DNA of 64,000 bases from Klenkia brasiliensis (GTDB lineage: Bacteria > Actinomycetota > Actinomycetes > Mycobacteriales > Geodermatophilaceae): contig NZ_FNCF01000001.1 in NCBI RefSeq assembly GCF_900100695.1, forward strand, positions 774,060 to 838,059, given 5' to 3'. The translations under genes and the position numbers were made by a program. Within the stretch, counting starts at the first letter, position 1. Each line of letters starts with the position of its first letter. The notes under the pieces were generated by a model that worked only from the letters and a program-made list of their open reading frames with translations, was not told where the DNA came from and searched no databases. Positions 1-64,000 of this stretch are shown in pieces.

Positions 1-432
1 GAGCGCGGTGCCGATGTCGAGGTGGTCGCGGGGCTCGAAGTCGTAGGTCGGCACCTCGCCGACGGTGCGCAGGGTGACCGCGTCGTCCTCGCCGCCCGGG
101 GGCACCTCGGGGGCCACCACGTTGGCGATGGCCAGGTGCGCGGCGCGCAGCGCCTCGTCGGCGGCGCGGGTGGCCTCCTCGGCGGCCTTGACCTCGGCGG
201 ACAGGGCCCGTGCGCGCTCCAGCACCGCGGGCCGCTCCTCGGGGGTGGCCTTCTTCACCGACTGCGACACGGCCTTCTGCTCGGCGCGCAGGTCGTCGGC
301 GCGGTGCACCGCGGCGCGGCGCTCGGCGTCGGCGGCGAGCAGGGTGTCGACCCGGGACTCGTCGTCCCCGCGGGCACGCTGGCTGGCGCGGACGGCGTCG
401 GGGTCATCACGGAGCATGCGCAGGTCGATCAC
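1..432 (-). CDS. serS: Seryl-tRNA synthetase, N-terminal part (cut by window edge)
   Basis: This is the first 144 codons of seryl-tRNA synthetase, which charges tRNA-Ser with serine in the cytoplasm. The protein starts [11 protein letters not shown] and runs into a long charged helical region rich in Ala, Glu and Arg. That region is the N-terminal antiparallel coiled-coil arm that grips the long variable arm of tRNA-Ser. It then reaches the [14 protein letters not shown] segment that leads into the catalytic core. The class II catalytic motifs lie beyond the edge and cannot be checked. The start is GTG at 432; the ATG six codons later would remove the conserved MIDLR start. Confidence 0.93.
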
Positions 433-551
433 GCGCCGATGGTAGGTGGCGCCCCCTCGCCGTCCGGGCTGGACCGCTGCGTTTCCGGCCCCGGTGCCGG
501 GGGCAGACTGGGGAGCGGACACGGAGCGCCGCTGACCAGGAGGTCCCCCGC

Positions 552-581
552 ATGCCGTCCGACGGGCCGCCCCGTGGCTGA
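552..581 (+). other. Nine-codon mini-ORF overlapping the start of the anti-sigma gene
   Basis: An ATG at 552 lies 8 nt after a perfect AGGAGG (538-543) and opens the nine-codon frame MPSDGPPRG. Its TGA (579-581) falls just inside the next gene, which starts at GTG 574 in another frame. The strong ribosome-binding site belongs to this mini-ORF and not to the main gene. It may be a coupling leader peptide, or it may be the true start of the main gene separated from it by a frameshift or base-call error in the C/G-rich run at 565-577. Confidence 0.35.
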
Positions 582-1002
582 GCCGACCGCCGTGTGGCAG
601 GAGCGTCGACCGCCGGCCGCGCAGCCGATCTGGCACTGGACCCCGGCCGCGCTGACCGACCTGCCGCGGATCCGCCGCGAGCTGCGCGGCCGGATCGCCG
701 AGCACGAGGCGAGCGACGGCCCCGCCGTCGCCGACCCGGACATGTTCGTGCTTGCGCTGGACGAGCTGATGAGCAACGCGCTGCGGCACGGCCGCACCCC
801 GGTGCTCGTCGACGTCGGCCGCACCGACGACGCGTGGCTGCTGACCGTGTGCGACCGGGCAGCCGACGCCCCGCCCCGCCCGGCCGTCGACCGCGACCCG
901 GTCCACGGCGGCATGGGTCTGGGCCTGGTGGCCCACGACGCGGTGCAGGAGGGCTGGTACGCCTCCGAGCAGGGCAAGCACGTCTGGGTCGTGCTCCGCT
1001 AG
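574..1002 (+). CDS. ATP-binding anti-sigma regulatory protein (RsbW-like HATPase)
   Basis: This is a 142-residue single-domain GHKL ATPase of the RsbW/SpoIIAB type. Such proteins usually bind a sigma factor or phosphorylate an anti-anti-sigma STAS protein. The N-box is [12 protein letters not shown] (about residues 64-75), followed by a degenerate G1 region (CDRAADAPP) and the G2 glycine box [10 protein letters not shown]. The start is uncertain. GTG 574 is chosen as the first start consistent with the fold, but it has no Shine-Dalgarno of its own and overlaps the upstream mini-ORF; GTG 592 is an alternative. The gene is divergent from serS. No sigma gene is adjacent, but a STAS gene occurs at 37469. 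Confidence 0.8.
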
Positions 1003-1020
1003 CTCCCCCCGCACGCAGCA

Positions 1021-1052
1021 GCGCCCCCCACCTCCGCGGAGGTGGGGGGCGC
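1021..1052. terminator. Perfect 16-bp-arm palindrome, bidirectional terminator
   Basis: The arms GCGCCCCCCACCTCCG and CGGAGGTGGGGGGCGC are exact reverse complements with no loop bases between them. The palindrome lies between two convergent genes: the anti-sigma gene ends at 1002 and the lipoprotein gene at 1066. A G/C-only hairpin without a U tract is a common terminator form in high-GC actinobacteria. Confidence 0.75.
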
Positions 1053-1065
1053 TGGCGCTACCGGG

Positions 1066-1767
1066 TCAGGAACCGGTGGGGATGGTGAGGGTGGCGACGC
1101 CGACCAGGAAGTTGGCCGGGACGGCGTTCGGGGCGCCGAGGGTGGTGTTGAGGAAGTCGGCGGCGGCCGCGCTGACCTCGACCTTGGTGCCGGTCAGGAT
1201 CGCGTTGCCCGAGCTGTCGACGGTGATGGGCTCCAGCGTGGTGCCGTTCAGGTTGAACAGCGGGAAGGACGGCGCGGCGAGCTGGCCGTTGACCGACACG
1301 TCGGCGAACAGGATGGCCGGCTTGCTCGGGACGACGACGAAGTTCTCGAGCTGGATCACGTTCGCGCCGGCGGTCAGCGAGATGCCCGAGCCGGTGTGGA
1401 AGATCGCGCCCTGGACGAAGGGCCGGTAGCCGGAGTCCTTGTCGTAGACGGTCGCGGTGCCGCCGGTGATCGGGAAGTCCAGCGTGGTGCCGTCCAGCGT
1501 CGCGGTGCCGATGGTGCCCGGGGTGATGCCCAGGGTGGTCAGCGCGTCGAGGAAGCCGGAGTCCAGGGCCACCGCGGTGTCGCCGCCGGAGATGGCGGGG
1601 ATGGTGGCGATGGGCTCGGGGTTGGTCACGGTCGACGAGGTCGCCGCGGCGGCGGAGGTGCTCGAGCTGGTGCTGCTGCCCGAGTCGGAGCTGCAGGCGG
1701 CCAGGCCGAGGCTGGCGGTGAGGGCCAGGGCGGCGATGGCGGTGCGCTTGCCGGTCTTCAGGTTCAC
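1066..1767 (-). CDS. Secreted lipoprotein, possibly HtaA-like
   Basis: This 233-residue protein has a classic lipoprotein signal: a basic start (MNLKTGKR), a hydrophobic stretch and a lipobox ending LAAC at about residue 25. A Ser/Thr/Ala-rich linker follows. The mature part is beta-rich with segments such as FPITGGTATV, HTGSGISLTAGAN and VEVSAAAADFLN. This pattern recalls HtaA-type domains (heme uptake and related surface proteins), but the likeness is weak and no function should be assumed. GTG 1767 has a good GAAGGAG ribosome-binding site. A sigma-B-like promoter lies upstream at 1830-1855. The gene ends at a shared terminator. Confidence 0.8.
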   Translation of the reverse strand: MNLKTGKRTAIAALALTASLGLAACSSDSGSSTSSSTSAAAATSSTVTNPEPIATIPAISGGDTAVALDSGFLDALTTLGITPGTIGTATLDGTTLDFPITGGTATVYDKDSGYRPFVQGAIFHTGSGISLTAGANVIQLENFVVVPSKPAILFADVSVNGQLAAPSFPLFNLNGTTLEPITVDSSGNAILTGTKVEVSAAAADFLNTTLGAPNAVPANFLVGVATLTIPTGS

Positions 1768-1829
1768 GGTGACTCCTTCGGTGTCTCGGTCCCCTGTCGG
1801 GGTGTCACGAGGAGTTCGGACCGGCCCCG

Positions 1830-4453
<2,624 letters not shown>

Positions 4454-4457
<4 letters not shown>

Positions 4458-4789
4458 TGGCGGCCATGCCCGACGACGCACGCCTGCCGATCAAGATGCT
4501 GCACGACCGGTTGCTGGTGTCGCTGCGCGCCGACGAGGGCGACCGGCGCAGCTCCGGCGGCATCCTCATCCCGGCCACCGCGCAGATCGCCAAGCGGCTG
4601 GTCTGGGGGGAGGCCCGGGCCGTGGGCGGCAACGTGCGGCAGGTGAAGGTGGGCGACCAGGTGCTGTTCTCCCCCGACGACCAGCACGAGGTCGAGGTGC
4701 ACGGCGAGGACCTGCTGATCCTGCGCGAGCGCGACGTGCACGCGGTCGCCGCCCAGCGGATCGAGGAGGCCGGCGGCCTCTACCTGTGA
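4454..4789 (+). CDS. GroES-family co-chaperonin-like protein
   Basis: The 111-residue product has a Cpn10 fold signature: IKMLHDRLLVSL at the N-terminus, RRSSGGILIPATAQ as the mobile-loop region, VKVGDQVLFSPDD as the core beta strand, and HGEDLLILRERDVHAV near the end. It is somewhat longer than GroES (about 95 residues) and has an extended C-terminus. No groEL lies beside it, so it is probably a second, divergent GroES-like protein rather than the housekeeping one. The ATG overlaps the preceding stop. Confidence 0.85.
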
Positions 4790-4883
4790 CCGCCCGACCA
4801 CACGATGTGGTCGACAGGGGTTGCGCGACCCCCCAGCGGTAGCAGGATGAGGAGCCGTGACGACGCGGCTGCGGGCTCGGGGG

Positions 4884-5834
4884 TCAGCCGGCCGCGCCCT
4901 GCCGCAGCCGCGCCAGCCAGCCCTCCGCCGTCCCGAAGGCGGTGTCGGCGAAGCGCTCGGGCACCGCGGCGGCGGCCCGTCCGTCGGCCCGCGGGTAGGA
5001 GCCGTGGAAGCGCACCTCGTCGCACAGCCGGTGCAGCGCGACCAGCGCGTCGCCCACCCGCCGGTCGGCCACGTGGCCCTCGCAGTCCACGGAGAACGAG
5101 TAGACGCCCAGCCGCTCCCGGGTGGGCCGGGACTCCAGCCGGGTCAGGCTGATCCCGCGCGAGGCGAACTCGGTCAGCAGGTCCAGCAGCGCGCCGGTGC
5201 GGTCGGCGACGAAGCAGGTCAGCGTGGTCTTGTCCGCGCCGGTCGGCGCGGGCAGCCGGCCGGGGCGCTCCACCTGGACGAAGCGGGTCACCGCGCCCGG
5301 GGTGTCGGCCAGCCGCGCGGCGGCGACCTCCAGGCCGTAGCGCTGCGCGGCGAACTCCGGGCAGACCGCGCCGTCCAGGGCGCCCTCGGCCACCAGCCGG
5401 GCGGCGTCGGCGGTGGAGGCCGCGGGCAGCACCTCGGCATCGGGCAGGTGCTGCGCCACCCAGCCCCGGGTCTGCGCCAGCGCGTGCGGGTGGCTGCCCA
5501 GCCGGGCCACGTCGGCGAGCCCGGCGCCCGGGCGGACGCCCAGCACGAAGTCCACCTCGAGGAACGCCTCGCGGGTGATGACCAGCGGCTCGCCCCCGGC
5601 CAGGCCGTCGATCGTCGGGGACACCGAGCCCTCGACCGAGTTCTCCAGCGGCACGAAGGCCGCGTCGACCTCGCCGGACCGGGCCATGGCCAGGGCGGCG
5701 GGCACGCTCGCGGCGGGGACCGAGCCCCCCTCGGACGGGGGTCCGAGACTGCGCAGGGCAGCTTCGGTGAAGGTACCTTCGGGCCCCAGGAAGGCGAACC
5801 TCGTCGGAGTCGGTCCCGTGGGCTGAGCAGGCAT
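4884..5834 (-). CDS. pheA: Prephenate dehydratase
   Basis: Prephenate dehydratase converts prephenate to phenylpyruvate in phenylalanine synthesis. The 316-residue monofunctional protein has the catalytic domain in two lobes. It begins FAFLGPEGTFTEAAL (about residues 13-27) and holds FVPLENSVEGSV (about 60-71). A C-terminal ACT domain (about 205-285, with ESRPTRERLGVYSF) senses phenylalanine for feedback control. The classical pocket motif ESRP is intact. No chorismate mutase domain is fused. The start at ATG 5834 follows no strong Shine-Dalgarno. The gene is divergent from the first GGDEF gene. Confidence 0.93.
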   Translation of the reverse strand: MPAQPTGPTPTRFAFLGPEGTFTEAALRSLGPPSEGGSVPAASVPAALAMARSGEVDAAFVPLENSVEGSVSPTIDGLAGGEPLVITREAFLEVDFVLGVRPGAGLADVARLGSHPHALAQTRGWVAQHLPDAEVLPAASTADAARLVAEGALDGAVCPEFAAQRYGLEVAAARLADTPGAVTRFVQVERPGRLPAPTGADKTTLTCFVADRTGALLDLLTEFASRGISLTRLESRPTRERLGVYSFSVDCEGHVADRRVGDALVALHRLCDEVRFHGSYPRADGRAAAAVPERFADTAFGTAEGWLARLRQGAAG

Positions 5835-5941
5835 CCGGCGAGGGTAGTGCGGCCGGGGCGTCCAGCGCGGACGACCCGGGGGGAGCTGCCTCGCCACCGT
5901 CGTGTCGGCGTCCGCCGTCGCCCAGGTGAGGAGAGGTCCGC

Positions 5942-7723
5942 GTGAGCACCGGCGCCGCCGACACCTCCGTCGTGGACGACGCCCTGTCCCGGCTGCGCTG
6001 GGACCTGCTGGCGGTCAGCGACGGCGACGACCCGCGGGTCTTCACCGACCTGCTCGCCGACCACGAGGCCGACCTCACCGCCGCCACGTCGTCCCCGCGC
6101 TGGCAGGCCTGGTCGCACGCCTTCGCCGCCCGCCGGCTGCTGGCCGAGCACGACGCCGGGGCGGCTGCGGACCAGGTGGCCGCCGCCCGCGCCGCCGCCG
6201 AGGACGGCCCGGCCGACGCCGAGCGCGCCCTCCTGCTGGCCTACCTGGCCCACCTCGAGGTGGCCGGCGACCGGTTCGAGGCCGCGCTGCACCTGGCCGT
6301 GGACGCCAGCCTGCTCACCGACCAGGTGCCCGCCGACCAGCCCAGCCGCGCGCTGCACCAGGCCCACCTGTGGCTGTCGCTGGCGCTGACCCGGCTGGAC
6401 CTGGAGGAGCTGGCGGTCGCGCAGGCCCTGCGGGGCCACCGGGTGGCCGCCGAGCTCGACGACGACGCGGCCCGCTGGCAGCTGCTCGCGCTGTGCGCCC
6501 AGCAGCACGCCGAGCTGGCCCAGACCGTGCACCGGCGCGGCGACGAGGTGCGGGCCGCCCGGCTGGCCGCGGTGGCGCTGCGCTGCTCGTTCACCGCCAC
6601 CGAGCTGCCGCACGAGCCCGCCGACGCCGAGTCCGACCTGCTCTCGGTCGTGCACGGCTGGTCGCTGATGCTGGCCGGCGACCTGGAGGACACCCTGCCG
6701 GCGCTGCGCCGGGTGCGGGACCGGGTCGCCGCCGAGGGCGGGCCGTGGCTGCGCGGCTACGCCGACCTGGCGCTGGCCCGCCTGCTCTGCCGGCTGGCCG
6801 GCCCCCCGGACGCGCTGGGCCCGCCCGCCGAGGAGGCCGCCGACCTGCTGGCCGACGCGGCGACCGCCTTCGCCGCGGTCGGCGACCGGCGCCGCTACCG
6901 GCAGGCGCTGCTGGAGCTCGGCCGCACCACCGCGGCGCTCGGCCGGGCCGCCGAGGCCCTGCACTGGCTGGAGGCCTACCGCGGCGAGACCGTGCGGATG
7001 CACCAGCGCAGCCGCGAGCTGTGGGCCGACCTCTTCGTCCGCCGCTCCCGGCTGCGCGAGGCCGAGCGGCAGACCGCGCTGATGCGCCGGCACGCCCTGG
7101 AGGACCCGCTCACCGGGCTGGGGAACCGGCGCAGCGCCGAGCGCCGGCTCTCCGAGCTCGACCCGGCCGCGGCACCCGTGGCCCTCGCGGTGGTCGACGT
7201 CGACAGGTTCAAGTCGGTCAACGACAGCCACTCGCACCTGCACGGCGACGCCGTGCTGCGGCGGCTGGCCGACCTGCTCCGCGTGCACTGCCGCACCGGC
7301 GACGAGGTGTACCGCTGGGCCGGCGACGAGTTCCTGGTCGTGCTGCCCGGGGCCGGCGAGGCGCAGGCGGTGGTGGCGATGGAGCGGCTGCGCCGCGCCG
7401 TCGTGCAGTGCGCCTGGGACGAGCTGGGCGTGCGCGACGAGGTGACGGTCAGCATCGGCATCGCCACCTCCCACCCGGAGGCGCCGCGCACCTGGCGGCA
7501 GCTGTTCGAGGACGCCGACCTGCACCTGTTCGCCGCCAAGCGCGCCGGCCGCGACCGGGTGCGCACCTCCCCGCGCGACGGCGACGACGCCCCGGCGCCC
7601 GCCGGACCGCACACCTCGGTCGACGCCCTGGTCGACGAGCTGCTGGGGGCCCGCACCCCGCGCTCCCCCGGCTGGGCCTTCGAGCCCGACCCCGACGCGG
7701 CCGACCCGGACCCGGCGCCGTGA
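5942..7723 (+). CDS. Diguanylate cyclase with TPR-like sensor region (GGDEF protein 1)
   Basis: This 593-residue cytosolic protein has about 370 residues of Ala/Leu-rich helical repeats that look TPR-like, probably a protein- or ligand-binding sensor. A GGDEF domain follows (about 385-535), with DPLTGLGNRR and VDVDRFKSVND. The active site reads AGDEF rather than GGDEF, a variant that is active in some cyclases. An RxxD inhibitory site (RTGD) lies five residues before it, so product feedback is likely. The predicted product is c-di-GMP. GTG 5942 has a GAGGAG box 8 nt upstream. The next gene is a paralogue with the same layout and the same AGDEF variant, so this looks like a tandem duplication. 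Confidence 0.88.
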   Translation: MSTGAADTSVVDDALSRLRWDLLAVSDGDDPRVFTDLLADHEADLTAATSSPRWQAWSHAFAARRLLAEHDAGAAADQVAAARAAAEDGPADAERALLLAYLAHLEVAGDRFEAALHLAVDASLLTDQVPADQPSRALHQAHLWLSLALTRLDLEELAVAQALRGHRVAAELDDDAARWQLLALCAQQHAELAQTVHRRGDEVRAARLAAVALRCSFTATELPHEPADAESDLLSVVHGWSLMLAGDLEDTLPALRRVRDRVAAEGGPWLRGYADLALARLLCRLAGPPDALGPPAEEAADLLADAATAFAAVGDRRRYRQALLELGRTTAALGRAAEALHWLEAYRGETVRMHQRSRELWADLFVRRSRLREAERQTALMRRHALEDPLTGLGNRRSAERRLSELDPAAAPVALAVVDVDRFKSVNDSHSHLHGDAVLRRLADLLRVHCRTGDEVYRWAGDEFLVVLPGAGEAQAVVAMERLRRAVVQCAWDELGVRDEVTVSIGIATSHPEAPRTWRQLFEDADLHLFAAKRAGRDRVRTSPRDGDDAPAPAGPHTSVDALVDELLGARTPRSPGWAFEPDPDAADPDPAP

Positions 7724-7842
7724 TGCCCCCCGTCGTGGCGCCCGCCGCGGTGGTGCCGCTGGTGCCGGTGGGACGGCCGGGGTCCCTGGGGCGGCCGTGA
7801 CCCGGCGAACCCGGCGGCCGCGGCGTGGCCCCGACGGAATGC

Positions 7843-7871
7843 GTGACAGAACGCAGTCCGCCGGGCACAGT
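7843..7871 (+). promoter_or_regulatory. Leaderless sigma-A-type promoter of the GGDEF/LarB-like gene
   Basis: GTGACA (7843-7848), a 17-nt spacer and CACAGT (7866-7871) are followed after 6 nt by GTG 7878. This spacing places the transcription start at or next to the start codon. It is one of the better -35/-10 pairs in the window and decides the start of the downstream gene. Confidence 0.55.
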
Positions 7872-7877
7872 GCGTTC

Positions 7878-10628
7878 GTGCCACCGGGGATCCTGCACGA
7901 GCAGGTCAGCGCTGCGCTGGCGAACTGGCAGCTCGACGTGGCCGAGGCCCTGCTGTCCGACGCCGACGGCGACCCCGCACCCGCGGCCGGGGCGCCGCTG
8001 ACCTCGCTCTCCCGCGCCTGGGCCGACACGCTGCGCGCCGAGCTGCTCGTCCGCCGGCTGCGGATGGCCGGGTTCACCCTGCTCGGCGACCCCATCGACG
8101 AGACCGGCAGCGCGGTCGAGCGCCCGCTCGACCCGCACGACCCGCACGAGGGCCCGCCGGCCGAGGACGCCGGCGCCGGCCGCGTGGGGGCCCGCACCGG
8201 GTCCGCCGGCCACGCCGCGGCGGCCATCGCCCTGGTCCGCTCGGCCCGCGCCGCCTTCGACGCCAGCGACGACGACCTGCAGCGGGCCGCCGGCCTGGCC
8301 CGGCACGCCCGCATCGAGCTGCTGTCCCGCCGCGTGGACGCCGCCATGGACGAGGCGGTCGAGGCCGCCAGCCTGCTGGACCCCGCGCTGCCCCCGACCC
8401 CGCTGCTGGTGCACACCCTCGGCGCGCTGTCGTCGGTGCTGGCCGACCTCGAGCTGATGCCGCTGGCCCTGGACTACCAGCGCCGGGCGCACCACACCGC
8501 CCTGCGGCTGGCCGAGGACGAGCCCGGGCCCGACGCCGGCGGCCTGGTCGGCGACAGCGCCGCCCGGCTGGCCGCGCTCTGCGCCGAGGTGGGCGAGGGC
8601 CTGCTCGACGACGACAGCCCCGACGCCGCCGACCCGCACTTCGCCGAGGCCCGCGCGCTGGCCGAGGAGAGCCTGGCCGGGCTGGCCGAGGACGACCCGC
8701 ACCGGCCCACCGCCGAGGTGGTGCTCGGCTCCGCGCTGGTGGGCCTCGGCGAGCACGACGCCGCCGTCGCCGTCCTGCAGCGGGTGGCCGGCACCGTCCC
8801 GGCCAGCGAGGACCGCGCCCTGCTGGCCGCGGCCGAGCTGGCCCTGGGCCGGGCGCTGCGCCGGCAGGGCCGGGGCGCCGACGCCGACGACCACCTCGCG
8901 CTCGCCCTGGCGCTGGCCACCGAGCAGGGCCTGCCCCGGCTGCGGCGGGCGGCGCTGCGCGAGCTGTGCACGCTGCACGCCGACCTGGACGACGCCGCGC
9001 GGGCGCTGCCCTACCTGCAGGCCTACCTGGCCGACGAGCTGGACCGGGTGGACGAGCGGCGCACCCGCTGGGTGGAGCTGTTCGGCCGCCGCAAGAGCCT
9101 GCTGGAGACCGAGCGCGCCGCCGGGCAGCTGCGCCGGCAGGCCTACGAGGACCCGCTGACCCACCTGCCCAACCGGCGCTACGCCGAGGGCCGGCTCGAC
9201 GGCCTGCTGGCCGCCGGCGCCGCCCCCGCCCTGGCCGTGGTGGACATCGACCACTTCAAGGCGATCAACGACCAGGCCGGGCACCCCGGCGGCGACGCCG
9301 TGCTGCGCGCGGTCGCCCAGCTGCTGGTCGACGGCGTCCGCGACACCGACGAGGTGTGCCGCTGGGCGGGCGACGAGTTCGTCATCCTGCTGCCCGACAC
9401 CACCGCGGAGCAGGGCGAGCGGGCCATGGAGCGGATCCGGCAGTCCATCGCCACCAACGACTGGTCCGCCCTCGGCGTCGACGTGCCGGTGACGATCAGC
9501 GCGGGCATCGCGTCGGCGGCCCGCGGCGACGACCGCCGCACGCTGTTCGCCGCGGCAGACGGCGTGCTCTACGACGCCAAGCGCAGCGGCCGCGACCGCG
9601 TGGTGCGGCTGTCCGGGGTGACCCAGACCCGCGCCGCCGACGGCGCCCCCGCCGACCCGCCGCGGCCGGCGGCGCCGGTGTTCGAGGGCGAGCTGCTCGA
9701 CCTCGACACGGCCACCTCCGGTGATGCCGCGCCGGCCGGTCCGGCGGATAGTGTCGCCGGCGTGCAGCCCCAGCCGACCGACATCCTCTTCGGCGGCCCG
9801 CGCGACGTGCCCTCCCCGCGCGCCGAGGAGGACGACGCGGGCGGCTTCGGCCGGCTGCTGGTGGAGCCCGCCGTGCCCGCTGAGCCCGTCCCCACCCGCC
9901 CGGGCCCGCGCCCGCGGGTCGTGGGCCGGGTGGTCGGCCCTGCCGACGGCCCCGCCGACGTCCCCGCCGCCGACCAGCCGGCCCCCGGTGCCGGTCGCAC
10001 CCCGGCCACCCGCGCGCCCCGCACCGGCCCCGAGGTCGTCCGCGCCGCCGGCCGCAGCACCGAGCACGTGCTCGCGCTCGTCCGCGCCGCCCGGCAGGAG
10101 CACCCCGAGCGGCCCGCCGTCGTCGTCGGCGCCCCGGCCGACACCCTGGTCGCGCTGGCCGCCGAGCACGACGCCTACACGACGATGGACCACGCGGCGA
10201 TGGCCGCCGCAGTCGGGCCGCTGCCCGAGCCGCGGGGGCGGGTGGTGGTGCTCGGCGCCGGGTCGGTGGACACCGCCGTCGCCGCCGAGGCCGCGTTCCT
10301 GGCCCGGGTCGGCGGCACCGAGGTGGTCCGCGTCGAGGACGTCGGCGTCGCCGCCGTGCCGGCGCTGCTGGCCGACGGGTCGCTGCTGGCGGACGCCGGG
10401 TGCGTGGTCGTCGTGGCCGGCACCGACGCGGCCCTGGCCACCGCGGTCGCCGGTGCCACCGAGGTGCCCGTCGTCGCCGTCCCCACGTCGGGCGGGCAGT
10501 CGGGGGCCCTCGCCGGCATCGGCGCGCTCCTGACGATGCTCAACTCCGGCACCGCCGGGGTGGTGGTCTCCGCGGTCGACGACGGCTGCGCCGCCGGGGT
10601 CGTGGCCGCCCGCATCGCCCGGCGCTGA
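7878..10628 (+). CDS. GGDEF protein 2 continuing in frame into a LarB-like domain
   Basis: The 916-residue reading frame starts with TPR-like helices (about residues 1-400). A GGDEF domain follows (about 420-575, DPLTHLPNRR, RWAGDEF) with an intact RxxD inhibitory site (RDTD). A Pro/Ala-rich linker (about 580-710) leads to a LarB-like domain (about 711-916). LarB carboxylates and hydrolyses nicotinate adenine dinucleotide to start nickel-pincer cofactor synthesis. The LarB region is recognised from TGPEVVRAAGRSTEHV, VVVAGTDAALATAVAG and VPTSGGQSGALAGIGALL. It departs from the family at MLNSGTAG, where family members usually read MLNSCA, and at DDGCAAG for the usual DNGxGA. No larC, larE or larA is nearby. 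A second start at GTG 9762 could make the LarB-like part alone. Confidence 0.8.
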   Translation: MPPGILHEQVSAALANWQLDVAEALLSDADGDPAPAAGAPLTSLSRAWADTLRAELLVRRLRMAGFTLLGDPIDETGSAVERPLDPHDPHEGPPAEDAGAGRVGARTGSAGHAAAAIALVRSARAAFDASDDDLQRAAGLARHARIELLSRRVDAAMDEAVEAASLLDPALPPTPLLVHTLGALSSVLADLELMPLALDYQRRAHHTALRLAEDEPGPDAGGLVGDSAARLAALCAEVGEGLLDDDSPDAADPHFAEARALAEESLAGLAEDDPHRPTAEVVLGSALVGLGEHDAAVAVLQRVAGTVPASEDRALLAAAELALGRALRRQGRGADADDHLALALALATEQGLPRLRRAALRELCTLHADLDDAARALPYLQAYLADELDRVDERRTRWVELFGRRKSLLETERAAGQLRRQAYEDPLTHLPNRRYAEGRLDGLLAAGAAPALAVVDIDHFKAINDQAGHPGGDAVLRAVAQLLVDGVRDTDEVCRWAGDEFVILLPDTTAEQGERAMERIRQSIATNDWSALGVDVPVTISAGIASAARGDDRRTLFAAADGVLYDAKRSGRDRVVRLSGVTQTRAADGAPADPPRPAAPVFEGELLDLDTATSGDAAPAGPADSVAGVQPQPTDILFGGPRDVPSPRAEEDDAGGFGRLLVEPAVPAEPVPTRPGPRPRVVGRVVGPADGPADVPAADQPAPGAGRTPATRAPRTGPEVVRAAGRSTEHVLALVRAARQEHPERPAVVVGAPADTLVALAAEHDAYTTMDHAAMAAAVGPLPEPRGRVVVLGAGSVDTAVAAEAAFLARVGGTEVVRVEDVGVAAVPALLADGSLLADAGCVVVVAGTDAALATAVAGATEVPVVAVPTSGGQSGALAGIGALLTMLNSGTAGVVVSAVDDGCAAGVVAARIARR
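9749..9764 (+). promoter_or_regulatory. Possible internal leaderless promoter and start for the LarB-like part
   Basis: TAGTGT (9749-9754) is followed after 7 nt by GTG 9762, in frame with the long gene. Initiation here would give a 288-residue LarB-like protein, near the family length. I find no convincing -35 at the expected distance, so this is a weak alternative to a true fusion. Confidence 0.35.
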
Positions 10629-10681
10629 GCCGTGACCGGACCCACGCCGCGGCGGGGCCTCCGGCGCCGCAGCCGCTGGTA

Positions 10682-10835
10682 GGGTCCTCTCCCAGCGAAG
10701 GGGAGTAGCCCCCCAATCTCGTGGTCGACATGCTGGCGCTCCGGCGCCCGGTCACGAGGGCCTCGGGAGACCGGGGCGGGCGAGACCTTCGACCCAGGTA
10801 CATCCGTGTGCCGGGTCGAGGTCTCGCGAGGACCC
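10682..10835 (+). ncRNA. Probable yybP-ykoY manganese riboswitch
   Basis: The leader before the GDT1-type manganese exporter gene is highly structured. GGGTCCTC (10682-10689) pairs perfectly with GAGGACCC (10828-10835) to close the element. Inside is the hallmark AGGGGAGTAG (10699-10708), then CTCGTG (10719-10724) pairing with CACGAG (10753-10758). A long arm, GCGAGACC with TCGACCC against GGGTCGAGGTCTCGC (about 10780-10827), follows. The conserved GGGGAGTAG, the multi-stem layout and the downstream gene type all match the yybP-ykoY family, which senses Mn2+ and turns on efflux. The long 3' arm may be part of the expression platform. Only 32 nt separate the element from the start codon. Confidence 0.8.
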
Positions 10836-10867
10836 GGCCCGGCCGGTCGCAGAGAGGCCCACCACGC

Positions 10868-11455
10868 GTGGACGCAGTCTTCTACAGCACCGTGCTCAGC
10901 TTCGGTGTCATCTTCGTCGCCGAGCTCGGTGACAAGTCCCAGCTCATGGCGCTCACGTTCGCCACCCGCTACAAGATCGTGCCGACCCTCATCGGCATCA
11001 CGGTCGCCACCGCGGTCGTGCACCTGGCCTCGGTGGGCATCGGCTACGGCCTGGGCGTCTCGCTGCCCACCGCCTGGATCAGCCTGGTGGCCGCGCTGGC
11101 CTTCATCGCGTTCGGCTTCTGGACGCTGCGCGGCGACGAGCTCAGCGACGACGAGAGGGACAAGGTCAACCGGACCACGAAGTCGGCGATCATCGCCGTC
11201 GGCACGGCCTTCTTCCTCGCCGAGCTGGGCGACAAGACCATGCTCGCGACCATCACGCTGGCCACCGACCACGGCTGGTTCGGCACCTGGCTGGGCTCGA
11301 CGCTGGGCATGGTCGCCGCGGACGCGCTGGCCATCGTGGTCGGCCGCTGGCTGGGCAAGAGCCTGCCGGAGAAGACCATCAAGTACGGCGCCGCGGCGCT
11401 GTTCTTCCTCTTCGGCGCCTGGCTGCTGATCGAGGCCATCACCGAGCTGACCTGA
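10868..11455 (+). CDS. TMEM165/GDT1 (UPF0016) family membrane protein, probable Mn2+ exporter
   Basis: This 195-residue integral membrane protein has about six hydrophobic segments in two repeats. Each repeat carries the family signature E-x-G-D-K-S/T: ELGDKSQ (about residues 18-24) and ELGDKTM (about 119-125). The acidic residues line the cation path. Bacterial members export manganese and protect against its excess. A short cytosolic acidic loop (RGDELSDDERDK) separates the halves. GTG 10868 follows an AGAGAGG box. The upstream manganese-riboswitch candidate supports the substrate assignment. The stop sits inside a terminator hairpin. Confidence 0.92.
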   Translation: MDAVFYSTVLSFGVIFVAELGDKSQLMALTFATRYKIVPTLIGITVATAVVHLASVGIGYGLGVSLPTAWISLVAALAFIAFGFWTLRGDELSDDERDKVNRTTKSAIIAVGTAFFLAELGDKTMLATITLATDHGWFGTWLGSTLGMVAADALAIVVGRWLGKSLPEKTIKYGAAALFFLFGAWLLIEAITELT

Positions 11456-11479
11456 TGCCCGGCGGCGCGCCGGGCATCA
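11453..11479. terminator. Bidirectional terminator holding both stop codons
   Basis: TGATGCCCGGC (11453-11463) and GCCGGGCATCA (11469-11479) form an 11-bp stem with a 5-nt loop. The stop codon of the GDT1 gene begins the left arm and the stop of the convergent SRPBCC gene ends the right arm. One hairpin can therefore end both transcripts. Confidence 0.75.
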
Positions 11480-11917
11480 GGGCTCGGTGCGCCGCTCGGC
11501 CATGGCGGCCAGCCGCTCCAGCGCCTCGACGTTGCGCCGGCGCAGCACCGCCTCCGAGACCGGGTTGTGCACCCACTTGCCGGGGCCGCTGACCGGTTCC
11601 TCGGTCATGGTGACCCGGGTGCCGCCGTCCTCGCTGCGCAGGTCCAGCTGCACCCGGGCCTCGCCCAGCGGCCAGCCCTTGGCCAGCAGCACCAGCTTGC
11701 TGGCGGGCTGGGAGACCTCGACGCGGGCCTCGTCGTCCAGCGTCAGCGGCCAGCTGCCCTGGCTGTGGTGCAGCACCGCCCCGGCCGCGGGCCAGACCGC
11801 GTCGACCGCGCGCATGTGCGAGGCGCCGACCACCCAGTTGCTGTAGGACCAGCCGTCGGCGAGCACGTCCCAGACGGCGGTGGGCGGGGCGTCGACGTGC
11901 CGCGAGACGGTGGCCAT
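11477..11917 (-). CDS. SRPBCC-family protein (START-like ligand-binding fold)
   Basis: This 146-residue protein has the helix-grip fold pattern of the SRPBCC/polyketide-cyclase family: VSRHVDAPPTAVWDVLADGWSYSNWV at the start, alternating beta strands in the middle, and a long C-terminal helix (NVEALERLAAMAE). Such proteins bind a hydrophobic ligand; the ligand here is unknown. ATG 11917 is preceded by CACGAT and a short gap, consistent with its own leaderless promoter. Upstream the same frame stays open into the remnant of a second SRPBCC gene, so the two may once have been separate coupled genes or a two-domain protein. Confidence 0.8.
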   Translation of the reverse strand: MATVSRHVDAPPTAVWDVLADGWSYSNWVVGASHMRAVDAVWPAAGAVLHHSQGSWPLTLDDEARVEVSQPASKLVLLAKGWPLGEARVQLDLRSEDGGTRVTMTEEPVSGPGKWVHNPVSEAVLRRRNVEALERLAAMAERRTEP

Positions 11918-12474
11918 CGGCCCATCGTGTCGCGGCCGGATCGGTTCCGCACCGGCAGCGGCGCTTGCGCTGGTGAGCCGTTCCCGCATCCCGACGGCCA
12001 GGCCCGCGACGGTCAACCGGTCGGCCGCGCCACCCAGCACGCGGGCCAGGCGCTCGTGCCGGACCCCGGCCAGCCGCAGCCGCAGCTGCACCCGGGTGCC
12101 GCTGCCCCGCTCGTGCAGCACGATGGCCCAGCTCAGCCGGACGTGGTCGCGGACCGACCGGTGCACGAGCACGTGCGGCGGGGTCATCTCGTGCGCGGTG
12201 AAGGTGGCGTGCCGGCCGCCCCAGTCGGGGATGGTGTCGCCCACCCGCAGGCCGGCGAGCGCGGGGTCCAGGTGCCGCAGGCCGCGGCGGGCGCGCGGGG
12301 TGAGGGCATCGACCCACCTCGGGAGGTAGTAGCCAGCTGCACGAACCACGGCCAGACGTCGGCCGGCGGCGCGGGCAGGTCGAAGGCGGTGTCCATCGCG
12401 ATGGTGGCGTCGGGGACGACGTCGTCCCCGGGCAGCACGGCGGCGCGCTCGGCGGCCGACGGGCGGGTGCTCAC
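11918..12474 (-). pseudogene. Frameshifted SRPBCC-family gene behind nadE
   Basis: A frame starts at GTG 12474, overlapping the nadE stop (GTGA), and reads VSTRPSAAERAAVLPGDD, later DVWPWFVQL. It then loses sense near 12334. The continuation is in another frame: AGYYLPRWVDALTPR, VGDTIPDWGGRHATF and SWAIVLHERGSGT, as in full-length actinobacterial SRPBCC proteins. The expected residues between FVQL and AGYY (roughly a Gly-Lys-x-Arg stretch) are missing, so a small deletion broke the frame. The second frame runs without a stop into the next SRPBCC gene. A sequencing or assembly error is the alternative. Confidence 0.6.
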
Positions 12475-14495
12475 CCCGGCACGTTCGCGCGCAGCTCGGC
12501 CAGCCACAGCGCGGCCGAGCCGTCCGAGGGCGCCCGCCAGTCACCGCGCGGGGACAGCGACCCGCCGGCGCTCACCTTGGGCCCGTTGGGCATCGCCGAG
12601 CGCTTGAACTGGCTGAACCCGAAGAAGCGCTGGCAGAACACCTCGAGCCAGTGCCGGATCTCGGGCAGGTCGTAGGCGGTGCGCTTGGCCTCGGGGTAGG
12701 CGTGCGGCCAGTCCCCGGCGCCGGCGTCCCGCCAGGCGTGCCAGGCGAGGAAGGCGATCTTGGAGGGCCGGAAGCCGTAGCGCAGCACGTGGAAGAGGGT
12801 GAAGTCCTGCAGCGCGTAGGGGCCGACGCTGGCCTCGGTCGACTGCGCGGTCTCCCCCGGCACCAGCTCGGGGCTGATCTCGGTGTCCACGATCGACTGC
12901 AGCGTCGCGCCGACCTCCTCGTCGAACTGGCCGGTGGCGATGACCCAGCGGATGAGGTGCTGGATGAAGGTCTTCGGGATGCCGCCGTTGACGTTGTAGT
13001 GGCTCATCTGGTCACCGACCCCGTAGGTCGACCAGCCCAGGGCCAGCTCGCTGAGGTCGCCGGTGCCCAGCACGATGCCGCCGCGCTGGTTGGCGATCCG
13101 GAACAGGTAGTCGGTGCGCAGGCCGGCCTGCACGTTCTCGAAGGTGACGTCGTAGACCGGCTCGCCGGCACCCGCGGGGTGGCCCATCTCCTGCAGCATG
13201 AGCCGCGCGGTGGGCTGGATGTCCAGCTCGGCGGCGGTGACCCCCAGGGCGCGCATGAGCGCCCAGGCGTTGCCCTTGGTGTGGTCGCTGGTGGCGAACC
13301 CCGGCATGGTGAAGGCCAGGATGTCGCTGCGGGGGCGACCGGCCCGGTCCATGACCTGGGCGGCGACGATGAGCGCGTGGGTGGAGTCCAGCCCGCCGCT
13401 GACCCCGATGACGACCTTCGGGTCGCCGATCGCGGCCAGCCGCTGGGCCAGGCCCGCGACCTGGATGTTGTAGGCCTCGTAGCAGTCCTGCTCGAGGCGG
13501 GCGTCGTCGCTGGGCACGAACGGGAAGCGCTCGAGCTCCCGGCGCAGGCCGAGGTCGCCCTCCGGCGGGTCGAGGGTGAACTCGACGGTGCGGACCGACG
13601 GCGCGACGTGCCGGCGGTTGTCGTCGAAGGTGCCCATCCGGGCGCGCTCCTGGCGGAGCAGGTCCAGGTCGACGTCGGCGACGGCGCGGCGGTCGCCGTC
13701 GGGGAAGCGGTCGGTCTCGGCGAGCAGGACGCCGTTCTCGTAGACCAGGGTCTGGCCGTCCCAGGACAGGTCGGTGGTCGACTCGCCCTCGCCGGCGGCG
13801 GCGTAGACGTAGGCGGCCAGGCACCGGCTGGACGCCGACCGCACCAGCAGCCGGCGGTCCTCGGCCCGGCCCACGGTGATCGGCGAGCCGGAGAGGTTGA
13901 CCAGCACCGTCGCCCCGGCGAGGGCGGCCTCGGCGCTGGGCGGGACGGGCACCCACATGTCCTCGCAGACCTCGGCGTGCAGCACCAGGCCCGGGACGTC
14001 GGTGGCGGTGAAGAGCAGGTCGGGGCCGAAGGGGACGTCGTCCCCGCCGATGCGGATCGCGCTGCCGGCCTGGTCGTCGCCGGGGGCCAGCTGGCGGCGC
14101 TCGTAGAACTCGCGGTAGGTCGGCAGGTAGGACTTGGGGGCGACGCCGAGCACCCGGCCGCGGTGCACCACGACGGCGCAGTTGTAGACGCGGTTGCGGT
14201 GCCGGAGGGGGGCGCCGACCACCAGCACCGGCAGCAGGTCGCGGCTGCCCTCGACCACCTGGGCCAGCGCGGTCTCGACGGCGTCCAGGAGCGGGTCCTG
14301 CAGCAGCAGGTCCTCGACGGAGTAGCCGGACAGGGTCAGCTCGGGGAAGACCGCGACCGCCACGCCGTCCTCGGCGCAGGCCCGGGCCTGGCGGAGGACG
14401 GCGTCGGCGTTGGCCGGCGGGTCGGCGAGCGCGGTGCGCTGGGTGCAGGCCGCCACCCGCGCGAACCCGTGCCGGTAGACCGAGGTGAACCCCAT
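12471..14495 (-). CDS. nadE: Glutamine-dependent NAD+ synthetase
   Basis: This enzyme makes NAD+ from nicotinate adenine dinucleotide, ATP and glutamine-derived ammonia, the last step of NAD synthesis. The 674-residue protein has an N-terminal nitrilase-type glutaminase with the catalytic triad visible as Glu in FPELTLSGYS, Lys in PKSYLPTYREFYERR and Cys in EVCEDMWVP (about residues 50-180). The C-terminal synthetase domain has the PP-loop VSGGLDSTHA (about 370). Length fits the mycobacterial-type two-domain form. The stop overlaps the start of the SRPBCC relic. The ATG at 14495 gives the usual GFTSVYRHGFARVAACT start. Confidence 0.95.
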   Translation of the reverse strand: MGFTSVYRHGFARVAACTQRTALADPPANADAVLRQARACAEDGVAVAVFPELTLSGYSVEDLLLQDPLLDAVETALAQVVEGSRDLLPVLVVGAPLRHRNRVYNCAVVVHRGRVLGVAPKSYLPTYREFYERRQLAPGDDQAGSAIRIGGDDVPFGPDLLFTATDVPGLVLHAEVCEDMWVPVPPSAEAALAGATVLVNLSGSPITVGRAEDRRLLVRSASSRCLAAYVYAAAGEGESTTDLSWDGQTLVYENGVLLAETDRFPDGDRRAVADVDLDLLRQERARMGTFDDNRRHVAPSVRTVEFTLDPPEGDLGLRRELERFPFVPSDDARLEQDCYEAYNIQVAGLAQRLAAIGDPKVVIGVSGGLDSTHALIVAAQVMDRAGRPRSDILAFTMPGFATSDHTKGNAWALMRALGVTAAELDIQPTARLMLQEMGHPAGAGEPVYDVTFENVQAGLRTDYLFRIANQRGGIVLGTGDLSELALGWSTYGVGDQMSHYNVNGGIPKTFIQHLIRWVIATGQFDEEVGATLQSIVDTEISPELVPGETAQSTEASVGPYALQDFTLFHVLRYGFRPSKIAFLAWHAWRDAGAGDWPHAYPEAKRTAYDLPEIRHWLEVFCQRFFGFSQFKRSAMPNGPKVSAGGSLSPRGDWRAPSDGSAALWLAELRANVPG

Positions 14496-14553
14496 GGTGA
14501 TCAGTGTCGCGCGCCCGGGCCCCCGCCGTCGGCCGCCCTCCCCCGGCCGGGTG

Positions 14554-15246
14554 TCAGAACGGTGCGGTGCCCGCGCGGTCGGTGAACGTGCCGGTCGGGC
14601 CGTCGGCACCCTGCAGGGCCAGCGCGACGACGGCGTCGGTGCCCTCGGTGACCGTCTGGGTGCCGCTGTTGCCGTTCAGGTCGGTGGCCGTGTAGCCCGG
14701 GTCCGCGGCGTTCACCCGGATGCCGGGGAGGGCCCTGGCGTACTGCACGGTCAGCATGGTCAGTGCGGACTTCGACGCGCAGTACAGCGGCGCGACCACG
14801 GTGGACTCGATGCGGTCGCCGTCGTGCACGGCACCGAAGGAGCCCAGCCCGCTGGTCACGTTGATGATCGCGGGGGCGGCCGAGGCGCGCAGCAGCGGCA
14901 GGAAGGCGGTCGTCGTCCGGACCGCGCCGGCGACGTTGGTGTCCAGGACGGCGAGCGCGTCGGCGCCGGTGAGGTCGGCCGGGTCCGCGTGGCTGCCCGT
15001 GATGCCGGCGTTGTTCACCAGGACGTCGAGCCCGCCCAGCGCGCCGACGGTGGCCGCCGCGGCCGCGACGGAGGCGTCGTCGGTGACGTCGAGCTGGACG
15101 AAGCGGGCGCCGAGCTCGTCGGCGGCCTGCCGGCCGCGGGGCTCGTCGCGGGCGCCGATCCACACGGTGTGGCCCTCGGCGAGGAGGCGGCGGGCGGTCT
15201 CGCGACCCAGGCCCTTGTTGCCGCCGGTGATCAGTGTCGTGGTCAT
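14554..15246 (-). CDS. Short-chain dehydrogenase/reductase (SDR family)
   Basis: The 230-residue protein is a classical SDR oxidoreductase with the Rossmann loop TGGNKGLG (about residues 7-14), a basic residue region (GARDEPRG) that favours NADP(H), the NNAG motif (about 82-85) and the active-site YCASK (about 155-159). The substrate is unknown. It is divergent from an MmyB-type regulator 103 bp away. That arrangement is recurrent in actinobacteria, where the regulator is thought to control the neighbouring SDR gene. Confidence 0.9.
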   Translation of the reverse strand: MTTTLITGGNKGLGRETARRLLAEGHTVWIGARDEPRGRQAADELGARFVQLDVTDDASVAAAAATVGALGGLDVLVNNAGITGSHADPADLTGADALAVLDTNVAGAVRTTTAFLPLLRASAAPAIINVTSGLGSFGAVHDGDRIESTVVAPLYCASKSALTMLTVQYARALPGIRVNAADPGYTATDLNGNSGTQTVTEGTDAVVALALQGADGPTGTFTDRAGTAPF

Positions 15247-15291
15247 GCCGGCCACTGTGCGCCGGGTGGCGGGGTCGGCGCGTGGCCCGGC

Positions 15292-15321
15292 ACAGCCTGT
15301 GGAGTGCCGGTACCAGGCTGT
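15292..15321. promoter_or_regulatory. Candidate operator between the SDR and regulator genes
   Basis: ACAGCCTG (15292-15299) and CAGGCTGT (15314-15321) are exact inverted repeats with a 14-nt spacer. Their centres are 22 bp apart, about two helical turns, as expected for a dimeric regulator. The site lies in the 103-bp divergent intergenic region, upstream of the GACACT hexamer (15338-15343) that would drive the regulator gene. Confidence 0.5.
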
Positions 15322-15349
15322 CGGGTGCGGGCGGGACGACACTGGGGGC

Positions 15350-16201
15350 GTGACGGACCACGGTGAGCTCGGGTCGCTGCTGCGGTCCTGGCGGGACCGG
15401 CTGTCCCCCGCCGACGTGGGGACGGCGACCGGGGGCGTGCGGCGGGCCGCCGGGCTGCGGCGGGAGGAGCTGGCGGCGCTGGCCGGGGTGAGCGTGGACT
15501 ACGTCGTCCGGCTGGAGCAGGGCCGCGCCCGGACGCCGTCCGCGCAGGTGGTGGCGGCGCTGGGCCGCGCGCTGCAGCTGGACCGGGCCGAGCGGGACCA
15601 CCTGTACTCCCTCGCCGGGCTGCGGCCGCCCGGGGACGCCCTGGTGAGCACGCACGTGCCGGCCGGGGTGCAGCGGATGGTGACGCGGATGGGCGACAAC
15701 CCCATCGCGGTGTTCACGGCGAGCTGGGACATCCTGCTGTGGAGCCCCACCTGGGCGGCGCTGTTCGGGCAGCCGGCCGGGCGCACCGCGTGGGAGCGGA
15801 ACCTGGTCGTGCAGACCTTCCACGAGGACCGGTTCGCCGAGGAGCGGATCGGCCGCGCGGTCCACACCGACGGCGGGGCGGGGTTCCGGGAGTCGCTGGT
15901 CGCGGGCCTGCGCCGGGCCCAGGGCCGCCACCCCGAGGACCCGGGGCTGCGGGCGCTGATCGGCCGGCTGCAGGACAGCAGCGCCGAGTTCGCCCGGCTG
16001 TGGCGCACCGGCGTGGTCGGCGAGCACCTGTCCCAGCGCAAGGTGGTCGAGCACCCGACGGTCGGCCGGCTGGAGGTCGACTGCGACGTGTTCACCGTCA
16101 GCGGGTCGGAGCTGCAGATCGTGGCCATGACCGTGCCCGCCGGGTCCCCCGCCGCCGAGAAGCTCGACTTCCTCCGCGTCACCGCAGCCGCCGCCGTCTG
16201 A
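15350..16201 (+). CDS. HTH regulator with MmyB-like ligand-binding domain
   Basis: This 283-residue protein has an N-terminal XRE-type helix-turn-helix (about residues 30-85, LRREELAALAGVSVDYVVRLEQGR) and a C-terminal MmyB-like PAS-type domain (about 100-275, with NPIAVFTASWDILLWSPTWAALFG and TVGRLEVDCDVFTVSGSELQIV). Family members bind fatty-acid-like ligands and often sit divergent to an SDR gene, as here. GTG 15350 is preceded by GACACT and a 6-nt gap, so the mRNA is probably leaderless. It probably controls the SDR gene and itself through the inverted repeat between them. Confidence 0.88.
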   Translation: MTDHGELGSLLRSWRDRLSPADVGTATGGVRRAAGLRREELAALAGVSVDYVVRLEQGRARTPSAQVVAALGRALQLDRAERDHLYSLAGLRPPGDALVSTHVPAGVQRMVTRMGDNPIAVFTASWDILLWSPTWAALFGQPAGRTAWERNLVVQTFHEDRFAEERIGRAVHTDGGAGFRESLVAGLRRAQGRHPEDPGLRALIGRLQDSSAEFARLWRTGVVGEHLSQRKVVEHPTVGRLEVDCDVFTVSGSELQIVAMTVPAGSPAAEKLDFLRVTAAAAV

Positions 16202-16544
16202 CGGCCCGCGCGGGGTTCCGGGGTGCCACGACCGCGAGGCTCACCGACCTCGGCACCAACGCACGGGACCGCCGGTCGCTGGCTGACCGGTGGGTGGTGC
16301 GCGGTGGCGGGCCTCGTCCAGCACGGCGAGGTGGTGCAGGAGGACGACGGGGCCGCCGACGGCAGGGCACTCGACGCCCACAGGCGCCGTCGAGCCGGAC
16401 ATCGCACCCACCCGGAGATCACGATCCCACGCCCCGCGCCGACCACCTGGACCGGTGTCGGCATCGGCCAGGATCCGGAACAATGCCTGCTCAGGAGCTC
16501 GTTCGGGGCCCGGAACTGTCGTACCCCTCTGGTCGAATGGGTCC
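16202..16544. other. Intergenic region with no convincing gene
   Basis: These 343 bases lie between the MmyB-type regulator and the HNH gene. Open frames exist on both strands, including a minus-strand frame that crosses the HNH start, but none shows a recognisable fold or a good start. The last part (about 16518-16544) is TGTCGTACCCCTCTGG followed by TCGAATGG just before ATG 16545. It resembles what I remember upstream of other DUF222/HNH genes and may be their promoter. Confidence 0.5.
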
Positions 16545-18209
16545 ATGACGGCGACGGCGCAGCGGTTCTGGGTGGAGATCACCCCGCGCCTCGCCGTGGA
16601 CCGCGCGGGGGGTCCGACGGTGCTGCCGCGGTTGACCGGCCTCGCCGCAGCCGCCGGCCTCGCGGGCGCCGCCCTGGACGACGAGCTCGCCTCGGTGCAC
16701 CGCCAGATGGCGGCGCTGGCCGCCTACCGGGCCGGGCTCGTCGAGCGCAAGGCCACCCTCGGCGCCCGGCAGCCGTTGCCGTTCGCGCCCGGGGCCCGCA
16801 CCGACACCCGTCCCGAGGCCGACGGCGACCTCGACCCGTCGCTGCAGGCCGCCGACGACTTCCTGCCCGAGGAGGTCGCGGTCCTGCTGCGCATGTCGGT
16901 GCCCTCGGCCCGCTACCTGGTCGACGACGACCTGGTGCTGGTCCGCCAGCTGCCCGCGGTGTGGCACGCGCTGGCCGACGGCCGCATCGACGAGACCCGG
17001 GCCAAGGTGCTGGTGCGGGCACTGCGCTACCAGGCCGCGTCCTGGGGCGGCCCGGTCGACGACGCAGTGGTCGACGAGGTCGCAGCACGCGGGGTGGAGT
17101 GGGCAGCGGCCGGGTGCCCGCCGACCACGCTGCGCGAGCGCGTCGACGCCGCCCTGGTCGCTGCCGACCCCGAGGCCGCCGACCGGCGCAGGAACCTCCG
17201 CAAGCGGGAGGCCGACGTCCGGGTGCAGGGCACCGGTGACGGCCTGGCCGACCTGCGCGCGACCCACCTCGACGCCGCTGACGCCGCGCTGGTCAAGGCC
17301 CAGCTCGACGCCTTCGTCCGCAGGCTCCAGGCCGAGGGCGACGACCGCCCGGCCGGCCAGATCCGCACCGCGCTCGTCGTCACCCTGCTGACCCGGCCGT
17401 GGGAGGCGCTCGACCCGGCCATCGCGCACCTGACCATCAACGCCGACCTCGCCGACCTACTCGTCCCCGGCATCGGCGACCTGCTCGCCGACGCCGACGC
17501 CGAGGCCACAACCGCTGACGCCGATCCGTCCCCCACTGACGAGGGGACGGGTGTGCCCGGAGGCGGGGACGACGGGACACCTGCGCCCGGAGCCCGCCAG
17601 GGAGCAGATGTGCCCGGCGGTGCGCAGGTGGGGGACGTGGGTGGGCTGCCGGTGTCGCCGGCCGCGGTGCGGGAGCTGCTGCGGCGCATCGACGCCCTGG
17701 GTCTCACGCACCCCGACGGCGGGGAGCTGGCCTTCACCGTCACCGGCGAGCACGGCCGCCTGCTCGCCGTCGCCACCCCGGAGGAGCTCCTCGCCGCCGC
17801 CCGCGCCGGCCGAGGCGTCGGCCCACCACCACCGGCCGCCGGTTACGCCCCCACCGCCGCCCAGTACCGCCACCTCCGCGCCCGCGACCGGCACTGCCGC
17901 TTCCCCGGGTGCCGCCAGGTCGCGCTGCGCACCGACGCCGACCACGTCGTCCCCTACGACCACCGTGACCCGGCGGCCGGTGGGCGTACCTGCGTGCGCA
18001 ACCTGGTGCTGCTCTGCCGGCGGCACCACCGGCTGAAGACCTTCGCGCCCGGCTGGCGCTTCGCCCTCGACCCCGACGGCACCCTGCACGTCACCACGCC
18101 CGGTGGCAGCACCCTGGTCACCCAGCCACCGGGCGAGGGCGACGTCCTCGACCTCGGGCACCCACCACCGCCACCGCACGACCCGGTCGCGGACCCCGCC
18201 CCGTTCTGA
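16545..18209 (+). CDS. DUF222 / HNH endonuclease signature protein (13E12 family)
   Basis: The 554-residue protein has an N-terminal DUF222 region (about residues 60-300, with ARYLVDDDLVLVRQLPAVWHALADG). A variable acidic Pro/Gly/Thr linker follows (about 315-375). The C-terminal HNH nuclease reads RDRHCRFPGCRQ, TDADHVVPYD and LVLLCRRHHRLKT (about 448-500). These genes are multi-copy in actinobacteria and are often linked with repeats or recombination, but their job is not established. All HNH residues look intact. The linker contains repeated GTGVPGGG/GADVPGG-like units. A C-terminal Pro/His-rich tail follows the nuclease. Confidence 0.88.
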   Translation: MTATAQRFWVEITPRLAVDRAGGPTVLPRLTGLAAAAGLAGAALDDELASVHRQMAALAAYRAGLVERKATLGARQPLPFAPGARTDTRPEADGDLDPSLQAADDFLPEEVAVLLRMSVPSARYLVDDDLVLVRQLPAVWHALADGRIDETRAKVLVRALRYQAASWGGPVDDAVVDEVAARGVEWAAAGCPPTTLRERVDAALVAADPEAADRRRNLRKREADVRVQGTGDGLADLRATHLDAADAALVKAQLDAFVRRLQAEGDDRPAGQIRTALVVTLLTRPWEALDPAIAHLTINADLADLLVPGIGDLLADADAEATTADADPSPTDEGTGVPGGGDDGTPAPGARQGADVPGGAQVGDVGGLPVSPAAVRELLRRIDALGLTHPDGGELAFTVTGEHGRLLAVATPEELLAAARAGRGVGPPPPAAGYAPTAAQYRHLRARDRHCRFPGCRQVALRTDADHVVPYDHRDPAAGGRTCVRNLVLLCRRHHRLKTFAPGWRFALDPDGTLHVTTPGGSTLVTQPPGEGDVLDLGHPPPPPHDPVADPAPF

Positions 18210-18298
18210 GCTGCACTGCGCCCCGGCGTCGACGGCTGACGTCTCCCGCAGGGGCCCGCTCGCCGGGGGGCCCACGCGCGTCGCTAGTTTCGGCGCCC

Positions 18299-19099
18299 GT
18301 GCGCATCGTCAGCCTGAACGCCTGGTGCGGGGTCGAGCTGGACGCGCTGCTCGCCTGGCTCCCCGCCGTCGGGGCCGACGTGCTGTGCCTGCAGGAGGTC
18401 ACCAGTTCGTCGACGCACCACGGCTGGGTGACCTACGCCGACGGCGACCGCACCCTGCGCCAGCGCTCCGACCTCCTCGCCGACGTCCGCGCCGTGCTGC
18501 CCGGCCACGAGGCGCACTTCGTCACCTTCGACACCGGGCCGGTGGTCGGCGAGGACGGCACCCGGCACCGCCAGCTGTTCGGCGAGGCCGTGTTCGTCCG
18601 CCACGGGCTGCCGGTGGTCGGCCTCGGCGCGGAGCACGTCGTCGGCGACTTCGCCGCGCACGACGAGTGGCCGCCCGAGGGCCGGCCGCGCCTCGCGCAG
18701 GCCGTGCGCGTCGTCGACCCGCACGGCGGCCGGCCCGTCGTCGTGGTGCACACCCACGGCGTCCGCGAGCGCAGCGGCAAGGGCGACACCGGTCTCCGAC
18801 GGTCGCAGGCGGAGCGCCTCGCCGAGGTCGTCGAGCGGGTCCGCCGTCCCGGCGACCTGGTCGTCCTGGTGGGCGACCTCAACCTGCTGCCGGACTCGGA
18901 GACCTTCGACGTGCTGGCCGGCATCGGGCTGCGCGACCTCGTCGGCACCGCCGACACCCGCACCCACCTCTACGCCAAGGCGGTGCGGCACGCCAGCTAC
19001 GCGCTCGTCTCCGACGTCGACGCGGTCCGCCGCTTCGAGGTGGTCGCTGCGCCGGTCGTCTCCGACCACCGGCCCCTGGTGCTCGACCTCGAGGGCTGA
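18299..19099 (+). CDS. Endonuclease/exonuclease/phosphatase family protein
   Basis: The 266-residue protein belongs to the EEP (DNase I-like) superfamily. Visible motifs are the N-terminal RIVSLNAW, the metal-binding LQEV (about residues 30-33), the GDLNLLPDS motif (about 195-203) and the terminal [10 protein letters not shown] (about 250-260). The substrate could be nucleic acid, a phospho-sugar or a phospholipid; the sequence does not decide. There is no signal peptide. TAGTTT lies 8 nt before GTG 18299, fitting a leaderless start. Confidence 0.85.
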
Positions 19100-19130
19100 G
19101 CCCGGCCACCGGGGGGTGCACGATGCGGGG

Positions 19131-20000
19131 ATGAGCGAGCACGCGGGCGAGCGCCCGCTCGAGGCCGGCATCCGCACCGACCTGCGCGACACCATGACCT
19201 ACGGCGGCTACCTCGACCTGGACCGCCTGCTGTCCGCGCAGCACCCGGTCAGCCGGCCCGAGCACCACGACGAGCTGCTGTTCATCATCCAGCACCAGAC
19301 CACCGAGCTGTGGTTCAAGCTGGTCCTGCACGAGCTGCGCGCGGTCCGCGACCAGCTCGACGCCGACGACCCCGCCCGCGCGCGCAAGGGCCTGGCCCGG
19401 GTCAAGCACATCTTCCGGACCCTCGCCGAGCAGTGGTCGGTGCTGGCCACCCTCACGCCGAGCGAGTACGCCGAGTTCCGCGGCGCGCTGGGCAGCTCCT
19501 CGGGCTTCCAGTCCCACCAGTACCGCGCCGTCGAGTTCATCCTCGGCAACAAGAACGCCGCGATGCTGACGGTCTTCGAGGCCGACCCCGCCGCCCGCGC
19601 CGTGCTGGCCGAGCTGCTGGGCACCCCCACCGTCTACGACGCCTTCCTCGCCCACCTCGCCCGCGCGGGCCACGCCGTCCCCGAGGAGCTGCTGCACCGC
19701 GACGTCACGGCGGCCTGGACCTTCTCCCCCGAGCTGGTCCCGGTGATCCGCCGGGTCTACGACGACACCGACGCGCACTGGGACGCCTACGCCACCTGCG
19801 AGGACCTCGTCGACATCGAGGACGCCTTCCAGTTCTGGCGCTTCCGCCACCTGCGCACCGTGCAGCGCACCATCGGCTCCACCACCGGCACCGGCGGCTC
19901 CTCGGGCGCGGCGTTCCTCCGCCGCGCGCTCGACCTCACCTTCTTCCCCGAGCTCTACGAGGTCCGCACCGGCATCGGCGCCGGCGCTACTGGTCGGTGA
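19131..20000 (+). CDS. kynA: Tryptophan 2,3-dioxygenase
   Basis: This heme enzyme opens the indole ring of L-tryptophan to N-formylkynurenine, the first step of the kynurenine route. The 289-residue protein carries [27 protein letters not shown] (about residues 46-59), and [14 protein letters not shown] (about 124-137), all diagnostic. [12 protein letters not shown] loop is near the C-terminus (about 249-259). No kynurenine formamidase or kynureninase gene is adjacent. CACGAT and a 6-nt gap precede ATG 19131. The gene converges on helD and the coding ends overlap by 14 bp. Confidence 0.95.
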
Positions 20001-22281
20001 GGCGGGACATGCTGTCGGGCAGGTCCTGGCTGTGCAGCACGGCCAGCCGCTGGGTGGCGCGGGTCAGGGCGACGTAGAGGTCGGAGTCCCCGCGCACACC
20101 CTCGGCCAGCACCGCGGCCGGCTCGACCAGCACCACGGAGTCGAACTCCAGGCCCTTGGCCTCCGCCGGGCGCAGCAGCACCGGGCCGGCCGAGGAGTCG
20201 GCGTCCGCCCCGGCGGTGGCGTCGGGCAGCGCGGCCACGGCGGCGCCGAACAGCGACGGCGGCACGATCACCGCCGCCGTCCCGCCCTTGCCGGCCAGGT
20301 CCGCGGTCACCTCGGCGACCCGGTCCAGCAGGTCGCCGGCCGCCACCCGCTCGGCCCGGGGCTGCTCGCCGCTGCTGCGCACCGACCGTGGCGCCGCCAG
20401 CGTCGACCCCGACGCCGCCAGCACGTCCGCGGCGACCTCCATGATCTCCGTCGGCGTCCGGTAGTTGACCGTCAGCACCGCCTGGCGCCACTGCGTCCGG
20501 GCGTGCGGGGTGAGCACCTCGGCCCAGCTGTCCGCCCCGCCCAGCGTGCCGGTCTGCGCCAGGTCGCCGACCACGGTCATCGACAGCGTCGGGCACTTGC
20601 GGGCCAGCACCCGCCAGGCCATCGCCGACAGCTCCTGCGCCTCGTCGACCACCACGTGCCCGAAGGTCCAGGTGCGGTCGGCGGCGGCCCGCTCGGCGGT
20701 GGAGCGGTAGTCGGCCTCGTCGGTCCGGGCGGCCAGGCCCTCGGCATCCAGCAGGTCGCCGGCCATCAGCTCCTCGGACTCCTCGTCGTCGTCCGCGTCG
20801 TGCGACCGGGAGCCGTGCAGCAGGTCCAGCACCCGCTGCGCCTCGTCCAGCCCGGCCTGCCGGCGGCGCGCCGCGGCGGCCCGCTCGGCGGAGTCGTCGA
20901 CGCCGAGCAGCTCGTCGGCCTCCTCCAGCAGCGGGACGTCGGACACCGTCCACGGGGCGTCGGCACCGCGCAGCAGCAGCGCCCGGTCGGCGTCCGACAG
21001 CCCCCGGCCCGCGCGGGCCAACCGGTCGGGCGAGGCGAAGAGGTCGCGCAGCAGGTCCTCGGGCGTGAGCAGCGGCCACAGCTCCTCGACCAGGTCGACC
21101 ACCGCGGGCTCCCCGGCGATCTCCCGGCGCAGCGCGCGGCGGTCCTCGGCGTCCAGCAGGTTCTCCCCGCCCCGGACGTCGGAGCCCAGCCGGTCGGCCA
21201 CCCGCTGAGCCAGCAGGTCGACCAGGCCGCGGTAGAAGGCCGGGCGGGCCAGGTTGTGCAGCCGCGACGCCCGCCGCGCCTGGGTGCGCACCTTGGCGAC
21301 GTCGCCCGCGCGCAGCCGGATCCGCTCCCGGTCGATGACCAGCTCGCGGGTGCCGCGCAGCACGCCCTGCCGGTCCTTCACCGCCGCGGCGACCACCTCC
21401 GCCATGGCGAGCCGGCCCTTGACGTCGGCCACCGCGGGCTCGTCGACCAGCGTGGTCGACAGCCCCGGCCGCAGGTCGCCCAGACCGGCCATGACCACGC
21501 CGGTCTCACCCAGGGCCGGCAGCACGTCGGCGATGTAGCGCAGGAACGTCGGGGTGGGCCCGACGACGAGCAGGCCGCTGCGGGCGAGCCGGTCGCGGTG
21601 GGTGTAGAGCAGGTAGGCCGCGCGGTGCAGCGCGACGGCGGTCTTGCCGGTGCCCGGGCCGCCCTGCACGACCAGGATGCCGCGGGAGTCCGAGCGGATG
21701 ATCGCGTCCTGCTCGGCCTGGATGGTCCGCACGATGTCGGTCATCCGGCCGGTGCGCTCAGCGGTCAGCGCGCGCAGCAGCGCGGCCTCGCCGGTCAGCC
21801 CGCGGTCGTCGGCCTCCTCGCCCTCGGCGAGCACCAGCACCTCGTCGTCGATGCCGGTGACCGTGCGGCCCAGGGTGCGGATGTGCCGGCGCCGGGCGAT
21901 GCCCTCGGGCCGGAACGGGGTCGCGGTGTAGAACGGCCGGCTGGCCGGGGCCCGCCAGTCGACCAGCGCGGGGTCACCGCCCGCGTCGTCGGCGGGCAGC
22001 CCGGTGCGGCCCACGTACAGCGGCTGCGGGTTCTCCTCGCGGTCCAGCCGGCCCAGCACCAGCCCGGCCTCGGCGGCGTCCAGCTGCACGATCCGGGTGC
22101 CGTGGAACCGGACCGCGGCCTCCTTCTCCCCCATCGCCTGCGGGTTGTCCACCAGCGGCGCGGAGATGGCCTGCTGCCGGCGGGTGACCGCCAGCTCCCG
22201 GGCGGCGTCGAGCCGGGCGTAGAGACCGGTGACGTGCTCCTGCTCCTCGGCGAGCGCCTGGTCGGTGGTGCTGCTCGACAC
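19987..22281 (-). CDS. helD: HelD-like UvrD-family ATPase (RNA polymerase recycling factor)
   Basis: HelD proteins insert into stalled RNA polymerase and release DNA and RNA using ATP; some actinobacterial forms give rifamycin tolerance. The 764-residue protein has an N-terminal antiparallel helical arm (about 1-70), a linker with [17 protein letters not shown] (about 107-123), and Walker [11 protein letters not shown] (about 208-217). Long helical insertions follow, then the Walker B region [14 protein letters not shown] (about 543-556). The last helicase motif is [13 protein letters not shown] near the end. GTG 22281 has a GAGGAG box. I see no rifamycin-associated element upstream. Confidence 0.9.
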
Positions 22282-22368
22282 GTGCGGGTCTCCTCAGGGG
22301 GCGGGCGAGCCGACCACGGTAGTCGGCGTACCTGCCGTTCGGGGGCCACCCGGCGCTAGGGTCCGACC

Positions 22369-22827
22369 GTGCCCGGCCACCACGTCGCCCAGCTCAACGT
22401 GGGGACGACGGTGGAGCCGGTCACCTCGGCCCGCCTCGACGGCTTCTTCGAGCTCATGGAGCCGGTCAACGCCCTCGCCGACGCCGCGCCCGGCTTCGCC
22501 TGGCGGCTGCCGCCCGGTGACGCCGAGGCCGACGCCTACCTCCGCGCCCGCGGCGACCGGCTGATCATCAACCTGAGCACCTGGACGTCGCTCGCTACGC
22601 TGCGCGACTTCGTCTACACGGGCCCCCACGCGGCGGCGATGCGGCGCCGGCGCGAGTGGTTCGAGCAGGTGCGGGAGGCCTTCACGGTGCTGTGGTGGGT
22701 GCCGGCCGGGCACCGGCCGACCGTGGCCGAGGCCGAGGCCGATGCGAGGCTGACCCGGCTCCGCGCGGAGGGGCCGGTCCCGGACGCCTTCACCTTCGCC
22801 CGCCCGTTCCCGGCCCCCGCGGACTAG
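22369..22827 (+). CDS. DUF3291 domain-containing protein
   Basis: This 152-residue protein resembles DUF3291 proteins, which have a dimeric alpha-beta barrel fold of the monooxygenase type. It begins HHVAQLNVGTTVEPVTS and holds LIINLSTWTSLATLRDFVYTG and AFTVLWWVPAGHRPTVAEA. No function is known. TAGGGT (22357-22362) lies 6 nt before GTG 22369, so it is probably leaderless. It is divergent from helD. Its stop shares the palindrome CTAG with the stop of the convergent monooxygenase gene. Confidence 0.82.
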   Translation: MPGHHVAQLNVGTTVEPVTSARLDGFFELMEPVNALADAAPGFAWRLPPGDAEADAYLRARGDRLIINLSTWTSLATLRDFVYTGPHAAAMRRRREWFEQVREAFTVLWWVPAGHRPTVAEAEADARLTRLRAEGPVPDAFTFARPFPAPAD

Positions 22828-24569
22828 CGCCCGAGCACCTGCGCCAGCGCGCCGGCCAGCCACTCCCGCGCGTCGTCCCCGGGCGCCTCCAGGTGCCGGG
22901 CGGCGACGTAGCAGTCGGGGCGGACCAGCAGCACGCCGCCGTCGGCGATCTCGCGCAGGTCGGCCCAGGTGCCGTACGGGTCGTCGAAGGGCAGCCCGGG
23001 GCCGATGGCGACCGGCGTGATCTCCAGCCCGCGCTCGGCGCCGAGCGCCGCGGCCGCCGCCAACCAGGCCTCCCCGCCGACCCCGGTGACGACGGCGAAC
23101 CTGCCCTTGCCGACCAGGTCCAGCGTCGAGACCTCGCGGCCCCCGCGGGTGACCCAGGCGTGCGGCAGCTTGGCACCGGGCCAGGTGGTGGGCTGGGCGT
23201 AGAGCTGGTGGTCGCGGCGGTAGGGCGGCATGTCGGTGCCGTCGGGGACCACCGCGCCCGAGGCGTAGCGCTGGTTGTGCTCCACGCCGTGCGCGTCGAA
23301 CTCGTAGGCCTTGTAGGCGATGGCCTCCCGGACCGCGGCGCGCACCTTGTCCCCCTCGGCACCCGGGGCCCGGCGCAGCGCGAGCTGGCGCTCCAGCGCC
23401 TCGGTGTCGGTGCTGTCGGTCAGCTCCAGCGCGGCCATGATCCGGCCGGTGTCGGCGATCGACTGGTTCGCCCGCTCCACGACCTGCCGGGCGATCGGCG
23501 CCCGCTCGGCGTCGTAGGACTCCAGCAGCGCCGGGTCCGCCGTGCCGGCGACGACGTGGGCGAGCTTCCAGGCCAGGTTGTAGCTGTCCTGGATCGAGGT
23601 GTTGGAGCCCAGGCCGTTGGTCGGCGGGTGCCGGTGCACCGCGTCGCCGGCGCAGAACACCCGGCCCCGGGCGATCGTGGTGGCGAAGTGGTGGTTGACC
23701 GTCCACGGCGAGCCCGAGACGACCTCCATCTCGAAGTCGTCGCTGCCCACCAGCCCGACGGCCAGCTCGCGGACGAACTCGTCGGTCAGCTCCGGCGGGC
23801 CGTCGGCGACGGCGTAGCCCCACATGAGCATCCACTTCGTCCAGGGCTCGATCATCCGCAGGACGCCGAGGCCGACGCCCTCCTTCTCCGCGCCGGGCTG
23901 CAGCATCCAGTAGAGGACCGACGGCCGGTGCGCGACGAGGTGGGTCAGGTCGGCCTCGAACACGATGCCCAGCGCGCCACCGACGGCACCGGGGCCCTCG
24001 AAGGGCAGCTCGAGGTCGGCGGCGACCTTCGACCGCGCCCCGTCGGCGCCGACCAGGTAGCGGGACCGGATCTCGTACTCCAGGCCGCTGAGCCGGTCGC
24101 GGACGGTGGTGGTGACGCCCTCGTCGTCCTGCACGTGGCGCAGGTACTCGGTGTCGAAGCGCACGGTCGCGCCGCGGTCCTGGGCGGCCTTGACCATCAC
24201 CGGCTCGGTGATCGTCTGCGGGGCGTCGAGCATCGTGCAGGGGCTGGCCAGCTGGTAGTCGGCGTGCCGGGCGGGGTCGGTGCCCCAGCTCGGGATCCGG
24301 CCGAGCTCCTCGCCGGCCAGCGAGGTGCAGAAGGTCGTCGTCCCCATGAGCTCCCAGGGCGTGGCCAGCGCCATCAGGGTGTCCTCGACGCCCATGTCGC
24401 GCATGGTCTCCAGCGCCCGCTGGTTGGTGATGTGCGCCCGCGGGTCCTGCGACAGCCGGGAGTACTTGGTGACGACGACGACGCGGGTGCCGTAGCTGGC
24501 CAGGAACAGCGCCGCGGAGGCGCCGGCGGGGCCGGTCCCCACCACCAGGACGTCGGTCTCCACGGGCAC
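22824..24569 (-). CDS. FAD-dependent aromatic hydroxylase (phenol-hydroxylase/TfdB-like)
   Basis: This 581-residue class A flavoprotein monooxygenase is of the kind that hydroxylates phenols using NAD(P)H and O2. It has the FAD-binding GTGPAGASAALFLASYG (about residues 11-27), the DG motif region LVGADGARSKVA (about 170-181) and the second FAD motif FCAGDAVHRHPPTNGLG (about 302-318). A C-terminal thioredoxin-like domain (about 440-575) is typical of the phenol-hydroxylase/TfdB branch. The substrate is not decided by sequence. GTG 24569 has GAGGAG 7 nt upstream. A promoter TTGACA-N17-GAGTGT lies at 24647-24619. The gene stands alone without ring-cleavage genes. Confidence 0.88.
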   Translation of the reverse strand: MPVETDVLVVGTGPAGASAALFLASYGTRVVVVTKYSRLSQDPRAHITNQRALETMRDMGVEDTLMALATPWELMGTTTFCTSLAGEELGRIPSWGTDPARHADYQLASPCTMLDAPQTITEPVMVKAAQDRGATVRFDTEYLRHVQDDEGVTTTVRDRLSGLEYEIRSRYLVGADGARSKVAADLELPFEGPGAVGGALGIVFEADLTHLVAHRPSVLYWMLQPGAEKEGVGLGVLRMIEPWTKWMLMWGYAVADGPPELTDEFVRELAVGLVGSDDFEMEVVSGSPWTVNHHFATTIARGRVFCAGDAVHRHPPTNGLGSNTSIQDSYNLAWKLAHVVAGTADPALLESYDAERAPIARQVVERANQSIADTGRIMAALELTDSTDTEALERQLALRRAPGAEGDKVRAAVREAIAYKAYEFDAHGVEHNQRYASGAVVPDGTDMPPYRRDHQLYAQPTTWPGAKLPHAWVTRGGREVSTLDLVGKGRFAVVTGVGGEAWLAAAAALGAERGLEITPVAIGPGLPFDDPYGTWADLREIADGGVLLVRPDCYVAARHLEAPGDDAREWLAGALAQVLGR

Positions 24570-24618
24570 GGGCGCACTCCTCGGTGGGTGACGGTGACCG
24601 CGATCACGGCCGAGCGCG

Positions 24619-24647
24619 ACACTCGTTGAGCGTTCGACCACTGTCAA
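24619..24647 (-). promoter_or_regulatory. Sigma-A-type promoter of the flavin monooxygenase gene
   Basis: On the minus strand a perfect -35 TTGACA (24647-24642), a 17-nt spacer and GAGTGT (24624-24619) lie about 50 nt before the start codon. The -35 box falls inside the spacer of the divergent promoter for the neighbouring gene, so the two promoters probably exclude each other. Confidence 0.6.
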
Positions 24648-24661
24648 GGGCCTCCTACGCT
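24633..24661 (+). promoter_or_regulatory. Leaderless promoter of the glycosylase-annotated gene
   Basis: TTCGAC (24633-24638), a 17-nt spacer and TACGCT (24656-24661) are followed after 6 nt by GTG 24668. The spacing predicts transcription starting on the start codon. Confidence 0.55.
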
Positions 24662-24667
24662 GGGCCG

Positions 24668-25522
24668 GTGACCGTGCTGGACCCCGACGTGGCGAGCGCC
24701 CGCGCCGCCGCCCACCGGGACCGGCTGAGCACCTGGGTCGGCCCGCACCTGGAGCGTCGGCAGCGGCACGAGGCGCACCCGGTGCTGGACTTCCTGTTCA
24801 CCTACTACTCCGAACCCCCGGCCCGGCTGCTGCGCTGGCACGCCGGCGTCGGCGCCTCGGTCACCGGCGAGCTCGCCGAGGAGCGGCTGGGCTGGCCGCT
24901 GTACACGCGGCTGCCCGACGGCTCGGTCGGGCTGGACGTCGCCGCCTACCGCGCCAAGCGGGGGACGTCGGCCGGGTGGGTCGCCGGGCTGCTCGGCGCG
25001 ACCGCCGGGAGGGCGGGCCAGTTCGGCTGCTTCGGCCTGCACGAGTGGGCGATGGTGCACCGCGGCGCCCCCCGGCACGGCGCCGTCCCGCTGCGGCTGG
25101 GCCCGGCCGGCACCGACGCCGTCGTGGAGTCCCACCGCCTGCAGTGCACGCACGTCGACGCCTACCGGTTCTTCACCCCGACCGCGGCCCCGCGCAACGC
25201 GCTCACCCCCACCCGCGGCACCCAGGTGGCGCTGGAGCAGCCGGGCTGCCTGCACGCCGGCATGGACCTCTACAAGTGGGCCTACAAGCTCGCCCCCGCG
25301 GTGCCCGGCGAACTGCTCGCCGACTGCTTCGAGCTCGCGGTGGACATCCGGGTGCTGGACATGCGGGCCAGCCCCTACGACCTCGCCGGGCACGGCTACC
25401 CGCCGGTGCCGATCGAGACAGCGGCGGGCAAGGCCGACTACGCCGCGGCCCAGCGGGGCTTCGCCGCGCGCGGCCAGGCGCTGCGGGCCCGCCTGCTCGC
25501 CGTCTGCGACGCCGTCCTCTAG
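24668..25522 (+). CDS. Putative 3-methyladenine DNA glycosylase-type protein
   Basis: The 284-residue protein matches an actinobacterial family commonly annotated as 3-methyladenine DNA glycosylase. Recognisable blocks are HPVLDFLFTYYSEPPARLLRWH (residues about 34-55), FGLHEWAMVH, CTHVDAYRFFTPTA, EQPGCLHAGMDLYKWAYKL (about 194-212) and VLDMRASPYDLAGHGYPPV. I cannot see the helix-hairpin-helix of AlkA or the Tag zinc site, so the enzymatic label is inherited from family naming and needs caution. It is divergent from the monooxygenase. Its stop shares CTAG with the convergent dehalogenase. Confidence 0.75.
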   Translation: MTVLDPDVASARAAAHRDRLSTWVGPHLERRQRHEAHPVLDFLFTYYSEPPARLLRWHAGVGASVTGELAEERLGWPLYTRLPDGSVGLDVAAYRAKRGTSAGWVAGLLGATAGRAGQFGCFGLHEWAMVHRGAPRHGAVPLRLGPAGTDAVVESHRLQCTHVDAYRFFTPTAAPRNALTPTRGTQVALEQPGCLHAGMDLYKWAYKLAPAVPGELLADCFELAVDIRVLDMRASPYDLAGHGYPPVPIETAAGKADYAAAQRGFAARGQALRARLLAVCDAVL

Positions 25523-26400
25523 GGGATCGTCCGCAGCCAGTCGGCGACCGCGCGGCCCAGCTCGTCGGGGCTGTCCTCCGGCACGAAGTGGCTGCCCGGC
25601 ACCTGCACCTCGGTGAGGTTCGGCCAGCGGCGGACCAGGTTCCGCTGCCGGCCCACCAGGATCGAGCCGGGCTCGGCGTCGACGAACAGCTTGGGGACGT
25701 CGGAGTGCGCCAGCCACTCGCCGTAGCGGTCGACGACGTCGTGCACGTCCGGCGGCACGTGCTCGATCGGGATGCTCCGCGGCCACTCCAGGGTGGGCCA
25801 GCGGCTCTCCGGCGTCGGGTAGGGCGCCCGGTAGCGGTCGTGCACCTCGGGCGCCAGACCCTGCAGCGTCGAGGCGGGGAGGATCCGCTCGACGAAGGTG
25901 TTGCGCTCGAGCACCAGCTCCTCGCCGCGGTCGGAGCGCATGCCCTGGAACACGCCCTTCGCCGCGCGCGGCCAGTCGGCCCACAGCAGCGGCGTCACGA
26001 TGGTCTCGGTGAAGGCGATCGCCCGCACCCGGTCGGCGTGCCGGCGGGCCCAGTCGAAGCCCAGCGCCCCGCCCCAGTCGTGCAGCACCAGGGTGACCCG
26101 GTCGCCGAGCTGCACCTCCTCCAGCAGGTCCTCCAGGAACGCGGCGTGGGTGGCGAAGGAGTACGTCCCGCGGCCCGGGTCGGGCAGCTTCTCCGACTCG
26201 CCCATCCCGATCAGGTCGGGGGCCACGCAGCGGCCGAGCCCGGCCAGGTGCGGGATGACCCCCCGCCACAGGTAGGACGACGTCGGGTTGCCGTGCAGCA
26301 GGACGACCGCGTCGCCCCCACCGGTGTCGACGTAGGCCATCTCCCGGCCGCGCACGCGCACCCGGGAGCGGGGGTAGGGGTCGTGCGCCGGGGCCGCCAT
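25519..26400 (-). CDS. dhaA: Haloalkane dehalogenase (alpha/beta hydrolase)
   Basis: The enzyme hydrolyses carbon-halogen bonds of haloalkanes to alcohols. The 293-residue protein shows the expected pentad: the halide-binding Asn in LLHGNPTSSYLWR (about residues 35-47), the nucleophile Asp followed by Trp in VLHDWGGALG (about 105-114), Glu in AFTETI (about 129-134) and the base His in GSHFVPEDSP near 270. This Asp-Glu-His with Asn/Trp pattern fits the HLD-II (DhaA-like) branch. There is no signal peptide. ATG 26400 is chosen because upstream residues lack conservation. Its native substrate is unknown. The stop overlaps that of the convergent gene in CTAG. Confidence 0.87.
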   Translation of the reverse strand: MAAPAHDPYPRSRVRVRGREMAYVDTGGGDAVVLLHGNPTSSYLWRGVIPHLAGLGRCVAPDLIGMGESEKLPDPGRGTYSFATHAAFLEDLLEEVQLGDRVTLVLHDWGGALGFDWARRHADRVRAIAFTETIVTPLLWADWPRAAKGVFQGMRSDRGEELVLERNTFVERILPASTLQGLAPEVHDRYRAPYPTPESRWPTLEWPRSIPIEHVPPDVHDVVDRYGEWLAHSDVPKLFVDAEPGSILVGRQRNLVRRWPNLTEVQVPGSHFVPEDSPDELGRAVADWLRTIP

Positions 26401-26479
26401 CACCCGATCCTGCGCCGGACTCGACCCTGACGCGACGTGAGGCGCTTCGATCACCGGTGCCAGGGAGAGAGGAGGGGCC

Positions 26480-26939
26480 GTGGGCCACACGGTGGGTGAG
26501 CTGGCCGGGCTGGCCGGGGTGACGGTGCGCACGCTGCACCACTACGACCACCGCCCTGCTGGACGACCCGGACGTCGCCGGGGCCGAGCAGCGCTGGGGC
26601 GACACCGAGGCCTGGGCGCAGTCGCAGGCCCGCACCGGCCGGTGCACCAAGGCCGACTGGCTGGCGATCAGGGCCGAGACCGACGACCTGGAGCGCCGGT
26701 TCGCCGCCGCCCTGGCCGACGGCGCCCCGGCCGACGGCGACCGGGCGATGGACCTGGCCGAGGAGCACCGGCAGCAGATCACCCGGCGGTACTACGACTG
26801 CCCGCCGGAGCTGCACGCCGCCCTCGGCCGGATGTACACCGACGACGAGCGGTTCACCGCGTACCACGAGCGGGTCGCGCCGGGCCTGGCCGCCTACGTG
26901 GGCACCGCCTGCCAGGCCAACGCTGCCCGGCAGGGCTGA
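26480..26939 (+). pseudogene. MerR-family regulator with TipAS domain, internally deleted
   Basis: GTG 26480 with a GGAGG box starts a MerR winged-helix (MGHTVGELAGLAGVTVRTLHHYD, residues 1-23). At about 26550 the frame changes, and the other frame reads LLDDPDVAGAEQRWGDTEAW through AHHxx-like TipAS helices (CPPELHAALGRMYTDDERFTAYHERVAPGLAAY) to TGA 26939. A normal protein of this type has about 250 residues. Here most of the winged helix and the dimerisation helix, about 80-90 codons, are gone and the join is out of frame. The gene is therefore probably dead, unless the free TipAS part is translated. Confidence 0.7.
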
Positions 26940-26952
26940 AACCGGAACAGCT

Positions 26953-26979
26953 CCGTTCTCACCCGCGGGGGTGGAACGG
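26953..26979 (+). terminator. Hairpin after the TipAS relic
   Basis: CCGTTC plus CACCC pairs with GGGTG plus GAACGG around a GCGG loop, with one bulged T. It lies 13 nt after the stop at 26939 and is probably the old terminator of the relic gene. Confidence 0.5.
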
Positions 26980-27020
26980 CTCCACCCCTGGTCAACAGCG
27001 ACCCGGTGCTCGCCGAGAAC

Positions 27021-27055
27021 CCACGGACGAGCCGCGCCCTGCGGCTCGTCCGTGG
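27021..27055 (+). promoter_or_regulatory. Perfect 15-bp hairpin before the GGDEF-EAL gene
   Basis: CCACGGACGAGCCGC (27021-27035) and GCGGCTCGTCCGTGG (27041-27055) form a perfect stem with a 5-nt loop. It ends 12 nt before the AGGAGG box and 22 nt before ATG 27078. It has no U tract, so it may be a leader structure affecting expression or an end-of-transcript hairpin for upstream readthrough. Confidence 0.5.
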
Positions 27056-27077
27056 ACTCGCCGGACCAGGAGGGGTG

Positions 27078-29474
27078 ATGTCGACCGTGCAGACCGTCGC
27101 GATGCACCACCCGCCCGTCACCCGTCCGCTGCTGCACCGGGTCACCTCGCCCCGCGCCCTGCTGCTGACCGCCGCCGTGCTGCTCGCCTGGGGGCTGGTG
27201 CAGGGGGCCAGCGCACCCGACAGCGCCTGGCGGCTCGCCCTCGACGTCGCCGTCCTCGCCGGCGTGCACGGCCTGGCCGCCCTCGTCGCGCTGCGCGACC
27301 GGCTGCCCGGCTCACCCGGCGCCGTCGCCCGCACCGCGCTCGGGCTGGGCCTGGGCGCCTTCGCCCTCGGCGCCGTGCTCGCCCGGGTGCTGCACCCGGT
27401 GCCCACCGGCGCCCTCGCCTGGCTGCTGGACGGCCTGCACCTGGTCGGCCAGGCCGGCATCGGCGTCCTGCTGCTGTCCCTGGTGCTGCCGCTGCGCGGC
27501 CGGCTCGTGCTGGCCGGCATCGGCCTGGACTCCGTCAGCACCGCGCTCGGCCTGACCGCCGTCGCCGGCACCGTCGTCCTCATCGGCATCGGCGACGGCG
27601 GGACCGACGCGGCCACCCGCGCCGTCCTCGTGCTCACCGGCATCGACGTCGCGCTGGTCTCGGGCGCCGTCGCGCTGTGCTCCGTGCTGCGCCCGGGCCG
27701 GGACTCCGTCGTCCCGCCCCTGCTGGCCGGCTCCGCCCTCGTGCTGGCCGCCGACCTGGCGTCGGGCCACTCGCTGCACCACGACGGCCCGGCGTCCCCC
27801 GGCCCGTCCTTCCTGCTCATGGCCGGTGCCTGCGTCGTCCTCGCCTACGCCGTCACGCGACCGGTGCGCACCACCGACCACGCCATGCTCGACGCCACCC
27901 ACCGGCTGCGCAGCTGGTCCAACGTGCTGCCCTTCGCCGGGTGCGGCGCCAACCTGCTCGCCGTCCTGCTGGCCGCCCACTCCCCCGGCACCGGCCGCTG
28001 GGTGCTGCCCCTGGTGCTGGCCGCCGGCGGCTGCCTCGCGGTCGTCGTGGCCCGGTTCCAGCTGACCATCCGGGTCGCCCGCGCCGCCCTCGAGCAGCTC
28101 GCCGACGCCTTCACCGACCCGCTCACCGGCCTGCTCAACCGCCGCGGCCTGGGCTCCGGCGTCGACCGGTGGCTCGCCGGGCCCGAGCCGGTCACCCTGC
28201 TCGCCCTCGACCTCGACGGCTTCCGCCGGATCAACGAGGAGGCCGGCCACGAGACCGGGGACAAGGTGCTGCAGCGGGTCGCCTCCCACCTGTCCACCCT
28301 CGCCGGGCCGGGCACCGTCGTGGCCCGCATCGACGGCGACGACTTCGCGCTGGCCTTCGTCGGCGAGGACCCGACCCGCGCCTCCCTGCTGGCCGCCCAG
28401 GTGCGCGACGTGCTCGGCCGCCCCTTCGACATGGACCGGCACCGGCTGCACCTCACCGTCAACGTGGGGACGACGACCAGCCACGCCGTCGACGACCGCC
28501 CCGGCGAGCAGACCCGCACCGGCGACCTGCTGCGCTGCGCCGACCAGGCCCTCGCCGAGGCGCAGGCCAGCACCAGCGGCGTGGCCGTCCACGACCCCGC
28601 CCGCTGCGGCCGCGTGCAGGAGGACAGCCTGCTGGCCTGGGTCGACGACCTGCACGCCGCCCTGGACGCCGACGACCAGCTGCTCCTGCACTTCCAGCCC
28701 CAGCACCGGATCGAGGCCACCGGCACCGGCACCGTGGCCACCGTCGTGGGCTGCGAGGCGCTGCTGCGCTGGGCGCACCCCACCCGCGGCCTGCTCGGCC
28801 CCGGCGAGGTGCTGCGCGCCGCCGAGCACGGCCACCTGTCCGACGCGGTCACCGAGCGGGTCCTCGACCTCGCCCTCGGCGGCGTCGCCGGCTGGTGGGC
28901 CGACCGCGAGGTGCCCGTCGCGGTCAACCTCAGCGCCACCGACCTCGACGACCCGCTGCTGCCGCACCGCATCGCCGACGCCCTCGACCGGCACGGCCTG
29001 CCTGCTCGCGCGCTCACCGTCGAGGTCGTCGAGGACACCCTCATGCTCGACCCCGACCGCGCCCTGCAGACCCTGACCTCGCTGCGCTCCATCGGGCTGC
29101 GGATCGCCGTGGACGACTACGGCACCGGCTACAGCTCGCTGGCCTACCTGCACCGGCTGCCGATCGACGAGGTCAAGTTCGACCGCTCGCTCACCTCGGG
29201 CATCGCCTCCGACGCCGCGGCCGCCGTCATCGTCGGGCACAGCATCCGGCTGGCCCACGACCTGGGCCTGTCCGCGCTGGCCGAGGGCATCGAGGACCCC
29301 GCCGACCTGCAGCTGCTGTTCCGGCTGGGCTGCGACGCGGTGCAGGGCTGGCTGACCGGCCACCCGCTGCCGGTCCAGGGCTGGGTGACCGCCCTGGACC
29401 TCGAGGCGAATGGCGGTGTACACGGCGACCCTCCGGGTCGCACCGCGGCCAACGGCCGTTCCCCGGTGGGGTGA
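27078..29474 (+). CDS. Membrane GGDEF-EAL protein, probable c-di-GMP phosphodiesterase
   Basis: The 798-residue protein has about nine hydrophobic segments (residues about 25-345) and then a GGDEF domain (about 350-510). The GGDEF signature is degenerate (ARIDGDDF) and lacks an RxxD site, so this domain is probably inactive or GTP-sensing. The EAL domain (about 530-775) keeps EALLRW, VNLSATD, the DDYGTGYSSLAYL loop, LPIDEVKFDRS and ALAEGIED, so c-di-GMP hydrolysis is likely. A hydrophilic 20-residue tail follows. ATG 27078 has AGGAGG 4 nt upstream. It is one of four c-di-GMP genes in the window and the only one with a degradative domain. Confidence 0.88.
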   Translation: MSTVQTVAMHHPPVTRPLLHRVTSPRALLLTAAVLLAWGLVQGASAPDSAWRLALDVAVLAGVHGLAALVALRDRLPGSPGAVARTALGLGLGAFALGAVLARVLHPVPTGALAWLLDGLHLVGQAGIGVLLLSLVLPLRGRLVLAGIGLDSVSTALGLTAVAGTVVLIGIGDGGTDAATRAVLVLTGIDVALVSGAVALCSVLRPGRDSVVPPLLAGSALVLAADLASGHSLHHDGPASPGPSFLLMAGACVVLAYAVTRPVRTTDHAMLDATHRLRSWSNVLPFAGCGANLLAVLLAAHSPGTGRWVLPLVLAAGGCLAVVVARFQLTIRVARAALEQLADAFTDPLTGLLNRRGLGSGVDRWLAGPEPVTLLALDLDGFRRINEEAGHETGDKVLQRVASHLSTLAGPGTVVARIDGDDFALAFVGEDPTRASLLAAQVRDVLGRPFDMDRHRLHLTVNVGTTTSHAVDDRPGEQTRTGDLLRCADQALAEAQASTSGVAVHDPARCGRVQEDSLLAWVDDLHAALDADDQLLLHFQPQHRIEATGTGTVATVVGCEALLRWAHPTRGLLGPGEVLRAAEHGHLSDAVTERVLDLALGGVAGWWADREVPVAVNLSATDLDDPLLPHRIADALDRHGLPARALTVEVVEDTLMLDPDRALQTLTSLRSIGLRIAVDDYGTGYSSLAYLHRLPIDEVKFDRSLTSGIASDAAAAVIVGHSIRLAHDLGLSALAEGIEDPADLQLLFRLGCDAVQGWLTGHPLPVQGWVTALDLEANGGVHGDPPGRTAANGRSPVG

Positions 29475-29583
29475 GCGCGTCCGTCCCCTCCTTGTGAAGG
29501 GGACCTCGTCCCTCGGACCCCTCCGTCGTCGCGGAGCATCCTCCGACCGGGTTGCGTCGTCGTCCCACCCGCCGGGGTTGCGT

Positions 29584-29640
29584 CGAGTGCACGACTGCGG
29601 TGGTTCCGGGGCCCCTCTGACCACCGCAGTCGTGCACTCG
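29584..29640. repeat. 21-bp perfect inverted repeat in a gene-free stretch
   Basis: A 21-nt left arm (29584-29604, beginning CGAGTGCACGACTGCGG) is exactly repeated in inverted form at 29620-29640, around a 15-nt loop holding GGGGCCCC. It lies in the 208-bp gap between the GGDEF-EAL gene and the TfoX-N gene. That gap also contains a weaker hairpin (29483-29489 with 29498-29504) just after the stop, probably a terminator, and two copies of GGGTTGCGTCG. The length and perfection suggest a palindromic repeat family or a strong structured RNA element. Confidence 0.7.
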
Positions 29641-29682
29641 GTGGGTCTTGCCCGACGGGGGGTGGGCGGCCATCCTGCCGGC

Positions 29683-30003
29683 GTGGCGTACGACCTGGAG
29701 CTGGCGGAGCGGGTGCGGTCGGCGCTCGACGGCACCCCGGACGTCGCCGAGCGGACGATGTTCGGCGGGCTGGCGTTCCTGGTCGGCGGCTCGATGGCGG
29801 TCGCGGTGAGCGGTGGCGGCGGGCTGATGGTGCGCTGCGCCCCCGCCCTGGCCGACGAGCTGGTCACCCGCGACGGCGTGGCGCGGATGGTCATGCAGGG
29901 CCGCGAGCTGGCCGGCTGGGTGCTGGTCGACCCGGCCACCCTGGACGACGTCCGCCTGCCCGAGTACGTCGCCGCGGGGGTCGGGGCCGCCCGGGAGGCG
30001 TAG
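29683..30003 (+). CDS. TfoX/Sxy N-terminal domain protein
   Basis: This 106-residue protein consists of a TfoX_N domain: AERTMFGGLAFLVGGSMAVAV (about residues 22-42), LMVRCAPALADEL, MQGRELAGWVLVDPATL. In Gammaproteobacteria the domain belongs to the competence regulator Sxy, but small stand-alone actinobacterial copies have no proven role. GTG 29683 is chosen because CATCCT and a 6-nt gap precede it and because upstream in-frame sequence is the inverted repeat, not protein. Confidence 0.82.
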   Translation: MAYDLELAERVRSALDGTPDVAERTMFGGLAFLVGGSMAVAVSGGGGLMVRCAPALADELVTRDGVARMVMQGRELAGWVLVDPATLDDVRLPEYVAAGVGAAREA

Positions 30004-30018
30004 GGCACCCTGGCCCCG

Positions 30019-31107
30019 GTGATCGCGCTCGTCGAGGTGCTGCGCCGACCGTGGGTGCAGCGGGGCGTCCGGGCCGCCGTCGCCGCCGGGCTGGCCTGGC
30101 AGGTCGCCGTCCTGCTGCCGCCGACGCTGTCCGACTACGCCTACTACGCCCCGCTCGGCGCGGTGGTCGCCGTGCACCCCACGGTCGCCGACTCCGCGGG
30201 GGCCGCCTGGCGCACGGTCGCGGCGATGTTCCTGGGCTTCGGCCTGGCCGTCGGGGTCTACGAGGTCACCCGCGGGGTGCCGAACGCGTTCACCATCGCC
30301 CTGATCGTCGCCGTCGCCGTGGTGGTCGAGCAGTGGCGGCTGCTGCGCGAGCAGGCCAGCTGGGTCAGCTTCGCCGCCGTCCTGATGATCACCATCGGCA
30401 CCGACGACCCGGCGGCCTACGTGCTGCGCTACGGCGGGCTGACCCTGCTCGGCGCCGCGGTCGGCGTCGCCGTCACCACCGTGCTGTTCCCGCCGATGAT
30501 GCTGACCGTCGCCGTCGAGCGGATCGCCGTCGCCCGCGGCCTGCTCGCCGCGCACCTGGTGGACATGGCCGACGCCGTCCGCGGCGGCACCGTGCCCGAC
30601 CCCGAGGACTGGGCGCACCGCGGCCGCACCCTGGGCACCGCCCTGGACCGGATGCGCGCCGCCGAGGCCCAGGTCGAGCGGGCCCGGCGGGCCAACCCGC
30701 GGGCCGCGCGCTGGCAGGGCACGGCCGGCCGGGTCCGCGAGCAGTCCCGCGCGCTGGACCGGGTGGCCGTGCTGGTCGACGACCTCACCGACCTGGTGGC
30801 GGAGTTCCAGCCGCACCGCCGCGGCCTGGACCGGGTGGACGACGGCACCGGCTGGGTGCTGGCCGACGCGCTCACCGGCCTGGCCGGCGTGGTGCGCATC
30901 CCCTACCACGACGGCCCGCACCGGGACTCCCGCGACGACGCGATCGACGTGGCCGTGGCCTCGCTGGACCGGCTGGTGCAGCTGCTGCGCTCGGCGGAGG
31001 TGCCCGACGACCAGGGGTTCTTCGCGCTCGGCGCGGTGACCGTCGGCGTCCGGCGGTCGCTGCACGCGTTGGAGGCAGCGCCCCGCGAGGTCACCCCGCG
31101 CCACTGA
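30019..31107 (+). CDS. FUSC/aromatic-acid-exporter-like membrane protein
   Basis: The 362-residue protein has an N-terminal membrane half with about six segments (residues about 15-165). The second half is cytosolic and helical, with Arg/Glu-rich coiled regions. The layout and the segment YAYYAPLGAVVAVHPTVADS resemble the FUSC and aromatic acid exporter (ArAE) families, which export aromatic acids or serve as inner-membrane components. The substrate is unknown. It starts 15 nt after the TfoX-N gene and may be co-transcribed with it. The stop lies in a terminator stem. Confidence 0.8.
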   Translation: MIALVEVLRRPWVQRGVRAAVAAGLAWQVAVLLPPTLSDYAYYAPLGAVVAVHPTVADSAGAAWRTVAAMFLGFGLAVGVYEVTRGVPNAFTIALIVAVAVVVEQWRLLREQASWVSFAAVLMITIGTDDPAAYVLRYGGLTLLGAAVGVAVTTVLFPPMMLTVAVERIAVARGLLAAHLVDMADAVRGGTVPDPEDWAHRGRTLGTALDRMRAAEAQVERARRANPRAARWQGTAGRVREQSRALDRVAVLVDDLTDLVAEFQPHRRGLDRVDDGTGWVLADALTGLAGVVRIPYHDGPHRDSRDDAIDVAVASLDRLVQLLRSAEVPDDQGFFALGAVTVGVRRSLHALEAAPREVTPRH

Positions 31108-31134
31108 GCCGGCCGGTACCGGGCTCAGTGGCGC
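31098..31134. terminator. Bidirectional terminator hairpin
   Basis: GCGCCACTGAGCC (31098-31110) pairs perfectly with GGCTCAGTGGCGC (31122-31134) around an 11-nt loop. The stop codon of the FUSC-like gene lies in the left arm, and the convergent methyltransferase gene ends 22 nt beyond. Confidence 0.75.
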
Positions 31135-31155
31135 CCTCCCCCACCTGATCGGCGG

Positions 31156-31971
31156 CTACCCGGCCGGGCTTGAGGGGCCCACCCGCACCAGCAGCTCGCC
31201 GTGCAGCATGCCCAGCCAGCCGTCGTCCGCGGCGGCCCAGCGCTGCCAGGCCGCGGCGACCTCGGCGAGCTCGTCGGCGGTGGCCAGGCCGTAGGCCACC
31301 GCCTGCTCGGCGAACGCCGACGCGGTCGCCCGGCCCGCCCACGAGTCACCCCACCAGCGGCGCTCGGCGTCGGAGGCGTAGCAGTAGGTGGACGCCGACG
31401 CGGTGAGGTCGCGCAGCCCGGCCGCGTGCGCCCAGGACCGCAACCGGCGGCCGGCGTCGGGCTCGGCGTCGTTGTGCCGGGCCACCCGGTGGTAGAGGTC
31501 CAGCCAGCGGACCAGGCCGTCGTCGTCGGGGAACCAGGTCGTCGCGGCGTAGTCGACGTCCCGGACGGCGACCAGCCCGCCCGGCCGGCACACCCGCGCC
31601 ATCTCGCGCAGCGCGGCGACCGGGTCGGTGAGGTGCTGCAGCACCTGGTGGGCGTGCACCACGTCGAAGGAGGCGTCGGGCAGGTCGAGGGCGTAGACGT
31701 CGCCGACGGCGAACTCCACCGGCACGCCCTCGCGCCCGGCCAGGGCCCGCGCCTCCCCCAGCGGGTCGGCCACGACGTCGAGGCCCAGCACCCGGCCCGG
31801 CGCGACCCGGCGGGCCAGGTCGACGGTGATCGTGCCCGGCCCGCAGCCCACGTCGAGCACGTCGAGCCCGGCCCGCAGGTGCGGCAGCAGGTACGCCGCG
31901 GAGTTCTCCGCGGTGCGCCAGCGGTGGGACTGCAGGACGGCGTCGGCGTGGCCGTGGGTGTAGGTGTCCAC
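31156..31971 (-). CDS. SAM-dependent methyltransferase (class I)
   Basis: This 271-residue protein has the class I Rossmann methyltransferase motifs: LDVLDVGCGPGTITVDLA (motif I, about residues 36-53), VLGLDVVADPL (motif II), VGDVYALDLPDASFDVVHAHQVLQHL (motifs III-IV) and RVCRPGGLVAVRDVDY. It resembles the UbiE/small-molecule group (a methyltransferase-11 domain) and the substrate is unknown. The C-terminal half is specific to this subfamily. GTG 31971 (VDTYTHGHADAVLQSH) is preferred over GTG 31998 because CAGGCT lies six nt before it. Confidence 0.87.
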   Translation of the reverse strand: MDTYTHGHADAVLQSHRWRTAENSAAYLLPHLRAGLDVLDVGCGPGTITVDLARRVAPGRVLGLDVVADPLGEARALAGREGVPVEFAVGDVYALDLPDASFDVVHAHQVLQHLTDPVAALREMARVCRPGGLVAVRDVDYAATTWFPDDDGLVRWLDLYHRVARHNDAEPDAGRRLRSWAHAAGLRDLTASASTYCYASDAERRWWGDSWAGRATASAFAEQAVAYGLATADELAEVAAAWQRWAAADDGWLGMLHGELLVRVGPSSPAG

Positions 31972-32105
31972 CCGACCAGCCTGCACCCGTCGTCCCACTA
32001 TGTGAACTGCTCATCCCGATCAGTGGGACGGCCGGCGCCGCCACCGGGACGGCGCCGTCCCCGGTCCGGTGCGTCCCGGGCCGGTCGCGTGGCACGATCC
32101 GGCGC

Positions 32106-32132
32106 ATGCCGCCCGCGACCCGACGCCGGTGA
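32106..32132 (+). other. Eight-codon mini-ORF overlapping the start of the aldolase-like gene
   Basis: ATG 32106 opens MPPATRRR and its TGA (32130-32132) overlaps the GTG start of the next gene (32129). CACGAT lies 7 nt before the ATG, so a leaderless transcript would begin with this mini-ORF. Re-initiation at the overlapping GTGA would then translate the main gene. The three Arg codons are CGA, CGC and CGG. Confidence 0.35.
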
Positions 32133-33322
32133 GCGACCGCCTCGCCGCCCTCCGCGCGGCGACCGCCGGGCTGCAGCCGCCCTTCGCCGTCGTCGACCTC
32201 GACGCCTTCGACGCCAACGCCGATGCGCTCGTCGCCCGCGCCGCTCCCGGCACCACCATCCGGCTGGCCAGCAAGTCGGTGCGCTGCCGGGCGCTGGGCG
32301 ACCGGGCACTGGCCCGCCCCGGCTTCGCCGGCATCCTCGCGCTCACCCTGCCCGAGGCGGTCTGGCTGGCCGCCACGGGCCACGAGGACGTCGTCGTCGG
32401 CTACCCCAGCACCGACACCGCCGCGATGGTCGCGCTGGCCGCCGACCCGCAGCTGGCCGCGCGGGTGACGCTGATGGTCGACTCGGTGGAGTCCCTCGAC
32501 GTCGTCGAGGCCGCGGTCGGCCGCTCCCCCGCCGCACCGGTCAAGGTCTGCCTGGACCTGGACGCCGCGCTGGAGCTGCTCGGCGGCCGGGTGCACCTGG
32601 GCCCGCTGCGCTCCCCCGTCCGCACCCCCGCGCAGGCCGTGGCGCTGGCCCGTGCGGTGCTGGACCGGCCGTGGCTGCACCTGGACGGCCTGATGGCCTA
32701 CGAGGGCCAGATCGCCGGGACCGCCGACGCCGCCGGGCCCCGGCTGCGCCGGCTGGCGGTGCGGGGCATGCAGGCGCTGTCGGCGAGGGAACTGGCGCAG
32801 CGGCGGGCCGCGGTGGTGGCCGCGGTGTCCGAGCTGGCGCCGCTGCGGTTCGTCAACGGTGGCGGCACCGGATCGGTGGAGCAGACCTCCGCCGAGCCCG
32901 CGGTCACCGAGGTCGCCGCCGGCTCGGGGCTCTACGCGCCGGGGCTGTTCGACGGGTACCGCCGCTTCCGGCCCCGGCCGGCGGCCTACTTCGTGCAGCC
33001 GGTGGTGCGCCGGCCCTCGGCGACGGTCGCCACCGCGCTGGGCGGCGGCTGGATCGCCTCGGGCCCACCCGGCCCGGACCGGCAGCCCACCATCGCGTGG
33101 CCGGCCGGCCTGCGGTTCAGCCCGCTCGAGGGCGCCGGCGAGGCGCAGACCCCGCTGCTCGGCGCCCCGGCCGCCCACCTGCGGCTGGGCGACCAGGTCT
33201 GGTTCCGGCACGCCAAGGCCGGCGAGCTGGCCGAGCGGGTCGGGGAGCTGCACCTGGTGTCCGGGGACGCGCTCGTCGGGTCGGTGCCCACCTACCGCGG
33301 CGAGGGCAAGGCGTTCCTGTGA
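32129..33322 (+). CDS. PLP-dependent amino acid deaminase/aldolase-like protein
   Basis: The 397-residue protein has an alanine-racemase-type N-terminal barrel, as in D-threonine aldolase and D-serine dehydratase. Its PLP lysine is expected in the segment TIRLASKSVRC (about residues 44-54). LDGLMAYEGQIAG and FVNGGGTGSVEQTS are conserved barrel strands, and the C-terminal part is a beta domain (about 290-397) that ends LVGSVPTYRGEGKAFL. Database names vary between deaminase and aldolase, so the reaction is not fixed. GTG 32129 overlaps the mini-ORF stop. An amidohydrolase gene follows after 13 nt and is probably co-expressed. Confidence 0.82.
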   Translation: MSDRLAALRAATAGLQPPFAVVDLDAFDANADALVARAAPGTTIRLASKSVRCRALGDRALARPGFAGILALTLPEAVWLAATGHEDVVVGYPSTDTAAMVALAADPQLAARVTLMVDSVESLDVVEAAVGRSPAAPVKVCLDLDAALELLGGRVHLGPLRSPVRTPAQAVALARAVLDRPWLHLDGLMAYEGQIAGTADAAGPRLRRLAVRGMQALSARELAQRRAAVVAAVSELAPLRFVNGGGTGSVEQTSAEPAVTEVAAGSGLYAPGLFDGYRRFRPRPAAYFVQPVVRRPSATVATALGGGWIASGPPGPDRQPTIAWPAGLRFSPLEGAGEAQTPLLGAPAAHLRLGDQVWFRHAKAGELAERVGELHLVSGDALVGSVPTYRGEGKAFL

Positions 33323-33335
33323 GGGAGACCTCCCC

Positions 33336-34100
33336 GTGAGGCTGGTCGACGCCCACCTGCACGTGGTCGACCCGGCGTTCCCGCTGGTGCCCAACGACGG
33401 CTACCTGCCCGACCCCTTCACCGTCGCCGACTACCGGGCCCGGGTCGCGGGCCTGGACGTGGTCGGCGGCGCCGTCGTCTCCGGGTCGTTCCAGGCCTTC
33501 GACCAGACCTACCTGCTGGCGGCGCTCGCCCAGCTCGGGCCGGGGTTCGTCGGGGTCACCCAGCTGCCGGCCGACGTGCCCGACGCCGAGGTGCTCCGGC
33601 TGGACGCCGCCGGGGTGCGCGCCGTGCGGGTCAACCTGCGCCGCGGCGGGTCGGCCCCGCTCGCCGACCTGGACCGGCTGGCCCGCCGGGTGCACGAGCT
33701 GGCCGGCTGGCACACCGAGCTCTACGTCGACGGCCGCGACCTCGCCGACCTCGCCCCCGTACTGCACCCGCTGCCGCAGGTGGTCGTCGACCACCTGGGC
33801 CTGCACGCCGACGGCCTGCGCGACCTGCTGCGGCTGGTGGCCACCGGCGCGGTGGTCAAGGCGACCGGGTTCGGCCGGGTCGACCTGGACGTCGCCGACG
33901 CCGCCCGGCGGGTGCTCGACGTCGACCCCCGCGCCCTGGTCACCGGCACCGACCTGCCCAGCACCCGGGCCCGCCGTCCCTTCGCCGACGCCGACCTCGA
34001 CCGGCTGGCCGAGGCGGTCGGCCCGGAGCACGTGGCGGCCGTCTTCGAGGACAACGCGCGCCGCCTCTACCGCCTGCCCCCACGTGGACCGCGCCCGTGA
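33336..34100 (+). CDS. Amidohydrolase-family protein (TIM-barrel metal hydrolase)
   Basis: This 254-residue protein resembles the amidohydrolase-2 group, which acts on lactones and related cyclic substrates. The N-terminal DAHLHVVDP gives the HxH-type metal site (about residues 5-13). The barrel continues with VVDHLGLHADGL (about 150-161) and the catalytic-Asp-type strand LVTGTDLPSTRAR near 205. No signal peptide is present. It follows the deaminase/aldolase gene directly, hinting at a shared substrate, but none can be named. The stop abuts that of glpD (TGATCA). Confidence 0.8.
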   Translation: MRLVDAHLHVVDPAFPLVPNDGYLPDPFTVADYRARVAGLDVVGGAVVSGSFQAFDQTYLLAALAQLGPGFVGVTQLPADVPDAEVLRLDAAGVRAVRVNLRRGGSAPLADLDRLARRVHELAGWHTELYVDGRDLADLAPVLHPLPQVVVDHLGLHADGLRDLLRLVATGAVVKATGFGRVDLDVADAARRVLDVDPRALVTGTDLPSTRARRPFADADLDRLAEAVGPEHVAAVFEDNARRLYRLPPRGPRP

Positions 34101-35612
34101 TCAGCGGCTGAGCTCGGCGGCCAGGACCTCCTCAGCGCGGGCTACGGCGGCGGCGCGGTCGGCAGGCACCAGGCCCACCCTCGTGCGCCGGTCGAGCAGG
34201 TCGGCCACCGTGCGGGCGCCCTCGGCCCGGACGGCGAACCGCAGCTCCCCCACCGTCTCCGGCCGGCCCTCGGCCAGCGGCTCGGACCCCAGCGCGTGCA
34301 CCTGCGCCGCCTCGGTGCCGTACCGGGCCACCAGCCGGGCCGGGGCGTCGACGGCGGCCAGCACCCGGCGGGGCGCGGCACCGACCAGCGGCAGGCGGGC
34401 CGTCAGCGACCGGCGGGCACCGCGGCCGAGCACGTCCAGCGCGGCGTCCACCGTCTCCTCCGCCATCGCCCGGTACGTGGTCAGCTTCCCGCCGACGACC
34501 GTCAGCACGGCCCCCGACCGGTGCAGCAGGTGCCTGCGGGAGAGGTCGGCCGTGGCGTCCCCCGGGCCGGCGCCGGCCGAGGCGGGCAGCACGAGGGGCC
34601 GCAGCCCGGCGTGGGCACCCACCACGTCCGCGGCGGTCAGCGGGTCGGCGAGCACCCGGTTGACCGTGCCCAGCAGCTGCTCGACCTCGGCGGCCGAGGG
34701 CTGCGGGTCGTCGTCGGGCACCGGGCCCGCGACCGGCTCGTCGGTGATGCCGAGCAGGACCAGCCCGGTGTCCTGCGGCAGCGCGAACACGTAGCGGGAG
34801 CGGGAGCCGGGCAGCGGCACGGTCAGCGCCGCCGTCGGGGAGCCCAGCCGCTGCGCGCGGACCACCAGGTGCGAGCCGCGCGAGGGCGAGAGCCGGATGC
34901 CGTCGTCCAGCCCGGCCGACCACACCCCGGCGGCGTTGACCACCACCCCGGCCTCGACCGCGACCCGGCGCCCCTCCACCTCGACGAGAGCGGTCCGCCC
35001 GTCCACGCCCAGCACCCGGGCCCCGGTCAGCACCGAGGCGCCGTACCCGGCGGCGGTGCGGGCCAGCGCCACCACCAGCCGGGCGTCGTCGGTCAGCTGG
35101 CCGTCCCAGAACGCGATCCCCCCGCGCCCGCCGCGCACCGCCGGCAGCCAGGCCGCCACCTCGCCGGCGGCCACCCGCCGGGCCCGGGGCAGCGACCCGC
35201 GGCCACCCCGCACCGACCCGCGGACGGCGTCCCCCAGCACGCCGCCCAGGCCGGCCACCGCCGCGACGTCGGCGCCGGCGACCGCGGGCACGCAGAACGG
35301 CAGCGGCCGGACCAGGTGCGGCGCGGTCACCCCCATGAGCACGGCGCGCTCGCGGGCGGACTCCCGCGCCAGCCCGACCTCGCCGTGCGCCAGGTAGCGC
35401 AGCCCGCCGTGCACCAGCTTCGAGGACCACCGGCTCGTCCCGGCCGCCAGGTCGGCCCGCTCGCACAGCAGCACCGAGAGCCCGCGGGCGGCGGCGTCCA
35501 GCGCCACCCCGGCGCCGGTCACCCCGCCCCCCACCACGAGGACGTCGACCGGGCGCCCGAGCCGCTCCAGGTCGCGGGCGCGGCGGGCGGGGTCGAGACG
35601 GGTCCCGGTCAC
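34101..35612 (-). CDS. glpD: Glycerol-3-phosphate dehydrogenase (FAD)
   Basis: GlpD oxidises sn-glycerol 3-phosphate to dihydroxyacetone phosphate and passes electrons to the quinone pool at the membrane. The 503-residue protein opens with the FAD loop VLVVGGGVTGAGVALDAAARG (from about residue 24). It has SRWSSKLVHGGLRYL (about 60-74), typical of the family, and later VVNAAGVWSAGLD and LTVVGGKLTTYRAMAE (about 374-389). A C-terminal DAO_C-type helical domain follows. CAGGGT lies 6 nt before GTG 35612. It is divergent from an alkylglycerone-phosphate-synthase-like gene that may use its product. Confidence 0.93.
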   Translation of the reverse strand: MTGTRLDPARRARDLERLGRPVDVLVVGGGVTGAGVALDAAARGLSVLLCERADLAAGTSRWSSKLVHGGLRYLAHGEVGLARESARERAVLMGVTAPHLVRPLPFCVPAVAGADVAAVAGLGGVLGDAVRGSVRGGRGSLPRARRVAAGEVAAWLPAVRGGRGGIAFWDGQLTDDARLVVALARTAAGYGASVLTGARVLGVDGRTALVEVEGRRVAVEAGVVVNAAGVWSAGLDDGIRLSPSRGSHLVVRAQRLGSPTAALTVPLPGSRSRYVFALPQDTGLVLLGITDEPVAGPVPDDDPQPSAAEVEQLLGTVNRVLADPLTAADVVGAHAGLRPLVLPASAGAGPGDATADLSRRHLLHRSGAVLTVVGGKLTTYRAMAEETVDAALDVLGRGARRSLTARLPLVGAAPRRVLAAVDAPARLVARYGTEAAQVHALGSEPLAEGRPETVGELRFAVRAEGARTVADLLDRRTRVGLVPADRAAAVARAEEVLAAELSR

Positions 35613-35728
35613 GGCCCCACCCTGCCCCAGGCAGGGGAAGCCCGGCACCCGCGAACGGGCCTCGTCCCCGGGCGCTGGGCCTCCCCTGCCTCCCCCAGCG
35701 GGAGGGGTTCGGCGGGCAGACTGACCCG

Positions 35729-37417
35729 GTGGCCGAGCAACCCGAACTCACCGTCCAGGGCTGGGGTCCCCCCGGCACCCGCGTGGCGCACGTGGCCGAG
35801 GGCGGCACGCTGGAGCTGACCGCCGACAAGTCGCTGGCCAAGGCGCTGCCCAAGGCCGCCCGCAAGCACCTGGCCCGGGAGCTGGGCTGGACGCCCCGGC
35901 ACACCCCGCCGGTCCCGGTCGAGCAGATCGAGCTGGCCCCCAGCCGCCTGCCCGTGCCGGTGCGCGCGGAGCTGGTGACCCTGCTCGGGCTGGACAACGT
36001 GCGCGACGACCGGGAGTCCCGGCTGCGGCGCACCGGGGGCAAGAGCTACCTGGACCTGGTCCGCCGCCGCTCGGGCGACGCCTCCGACGCACCCGACGCC
36101 GTCCTCACCCCGGCCGACACCGCCGAGACCGCGGCGCTGCTGCAGCTGTGCAGCCGGCACGGCGTGGTGGTCGTGCCCTTCGGCGGCGGCACCAGCGTGG
36201 TCGGCGGGCTGTCGGGCACCGACGTCGACGACCGGCCCGTGGTGGTCGTCGACCTGTCCCGGATGTCCGGGCTGGTCGCGGTCGACGTGCCGAGCTCGCT
36301 GGTCACCGTCGGCCCGGGCATGCGCGGCCCGGCGCTGGAGGACGCCCTCGCCGAGCACGACCTGACCCTGGGCCACGTGCCGCAGAGCTGGGAGTTCGCG
36401 ACCCTCGGCGGGTACGCCGCCACCCGCAGCGCGGGCCAGGCCTCCACCGGGGTGGGCCGGTTCGACGACCTGGTCGCCTCGCTCACCCTGGCCACGCCGT
36501 CCGGGGTGCTGGAGGTCGGCTCCCCGCCGGCGTCGGCCGCCGGCCCCGACCTGCTCGGCCTGGCGCTCGGGTCCGAGGGCACGCTCGGGGTGATCACCGA
36601 GCTGACGGTGCGGGTGCGCCCGCGCCCGCGGGTGGAGGAGCACGAGGGCTGGTCCTTCCGCAGCTGGGCGGCCGGCCTCGCGGCGCTGCAGCGGCTGGCC
36701 CGGCACGACCTGCTGCCCGACGTCGTCCGGCTCAGCGACCCCGACGAGACCCGGGCGAACCTGCTGCTGTCCGGCGGTGCGGGGGCCCGGGCGCTGCGCG
36801 GCGCCCTGCGCAGCCGCGGCCACGGCGGGGGCTGCCTGCTGGTGGTCGGCTGGCAGGGCCTGCCGACGCTGGTGCGGGCCCGGCAGCGCGCGGCCACCTC
36901 GCTGCTGCGCGAGGACGGCGGCAAGCGGGCCGGCTCCCGGGTCGGCGAGGCCTGGGTGCGGCACCGGTTCGAGGGCCCCTACCTGCGCGACCGGCTGCTC
37001 GACCACGGCCTGCTGGTCGAGACGCTGGAGACCGCGGCGACCTGGTCGGCGCTGCCGACGGTGTACGACGCCGCCCGCCGGGCCCTGCGCGAGGCGCTGG
37101 CCGGCCCCGGCAAGCAGCCGCTGGTGATGACGCACCTGTCGCACGGCTACGCCACCGGCGCGTCGCTCTACCTCACCGTCCTGGCCGACCGGGACGACGA
37201 GCTGCCCCTGCAGCAGTGGCTCGGCGCGAAGCGGGCGGCCACCGACGCCCTGCTGGCCGCCGGCGGCACGCTCACCCACCACCACGCGGTCGGCGCCGAC
37301 CACCGGCCGTGGCTGGACCGGGAGGTCGGACCGCTGGGCGTCGACGTGCTGCGCGCGGTGAAGGCGTCGCTGGACCCGGAGGGCATCTGCAACCCCGGCG
37401 TGCTCCTTCCGTCCTGA
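35729..37417 (+). CDS. Alkylglycerone-phosphate synthase-like FAD oxidoreductase
   Basis: The 562-residue flavoprotein belongs to the VAO/PCMH fold and resembles alkyl-DHAP synthase, which swaps an acyl for an alkyl chain on DHAP in ether-lipid synthesis. Diagnostic segments are PFGGGTSVVGGL (about residues 150-161), LTLGHVPQSWEFATLGGYAATRSAGQAST (about 212-240), LALGSEGTLGVITE, and the C-terminal histidine cluster THHHAVGADHRPWL (about 515-528). Actinobacterial homologues are of unproven function and may act on other hydroxyacids. CAGACT and a 6-nt gap precede GTG 35729. It is divergent from glpD by 116 bp. Confidence 0.85.
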   Translation: MAEQPELTVQGWGPPGTRVAHVAEGGTLELTADKSLAKALPKAARKHLARELGWTPRHTPPVPVEQIELAPSRLPVPVRAELVTLLGLDNVRDDRESRLRRTGGKSYLDLVRRRSGDASDAPDAVLTPADTAETAALLQLCSRHGVVVVPFGGGTSVVGGLSGTDVDDRPVVVVDLSRMSGLVAVDVPSSLVTVGPGMRGPALEDALAEHDLTLGHVPQSWEFATLGGYAATRSAGQASTGVGRFDDLVASLTLATPSGVLEVGSPPASAAGPDLLGLALGSEGTLGVITELTVRVRPRPRVEEHEGWSFRSWAAGLAALQRLARHDLLPDVVRLSDPDETRANLLLSGGAGARALRGALRSRGHGGGCLLVVGWQGLPTLVRARQRAATSLLREDGGKRAGSRVGEAWVRHRFEGPYLRDRLLDHGLLVETLETAATWSALPTVYDAARRALREALAGPGKQPLVMTHLSHGYATGASLYLTVLADRDDELPLQQWLGAKRAATDALLAAGGTLTHHHAVGADHRPWLDREVGPLGVDVLRAVKASLDPEGICNPGVLLPS

Positions 37418-37468
37418 ACGACCGCGTGTCGGGTTTGACCGGGCGCGGAGCGGGACACCCAGCGGCGC

Positions 37469-37810
37469 ATGACCACGGACGTTGATGCCACAGCGCCCGA
37501 CCACGGGTCGGTGGAGCTCTCCCCCGACGGCACCCAGCTGGTCTTCACGGGCGAGATCGACAAGGACGTCGTCCGGCAGTTCCGGGTGACCGTCCGCCCC
37601 GCCGACTGGCCCTCCCGGGTCGACGTGCGCGGGGTGACCTTCATGAGCTCGGCCGGGCTGGAGCTGCTGGTCCACCTGGCCCGCAAGCAGAAGCGGGCCG
37701 GCGGCGAGCTCGAGGTCGTGGAACCGCCCACGTCGCTGCGGCTGCTGCTCAACCAGACCGGCCTGAACCGGGTGTTCCGGTCGGTGCCGGCCTCGAGCAT
37801 CCCGGCCTGA
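37469..37810 (+). CDS. STAS-domain anti-sigma factor antagonist
   Basis: This 113-residue protein is a single STAS domain of the SpoIIAA/RsbV type. The strand-helix VDVRGVTFMSSAGLELLVHLARKQKRAG (about residues 51-78) includes the conserved SSAGL, where the first serine is the usual phosphorylation site. Such proteins bind RsbW-like kinases to free a sigma factor. No kinase gene is adjacent, although an RsbW-like gene lies at 574. The upstream GTTT-N15-GGGACA is a poor sigma-B match. ATG 37469 has no strong ribosome-binding site. Confidence 0.88.
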   Translation: MTTDVDATAPDHGSVELSPDGTQLVFTGEIDKDVVRQFRVTVRPADWPSRVDVRGVTFMSSAGLELLVHLARKQKRAGGELEVVEPPTSLRLLLNQTGLNRVFRSVPASSIPA

Positions 37811-37813
37811 CGC

Positions 37814-38716
37814 TCAGCCCCGCCTGAGCTCGGCCGCCAGCGCGACCAGCTCCTCCAGCACGACCGCCACCACCCGGCGCTCGGCGGTGTCGGGGCGGAC
37901 CAGCGCGTCGACCTGCCGGCCCGCGCGCACCCCGGCCAGCGGCACCAGCGCGACGCCGGGGTGCCCGCCGGAGCTGTAGCGGGGCAGCAGCGAGAGGCCG
38001 TGCCCGGCGGCGACCAGGGCCTCCACCACGTGGAAGTCGTTGATCCGCTGCACCACGCGCGGCGCGGTGCCGGTCGCGACGCCGACGTCGGTGAGCACCC
38101 GGGCCACCGGGAAGCCCTCCCGGACGGCGATCCAGTCGGCCCCCGCGACGTCGGCCGGCTCCAGGGCGGCCCGCGCGGCCAACGGCGACCCGGCCGGGAC
38201 GGCGACGTCCAGCGGTTCGCGCAGCAGCGGCACCACGTGCACGTCGGGGCCCCACCCCGGGTCGGCCTCGGCCGGGCGGTGCGCGACCACCACGTCGTGC
38301 CGGTCGGTCAGCGCGGGGAAGGCGTGCTGGGCGACGTCCTCGTCGGCGCACTCCACGGTGATGCCGCCCCGGGCGGCCACCCGCGTGAGCAGCCCGGGCA
38401 GCAGCATCCAGGCCGCGCTCTGGAACGCCGAGACCCGCACGGTGCCGGTGGGCGCCCCGGCGAAGGCGGCGCACGCGGTGCGGGCCCGCTCCAGCGCCAC
38501 CGCGACGTCGACGGCCGCGTCGGCCAGCGCGTCCCCGGCCGGGGTCAGCCGGAGCCCGCGGCCGACCCGCTCGGTGAGCGGCACCCCGGCGTCCCGGGTG
38601 AGCACGGCCAGCTGCTGGGAGACCGCGGACGGCGTCAGGTGCAGCACCGCGGCGGCGGCGGTCACGCCGCCCTGGCTGCGCACCGCGCGGAGGGTCTCCA
38701 GCGCCCGGACATCCAT
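37814..38716 (-). CDS. LysR-family transcriptional regulator
   Basis: The 300-residue protein has the LysR winged helix (residues 1-60, LETLRAVRSQGGVTAAAAVLHLTPSAVSQQLAVL) and a periplasmic-binding-type effector domain (about 88-295). It diverges from an EamA-type exporter gene; the two starts are 72 bp apart. The usual LysR arrangement suggests that it controls that exporter in response to the exported metabolite. Its inducer is unknown. Confidence 0.92.
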   Translation of the reverse strand: MDVRALETLRAVRSQGGVTAAAAVLHLTPSAVSQQLAVLTRDAGVPLTERVGRGLRLTPAGDALADAAVDVAVALERARTACAAFAGAPTGTVRVSAFQSAAWMLLPGLLTRVAARGGITVECADEDVAQHAFPALTDRHDVVVAHRPAEADPGWGPDVHVVPLLREPLDVAVPAGSPLAARAALEPADVAGADWIAVREGFPVARVLTDVGVATGTAPRVVQRINDFHVVEALVAAGHGLSLLPRYSSGGHPGVALVPLAGVRAGRQVDALVRPDTAERRVVAVVLEELVALAAELRRG

Positions 38717-38788
38717 GAAGCAAAGCTACATCGACAGCGCACCAGCATTCGATGGTGCTGCACGACGGTGCGGCGCAGAGTGGACGCC

Positions 38789-39787
38789 GTGAGCACCCGG
38801 GACCGCCTGCTGGCCTGCCTCGTCGCCGTCTGCTGGGGGCTGAACTTCGTCGCCATCCACCTCTCGCTGCAGCAGTTCCCGCCCTTCTTCCTGGTGGCGC
38901 TGCGGTTCGCGCTGCTGGCGGTGCCCACCCTGCTGCTGGTGCCCCGGCCCGGCGTCCCGTGGCGATGGGTGCTCGGCTACGGGGTCGGCTTCGGCGTCCT
39001 GCAGTTCCTCTTCCTCTACCTGGCGATGGCCGTCGGGATGCCCACCGGGCTGGCCTCGCTGGTGCTGCAGTCCTCGGCGCCGTTCACGGTGCTGCTGGCC
39101 GGCGTGCTGCTGCGGGAGCGGATCAGCGGCCGGCAGGCCCTCGGGGTGGCGGTCGCCATCGCCGGGCTGGCCGGGATCGCGGTGCACCGCGCCGACGTCG
39201 ACGGCGGGGCCCTGCTGCTGCCGGTGCTGCTCACCCTCTGCGGCGGGCTGGGCTGGGCGCTGGGCAACCTGGCCACCCGACAGGCCCGCGCGACCCACCC
39301 GCTGCGGCTGACGCTGTGGATGTCGGTCGTGCCCCCGCTGCCGATGCTGGCGGTGTCGCTGCTGGTCGAGGGCCCGGCGCAGATCGGCCGCTCGTTCACC
39401 GGCCTGGGGACGACGACCGGCCTGCTCGCCGTCGGCGGCCTGGCCTACACGGTGCTGGTGGGCACCGTCCTGGGCTCCGGGCTGTGGGCGACGCTGCTGA
39501 GCCGCAACCCGTCGTCCTCGGTGGCGCCCTTCTCGATGCTGGTGCCCGTGGTCGGCATCGGGGCGGCCTGGCTGCTGCTGGGCGAGCCCACCTCGGCGGC
39601 CGAGCTGGCCTGGGGCGGTCTGGTGGTCGGCGGCGTGCTGGTCGGCTCGACCGGCTCAGCGCGGGCGGCGCACCGGCGGCAGCTTCGCCGCGACCGTGCG
39701 GGCGAGGAAGCCGCCGACCACCGCGGCCAGCACCCCGACCAGGACGACGAAGCCGCTGCCGACCTCGCGGGCGCCCAGCGCCTGTAG
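38789..39787 (+). CDS. EamA/DMT-family transporter, with tail antisense to the next gene
   Basis: The 332-residue membrane protein has ten hydrophobic segments in two EamA repeats, with the signatures [20 protein letters not shown] and [22 protein letters not shown] carriers of this group export amino acids or other metabolites. After the last segment a 45-residue charged tail (about 288-332) extends through 132 bp that also encode a small membrane protein on the other strand. The family usually ends near residue 300, so the tail probably reflects a lost stop codon. CAGAGT and a 7-nt gap support GTG 38789; the LysR neighbour is the likely regulator. Confidence 0.88.
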
Positions 39788-39877
39788 CGCGAAGAAGCAC
39801 AGCGCGGCGACCAGCAGCGCCAGGCCCACGCCCAGCAGCACCACGAACCAGGCTGGTTGTCGCTCGTCGTCCGCCAC
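39656..39877 (-). CDS. Small two-helix membrane protein of unknown function
   Basis: This 73-residue protein has a short hydrophilic start ([10 protein letters not shown]), a first membrane segment ([22 protein letters not shown]), a short polar loop, a second segment ([19 protein letters not shown]) and a basic end (KLPPVRRPR). I do not recognise the family. The start is decided by CAGACT, 7 nt before GTG 39877. Its coding end lies antisense to the tail of the EamA gene. It shares a compact back-to-back promoter with arcA. Confidence 0.7.
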
Positions 39878-39881
39878 AGGG

Positions 39882-39890
39882 CACAGTCTG
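39882..39890. promoter_or_regulatory. Back-to-back leaderless promoter pair (arcA / small membrane protein)
   Basis: CACAGT (39882-39887) on the plus strand and CAGACT (39890-39885) on the minus strand overlap by 3 bp. Each is placed as a -10 hexamer, 6 nt before ATG 39894 and 7 nt before GTG 39877. The predicted transcription starts are 17 bp apart and point in opposite directions. This matches the geometry described for bacterial promoters whose symmetric -10 element fires both ways. Confidence 0.55.
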
Positions 39891-39893
39891 CCC

Positions 39894-41102
39894 ATGACTT
39901 CTCCCCTGGTCACCAGCGAGGTCGGCCGGCTGCGCACCGTGCTGCTGCACCGGCCCGGGGCCGAGCTGCGCCGCCTGACCCCCCGCAACAACGACGAGCT
40001 GCTCTTCGACGGCGTGCCGTGGGTGGCCCGGGCCCAGGAGGAGCACGACGCCTTCGCCGCGGCGCTGACCGACCGCGGGGTCGAGGTGCTGCACCTGGAC
40101 CGGCTGCTGGCCGAGGTGCTCGACGTCCCCGCCGCCCGGGAGCAGCTGGTCGCCGCGGCCGTCGACGACCCCCGCATCGGGGCCACCCTGCGGCGCACCA
40201 GCGCCGAGCACCTGTCCGGGCTGGCCTCGGCCGACCTGGCCGCCGCGCTCATCGGCGGCGTGGCCCACGACGAGCTGCCCGGCGCCCGGGGGCTGGCCTT
40301 CGAGCTGATGGGCCCCGGCGACTTCGTGGTCCGGCCGCTGCCGAACCTGCTGTTCACCCGCGACTCCAGCGTCTGGGTCGGCGACCAGGTGGCCATCACC
40401 TCACTGGCCATGCCGGCCCGGCACCGGGAGTCCACGATCACCGGCGCGGTCTACGCCCACCACCCGCGGTTCGCCGGGCCGCAGCGGCTCTACGACCCCG
40501 GTCTGGAGCACCTCGAGGGCGGCGACGTCCTGCTGCTGGCGCCCGGCGTGCTGGCGGTCGGCGTGGGCGAGCGGACCACCGCGGGCGGGGCCGAGCGGCT
40601 GGCCCGCCGGGTCTTCGCCCGCGGCCTGGCGCACACCGTGCTCGTCGTCCCCATCGCCCAGGAACGGGCGACGATGCACCTGGACACCATCGCCACGATG
40701 GTCGACGTCGACGCCATGGTCATGTACCCCGCGGTCGCCGACACCCTGGTCGCGTGGACCGTGCGGGCCGGCGACGACCCGGAGGAGGGCGACCTGCGGG
40801 TGGGCGGCCCGCAGCCGTTCCTCACCGCCGCCGCCGCCGCGATGGGCATCGACCGGCTGCGGCTGATCGACACCGGCCTGGACCCGGTCACCGCCGAGCG
40901 CGAGCAGTGGGACGACGGCAACAACACCCTCTGCATCGGCCCCCGGCTGGCGGTGGCCTACGAGCGCAACACGGTGACCAACAAGGCGCTGGAGGACGCC
41001 GGCATCGAGGTGGTGCCGATCGCCGGCGACCAGCTCGGCAGCGGCCGGGGCGGCCCGCGGTGCATGAGCTGCCCGGTCGTGCGGGACGCCTCACCGGCCT
41101 GA
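39894..41102 (+). CDS. arcA: Arginine deiminase
   Basis: Arginine deiminase hydrolyses L-arginine to citrulline and ammonia, the first step of the arginine deiminase pathway (ATP formation and acid protection). The 402-residue protein has [30 protein letters not shown] (about residues 143-157), [25 protein letters not shown] (about 259-271) and the catalytic cysteine loop [14 protein letters not shown] near the C-terminus. No ornithine carbamoyltransferase or carbamate kinase gene is adjacent. CACAGT precedes the ATG by 6 nt. The end overlaps the convergent oxidase by 12 bp. Confidence 0.95.
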
Positions 41103-42308
41103 GCGGACCCCCAGCGCGACCACCGACGGCGAGGCGAACACGCCGTCGGGGTCCAGGGCGTCGAACAGCTCCCGGGCCCGGTCCAGGCAGGGCACGACCG
41201 CGGCCAGCTCGGCGGCCCGCAGCGGGTGCGCCTTGCCCCAGTGCGGCCGGGCCCCGAACGGCGCGAGCACCTCGGTGACCAGCGGCACCGCCTCGGCCAG
41301 CGTCCCCGGGGTGCGCCGCCAGGTGAAGTGCACCGCCAGGGAGTCCCGGCCGTGCGCCATCGACAGCCACAGGTCGTCGGCGGCGACCGTGCGCAGCTCG
41401 CCGACGACCAGGTGCTCCCGGAACCGGTCGGCGACCCCGGCCAGGGCGGCGACGACGTCGGTGGTGTCGGCCCGGTCGACGAAGAACTCCGACTGCACCT
41501 CGTCGCCGTTGCTGGGGGTCGCGTCGTGCCGGAAGTGCGGCAGCCGCTCGTGCCACGGGCCGGGGACGCCGCCCTGCGGGGTGACGTTGCCGACGATCTC
41601 GTCGGTGATCCGGTCCCGGCTCACCGGGTCGCGGGGCGCGCCGAGCAGCTCGTCGGGGACGTCGGCGGGCAGCCGGGTCTTCACCCACAAGTCCGCCGAC
41701 CCGTCCCACCGGGTGAACGCGCTGACGCTGTCCCCCGCGGCGAACGCCCCGGCGACGTCGGCCAGCGGGGCGCCGCGGTAGACGTCCTGCCGCACGTCGT
41801 AGGTGGGCTCGGTGGCCAGCACCAGCTCGGTGACCACGCCGGTCGAGCCGAGCGCCACGGCCTGGGCGGCGACGTCGTCCCTGGACACCTCGGCGACCTC
41901 GCCGTCGGGCCCGACCCGGCGGAACGAGCGCACCGCGGTGGCCAGCGCCCCGGCCCGGTCCCCCGAGCCGTGCGTGCCGGTGGCCACCGCGCCGCCGACG
42001 GAGATGTGCGGCAACGAGCCCAGGTTGTGCAGCGCCCGGCCGTGCCGCTGCAGCTCGCGGGCCAGCGCCCCGAAGGTGGTGCCGGCGGTGACGGCCACCG
42101 TGCCGTCGTCGCGAACCTGCACCCGGTCGGGGAGTGCGGTCAGGTCGACCAGCACGCCCGGGGAGTCGGCCAGGCCGTTGAAGGTGTGCCGGGTCCCCAG
42201 GGCGCGCACCGCGCGGGCGCCCCGGACGACCTCCTGCAGCTCCTCGGTGGTGCGCGGGCGCTCGACCCGTGCGGTGTAGGTGTACGTGCCGGCCCAGTCC
42301 TGTTCCAC
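41091..42308 (-). CDS. aldO: Alditol oxidase (FAD, AldO/xylitol-oxidase type)
   Basis: The enzyme oxidises the terminal alcohol of polyols such as xylitol or sorbitol with O2, releasing H2O2. The 405-residue protein matches the AldO family: [16 protein letters not shown] (about residues 34-49) holds the histidine that carries covalent FAD, and [20 protein letters not shown] (about 98-117) follows. From memory of Streptomyces AldO, the substrate residues correspond to Ser in HGSG, Glu in ELRTVAA, His in VHFTW and Lys in HWGK, and all are present. The same family is often labelled D-arabinono-1,4-lactone oxidase. TACGGT lies 6 nt before GTG 42308. Confidence 0.9.
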
Positions 42309-42337
42309 GCGCCCACCGTAGGCGGCCGGGTAGACCA

Positions 42338-42374
42338 GTACGCGCGTACCGTTTTTCCGGTACGGTCGTACCGG
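42338..42374. promoter_or_regulatory. Two inverted repeats, likely TetR operators
   Basis: GTACGCGCGTAC (42338-42349) is a perfect 12-bp palindrome. CCGGTACGGTCGTACCGG (42357-42374) is an 8-2-8 inverted repeat. Both share the core GTACG/CGTAC. They lie just before the SMR exporter and TetR genes, and close to the start of the divergent aldO gene, so the TetR protein is the likely binder. Confidence 0.6.
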
Positions 42375-42394
42375 TCGATGGGGAGGAGGCCGAC

Positions 42395-42721
42395 GTGGCC
42401 TGGGTGCTGGTGGTCGTGGCCGGTCTGTTCGAGACGGCGTTCGCGGTGTCGCTGAAGAACTCGGAGGGGTTCAGCCGGCTGTGGTGGACGCTGTCCTTCG
42501 TCGTCTGCGCCGGGATCAGCTTCACCCTGCTGACGATCGCGCTGCGCGACCTCCCGGTGGGCACCGCCTACGCCGTGTGGACCGGCATCGGCGCGGCCGG
42601 CACGGCGGTCGTGGGCATGGTGCTGCTGGGCGACCCGGTGGGCACGGTGCGCATCCTGTCCATCCTGCTCATCGTCGCCGGCGTCGTCGGGCTCAACCTG
42701 GCGCCCTCCTCGGCGCACTGA
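42395..42721 (+). CDS. SMR-family efflux protein, Gdx/SugE type
   Basis: This 108-residue protein has four membrane segments and is a small multidrug resistance carrier. The membrane glutamate that couples proton exchange lies in VVAGLFETAFAV (about residue 13). The block LKNSEGFSRLW and the segment GTAYAVWTGIGAAGTAVVGMVLLGD match the Gdx/SugE branch, which exports guanidinium, better than EmrE. I see no guanidine riboswitch; control by the downstream TetR gene is more likely. GTG 42395 follows GGAGGAGG. Function in guanidine export is inferred from the family only. Confidence 0.88.
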   Translation: MAWVLVVVAGLFETAFAVSLKNSEGFSRLWWTLSFVVCAGISFTLLTIALRDLPVGTAYAVWTGIGAAGTAVVGMVLLGDPVGTVRILSILLIVAGVVGLNLAPSSAH

Positions 42722-42722
42722 C

Positions 42723-43316
42723 GTGACCACCCCGCCGGGCACCACCCGCAAGGGCGGGGCCCGCCGCGACGCGATCGTCGCCGCCGCCGCGCAGCTGGTG
42801 GGCCGGGCCGGGCCGGACGCCGTCACGCACCGCGCCGTGGCCACCGCCGCCGGGGTGCCGCTGGCCGCCACCACGTACTACTTCCGCGACCTCGACGACC
42901 TGCTCGTCTCGGCGGTCACCCAGGTCGGGGAGCGGGAGACCGCGACGGCCGCCCGCCTGGTGGCCGCGCTGCCCGCCGGGCGGCGCAGCACGCGCGACAC
43001 CGCAACCGTGGTGCTCGACGTCCTGCTCGGTGCCGACCGGCGCACCGACGAACAGCTGCAGGCCTACTACGAGCGCTGGCTGGCCGGCGGCCGGCACCCC
43101 GCCCTGCGGCCGGTGCTCGTGGCCACCCGCGCCCGCGTGGACGAGCTGCTCACCGAGGTCCTGGTCCGCGGCGGGCACCGCGAGGTCCCGGTCGCCCGGC
43201 TGGTCGCGCTGGCCGACGGCACCGCGCTGTCGGCCCTCGTCGAGGGGCAGGGCGGGGCGCGGGCGGCCACCGAGGACGCCGTGGCCGAGCTGCTCAGCCG
43301 CCGTCGGCGTTGGTGA
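42723..43316 (+). CDS. TetR-family regulator of the SMR exporter
   Basis: The 197-residue protein has an N-terminal TetR helix-turn-helix (residues about 12-58, with AVTHRAVATAAGVPLAATTYYFRDLDDLL) and a helical C-terminal ligand-binding half. It starts one base after the exporter stop, so the two genes are one unit. The two GTACG-type inverted repeats upstream of the exporter are its likely operators. Its ligand is probably an exporter substrate. Confidence 0.9.
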   Translation: MTTPPGTTRKGGARRDAIVAAAAQLVGRAGPDAVTHRAVATAAGVPLAATTYYFRDLDDLLVSAVTQVGERETATAARLVAALPAGRRSTRDTATVVLDVLLGADRRTDEQLQAYYERWLAGGRHPALRPVLVATRARVDELLTEVLVRGGHREVPVARLVALADGTALSALVEGQGGARAATEDAVAELLSRRRRW

Positions 43317-43336
43317 CGTCCGCTGCGTAAACCGTG

Positions 43337-43362
43337 GTTACACCGACCGGGGGGCGGGGTAC
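43337..43362 (+). promoter_or_regulatory. Sigma-B-like promoter of the DUF4383 gene
   Basis: GTTA (43337-43340), a 16-nt spacer and GGGTAC (43357-43362) resemble the general-stress consensus GTTT-N13-16-GGGTAT. The layout matches the element before the lipoprotein gene (1830-1855). It lies 42 nt before ATG 43405. Confidence 0.45.
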
Positions 43363-43404
43363 CGGGCCGTTCGTCGTTCAGCCACGAGCGCCAGGAGGCT
43401 CCCC

Positions 43405-44103
43405 ATGACCACGGCACCGACCCGACCCACCCGGACCCCTCCTCGTCTGCACGAGGACGTCGCCGAGACCCCCACCGCCCGCCGGGTGAAGACCGTCCAC
43501 CGCATCGGCGCCTACACCGTCGCCGCCGTCCTCGCGGTGTTCGGCGTCCTCGGCTTCATCGGCGGTCTGGACTACTTCTCCACCGACGGCGGCCAGGTGG
43601 CCGGCCTGTCGTCCAACGGCCTGCTGTCCACCATCTCGCTGCTCACGGCCGCCGTGCTGGTGGCCGGCGCGGTCAAGGGCGGCCGCGTCGCCGGCATCGT
43701 GATGACCGGCGTGGGCACCGCGTTCCTCCTGTCGGCGTTCTGGCACCTGTTCGTGCTGAACACGCAGCTGAACGTGCTGGCCTTCCAGATGTCGAACGTG
43801 ATCTTCTCGATCGTCGTGGGCCTGCTGCTGCTCACCCTGGGCCTGTACGGCCGGGTCAGCGGCAACCTGCCCGACGACAACCCCTACCGGGCCAACCTGG
43901 TCACCCGGGCCCAGGACGACGAGGAGGAGCCCGACCTCCCGGCCCGGACCCCCGAGGAGCGCCGGGTCGAGGTGGCCATCCGGGAGGCCGAGATCGCCGT
44001 CGCCGAGCACCGCGCCACGCCCGAGCAGGCCGCCCGGGTCGAGGCGATGCGCTCCGAGCGCACCAAGGCCGGCCGTCGCCGGGTCTGGGTGCAGTACAGC
44101 TGA
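43405..44103 (+). CDS. DUF4383 membrane protein with charged cytosolic tail
   Basis: The 232-residue protein has four membrane segments (residues about 34-155), the DUF4383 pattern, with HRIGAYTVAAVLAVFGVLGFIGGLDYF and TAFLLSAFWHLFVLNTQLNVLAF. A charged, helical C-terminal tail (about 165-232) is rich in Glu and Arg, with RVEVAIREAEIAVAEHRATPEQAARVEAMRSER, and may form a coiled coil. The role of the family is unknown. The gene has a perfect AGGAGG box 6 nt before the ATG and a sigma-B-like promoter, which points to stress-induced expression. Confidence 0.82.
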   Translation: MTTAPTRPTRTPPRLHEDVAETPTARRVKTVHRIGAYTVAAVLAVFGVLGFIGGLDYFSTDGGQVAGLSSNGLLSTISLLTAAVLVAGAVKGGRVAGIVMTGVGTAFLLSAFWHLFVLNTQLNVLAFQMSNVIFSIVVGLLLLTLGLYGRVSGNLPDDNPYRANLVTRAQDDEEEPDLPARTPEERRVEVAIREAEIAVAEHRATPEQAARVEAMRSERTKAGRRRVWVQYS

Positions 44104-44109
44104 CCGCGT

Positions 44110-44139
44110 CCGGGCGGGCCGTGCACACGGCCCGCCCGG
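44110..44139. terminator. Bidirectional terminator between DUF4383 and araA
   Basis: CCGGGCGGGCCGTG (44110-44123) and CACGGCCCGCCCGG (44126-44139) are exact reverse complements separated by two bases. The GC-only hairpin lies between two convergent genes and ends 4 bp before the araA stop. Confidence 0.75.
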
Positions 44140-44143
44140 CAGG

Positions 44144-45652
44144 TCACAGGCCCAGGGCCAACCGGTGGTAGGCCGCCGACCAGCGCAGCTCCTTGGCCAG
44201 GCTGCGGCGCGTGGTGTCGGCGTCGATGACCACCAGCTCCGTGCGGAACACGTCGGCGAGGTCGGTCAGCTCCGCCGTCGTCAGCTGCGTGGTGAGCACC
44301 GTGTGGTGCGGCCCGCCCGCGGTCAGCCAGCCCTCGGTGGAGGTGGCGAAGTCCGGCCGGGGCTCCCACACCGCACGGGCCACCGGCAGGTTGGGCAGCG
44401 GCTCGGACGGGTCGACGACGTCGACCTCGTTGGCCACCCAGCGGAACCGCTCGCCCAGGTCGGCCCAGCCGACCACCACGCCCTCCGCGGGGGCCGCGGA
44501 GAAGACCAGGCGGGCCGGGTCCTCCTTGCCGCCGATGCCCAGCGGGTGCACCTCGAGGGAGGGCTGCTCGCCGGCGATGGTCGGGCACACCTCGAGCATG
44601 TGCGCACCGAGGATCTTCGGGGTCTCACTGGCCAGGTCGTAGGTGTAGTCCTCCATGAAGGACGTGCCACCGGGCAGGCCGCGTGCGGCGGTCTTGAGCA
44701 CCCGCAGCAGGGCCGAGGTCTTCCAGTCGCCCTCGCCGCCGAAGCCGTAGCCGTCGGCCATCAGCCGCTGCACGGCCAGGCCCGGCAGCTGGCGCAGCGC
44801 GCCGAGGTCCTCGAAGTTGGTGGTGAAGGCACCGAAGCCGCCGTCGACCAGGAAGCGGCGCAGCGCGACCTCCAGGCGGGCCTGGTAGCGCACCGAGTCG
44901 TGCCGGTCGCCGCCCGGGCGCAGGTCGTCGGCGATCGCGTACAGGTCCAGGTACTCGGCGATGACCGCGTCGACCTCGGCGTCGGTGACGGCCTCGACGA
45001 CGGCGGCCAGGTCGTTGACGCCGTAGGTGTTCACCGAGACGCCGAAGCGCAGCTGCGCCTCGACCTTGTCGCCCTCGGTCACCGCGACGTTGCGCATGTT
45101 GTCGCCGAAGCGGGCCAGCTTGAGCGAGCGGGCCTCGGTGGCGGCGACGGCGGCGCGCGCCCAGCCGCCGACCCGGGCCTGCACGGCCGGGTTCGTGGCG
45201 TGGCCGGCGACCGTGGTGCGGGGCACCCGCAACCGGGTGAGGGCGTACCCGTACTCCCGGTCGCCGTGGGCGGCCTGGTTGAGGTTCATGAAGTCCATGT
45301 CGATCGTCGCCCAGGGCAGGGCGGCGTCGGCCTGGGTGTGCAGGTGCAGCAGCGGCTTGCGCAGCGCGTCCAGCCCGGCGATCCACATCTTGGCGGGGCT
45401 GAAGGTGTGCATCCAGGTGATGACGCCGACGCAGGCGGGGTCCTCGTTCGCCTCGCCCATGGCCCGGCGGATCGCGGCCGGCTCCTTGAGCACGGGCTTC
45501 CAGACGACCTTCACCGGGACGGTGTCCGCGCCGTCGAGCGCCGCGGCGACCCGCTGGGACTGCTCGGCGACCTGCTGCAGGGTCTCCTCGCCGTAGAGGT
45601 CCTGGCTGCCGGTGAGGAACCAGATTTCGTGGTCGGGGAACGGGCTGGTCAT
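44144..45652 (-). CDS. araA: L-arabinose isomerase
   Basis: AraA converts L-arabinose to L-ribulose, the first step of arabinose catabolism. The 502-residue protein matches the family from [18 protein letters not shown] at the start. The middle region has [17 protein letters not shown], and the C-terminal region has [20 protein letters not shown] and [10 protein letters not shown] with the metal-binding Glu and His residues (LEVCPTIAG and [11 protein letters not shown]). ATG 45652 follows the araD stop by 8 nt. It is the last gene of the araB-araD-araA unit and ends at a terminator. Confidence 0.96.
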
Positions 45653-45660
45653 CTGGCTGC

Positions 45661-46389
45661 TCACTTCTGTCCGTAGACGTTCTGGTAGCGCTCGTAGAGG
45701 GCGTCGATGTCGGCCTGGGGGATGGGGACGGGGGTCCCGAGCTGCATGGAGATGTGCACGGTGCGGGCGACGTCCTCGGCCATGACGGCGGACTTGACCG
45801 CGGCCCTGCCGGACTTCCCGATCGTGAACACGCCGTGGTTCTGCATGAACACCGCCGTGGAGCGGTGGCCCGACAGCGTCTCGACGATGCCGCGGCCGAT
45901 CGAGTCGTCGCCGATGAGGGCGAAGGGCCCGATCGGGATGGGCCCGCCGAACTCGTCGGCCATGGCCGTCAGCACGCACGGCACCGGCTCGGCCCGGGCG
46001 GCCCACGCCGCGGCGTAGGTGCTGTGGGTGTGCACCTGGCCGTTCACCTCGGGCATGTTCCGGTACACGTAGGCGTGCGCGTCGGTGTCGGAGGAGGGCC
46101 CGCGGACGCCGTCCACGGCGACGCCGTCCAGGTCGCAGACGGTGATGCCCTCCCAGGTCAGCCCGGCGTAGTCGACCCCGCTGCCCTTGATGACGAACAG
46201 GTCCTCACCGGGCACCCGCTCGCTGACGTTCCCCGCCGTCCAGGTGACCAGCCCGTTGCTGACCAGCAGGGCGTGCAGCGCGGCGACGTGCTCGCGCTGC
46301 TCGCGGTGGGTGCCGCGTTCCTCCCCGGCGGCCTGCCGCACGGTCAGCCGCGCGGAGGTGGGGGCGGAGCTGTCACACGCTGAGCACAT
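45661..46389 (-). CDS. araD: L-ribulose-5-phosphate 4-epimerase
   Basis: AraD converts L-ribulose 5-phosphate to D-xylulose 5-phosphate for the pentose phosphate pathway. The 242-residue zinc enzyme of the class II aldolase fold has [13 protein letters not shown] (about residues 47-59), [12 protein letters not shown], the metal-binding [12 protein letters not shown] (about 118-129) and the distal His in [15 protein letters not shown] 46389 has GAGGAG 7 nt upstream, located within the araB coding end, and the genes overlap by 17 bp. GTG 46341 would fit the family N-terminus as an alternative start. Confidence 0.95.
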
Positions 46390-48139
46390 CGGACTGCTCC
46401 TCGATCGCGGGCGCCTCGACCTCGGGCGCGACGGGGGTGGCGGTGGTGGGGGCGCTGCCCGTGCGGCGGGCGGCGGCGTCGCGGCGGAGGGCGCGCAGCC
46501 GGTGCAGCACGTCGTTGCCGCCCCCGGGCTGGTCCTCGCCGCGGCCGAAGAAGTCGTGCAGCCGCTCGTACTCGGCGAACAGCACGTCGTAGCGGTCGGC
46601 CCGCTCGGCGTCGGGGGTGTAGACCCCGCGCAGCACCTTGCCCATCGCGCGCGAGGCGGCCGGGACGTCGGGGTGCGCCCCGGCGGCGACCGCGGCGTGG
46701 ATGGCCGAGCCCAGCGCGGGGCCCTGGTCGGAGTCGATCGTCGACAGCGGGCGGCGGCAGATGTCGGAGTACAGCTGCATGAGGAAGGTGTTCTTCAGCA
46801 GCCCGCCGGCCACGACCAGCTCGGTGACCGGCACGCCCGAGCCCTCGAAGGCCTCGATGATCGTGCGGGTGCCGAAGGCGGTGGCCTCCAGCAGCGCCCG
46901 GTAGGTGTCCTCCGGCCGGGTGGCCAGGGTCTGGCCGAGCACCACGCCGGACAGCTCGGCGTCGACCAGCACCGACCGGTTCCCGTTGTGCCAGTCCAGG
47001 GCGACCAGGCCGTGCTCGCCGACCTCCTGCTGGGCGGCCAGCTCGGTGAGCAGCTGGTGCACGCTGATCCCGCGCTCGCCGGCCGCCTGCACGTAGGCCG
47101 GGGGCACCGAGGTGTCGACGAACCAGCCGAAGATGTCGCCGACGCCGCTCTGCCCGGCCTCGTAGCCGTACCGGCCGGCGGTGATGCCGCCCTCGACGAC
47201 GCCGCACATGCCGGGGACCTCGGCGAGGGTGTCGCCGTTCATCACGTGGCAGGTGGAGGTGCCCATGATGGCGACCATCTGGCCGGGCTCGATGGCCTGG
47301 GCGGCCGGGGCGGTGACGTGCGCGTCGACGTTGCCGACCGCGACCGCGATGCCCTCGGGCAGGCCGGTCCACTGCGCGGCCTCGCGGGTCAGCCCGCCGG
47401 CCCGCTCACCCAGCTCGCCGATCCGGTGGTCGAGCTTGTCCTCGACGAAGCCGGCGAAGTCGGGGTTCAGCGCGGCCAGGTAGTCCCGCGAGGGGTAGCC
47501 GCCGTCCTGCCGGATGCCCTTGTAGCCGGCGGTGCAGGCGTTGCGGACGTACTCCCCGCACAGCTGCCAGACGATCCAGTCGGCGGCCTCCACCCAGTGG
47601 TCCATGGCCGCGTAGACCTCGGGGTCCTCCTCGAGCAGCTGCAGGCCCTTGGCGAACTCCCACTCGCTGGAGATCAGCCCGCCGTAGCGCGGCAGCCAGC
47701 TCTCGCCCCGCTCCGCGGCCAGCGCGTTGATCCGGTCGGCGTGCGGCTGGGCGGCGTGGTGCTTCCACAGCTTGACGTAGGCGTGCTTGCGGCCGGCGAA
47801 CTCGGGCAGCTCGCACAGCGGGGTGCCGTCGGCGGTCGTGGGCACCATGGTGCAGGCGGTGAAGTCGGTGGCGATGCCGACCACGTCGGCCGGGTCGACC
47901 CCGGCGTCGCGGACGGCGGCCGGCACCGCGGTGCGCAGCACGTCGACGTAGTCCGAGGGCACCTGCAGGGCCCAGTCCGGTGGCAGCAGCTCAGCGGTGC
48001 CGGGGAGCTCCCGGTCGACCACCGCGTGCCCGTAGGGGTGCGTGGCGCTGGCCAGCTCGGCCCCGTCGGACACCCGGACGACGACCGCCCGGCCGGACAG
48101 GGTGCCGTAGTCGACACCCACCACGTACTGCTCGCTCAT
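46373..48139 (-). CDS. araB: L-ribulokinase
   Basis: AraB phosphorylates L-ribulose with ATP. The 588-residue FGGY-family kinase opens VVGVDYGTLSGRAVVVRVSDG, the phosphate-binding loop of the first actin-like domain. It has GIATDFTACTMVP and WKHHAAQ in the substrate region and VVAGGLLKNTFLMQ (about residues 450-463) in the second domain. A 30-residue Ala/Pro/Glu-rich tail extends beyond the fold. ATG 48139 has an AGGAGGAG box. The promoter just upstream carries the operator TGTTAGCGCTAACA, so the operon is probably repressed by the LacI-type neighbour. Confidence 0.95.
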   Translation of the reverse strand: MSEQYVVGVDYGTLSGRAVVVRVSDGAELASATHPYGHAVVDRELPGTAELLPPDWALQVPSDYVDVLRTAVPAAVRDAGVDPADVVGIATDFTACTMVPTTADGTPLCELPEFAGRKHAYVKLWKHHAAQPHADRINALAAERGESWLPRYGGLISSEWEFAKGLQLLEEDPEVYAAMDHWVEAADWIVWQLCGEYVRNACTAGYKGIRQDGGYPSRDYLAALNPDFAGFVEDKLDHRIGELGERAGGLTREAAQWTGLPEGIAVAVGNVDAHVTAPAAQAIEPGQMVAIMGTSTCHVMNGDTLAEVPGMCGVVEGGITAGRYGYEAGQSGVGDIFGWFVDTSVPPAYVQAAGERGISVHQLLTELAAQQEVGEHGLVALDWHNGNRSVLVDAELSGVVLGQTLATRPEDTYRALLEATAFGTRTIIEAFEGSGVPVTELVVAGGLLKNTFLMQLYSDICRRPLSTIDSDQGPALGSAIHAAVAAGAHPDVPAASRAMGKVLRGVYTPDAERADRYDVLFAEYERLHDFFGRGEDQPGGGNDVLHRLRALRRDAAARRTGSAPTTATPVAPEVEAPAIEEQSDVLSV

Positions 48140-48177
48140 CGCATCTCCTCCTGCGGTCAGCGACCGCACGGTCCAGC

Positions 48178-48206
48178 ATGTTAGCGCTAACAAAGGTGGT
48201 TCGGAA
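48178..48206 (-). promoter_or_regulatory. araBDA promoter with LacI-type operator
   Basis: On the minus strand TTCCGA, a 17-nt spacer and TAACAT (48183-48178) form a plausible promoter. The perfect 14-bp palindrome TGTTAGCGCTAACA (48179-48192) covers the spacer end and the -10. Its CG centre and flanks are typical of LacI-family operators. Binding would block RNA polymerase. Confidence 0.75.
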
Positions 48207-48226
48207 CACACCCCGGGTGCGCGGGG

Positions 48227-49264
48227 TCAGTCGTGCACGGGCCCCGTGGAACCGCGGACCAGCAGCCGTGGCTCGACCTGGTCCGATCCGCCGTCCTCAC
48301 CGGCCAGGCGGGCGAGCACGAGCTCGACGCCGCGGCGGCCCAGCTCGGCGAAGTCCTGCCGCACGGTGGTGAGCGGCGGGCTGAAGTAGGGCGCCTCGGG
48401 GACGTCGTCGAACCCGACGACGCTGACGTCGCCGGGCACGGTGATGCCCTGCTCGTGCAGCGCGACCATCAGCCCCAGGGCCATCTGGTCGTTGCCGGCG
48501 AACACGGCGGTGACCTGCTCCCCCGCGCGGATGCGCCGGGCCAGCTCGGTGCCGACCGCGTGGCCGGACGACGGCCACCAGTCCCCCAGCCACAGCTCAC
48601 CGGGTGCCGCGCCGGCGCGGGCCAGCGCGGTGCGCCAGCCGTGGATGCGGCGCCGCGCCTCGACGGAGTAGGAGGGCCCGGCCAGGTGGTGCACGGTGGC
48701 GTGGCCGAGCCCGAGCAGGTGGTCGACGGCCAGCTGCGCCCCGGCCTCCTGGCCGACGGTCACCGTGGTGCCGAGGCCCTCCCCGCCCATCTGGACGGCG
48801 ACCAGCGGCACCGGCGGGTCCACCTGCTCGAGGGCCTCCAGCGCCTGCAGCTCGGCGGTGTGCACCACGACGGCGTCCACCGACTGGGCCACGAAGCGGT
48901 CCACCGCCTCGGCGATGGTCAGCCCGCCGGCGCGGTCGAGGATGGCCACCGACAGCGAGTAGCCGGCCGCGCGCGCGGCCTGCTCGAGGCCGATCATGGT
49001 CTGCGCCGGGCCGTACTGGTCGACGTCGATGGTGATCAGCCCGATGGTCCGCGAGGACCCCGTGACCAGGGCCCGGGCCGCGGCGTTGGGCCGGTAGCCG
49101 AGCTCGGCGATGGCCTGCTGCACCCGCTCCCGGGTGCGCGGGGCGACGTTGGGGTGGCCGTTGACCACCCGGGACACCGTCTGGTGGGAGACGCCGGCCC
49201 GGGCGGCCACGTCGCTCATGACCAGCGGGCGGGCCGGGGCGGTTCCGGTCGTGTCGGTCGACAC
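48227..49264 (-). CDS. LacI-family regulator of the arabinose cluster
   Basis: The 345-residue protein has a LacI helix-turn-helix at its N-terminus (VMSDVAARAGVSHQTVSRVVNGHPNVAPRTRERV, about residues 15-48), the hinge region, and a sugar-binding periplasmic-type core (about 70-340). The effector is presumably L-arabinose or a derivative, judging from its neighbours. GTG 49264 has a GGAGGAG box. It lies 37 bp after the permease gene and before araB, so it is co-transcribed with the transporter genes. Operators of the same sequence occur before araB and before the binding-protein gene. Confidence 0.9.
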   Translation of the reverse strand: MSTDTTGTAPARPLVMSDVAARAGVSHQTVSRVVNGHPNVAPRTRERVQQAIAELGYRPNAAARALVTGSSRTIGLITIDVDQYGPAQTMIGLEQAARAAGYSLSVAILDRAGGLTIAEAVDRFVAQSVDAVVVHTAELQALEALEQVDPPVPLVAVQMGGEGLGTTVTVGQEAGAQLAVDHLLGLGHATVHHLAGPSYSVEARRRIHGWRTALARAGAAPGELWLGDWWPSSGHAVGTELARRIRAGEQVTAVFAGNDQMALGLMVALHEQGITVPGDVSVVGFDDVPEAPYFSPPLTTVRQDFAELGRRGVELVLARLAGEDGGSDQVEPRLLVRGSTGPVHD

Positions 49265-49301
49265 CCTCGGCTCCTCCCCGGCCCTGCGCTGACCCCCGGC
49301 C

Positions 49302-50567
49302 TCAGCGGCCGGAGCCCGCCCGGCGCTTGTTGTAGACGTCGAAGGCGACGGCGAGCAGCAGCACCAGGCCCTTGACCATGGACTGGATGGACTGGTCGAC
49401 ACCCATGAGCTGCATGCCGTTGCTCATGACGCCGACGAGCAGACCACCGACCATGGCCCCGACGACCGTGCCGACACCGCCGGTGACGGCCGCGCCGCCG
49501 ATGAAGGCCGCGGCGATGGCGTCCAGCTCGAAGCTGTTGCCGGCACCGGGCTGGGCGCCGTTGGACCGGGACGAGAACACGACGCCGGCCACGGCGGCCA
49601 GGAAGCCCATGTTCACGAAGATCCAGAAGTTGACGACCTTCACCTTGACGCCGGACAGCGTCGCCGCGGCCAGGTTGCCGCCGATGGCGTAGACCTGGCG
49701 GCCGAAGACGGTCCGCTTGGTGACCACGCCGTAGACCAGGATCAGCACCGCCAGGATGACCAGCACGTAGGGCAGGCCGCGGGCGGTGGCCAGCTGGTAG
49801 GCGAAGGCCATGACGACCGCGGCGACCACCACGATCTGGGCGACGAACAGCGGGAAGGACGGGACCGGCTGGTTGTAGCGGACCCGGGCCTGGCGGGTGC
49901 GGAACTGGCTGACCGCGTAGACGACCACGGCCACGCCGAAGATCAGCAGGGTGAACGCGTCGAACCCGTTGCCGCCGAGCAGGCCGTTGCTGAAGCCCGA
50001 CGCGATCTTGCCGTACTCCGGGGTGAACGGGGACAGCGAGATGTTGTCCAGGATCTGCAGGGTCAGACCGCGGAACAGCAGCATGCCGGCGAGGGTCACG
50101 ATGAAGGCGGGGATGCCGACGTAGGCGACCCAGAACCCGTGCCACGCGCCGATGGCCAGGCCGACCGCCAGGGCGGCGAGGACGCCGACCCACCACGGCT
50201 GGTCGTGCCGGATCACGATGACCGCGGACGTGGCTCCGGTGACGGCGACGACCGAGCCGACCGACAGGTCGATGTGCCCGGCGATGATCACGATGACCAT
50301 GCCGATGGCCAGGATCAGGATGTAGGAGTACTGCAGGACGATGTTCGTGATGTTGCCCGGCGACAGCGAGGTGCCCCCGGTCAGGATCGCGAACAGCGCC
50401 ACGACCACCACGAAGGCGATGTAGATGCCGCTGGTGCGCAGGTTGCGGGTCAGCAGCGTGCGGACGTCGCTGGTACCGGTGCCGAGGGCGCCGGCGGTGG
50501 CGTTGTCCTTCTGCGCGGTGGCCGACTCGGCCTCGGGCTCCGACGTCGGGCCGACGGTCTGGGTCAT
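49302..50567 (-). CDS. gguB: Sugar ABC transporter permease (GguB/XylH type)
   Basis: This 421-residue membrane protein is the permease of a CUT2-type monosaccharide importer. It has ten or more hydrophobic segments. [19 protein letters not shown] and [16 protein letters not shown] are near the N-terminus, and [18 protein letters not shown] (about residues 292-309), the usual ATPase-contact region, follows. A hydrophilic 40-residue N-terminus precedes the first segment. Its ATG overlaps the ATPase stop (ATGA). Partners are the flanking ATPase and binding protein. L-arabinose import is inferred from the araBDA genes. Confidence 0.93.
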
Positions 50568-52102
50568 CCGACGAGCTCCTTCTCCTGGGTCATGAGGGTC
50601 ATGAGACGTTCCTGGTCGGCCTCGGCCACGGGCAGCTGCCCGGTGATGCGGCCGGCCGAGAGGGTGTAGACGCGGTCGCAGATGCCCAAGAGCTCGGGCA
50701 GCTCCGAGCTGATGACGACGACGGCCTTCCCGGACGCCACCAGCTTGTTGATGATCGTGTAGATCTCGTACTTGGCACCGACGTCGATGCCGCGGGTGGG
50801 CTCGTCGAGGATCAGCACGTCGGGGTCGGTGAGCAGCCACTTGCTCAGCACGACCTTCTGCTGGTTCCCGCCCGACAGCTTGCCCACGATCGACTTCACG
50901 GTCGGGGCCTTGATGTTCATCGACCGCCGACCCTCCTCGGCCGCCTTGGTCTCCTCGTTGGCGTCGACGAACCCCCGGGTGGAGAGCTTGTCCAGCGCCG
51001 CCGCGGAGTTGTTGCGGGCGATGTCGTCGATGAGGTTCAGGCCGTACTTCTTGCGGTCCTCGGTGGCGTAGGCGATGCCGGCGTCGATGGCCTCGGCGAC
51101 GTTGCGCGCCTTGACCTCCTTGCCGTGCATGAACAGCCGGCCCTCGACGAAGGTGCCGTAGGAGCGGCCGAAGATGCTCATCGCCAGCTCGGTGCGCCCG
51201 GCGCCCATCAGCCCGGCGATGCCCACGACCTCGCCGGCGCGCACGTCGAAGCTGGCGTGGTCGACCACCATGCGGTCCTGGGTGGGGTGCTTGACCGTCC
51301 AGCCCTCGACCCGCATGACCTCCTCGCCCGGGTGCGACTCGCGCTCGGGGTAGTAGGAGTCCAGCGCGCGGCCGACCATGCCGCGGATGATCCGGTCGAC
51401 GGTCACCGACTCGTCGGCCATGTCCAGCGTCTCGACCGTCTGGCCGTCGCGGATGATCGTGGTGTGGTCGGCGATCGCGTCGATCTCGTTGAGCTTGTGC
51501 GAGATGATGATCGAGGTGATGCCCTGGTCGCGCAGGCCGCGGATCAGGCCCAGCAGGTGCGCGGAGTCGGTGTCGTTGAGCGCCGCGGTGGGCTCGTCCA
51601 GGATCAGCAGCTTGACGTCCTTGGACAGCGCCTTGGCGATCTCCACCAGCTGCTGCTTGCCGACGCCGAGCTGGCCGACCGGGGTGGTGGGGTTCTCGTC
51701 CAGGCCCACCGACCGCAGCAGCTTGCCGGCCTCGGCGTTGGCGAGGTTCCAGTCGATGAGGCCGAACTTCCCGCGCTTCTCGCTGCCCAGGAAGATGTTC
51801 TCGGCGATCGAGAGGTAGGGCACCAGGGCGAGCTCCTGGTGGATGATCACGATCCCGGCGTGCTCGGAGTCGCGGATGCCGCCGAAGGACACGACCTGGC
51901 CCTCGAAGACGATCTCGCCCTCGTAGTCACCGGCCGGGTACACCCCGGAGAGCACCTTCATGAGGGTCGACTTGCCGGCGCCGTTCTCGCCGCAGATCGC
52001 GTGCACCTCGCCGCGCTCGACGGACAGCGTCACGTCCTGCAGCGCCTTGACGCCGGGGAAGGTCTTGGTGATGGAGCGCATCTCGAGGATGGGGTCGGAC
52101 AT
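50564..52102 (-). CDS. gguA: Sugar ABC transporter ATPase with two nucleotide-binding domains (GguA type)
   Basis: The 512-residue ATPase carries two fused ABC domains, as in CUT2 systems. The first has Walker A GENGAGKS (about residues 38-45), a signature reduced to GVGKQQ, and Walker [12 protein letters not shown] (about 161-171). The second has a degenerate Walker A (GLMGAGRTE, about 292), a full signature LSGGNQQK and [13 protein letters not shown]. The unequal domains are usual in this class. Its ATG is 162 bp after the binding-protein gene, with a repeat and a hairpin between. Confidence 0.94.
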
Positions 52103-52140
52103 CGGACTCCGTCGTCTCGTCTCGTTCTGTGTGCCGTGCC

Positions 52141-52170
52141 GGGTGGTGCGGGGTGGTGCGGGGTGGTGCT
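52141..52170. repeat. 10-bp tandem repeat between the binding-protein and ATPase genes
   Basis: GGGTGGTGCG occurs twice in a row and a third unit GGGTGGTGCT follows; a partial copy lies just before. The repeat lies in the 162-bp spacer before the ATPase start and has no coding role. It may vary in copy number. Confidence 0.7.
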
Positions 52171-52211
52171 GGGTGCTGCGCTGCGGGGTGGAGCTGGTCC
52201 CCGCAGTGGAG

Positions 52212-52251
52212 CCGGCCGGGCCCGACAGCCTGCGCTGCCGGACCCGGCCGG
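52212..52251 (-). terminator. Hairpin between the binding-protein and ATPase genes
   Basis: CCGGCCGGG (52212-52220) and CCCGGCCGG (52243-52251) form a 9-bp stem with a 22-nt loop. It starts 13 nt after the binding-protein gene. A partial terminator here would give more binding protein than membrane subunits, a common design in sugar ABC operons. Confidence 0.5.
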
Positions 52252-52264
52252 GTTCAGGGGCAGG

Positions 52265-53422
52265 TCAGTTGGTCTGACCCGCGTCGACCTCGTCCTGGGT
52301 GTAGTACCCGGAGTCGATCAGCACCGACTGGATGTCGGCGGCGAAGACCGTCTGCACCGGGAGCAGGTACGACGGCACGACCTTCACGCCGTTGTCGTAG
52401 GTCTCGGTGTCGTTGGCCTCGGGCTCGTCACCCTCGAGGAACGCCTTGGCAGCCGTGACGGCCTGCTCGGCCAGGTTGCGGGTGTCCTTGAAGATGGTCG
52501 AGCTCTGCACGCCGTCCTGGATCAGCTTGACCGAGGCGATCTCGGCGTCCTGGCCGGTCACGACCGGGAGGGCACGCGGGGTCGAGTCCAGGTTCGGGCC
52601 GTAGCCGGCGTTCTGCAGGGCGGTGATGATGCCGCGGGAGATGCCGTCGTAGGGCGACAGCACACCGTTGAGCACGGTGCCGTTGTTGTAGGAACCGGTC
52701 AGCAGCGTCTCCATGCGCGACTGGGCGGTCTCCTGCTGCCAGCGCAGCGTGGCGGCCTGCTCGATGTCGGTCTGGCCCGAGGGGACGACCAGCGTGCCGT
52801 CGTCGATCAGCGGCTGGAGCACGTCCATGGCGCCGTTGAAGAAGAAGAACGCGTTGTTGTCGTCCAGCGAGCCGGCGAACAGCTCGATGTTGAACGGACC
52901 GGCGGCGTCGGTGCGGTTGCCCGACTCGTCGAGGACACCCAGGCCGGTGAGCAGGGCGGTGGCCTGCGCCTGGCCGACGGCGAAGTTGTCGAACGTGACG
53001 TAGAAGTCGACGTTCTCGCTGTCGCGGATGAGGCGGTCGTAGGAGATGACCGGGATGTTGGCGTCGGCGGCGGCCTGGAGCTGGCCCGAGAGGGCGGTGC
53101 CGTCGATCGCGGCGATGATCAGGAGGTCAGCGCCCTCGGTGATCATCTGGTCGATCTGCTGCGACTGGGTGGGGATGTCGTCGTTGGCGTACTGCAGGTC
53201 GACCTGGTAGCCGGCGTCCTCGAGCTGGGACTTGACGTTGTTGCCGTCGGCGATCCAGCGCTCGGAGGTCTGGGTGGGCATGGCCACACCGATGGTGAGG
53301 TCCTCGGGGTTGGCGTTGGCGGTGTCGTTCCCGCCGCCGCTGCCGGCGCCGCCACCACCACAGGCGGTGAGACCGACGGCCGCGACCGCGCCGATGGCGG
53401 CCAGCCTGAGCTTCTTGCTCAC
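52265..53422 (-). CDS. chvE: Sugar ABC transporter substrate-binding lipoprotein (ChvE type)
   Basis: This 385-residue protein captures the sugar outside the membrane and delivers it to the GguA/GguB channel. The N-terminus is a lipoprotein signal (MSKKLRLAAIGAVAAVG) with lipobox LTACG at about residue 21, then a Gly-rich linker. The periplasmic-binding fold (about 42-375) has TIGVAMPTQTSERWIADG, IIAAIDGTALSGQL, FNGAMDVL and VVTGQDAEIASVKLIQDG. It matches the multiple-monosaccharide binding proteins of the ChvE group. GTG 53422 has GAAGGAG upstream. Two LacI-type operators lie over its promoter. Confidence 0.94.
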   Translation of the reverse strand: MSKKLRLAAIGAVAAVGLTACGGGGAGSGGGNDTANANPEDLTIGVAMPTQTSERWIADGNNVKSQLEDAGYQVDLQYANDDIPTQSQQIDQMITEGADLLIIAAIDGTALSGQLQAAADANIPVISYDRLIRDSENVDFYVTFDNFAVGQAQATALLTGLGVLDESGNRTDAAGPFNIELFAGSLDDNNAFFFFNGAMDVLQPLIDDGTLVVPSGQTDIEQAATLRWQQETAQSRMETLLTGSYNNGTVLNGVLSPYDGISRGIITALQNAGYGPNLDSTPRALPVVTGQDAEIASVKLIQDGVQSSTIFKDTRNLAEQAVTAAKAFLEGDEPEANDTETYDNGVKVVPSYLLPVQTVFAADIQSVLIDSGYYTQDEVDAGQTN

Positions 53423-53482
53423 GTGTTCTCCTTCACGAGACGTCTGCCGCCGGACACATCTCGGCGCTCAGGCCCGCAGCTG

Positions 53483-53526
53483 TGCGAGCGCTCACATTGT
53501 GAACGCTAACAACACTGTCCCGTCAA
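53483..53526 (-). promoter_or_regulatory. Promoter and two operators of the arabinose transporter unit
   Basis: On the minus strand TTGACG (53526-53521) is a good -35 and CACAAT (53501-53496) a possible -10, though the 19-nt spacer is long. On the plus strand TGTGAACGCTAACA (53498-53511) matches 12 of 14 bases of the perfect araB operator. A second site, TGCGAGCGCTCACA (53483-53496), matches 11 of 14. Their centres are 15 bp apart and they cover the promoter and the first transcribed bases. Confidence 0.65.
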
Positions 53527-53800
53527 GGGGGAACGAGCAGGTCGCGGTCACGTTCTCGTAACGAACCGGACGCCCGGCTGCAACCCGTTCCTGCTTCCTC
53601 TGCCACGACCTGCAGTGATGCCGGTCGCAGCCGCAGGGACCCGGGCCCATCCGGGCCCCCGGCCGACCCCGTCGCCCCACCCGTTCCGGGGGGTCGCCGC
53701 CCGCTCCGCTCAACCGGGCGGCGCCCCGGGCCGACAACCACGGTCAGCACGTCCGCACGCCCGGAGCCCCCGGGAGCGGACCACCGCAGACCGGAGACCC

Positions 53801-54901
53801 GTGAGCGCCCTCCCCGCCCCCGTCGACGACCGGGGCCCCGGCTCGACCGGTCCCGGCCGGGCAGTGCGCTGGGCCGGGACCCGCGACCCGCGCTCGGCCG
53901 CCCGCCTGGCGGTCGCGGTCATGGTGCCCGCCGCCCTGGTCCAGGCCGGCTACGCGCTGCTGGCCGACCAGTCGACGGTGGCCGACGTCGGCAGCTGGAC
54001 GGTGGTCGCGGTCCTGCTCGCCGCCAGCGCGGTGCTGGTGCGCACCGACCCGCACCGCTGGGACGACCGGGGCCTGCTGGCCCTGGTCCCGCTCCTGGGC
54101 GCGGTGGTCCTGGGCGCGCTGAACTGGCTGACCTCGGACACCTCGGCCGCGGCCCAGGTGTTCGCCGTGCTGCCCACGCTGTGGGCGGCCTCCCAGCTGC
54201 GCCCGCCCGCCGCCTGGGCGGTCGCGGCCCTCTCCGGGGTGTCCAACGCCGTCCTGGTGCTGCACCTGGAGCCGCTGGACCGGGCCGTGCCCGACGCCGT
54301 CTTCGTGGCCGCCACCCTCGTGCTGGCCACCGCCCTGCTCGCCCACGCCGGCAACCGGCAGGAGCGCCTGGTCGCCCGGCTGCGCGAGCAGGCCGAGGTC
54401 GACCCGCTGACCGGCCTCGCCGCCCGGCACGTGCTCGACGCCGCCGTCGCCCGGGACCTGACCGGCTCCCCCGGCCGCGGCACCGCTCTGGTGCTGGTCG
54501 ACGTCGACCGGTTCAAGGCCATCAACGACCGCCACGGCCACCCGGTCGGCGACGACGCGCTGCGCCACCTCGGCCGGGTGCTGCGCGACGCGGTCCGCGA
54601 CGGCGACGCGGTGGTCGGCCGGCTGGGCGGGGACGAGCTCGCCGTCCTGCTCACCGGCTGCCCGGCCGGGGTCGCCGAGCGCCGCGCCACCGACCTGGTG
54701 ACCGCCGTCCGGGCGCACCCGCTGACGCTGGAGGACGGCAGCGACCTGCCGCTGAGCATCAGCGTCGGGGTCGCCCAGGTCCCGGCCCACGCGCAGGACG
54801 CCCGCACGCTCTACGCGGCCGCCGACCGCGCGCTCTACGTGGCCAAGCGCCGCGGCCGCGACCAGGCGTGCTCGGCCGGGGCCGGTCCCGGCGCCCCCTG
54901 A
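53801..54901 (+). CDS. Membrane diguanylate cyclase (GGDEF)
   Basis: The 366-residue protein has about six hydrophobic segments (residues about 30-185), a short helix (RQERLVARLREQAEV) and a C-terminal GGDEF domain (about 203-360). DPLTGLAARHVL, VDVDRFKAINDRHGHPVGD and RLGGDELAVLL are present. The motif GGDEL is close to canonical, so it is probably an active c-di-GMP synthase. The RxxD inhibitory site is not at the usual distance. The 276-bp region upstream has no gene. GTG 53801 gives the most compact N-terminus. The stop abuts the convergent gene (TGATCA). Confidence 0.88.
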   Translation: MSALPAPVDDRGPGSTGPGRAVRWAGTRDPRSAARLAVAVMVPAALVQAGYALLADQSTVADVGSWTVVAVLLAASAVLVRTDPHRWDDRGLLALVPLLGAVVLGALNWLTSDTSAAAQVFAVLPTLWAASQLRPPAAWAVAALSGVSNAVLVLHLEPLDRAVPDAVFVAATLVLATALLAHAGNRQERLVARLREQAEVDPLTGLAARHVLDAAVARDLTGSPGRGTALVLVDVDRFKAINDRHGHPVGDDALRHLGRVLRDAVRDGDAVVGRLGGDELAVLLTGCPAGVAERRATDLVTAVRAHPLTLEDGSDLPLSISVGVAQVPAHAQDARTLYAAADRALYVAKRRGRDQACSAGAGPGAP

Positions 54902-55837
54902 TCAGCGCAGGGTGACCTGGCGGGACAGCAGGCCGGCCCGCGAGCGCCGCTCGTCGGCGGTCAGCGGCTCGTCGCGCCCCAGGGCGGCGGTCAGCCGCCG
55001 GTCCAGCTCGGTGGCCGGACCGGTCCACTCGGTCGCGGGGACGTCGGCCGGCACGTCCCACACCGGGACGACGAGGCCGTGCGCCCGGAAGGCACCGGCG
55101 TACTTGGTGCCCGCACCCAGGGTCAGCTCCTCGGCCGCACCCAGCCGGGCGAGGGCGTCCAGCAGCTGCTCCTCGGGCTCGGGCCGCACCCAGCGCAGGT
55201 GCGCCCGGTCGGCGGCCGGCCGGCACCAGTAGGCCGCGCCCAGGCCCTCGAGCAGCACGGTCGGGATGATTGCCTCGTTGGCCTGCTCCAGGCCGGCCTG
55301 CGCGGCCGGGCCGGCGCCGGTGCCCTCCAGCCAGAAGCCGAAGTCCTCGTGCACGATGACCTCGAGGTCGGCGGCCGGGTCCAGCAGCTCCTGCAACCGC
55401 GGACCGGCCGAGCCCTCGGCACCGACCGGGCCCGGGTCGACCGGGCTGCCGGCCGGGGCCTCCAGCGCGGCGGCCAGCGCGGTGCCCAGGTCGCGGCTGA
55501 CGTCGTCGGAGGAGGCGGCCAGCTGCACGCCGAGCAGCACCTCGCCGTTGGCGCGCACCAGCGCGGGCGCACCGCCGGGCAGCACGCTGGCCAGCGTCGC
55601 CGTCCGGCCGTCGGTGGTGGTCAGGGTCGCGGTGGCCGCCGGCACCAGCTCGCGCAGCGCCACCCAGTGCACCTCGCCGGGCAGGCCCTCGAAGGGCCGG
55701 GTGACCACGGGGGCGTAGGCCGAGCCGTGGCAGTGCTTGTACTTGCGGCCCGACCCGCACGGGCACGGCGCCTTGGGGTTGGGGGCCCCGTCGGTGGCGG
55801 CGGGGGCGGGACGGCGCTTGGTCTGCGTGCGGGCCAT
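54902..55837 (-). CDS. DUF5926/SEC-C motif protein
   Basis: The 311-residue protein has an N-terminal SEC-C zinc-binding motif (PCPCGSGRKYKHCHG, about residues 24-38), as in the SecA C-terminal tail, after a basic start (MARTQTKRRPAP). The rest is an actinobacteria-specific DUF5926-type domain with VHEDFGFWLEGTG and GLGAAYWCRPAADRAHLRWVRPEP. The function is unknown. A role in translation or protein export is possible because SEC-C motifs bind ribosomes or SecB, but this is speculation. TAGGGT lies 7 nt before the ATG, so the transcript is probably leaderless. Confidence 0.85.
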   Translation of the reverse strand: MARTQTKRRPAPAATDGAPNPKAPCPCGSGRKYKHCHGSAYAPVVTRPFEGLPGEVHWVALRELVPAATATLTTTDGRTATLASVLPGGAPALVRANGEVLLGVQLAASSDDVSRDLGTALAAALEAPAGSPVDPGPVGAEGSAGPRLQELLDPAADLEVIVHEDFGFWLEGTGAGPAAQAGLEQANEAIIPTVLLEGLGAAYWCRPAADRAHLRWVRPEPEEQLLDALARLGAAEELTLGAGTKYAGAFRAHGLVVPVWDVPADVPATEWTGPATELDRRLTAALGRDEPLTADERRSRAGLLSRQVTLR

Positions 55838-55869
55838 GCGGTCGACCCTATGCGGGGCCCCCGCCCCGG

Positions 55870-55957
55870 CAGCCGGTCTCGGGCCGTGCAGCCGGTCACG
55901 GGCCGTACAGCCAGTCACGGGCCGGGCAGCCGGTCACCGGCCGGTGATCCGGTCACC
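55870..55957. repeat. Tandem repeat of about 4.5 copies of a 19-bp unit
   Basis: Units begin at 55870, 55889, 55908 and 55927 with CAGCCGGTCACGGGCCGTx as the consensus. A partial fifth copy (GATCCGGTCACCG) starts at 55946. The units differ by one to four bases. They fill the gap between the divergent SEC-C and P450 genes. The GTCACGGGCC core recurs every 19 bp, close to two helical turns. Confidence 0.75.
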
Positions 55958-56051
55958 GCACGCCGCGACCGGACCGCTGCCGGGTGACCGGCGGCGACCT
56001 CGGCGACCGGGGAGCGACGGGCCGGGCCGGGGCGCGGTGCACACTCGTCGG

Positions 56052-57242
56052 GTGCTGGACCTGAGCGACCCGTCCTTCGTCGAGGACCCCTACCCCGTGT
56101 TCGCCGCGGCCCGCGCCCAGGCGCCGGTGCAGTGGGACGACGGCCTGGGCATGTGGCTGGCCTACGGGCACGCCGAGGCCAACGCCGTGCTGCGCACCCG
56201 GGCCCTGGGCCGGATCTGGACCGACCGCGCCCCGGCCGGGCGCTTCGGCCAGTTCAACCTCATCCACCGCAACGCGATCCTGGAGATGGAGCCGCCGGAC
56301 CACACCCGGTTGCGCCGGCTGATCAGCGCTGCCTTCGCCCGCGGGCACGTGGAGCGGCTGCGCCCGTGGGTGGAGCAGCTGGCCGCCGAGCTGGTCGACG
56401 GCATGGTCGAGCGGTCCGCGGCCGGCGAGCCGGTGGACCTGTTCACCGGGATGGCCGAGCAGCTGCCGGTCGAGGTCATCGCCGAGCTGCTCGGGGTGCC
56501 CCCGGCCGACCGGCCGCTGCTGCGCCCCTGGTCCAACGCGATCGTGAAGATGTACGAGTACGGCCGGACGAGCGAGACCGAGGACGCCGCCGAGACCGCG
56601 GCCGCGGAGTTCGTCGCCTACCTGCGCGACCTCGCCGCGCAGCGGCGGCAGGCGCCCGGGGAGGACCTGCTCACCCACCTGGTCACCGCCCGCGACGCCG
56701 ACGGGGACCGGCTGACCGAGGACGAGCTGGTCACCACCTGCATCCTGCTGCTCAACGCCGGCCACGAGGCGACCGTCAACGTCACCGGCAACGGCCTGCT
56801 CGCCCTGCTGCGGCACCCCGACCAGCTGGCCCGGCTGCGTGCCGACCCCGCGCTGCTGCCGACCGCGATCGAGGAGCTGATGCGCTTCGACTCCCCGCTG
56901 CAGCTGTTCGAGCGCACCGCCACCGCCGACGTCGAGCTGGGCGGGGTGGTGGTGGAGCAGGGCCAGAAGGTCGCCGCGCTGCTCGGGTCGGGCAACCACG
57001 ACCCGGCCGTGTTCGAGGCCCCCGACACCCTCGACGTCGGGCGCACCGACAACCCGCACATCTCCTTCGGCGCCGGGGTGCACTTCTGCATCGGCGCGCC
57101 GCTGGCCCGGGTCGAGCTGCAGGCGTCCTTCGGTGCGCTGCTGGCCCGCACGTCCTCGGTCGAGCTGGCCGGCGAGGCGCGCCGCCGTCCGGAGTTCGTC
57201 ATCCGCGGGCTGGCCGGGCTCCCGCTGACGTTGCGGCGGTGA
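56052..57242 (+). CDS. Cytochrome P450
   Basis: The 396-residue soluble bacterial P450 uses O2 and electrons from a ferredoxin to hydroxylate a substrate. It has an I-helix with LLLNAGHEATVN (about residues 236-247), in which Asn-Ala-Gly-His-Glu-Ala-Thr gives the oxygen-activating Glu/Thr pair. The ExxR motif is EELMRFDSP (about 276-284). The heme loop FGAGVHFCIGAPLARVE (about 339-355) carries the cysteine ligand. No redox partner is adjacent; an acyl-CoA ligase follows, so the substrate may be a fatty acid or sterol-like acid. CACACT and a 6-nt gap precede GTG 56052. Confidence 0.93.
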   Translation: MLDLSDPSFVEDPYPVFAAARAQAPVQWDDGLGMWLAYGHAEANAVLRTRALGRIWTDRAPAGRFGQFNLIHRNAILEMEPPDHTRLRRLISAAFARGHVERLRPWVEQLAAELVDGMVERSAAGEPVDLFTGMAEQLPVEVIAELLGVPPADRPLLRPWSNAIVKMYEYGRTSETEDAAETAAAEFVAYLRDLAAQRRQAPGEDLLTHLVTARDADGDRLTEDELVTTCILLLNAGHEATVNVTGNGLLALLRHPDQLARLRADPALLPTAIEELMRFDSPLQLFERTATADVELGGVVVEQGQKVAALLGSGNHDPAVFEAPDTLDVGRTDNPHISFGAGVHFCIGAPLARVELQASFGALLARTSSVELAGEARRRPEFVIRGLAGLPLTLRR

Positions 57243-57256
57243 CTACCCACGGGTAG
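57243..57256. promoter_or_regulatory. Inverted repeat before the acyl-CoA ligase gene
   Basis: CTACCCACGGGTAG is a perfect 6-2-6 inverted repeat. It starts directly after the P450 stop and ends 33 bp before the ligase start. It is a possible operator for a fatty-acid-responsive repressor. Confidence 0.45.
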
Positions 57257-57289
57257 ATCGTGTTGCCCGTCACTGGTTGGATGCGGCCC

Positions 57290-58903
57290 ATGCGCGGTCT
57301 CATGCAGCAGACGCCCCTGACGATCGACTCCATCTTCCGGTACGTGGAGCGGCACCACGGCGACAAGACGATCGTCACGAACTCCCCCATCGGCCCGGTG
57401 CGGACCACCTACGCCGAGTGGGCGGTGCGCACCCGCAAGCTGGGCGGGGTGCTGGACACCCTCGGCATCTCCGCCGACGGCCGGGTGGGCACGTTCGCGT
57501 GGAACTCCGCCCGCCACCTGGAGCTGTACTTCGCCGTCCCCAGCACCGGGCGGGTGCTGCACACCCTCAACATCCGGCTGTTCCCCGAGCAGCTGACCTA
57601 CATCGCCAACCACGCCGAGGACGAGGCCGTCTTCGTCGACCGCACCGTGCTGCCGCTGCTGTGGCCGCTGATCGACACGATGACGACGGTCGAGCACGTC
57701 GTGGTGATGGACGACGGCGGGGACAACGAGATCCCCGACGACCCGCGGGTGCGCGACTACGAGGAGCTGCTGGCCGCCGCCGAGCCGGTCGACTTCCGGG
57801 TCGAGGACGAGAACCTGGCCGCCTCGATGTGCTACACCTCCGGCACCACCGGCAACCCCAAGGGCGTGCTCTACAGCCACCGCTCGACCGTGCTGCACAC
57901 CATGGCCGTGGTGCAGCCCAACGTGTTCGGCATGGGCGAGACCGACGTCGTCATGCCGGTCGTGCCCATGTTCCACGCCAACGCGTGGGGCCTGGCCCAG
58001 GCCGGCCCGGCGGTCGGCGCGTCGATGGTCTTCCCCGGCCCGATGATGCAGCCCAAGGCGCTGGCCGACCTCATCGTCGACGAGGGCGTCACCTTCACCG
58101 CCGGGGTGCCCACCATCTGGCAGGGCGTGCTGCCCGAGCTGGCCGGCCGCGAGCACCGGCTGCGCGACATCGGCTGCGGCGGCTCCGCGGTCCCCAAGGC
58201 GCTGTCCGAGGCCTACCGCGAGCGGGTCGGCCTGCCGATCCTGCAGGCCTGGGGCATGACCGAGACCCACCCGGTGGCCACCTCGGCCCGCCTGCCCCGC
58301 CGCCTGTTCGACGGCAGCGACGACGACCAGGCCGCCTACCGCGCCCGCGCCGGCATCCCGTTCATGGGCGTCGAGGTGCGCATCGTCGAGGCCGGCACCA
58401 CCGACGAGCTGCCCTGGGACGACGTGGCCACCGGCGAGCTGCAGGTCCGCGGCTCGACCACCGCGCTGGACTACTACAACCCCGACGCCGGCGTGGAGCT
58501 GGCCACCCCCGACGGCTGGATGAAGACCGGTGACGTCGCGGCCATCGACCCGCACGGCTCGGTGCGCATCGCCGACCGGACCAAGGACCTGATCAAGTCC
58601 GGCGGCGAGTGGATCAGCTCGGTCGACCTGGAGAACGCGATCATGAGCCACCCGAAGGTCAAGGAGGCCGCCGTGATCGGCATCCCCGACCCGAAGTGGG
58701 ACGAGCGGCCCCTGGCCTGCGTGGTCGTCGCCGACGGCGAGGAGCTCACCGCCGACGAGGTCATCTCCCACATCACCCCGATGGTGGCCAAGTGGTGGCT
58801 GCCCGAGGCCGTGGAGTTCATCGACGAGGTGCCCAAGACCAGCGTCGGGAAGTTCTCCAAGAAGGACCTGCGCACCCGCTTCGCCGACTACCAGCGCTCC
58901 TGA
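57290..58903 (+). CDS. Acyl-CoA ligase (long-chain fatty-acid--CoA ligase family)
   Basis: The 537-residue enzyme of the ANL superfamily activates a carboxylic acid to its CoA thioester through an acyl-adenylate. It shows the P-loop [12 protein letters not shown] (about residues 184-195), the adenylate-contact region [20 protein letters not shown], the A5-type [23 protein letters not shown] and the catalytic lysine in [12 protein letters not shown] near the C-terminus. [11 protein letters not shown] matches the usual long-chain or medium-chain family start; ATG 57281 and GTG 57260 are alternatives. It follows the P450 gene, probably as one unit. Confidence 0.92.
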
Positions 58904-59029
58904 CGGGCGGCGGTGGGCGGGACCATCCCGCTCACCGCGCGCTCGCCGAACTCACAGCGTGCCGTCATCCTCCGTTCAGGCGACCCTGCTGCACTGTGGC
59001 GCCCCCCTGAACCGGACCGGAAGGCCGTA

Positions 59030-59842
59030 GTGGACCACGAGCGCGTCCTGGTGCTGATCCCCACCTACGACGAGCGGGAGAACCTCCCGCGGATCGTCCG
59101 GCGGGTGCGCGCCGCCGTCCCCGCCGCCGAGGTGCTCGTCGTCGACGACGCCTCCCCCGACGGCACCGGGGACGTCGCCGACGGCCTGGCCCGGTTCGAC
59201 CCGCAGGTGCACGTGCTGCACCGGCGCGGCAAGGAGGGCCTGGGCGCTGCCTACCTGGCCGGGTTCGCCTGGGGCCTGGCCCGCGGCTACGACGTGCTGG
59301 TCGAGATGGACGCCGACGGTTCGCACCAGCCCGAGCAGCTCCCCCGCCTGCTGCACGCCCTCGCCGACGCCGACGTCGTCCTCGGGTCGCGGTGGGTGGC
59401 CGGCGGCGAGGTCCGCAACTGGCCGCTGCACCGCCAGCTGCTCTCCCGCGGCGGGAGCGCCTACACCCGGTGGGCCCTGGGCCTGCGGCTGCGCGACGCC
59501 ACCGGCGGGTACCGGGCCTACCGGCGGCACGTGCTGGAGGACCTGGACCTGTCCCGGGTGGCCTCGCACGGCTACTGCTTCCAGATCGACCTGGCCTGGC
59601 GCGCGCTGCGCGCGGGCTGCCACGTCGTCGAGGTGCCGATCACCTTCGTGGAGCGCACCAGCGGCGTGTCCAAGATGAGCGGCGCGATCGTGCGCGAGTC
59701 GCTGGTCCGGGTCACCCGTTGGGCGGTCACCGAGCGCGGCGCCCAGCTGGGCCGGGTGGCCCGGGGCGAGCCGGCCCGCGTGCGCCCGGGCTCGGCCCCG
59801 CGCAGCCGGATGCCCCGCCTCGAGCTGGACGGCGCGGCCTGA
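59030..59842 (+). CDS. Polyprenol-phosphate mannosyltransferase (Ppm1-type GT2)
   Basis: This 270-residue glycosyltransferase makes polyprenyl-phosphate mannose from GDP-mannose. It is a GT2 domain with [17 protein letters not shown] at the start, [19 protein letters not shown] (about residues 36-54), the catalytic [10 protein letters not shown] (about 96-105) and [12 protein letters not shown] near residue 213, the DPMS pattern. There is no transmembrane tail. The product is the mannose donor for membrane mannosyltransferases, and the next gene is one of these. GTG 59030 follows GGAAGG. Confidence 0.9.
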
Positions 59843-59850
59843 CCGGGACC

Positions 59851-61350
59851 GTGGCGGGGTCCACGTCCCGGACCCCGACCGCCGTCCGCACCGCCGTCCC
59901 GGTCGACCGGACCGGCCTGCTGGTGCTCACCGGCTGCGCGGTGCTGCCCTTCGTCGTCGCGCTGGCCACCGCGCAGGCCGGGGTCACCCAGCTCATCCGG
60001 TTGCCGGACTGGTGGGGCGGCTGGCCGGTCCGCGTCCCCGGCGAGCAGCTGGGCTGGCGGGTCGTCGCGGTGCTGGCCACCGCCGGCTGGCTGGCCAGCT
60101 GGGCGGTCCTGGTCCGCCGGCTGCTGCGCGCGCGCACCGCCCCCAGCGGGCGGGACGTGACCGTGGTCGGTGCGCTGGGCGCCTGGGGGTGGGTGCCGTT
60201 CCTGGTCGGCGGCCCCACCGGCAGCCTGGACGTCGGCAGCTACGCCGCGATCGGCCGGCTGGCCGCCCTGGGGCTGGACCCCTACCGCACCTTCCCCATC
60301 GTGCTGGGCGACTCCTTCGGCGCCGCGGTGGACCCGATGTGGCGCCGGACGCCCACCCCCTACGGCCCCCTGCAGGTCGGCCTCTTCCGCTGGGTCGCGG
60401 AGCTGGCCGGCCACGACCAGCAGCTGGCCGTGCTCGGCATCCGTGCGGTGGCGGTGCTGGCGCTGGCCGCCGGGGTGGTGCTGGTCGCGGCCGCGGCCGC
60501 CCCGGGTGACCGGGCGGTCGCCGTGGCCCTCACCGCGGCCAACCCGCTGCTGGTGGTGCACGTCGTGGGCGGGGCGCACGTCGACGTCCTGGTCGGGGTC
60601 GGTGCGGTGGGCGTGCTGCTGCTGGTCCGGCGGGGGGTGACCACCGCCGCGGTGGTGGTCGCCGTCCTGCTGACCTTCCTCAAGCTCCCGGGTGCCCTGC
60701 TGGTCGCCTTCGTGCTGGCCTCGCTGCTGCGCTCCCCCGCCCCCGGCGCCCGGGCCGCACTCGCCCGGGCGGTGGGCGCGGCGGCGGTCACCACGGCCGC
60801 GGTGCTGGTGCTGGCGCCGAACCCGCTGGGCTGGGTGGGGGCGATGGGCGTGCCGGGCACGGTGCGCAACGGCACCGCGCCCAGCACCTGGCTGTCCTAC
60901 CTGCTGTCCTGGGCGGTGCGCGACCTCGGCCTGGACGGCGCGCTCACCGTCGGCCGGCTGGTGGCCGCCCTGGTCGGCGCGGGCCTGGCGGCCTGGCTGC
61001 TGTGGCGGGCCGCGGCCGGCACGCCCCGGCAGGCCATGGCCACCGTCGGCCTGGCGCTGCTCGTGCTCGCCCTCAGCGGGCCGGCGCTCTACCCCTGGTA
61101 CTTGACCTGGGGCCTGTTCGCCGTCGCCGCCGCGGGCGGGCTGCGCGCGCGGTGGGCCGTGGTCGCGCTGTCGACCTACCTGGGCCTGGCCGGCTCGCTG
61201 ACCGAGGGGCTGACCGTGCAGCTGGTCGCCGGGGCCTGCGCGCTGGCGCTGGCCGGCGGCGCGCTGTGGGCCTCGGACGACCTGCGGGCCCTGCTGCTGC
61301 GCCGGCCCTGGGCGCTGGCCCGCGCGGGTCAGACCACCGTCGGCGGCTGA
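59851..61350 (+). CDS. mptB: Polyprenol-phosphate-mannose-dependent mannosyltransferase (MptB-like)
   Basis: The 499-residue membrane enzyme is a GT-C glycosyltransferase with about 12 hydrophobic segments. The first loop has LDVGSYAAIGRLAALGLDPYRTFP (about residues 127-150), placing the acidic active site near the membrane surface. VPGTVRNGTAPST is a conserved extracellular loop. In mycobacteria and corynebacteria MptB adds alpha-1,6-mannose to lipomannan, so a role in lipoglycan synthesis is likely. It starts 8 nt after the mannose-phosphate synthase gene. Its end overlaps the convergent rhodanese by 22 bp. Confidence 0.85.
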   Translation: MAGSTSRTPTAVRTAVPVDRTGLLVLTGCAVLPFVVALATAQAGVTQLIRLPDWWGGWPVRVPGEQLGWRVVAVLATAGWLASWAVLVRRLLRARTAPSGRDVTVVGALGAWGWVPFLVGGPTGSLDVGSYAAIGRLAALGLDPYRTFPIVLGDSFGAAVDPMWRRTPTPYGPLQVGLFRWVAELAGHDQQLAVLGIRAVAVLALAAGVVLVAAAAAPGDRAVAVALTAANPLLVVHVVGGAHVDVLVGVGAVGVLLLVRRGVTTAAVVVAVLLTFLKLPGALLVAFVLASLLRSPAPGARAALARAVGAAAVTTAAVLVLAPNPLGWVGAMGVPGTVRNGTAPSTWLSYLLSWAVRDLGLDGALTVGRLVAALVGAGLAAWLLWRAAAGTPRQAMATVGLALLVLALSGPALYPWYLTWGLFAVAAAGGLRARWAVVALSTYLGLAGSLTEGLTVQLVAGACALALAGGALWASDDLRALLLRRPWALARAGQTTVGG

Positions 61351-61664
61351 CCGGTCTCGCTCACCATCGGCCGGCCGGCGGCCTGCCACTCGCCCATCCC
61401 GCCACCGACGTTCACCGCGTCGTAGCCGTTGGCGTTGAGCCACGCGGCCACCCGCGCCGACCGGCCGCCGCCCCGGCAGGTCACGTACAGCGGGTCGCCC
61501 TCGGGCAGGTCGTCGAGCCGGCCGGGGACCTCGCCCATGGGGATGTGGGTGGCGCCCTCGACGTGGCCGGCGACCCACTCGTCGTCCTCCCGCACGTCGA
61601 GCACGACGGCGTCGTCGGGGACCTGGCTGGCGGGCACGGTGGGGACCTGCTGCGGCATCGTCAC
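61329..61664 (-). CDS. Rhodanese-like domain protein
   Basis: The 111-residue single-domain rhodanese has VVLDVREDDEWVAGHVEGATHIPMGEV (about residues 20-46) and the active-site loop CRGGGRSARVA (about 63-73) with its catalytic cysteine. It would carry a persulfide for sulfur transfer or act as a redox sensor. There is no signal peptide. CACCAT and a 7-nt gap precede GTG 61664. The ATG two codons later is an alternative. Confidence 0.9.
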   Translation of the reverse strand: MTMPQQVPTVPASQVPDDAVVLDVREDDEWVAGHVEGATHIPMGEVPGRLDDLPEGDPLYVTCRGGGRSARVAAWLNANGYDAVNVGGGMGEWQAAGRPMVSETGQPPTVV

Positions 61665-61700
61665 GCACCCCATGGTGGCCCACCCGGGAGGATGGGGCCC

Positions 61701-62192
61701 GTGCACCCCGACCCGGCCCGCTCGCCCGCCTGGACGCCGTCCCGGGACGCCATCGGGCTCTGGGCCGTCGAGGGCGCCGTCGGGACCCTGGTGCTGGCCC
61801 TGGTCGTGACCGGCCTGGAGGTGTTCCTGCCGCTGCCGACCTGGCTGGCCGTGCTGCTGCCGGCGCTGGTCATGGCCGAGGGCGTCGTGGCGATCGGGGT
61901 GCGGCCCCGGCTGCGCTACCGGGTGCACCGCTGGGAGGTCACCGCCGAGGCGGTCTACACCCGCACCGGCTGGCTGTCGCGCACCTGGACGCTGGTGCCG
62001 GTCACGCGGATCCAGACCGTCGACGTCACCCGCGGGGCGCTGCAGCAGCTGTTCGGCCTGGCCAGCGTGGCGGTGCTGACCGCGTCGTCGCAGGGCACGG
62101 TGCGCATCCCGCACCTGGACGCCGAGGTGGCCGCGCGGGTGGCCGAGGACCTGGCGCACCGGGCCGAGCTGGTCCGCGACGAGGCGACGTGA
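61701..62192 (+). CDS. Bacterial PH-domain membrane protein (YdbS-like)
   Basis: This 163-residue protein has two membrane segments (residues about 22-70) followed by a bacterial PH domain (bPH2) with YRVHRWEVTAEAVYTRTGWLSRTWTLVPVTRIQTVDVTRG. It pairs with the next gene, which has the same domain repeated, as in the ydbS-ydbT pair of Bacillus. Their role is unknown. The stop overlaps the next GTG. GTG 61701 is chosen on a GAGGAT hexamer 7 nt upstream; ATG 61692 is an alternative. Confidence 0.85.
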   Translation: MHPDPARSPAWTPSRDAIGLWAVEGAVGTLVLALVVTGLEVFLPLPTWLAVLLPALVMAEGVVAIGVRPRLRYRVHRWEVTAEAVYTRTGWLSRTWTLVPVTRIQTVDVTRGALQQLFGLASVAVLTASSQGTVRIPHLDAEVAARVAEDLAHRAELVRDEAT

Positions 62193-63622
62193 GCCCGTCC
62201 CGCACGTCGTGGCGGATCGTGCTGGTGCACACGATCACGTTCAAGCAGGCCCGGCAGTGGGTGCCGGTGGTGCTGGGCATCGGCGCCCTGCGCGGCCTCA
62301 CCGACGGGCCCTGGGCGGTGGTGGCCCTCGTCGCCGGCATCACCGCGGTGTCGCTGGCTACCGCGGTGCTGGCCTGGTGGCGGACCACCTACGCCGACGG
62401 CGGGACCTCGGTGGTGGTCACCCGCGGGCTGCTGTCGCGCTCGGTGCGCACGGTGCCGCTGGACCGGGTGCGCGGCGTGGAGGTCGAGGCGCCGCCGCTG
62501 CACCGGCTGTTCGGGCTGGTCCGGGTGCGGGTCGACGCCGCGGCCGGCGCGGTGCAGGGCGCCGACGAGGAGCTCGTGGTCGACGGCCTGCCGCGCGCGG
62601 AGGCCGACCGGCTGCGCGCGCACCTGCTGGCCCGCCGCTCCGCGCCCACGCCGGAGGCCCCCGCGGAGCCGGTCGAGCAGGAGCTGTTCCGGTTCGACGA
62701 CCGCTGGCTGCTCTACGCCCCGCTGGTGGGCAGCTACCTCGCCGTCCCGCTCGCCGCCGTCGGGGCGCTCCTCCGGCTGGCCGACGAGCTGCCCCGCCGC
62801 TGGCGCCCCGACCTGGGCCGGCCCGACCTGACCGACACCGCGGTCGTGGCGGGCGCGCTGGTGGCCGTCGTCGTGGTGCTGGTGGTGGGGTCGGTGGTGG
62901 GCAGCGCGGTGGTGAACTGGCGGTTCCGGCTGACCCGCCGCGGCGGGTCGCTGGTCGCCGTCCGGGGGCTGGTGACCCGGCGGCACACCGAGCTGGAGGT
63001 CGACCGGATCCGCGGGTGCACGGTGTCCGAGGGCCTGGGCATGCGCTGGGTGCGGGCGGCCCGGGCGACCGCGCTGGTCACCGGGCTCGGGGACGCCGCC
63101 CGGCGCGGCCAGCTGCTGCCGCTGGGGCCGCGCGACCAGGCGTGGTCGGTGACCCGGCTGCTGGTGGAGGACCCGGGGCCGCTGCGGGCGCACCCACCGG
63201 CGGCCCGTCGTCGCCGGCTGGTCCGCTCCTGCGCGCCGGGCGTGGTGCTGGTGCTGGCCGGCGCGGTGCTCACCGCCACCGCCGGCTGGTGGTGGGTGCC
63301 GGCGGCCGGCGTCGTGCTGGCCGGCCTCGGCGTCCCGCTGGGGCTGGGTCGCTACGCCGACCTCGGCCACGTCGCCGGGCCGCGGTCGTTCTCGCTGCGG
63401 TCGGGGTGGCTGGTCCGCGAGCAGGTGGTGCTGCAGCGGCGGGCCGTCGTGGGCTGGCAGGTGCAGCAGTCGTTCTTCCAGCGCCGGCAGGGCGTGGCCA
63501 CCGTGGTGGCGGCGGTCGGGGCCGGTGCGGGCGGCTACCAGGCGCTGGACATCGGCGCCGCCGACGTCGCCCCGTTCGCCGAGGCCGCGTCGGGCCCCTG
63601 GGCGGGGGCGCTGGCCCGCTGA
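62189..63622 (+). CDS. Multi-PH-domain membrane protein (YdbT-like)
   Basis: The 477-residue protein holds several bPH2 units split by pairs of membrane segments (about 20-60, 170-240, 345-385). Typical segments are GLLSRSVRTVPLDRVRGVEVEAPPLHRLFGLVRVRVD, TRRHTELEVDRIRGCTVSEG, and VLQRRAVVGWQVQQSFFQRRQG. Each has a Gly-Leu and Arg-x-Gln/Arg pattern seen in YdbT. The two proteins probably form a complex in the membrane. GTG 62189 overlaps the YdbS-like stop (GTGA). Confidence 0.87.
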   Translation: MSPSRTSWRIVLVHTITFKQARQWVPVVLGIGALRGLTDGPWAVVALVAGITAVSLATAVLAWWRTTYADGGTSVVVTRGLLSRSVRTVPLDRVRGVEVEAPPLHRLFGLVRVRVDAAAGAVQGADEELVVDGLPRAEADRLRAHLLARRSAPTPEAPAEPVEQELFRFDDRWLLYAPLVGSYLAVPLAAVGALLRLADELPRRWRPDLGRPDLTDTAVVAGALVAVVVVLVVGSVVGSAVVNWRFRLTRRGGSLVAVRGLVTRRHTELEVDRIRGCTVSEGLGMRWVRAARATALVTGLGDAARRGQLLPLGPRDQAWSVTRLLVEDPGPLRAHPPAARRRRLVRSCAPGVVLVLAGAVLTATAGWWWVPAAGVVLAGLGVPLGLGRYADLGHVAGPRSFSLRSGWLVREQVVLQRRAVVGWQVQQSFFQRRQGVATVVAAVGAGAGGYQALDIGAADVAPFAEAASGPWAGALAR

Positions 63623-63642
63623 CCGGGTGCCAGGGTGGGCGG

Positions 63643-64000
63643 GTGGACGTCGCCGAGCTGCTCGACCCCCTGCCGCCGCTGACCGACGGCGGTCCGCACG
63701 ACCTGGCCGGCGGGTCCGCAGACGGGCTGCGGTTCACCGACCTGGAGCCCACCGGCGAGGCCGGTCAGCTGCTGGAGTGCCTGGTCGAGGGCTGCGCGCT
63801 GGACGGGCTGTCGCTGGTGCGCGCCCGGCTCTCCACGACCGGGCTGCTGCGCTGCACGGCCACCGAGCTGCTGGCCCACGACGGCACCTGGCTGGACGTC
63901 GTCGTCGAGGGCGGCCGCTACGGCGCGCTGACCGCGCACGGGGCGTCCTGGACCCGGGTGACCCTGACCGGTGTGCGGGCGGACTACGTGAACCTGCGGG
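63643..64000 (+). CDS. Pentapeptide-repeat protein, N-terminal part (cut by window edge)
   Basis: From GTG 63643 the frame reads VDVAELLDPLPPLTDGG and then repeats of the type A(D/N)LxX, for example LLECLVEGCALDGLSLVRARLS and VTLTGVRADYVNLR, the right-handed beta-helix pattern of pentapeptide-repeat proteins such as the DNA-mimic MfpA. The function is not set by sequence. CAGGGT and a 6-nt gap lie before the GTG. No stop occurs before the window ends. Confidence 0.82.
   Translation, partial: MDVAELLDPLPPLTDGGPHDLAGGSADGLRFTDLEPTGEAGQLLECLVEGCALDGLSLVRARLSTTGLLRCTATELLAHDGTWLDVVVEGGRYGALTAHGASWTRVTLTGVRADYVNLR

Follow-up and report, generated by a model that had tools for sequence, protein, structure and literature searches.

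The window analysed here is a stretch of 64,000 nucleotides from the genome of Klenkia brasiliensis. It contains an uninterrupted frame at 7878-10628 that joins a diguanylate cyclase to a LarB-like domain, in agreement with the original prediction made for this DNA. The frame and a gene ahead of it have the following features:

5942-7723, + strand: tandem upstream diguanylate cyclase, a paralog (GGDEF, E 6.5e-33)
7878-10628, + strand: whole open frame of 916 aa, comprising TPR-like region, GGDEF domain, linker and putative pseudo-LarB domain
7878-9140, + strand: TPR-like helical N-terminal region (best TPR match at about 8640-9002)
9141-9599, + strand: GGDEF diguanylate cyclase domain (PF00990, E 6.3e-39)
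9339-9350, + strand: RxxD motif of the inhibitory site, here RDTD (from the sequence)
9366-9380, + strand: AGDEF active-site signature (from the sequence)
9609-10007, + strand: Pro/Ala-rich linker, of varying length in orthologs (ortholog comparison)
10008-10625, + strand: putative pseudo-LarB domain with a PurE-like fold (NF033503 profile, AF2 and Foldseek)
10266-10268, + strand: codon at the position of LarB Ser127, encoding Val (alignment)
10548-10550, + strand: codon at the position of LarB Cys221, encoding Gly (alignment)

Translation probably starts at the GTG at 7878, since the sequence VPPGILH is common to all three of the relatives read; an alternative ATG at 7839 is found in one of the three. 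In a Pfam profile search of the window protein PF00990 spans residues 422-574 with a score of 133.8 bits against a cut-off of 23.8, and AGDEF starts five residues after the RxxD motif. The GGDEF domain and RxxD site are intact, as had been claimed. From what is generally known of such domains, this half of the protein would make c-di-GMP and be subject to product inhibition at RxxD. The assignment of the region ahead of it as TPR is the weakest of the domain labels. TPR models match the window protein weakly and below their cut-offs, around residues 255-375, and one of them (TPR_MalT) gives hits with E values up to 0.01 in 31 of 41 orthologs. The region is helical in the AF2 model (mean pLDDT 79.2), and the 50 PDB matches listed for the model of the N-terminal half are all GGDEF proteins, with no TPR protein among them.

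The neighbourhood was compared at the 54 fused loci of named genomes that have full flanks. A separate upstream cyclase, 58-81% identical to that of the window, is present at all 54, and the count is the same under stricter limits that guard against the fusion's own GGDEF domain being taken for it. Neither this tandem cyclase nor the larC gene found downstream of the fusion in relatives had been remarked on in the original prediction. The gene nadE, to which attention had been drawn, does lie close by (about 1.8 kb downstream of the fusion, on the opposite strand), but a shared link to the fusion did not hold up: nadE occurs within 4 kb at two of the 54 loci, both in Klenkia, and as a conserved partner it is excluded within that 4 kb flank.

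Conservation of the join in Geodermatophilaceae

A LarB-domain search of 96 Geodermatophilaceae genomes found an orthologous fused-type LarB domain in 86, a free LarB alone in nine and no LarB in one (G040). The original prediction had called for the two halves to be searched for in this family and had named a stop between them in close relatives as the mark of an accident or error. At the 80 assessable loci, which leave out six at contig ends (L017, L031, L036, L061, L081 and L092), the cyclase and LarB halves are in the same frame at 78, and the linker carries a frameshift in the other two (G037 and G078). A further locus, L244, apparently on a second contig of the genome (G083) to which the cut L036 piece belongs, also shows the join, with the same frame length of 919 aa. 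Among the 78 in-frame orthologs RxxD is kept throughout and the active-site signature is AGDEF in 74 and AGDEY in four; the GGDEF domain of the window is 75-99% identical to theirs.

Across these 78 loci the linker takes 56 different lengths between 69 and 174 aa, and in the coding frame none of them contains a stop. The same linkers are also open in the other forward frames in 24 and 50 cases, and in the reverse frames in 73, 72 and 11. Openness of the frame alone is weak evidence because so many linkers are also open in reverse in this GC-rich DNA. The dN/dS ratio of the linker was calculated for 18 chosen pairs, of which 13 lack larC, and was between 0.23 and 0.75, below 1 in every pair (in the same analysis the TPR plus GGDEF column takes in some sequence upstream of the gene). 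With the frame kept through many changes of length and a linker dN/dS below 1, the join is no accident. Sequencing error and a chance frame are both excluded by the 78 of 80 loci in frame, the 56 linker lengths and the linker dN/dS.

A scan of named genomes, which overlaps the 96-genome set and is not an independent count, showed the join in 57 of 61 fused-type loci among the best 80 loci, with the other four cut by contig edges. The genera with fused-type loci include Klenkia, Modestobacter, Blastococcus, Geodermatophilus and Goekera. The motif test applied to the named loci was for CRWAGDEF/Y only, and this motif was not present in frame at any of the 19 non-fused loci, which belong to Nocardioides, others and one Geodermatophilaceae MAG. 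Among the matches listed for an order sample (298 genomes) and a phylum sample (396 genomes), no fusion was seen outside the family. Around outgroup LarBs scoring more than 100 bits the longest frames among the matches listed for the order were 882, 668, 590, 577, 552 and 546 aa, and the longest among those listed for the phylum sample was 681 aa. No GGDEF-type motif was found in frame at the 20 outgroup loci read, all from the order sample, which take in five of these six longest order frames, that of G187 (552 aa) being the sixth. No report of a fusion between LarB and a diguanylate cyclase was found in the open-access literature, a scope outside which subscription papers mostly fall.

The LarB-derived domain

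Positions 4-208 of the 209 in the NF033503 profile align to residues 711-915 of the window protein (E 2.1e-37). The score of 128.9 bits (132.8 in the genome search) is below the family cut-off of 175. PF00731, the PurE profile, matches the same domain weakly (29.3 bits against a cut-off of 30). The AF2 model of the domain has a pLDDT of 90.9 and its best PDB match in Foldseek is LarB (8std) with a TM score of 0.87 and about 35% identity; S127A structures are also among the LarB matches.

Residues were compared by alignment to L. plantarum LarB, whose numbering is used here, with the free-LarB reference being the 45 read of those listed in the family and order samples. Cys221, the catalytic cysteine of LarB, is present in all 45 free LarBs and absent from all 86 fused domains, where the position is occupied by Ala (69), Ser (7), Gly (4, including the window), Thr (4) or Pro (2). 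The roles of Cys221 and Glu180 are reportedly set out in a 2021 PNAS paper on the LarB mechanism. Ser127 is found in 42 of the 45 free LarBs and in none of the 86 fused domains, the window having Val. Lys57, invariant in the free LarBs (45/45), is Arg in 84 of the 86; Tyr204 occurs in none of them, and H158 and R159 are mostly replaced. The fused LarB is, on these residues and the high-confidence model, a pseudoenzyme with its fold intact.

Other residues of LarB are kept. D128, E134, D151, an acid at 180, P199-T200-S201, D231 and G233 are retained in 96-100% of the fused domains, and 25 columns, D128, E134, D151, P199-T200-S201, D231 and G233 among them, reach 95% conservation or more both in the 45 free LarBs and in 85 fused copies (this second comparison leaves out L036, which was read separately). 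Residues that are new and common to the fused copies have also appeared, namely K57 to R (84/85), G156 to R (77/85) and G181 to A (85/85), and a C-terminal helix with the sequence ARIARR is almost invariant. With polar residues kept and new ones become common, the pattern resembles an altered pocket more than it does drift.

The constraint is weaker in the genus of the window. LarB-domain dN/dS is 0.22-0.37 there (six pairs), and the window copy departs from the clade at ten of the 103 columns that the clade conserves, against a median of three, though four other copies depart more. Among the residues that it does not have are the clade's Arg156 and Arg158. In G040, a genus mate with no LarB match, the cyclase is kept at 93% identity and the frame stops inside the former linker. 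Taken together, the higher dN/dS, the departed residues and the loss in G040 raise the possibility that in this genus the role of the domain is being lost.

Nickel-pincer genes and the origin of the fusion

The absence of larC and larE that had been reported for the window extends to the whole K. brasiliensis genome, in which larC has no match and larE none over the cut-off (best E 3.3e-5). No second LarB was found there; the only other match, of 31.3 bits at model positions 81-207, we take for PurE. On gene content, the fusion has no part in making the nickel-pincer cofactor in K. brasiliensis. In the family as a whole, larC is found in 69 of the 96 genomes and larE, over the cut-off, in 62. 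In 25 of the 86 fused genomes, K. brasiliensis included, the fusion is still there although larC, larE over the cut-off and a free LarB are all missing, and each of these 25 has one LarB match; G006 has two. Seven further fused genomes have larC with no larE over the cut-off and no free LarB, one of them (G050) being 73% complete. In a quick tree of the 78 cyclase parts, for which the support is SH-aLRT only, well-supported branches require at least seven gains or losses of the pathway-less condition.

Purifying selection acts on the LarB domain in two groups that lack larC and lie outside the genus of the window: dN/dS there is 0.05-0.15 in seven pairs, lower than the linker values given above. 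The five pairs that are not larC-less have 0.07-0.19. Since the domain is kept with low dN/dS in groups without the pathway, its function there would be independent of the nickel-pincer pathway. That the fusion is an active enzyme for the nickel-pincer precursor is excluded by the loss of Cys221 and Ser127 in 86 of 86 domains and by the absence of the partners here. The tie to NaAD chemistry that the original prediction had put forward is, as far as carboxylation goes, unsupported, in view of the same missing residues, the sub-cut-off score and the persistence of the fusion in the 25 pathway-less genomes.

In a tree of 72 LarBs, the 27 fused sequences form one branch (support 100/100, stem 0.82). 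Its group also takes in free LarBs from two deep genera (g8 and g10) and from further families within the order, the placement of this long branch having support of 88/96 under a midpoint root. The larB and larC matches of g8 and g10 are 30-93 bases apart, larB coming first. Of the 61 larC-bearing fused genomes, 37 have larC within 500 bp downstream of the fusion and in the same orientation; 15 more have it at up to 4.8 kb, and in the remaining nine it adjoins a free larB. No close match to the TPR-GGDEF part was found in the nine genomes of g5, g8 and g10 (best E 2.0e-23). The single fused clade and the larC directly downstream in relatives point to a probable capture from a larB-larC operon, which, from the tree and the gene order, is the simplest history. 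In an ancestor of most Geodermatophilaceae an upstream TPR-GGDEF cyclase would have captured in frame the larB at the head of the operon. The captured larB would then have lost catalysis, and the free catalytic LarBs of other branches would serve those genomes that still make the cofactor.

Possible roles of the domain

Residues and model together lead us to favour, if by a modest measure, a diguanylate cyclase that carries a retired LarB as a regulatory or oligomerising module. The pseudo-LarB would regulate the attached cyclase, and its oligomerisation would set the state in which the GGDEF domains pair. LarB and PurE are octamers, and it is from this octameric habit that such a role in pairing is suggested. 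Judging by the conserved residues, the domain would most likely bind a nucleotide of the sort that fits a LarB-type pocket (NaAD, NAD or an AMP-like molecule) but not carboxylate it; NaAD or a related dinucleotide may be bound with no turnover. As the fusion persists in genomes without the pathway, the ligand should be a universal one such as NaAD, NAD or AMP and not a pathway intermediate. A more tentative extension, which we consider less likely than not, is that this is a new metabolite-sensing domain, in which the pocket of a former NaAD carboxylase would read a pyridine or adenine nucleotide (NaAD, NAD or AMP-like) and gate c-di-GMP synthesis, coupling NAD metabolism to this signal throughout the family.

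The main rival is that the pseudo-LarB is purely a scaffold, which would only multimerise and bring the GGDEF domains together without any ligand. The LarB/PurE fold kept in the model and the almost invariant C-terminal helix would both fit such a scaffold, and a flexible linker of changing length is better suited to tethering than to rigid signal transfer. There is, however, no obvious need in a scaffold for the retention of D128, E134, D151, T200, S201 and D231 in 96-100% of copies, or for the new common residues at K57, G156 and G181, and we give this explanation perhaps one chance in a few.

Another conceivable role for the pseudo-LarB is in control of the nickel-pincer pathway, for instance through mixed oligomers with a catalytic LarB or recruitment of LarC. 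The proximity of larC described above would fit, as would the presence of a free LarB in 54 of the 61 genomes (a count of matches), the 16 of these that were read all keeping the Cys. This idea is improbable nonetheless, as descent from the larB-larC operon accounts for the position of larC, and a pathway regulator would not be expected to persist in 25 of 86 genomes that have no pathway, with low dN/dS in two such groups. A neutral remnant, fused by accident, functionless and decaying, might explain the lost active-site residues, the missing domain in G040 and the raised dN/dS in the window's genus; yet the domain is kept in 86 of 96 genomes and in several named genera, dN/dS is 0.05-0.15 in the two other larC-less groups and the new residues are clade-wide, all of which leaves decay with little to recommend it. 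That two separate genes merely share an open frame, LarB being made from an internal start, is hardly credible, for while stops are few in GC-rich DNA and the linkers are also open in 50 of 78 cases in one other forward frame and in 73 and 72 in two reverse frames, 78 of 80 loci keep a single frame despite the 56 linker lengths and the linker dN/dS is below 1 in 18 of 18 pairs.

The fusion provides a clear natural case in which an enzyme of cofactor biosynthesis was captured, most likely from its own operon, lost catalysis and was kept in a second-messenger enzyme. Should the domain bind a nucleotide, this would be an input new to diguanylate cyclases, connecting NAD-type metabolites directly with c-di-GMP in this actinobacterial family. 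There is also a warning here for annotation, in that a match to LarB in these genomes is not evidence of nickel-pincer cofactor synthesis.

Among known proteins, the domain is closest to LarB, the pyridinium-3,5-biscarboxylic acid mononucleotide synthase (NF033503; PDB 7MJ0, 7MJ1 and 8STD), with which it has in common the fold, D128, E134, D151, the acid at 180, PTS199-201 and D231. It differs from LarB in the absence of Cys221, Ser127 and Y204, in the change of K57 to R, in scoring below the family cut-off and in its position C-terminal to a cyclase. With PurE, or AIR carboxylase (PF00731), it has in common the core fold of the C-terminal part, and both sequence and structure place it nearer to LarB than to PurE. 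A parallel may be drawn with the plant protein PDX1.2, a regulatory pseudoenzyme that is likewise reported to be a dead homolog kept as a regulator; this is an analogy and not homology, and PDX1.2, unlike the fused LarB, is not joined to a cyclase. The other half of the protein resembles the GGDEF diguanylate cyclases PleD, DgcB and SiaD in its domain, active-site signature and RxxD motif. Other diguanylate cyclases usually bear PAS, GAF, REC or similar inputs. What sets the fusion protein apart from PleD, DgcB and SiaD is the TPR-like region before its GGDEF domain and the LarB-derived domain behind it.

The upstream cyclase

The fusion stands in tandem with a second cyclase gene:
5942-7723, + strand: second GGDEF cyclase, in tandem with the fusion

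Among the matches listed, a homologue of this cyclase was found as a separate gene 5' of the fusion at all 54 named fused loci with full flanks, and the two proteins may act jointly.

The 3' flank

Two features follow the fusion:
10688-10824, + strand: match to RF00080 (30.1 bits, E 9.7e-07), probably a manganese riboswitch
about 10868-11455: GDT1-family divalent cation antiporter gene, immediately 3' of the probable riboswitch

The riboswitch assignment is a probable one, its score falling under the RF00080 gathering score of 45. GDT1 lies near the fusion at only 2 of the 54 named fused loci (full flanks, among the matches listed) and is therefore a non-conserved neighbour.

Variation among relatives

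Four orthologues in genus group g11 (L016, L029, L038 and L047) carry AGDEY instead of AGDEF at the cyclase active site. In G040, a genus mate, the cyclase of locus L172 has no LarB domain and its reading frame stops within the former linker; the remaining cyclase is 93% identical to that of the window.

Searches of five genomes of genus group g12 (G020, G044, G049, G060 and G072, with loci such as L075, L065 and L080) found no larE over the cut-off and no free LarB. larC is retained in these genomes with a lower score, 311-361 bits as against 396-446 bits for those matches elsewhere that are neither split nor cut, and in four of the five it lies 50 bases 3' of the fusion.
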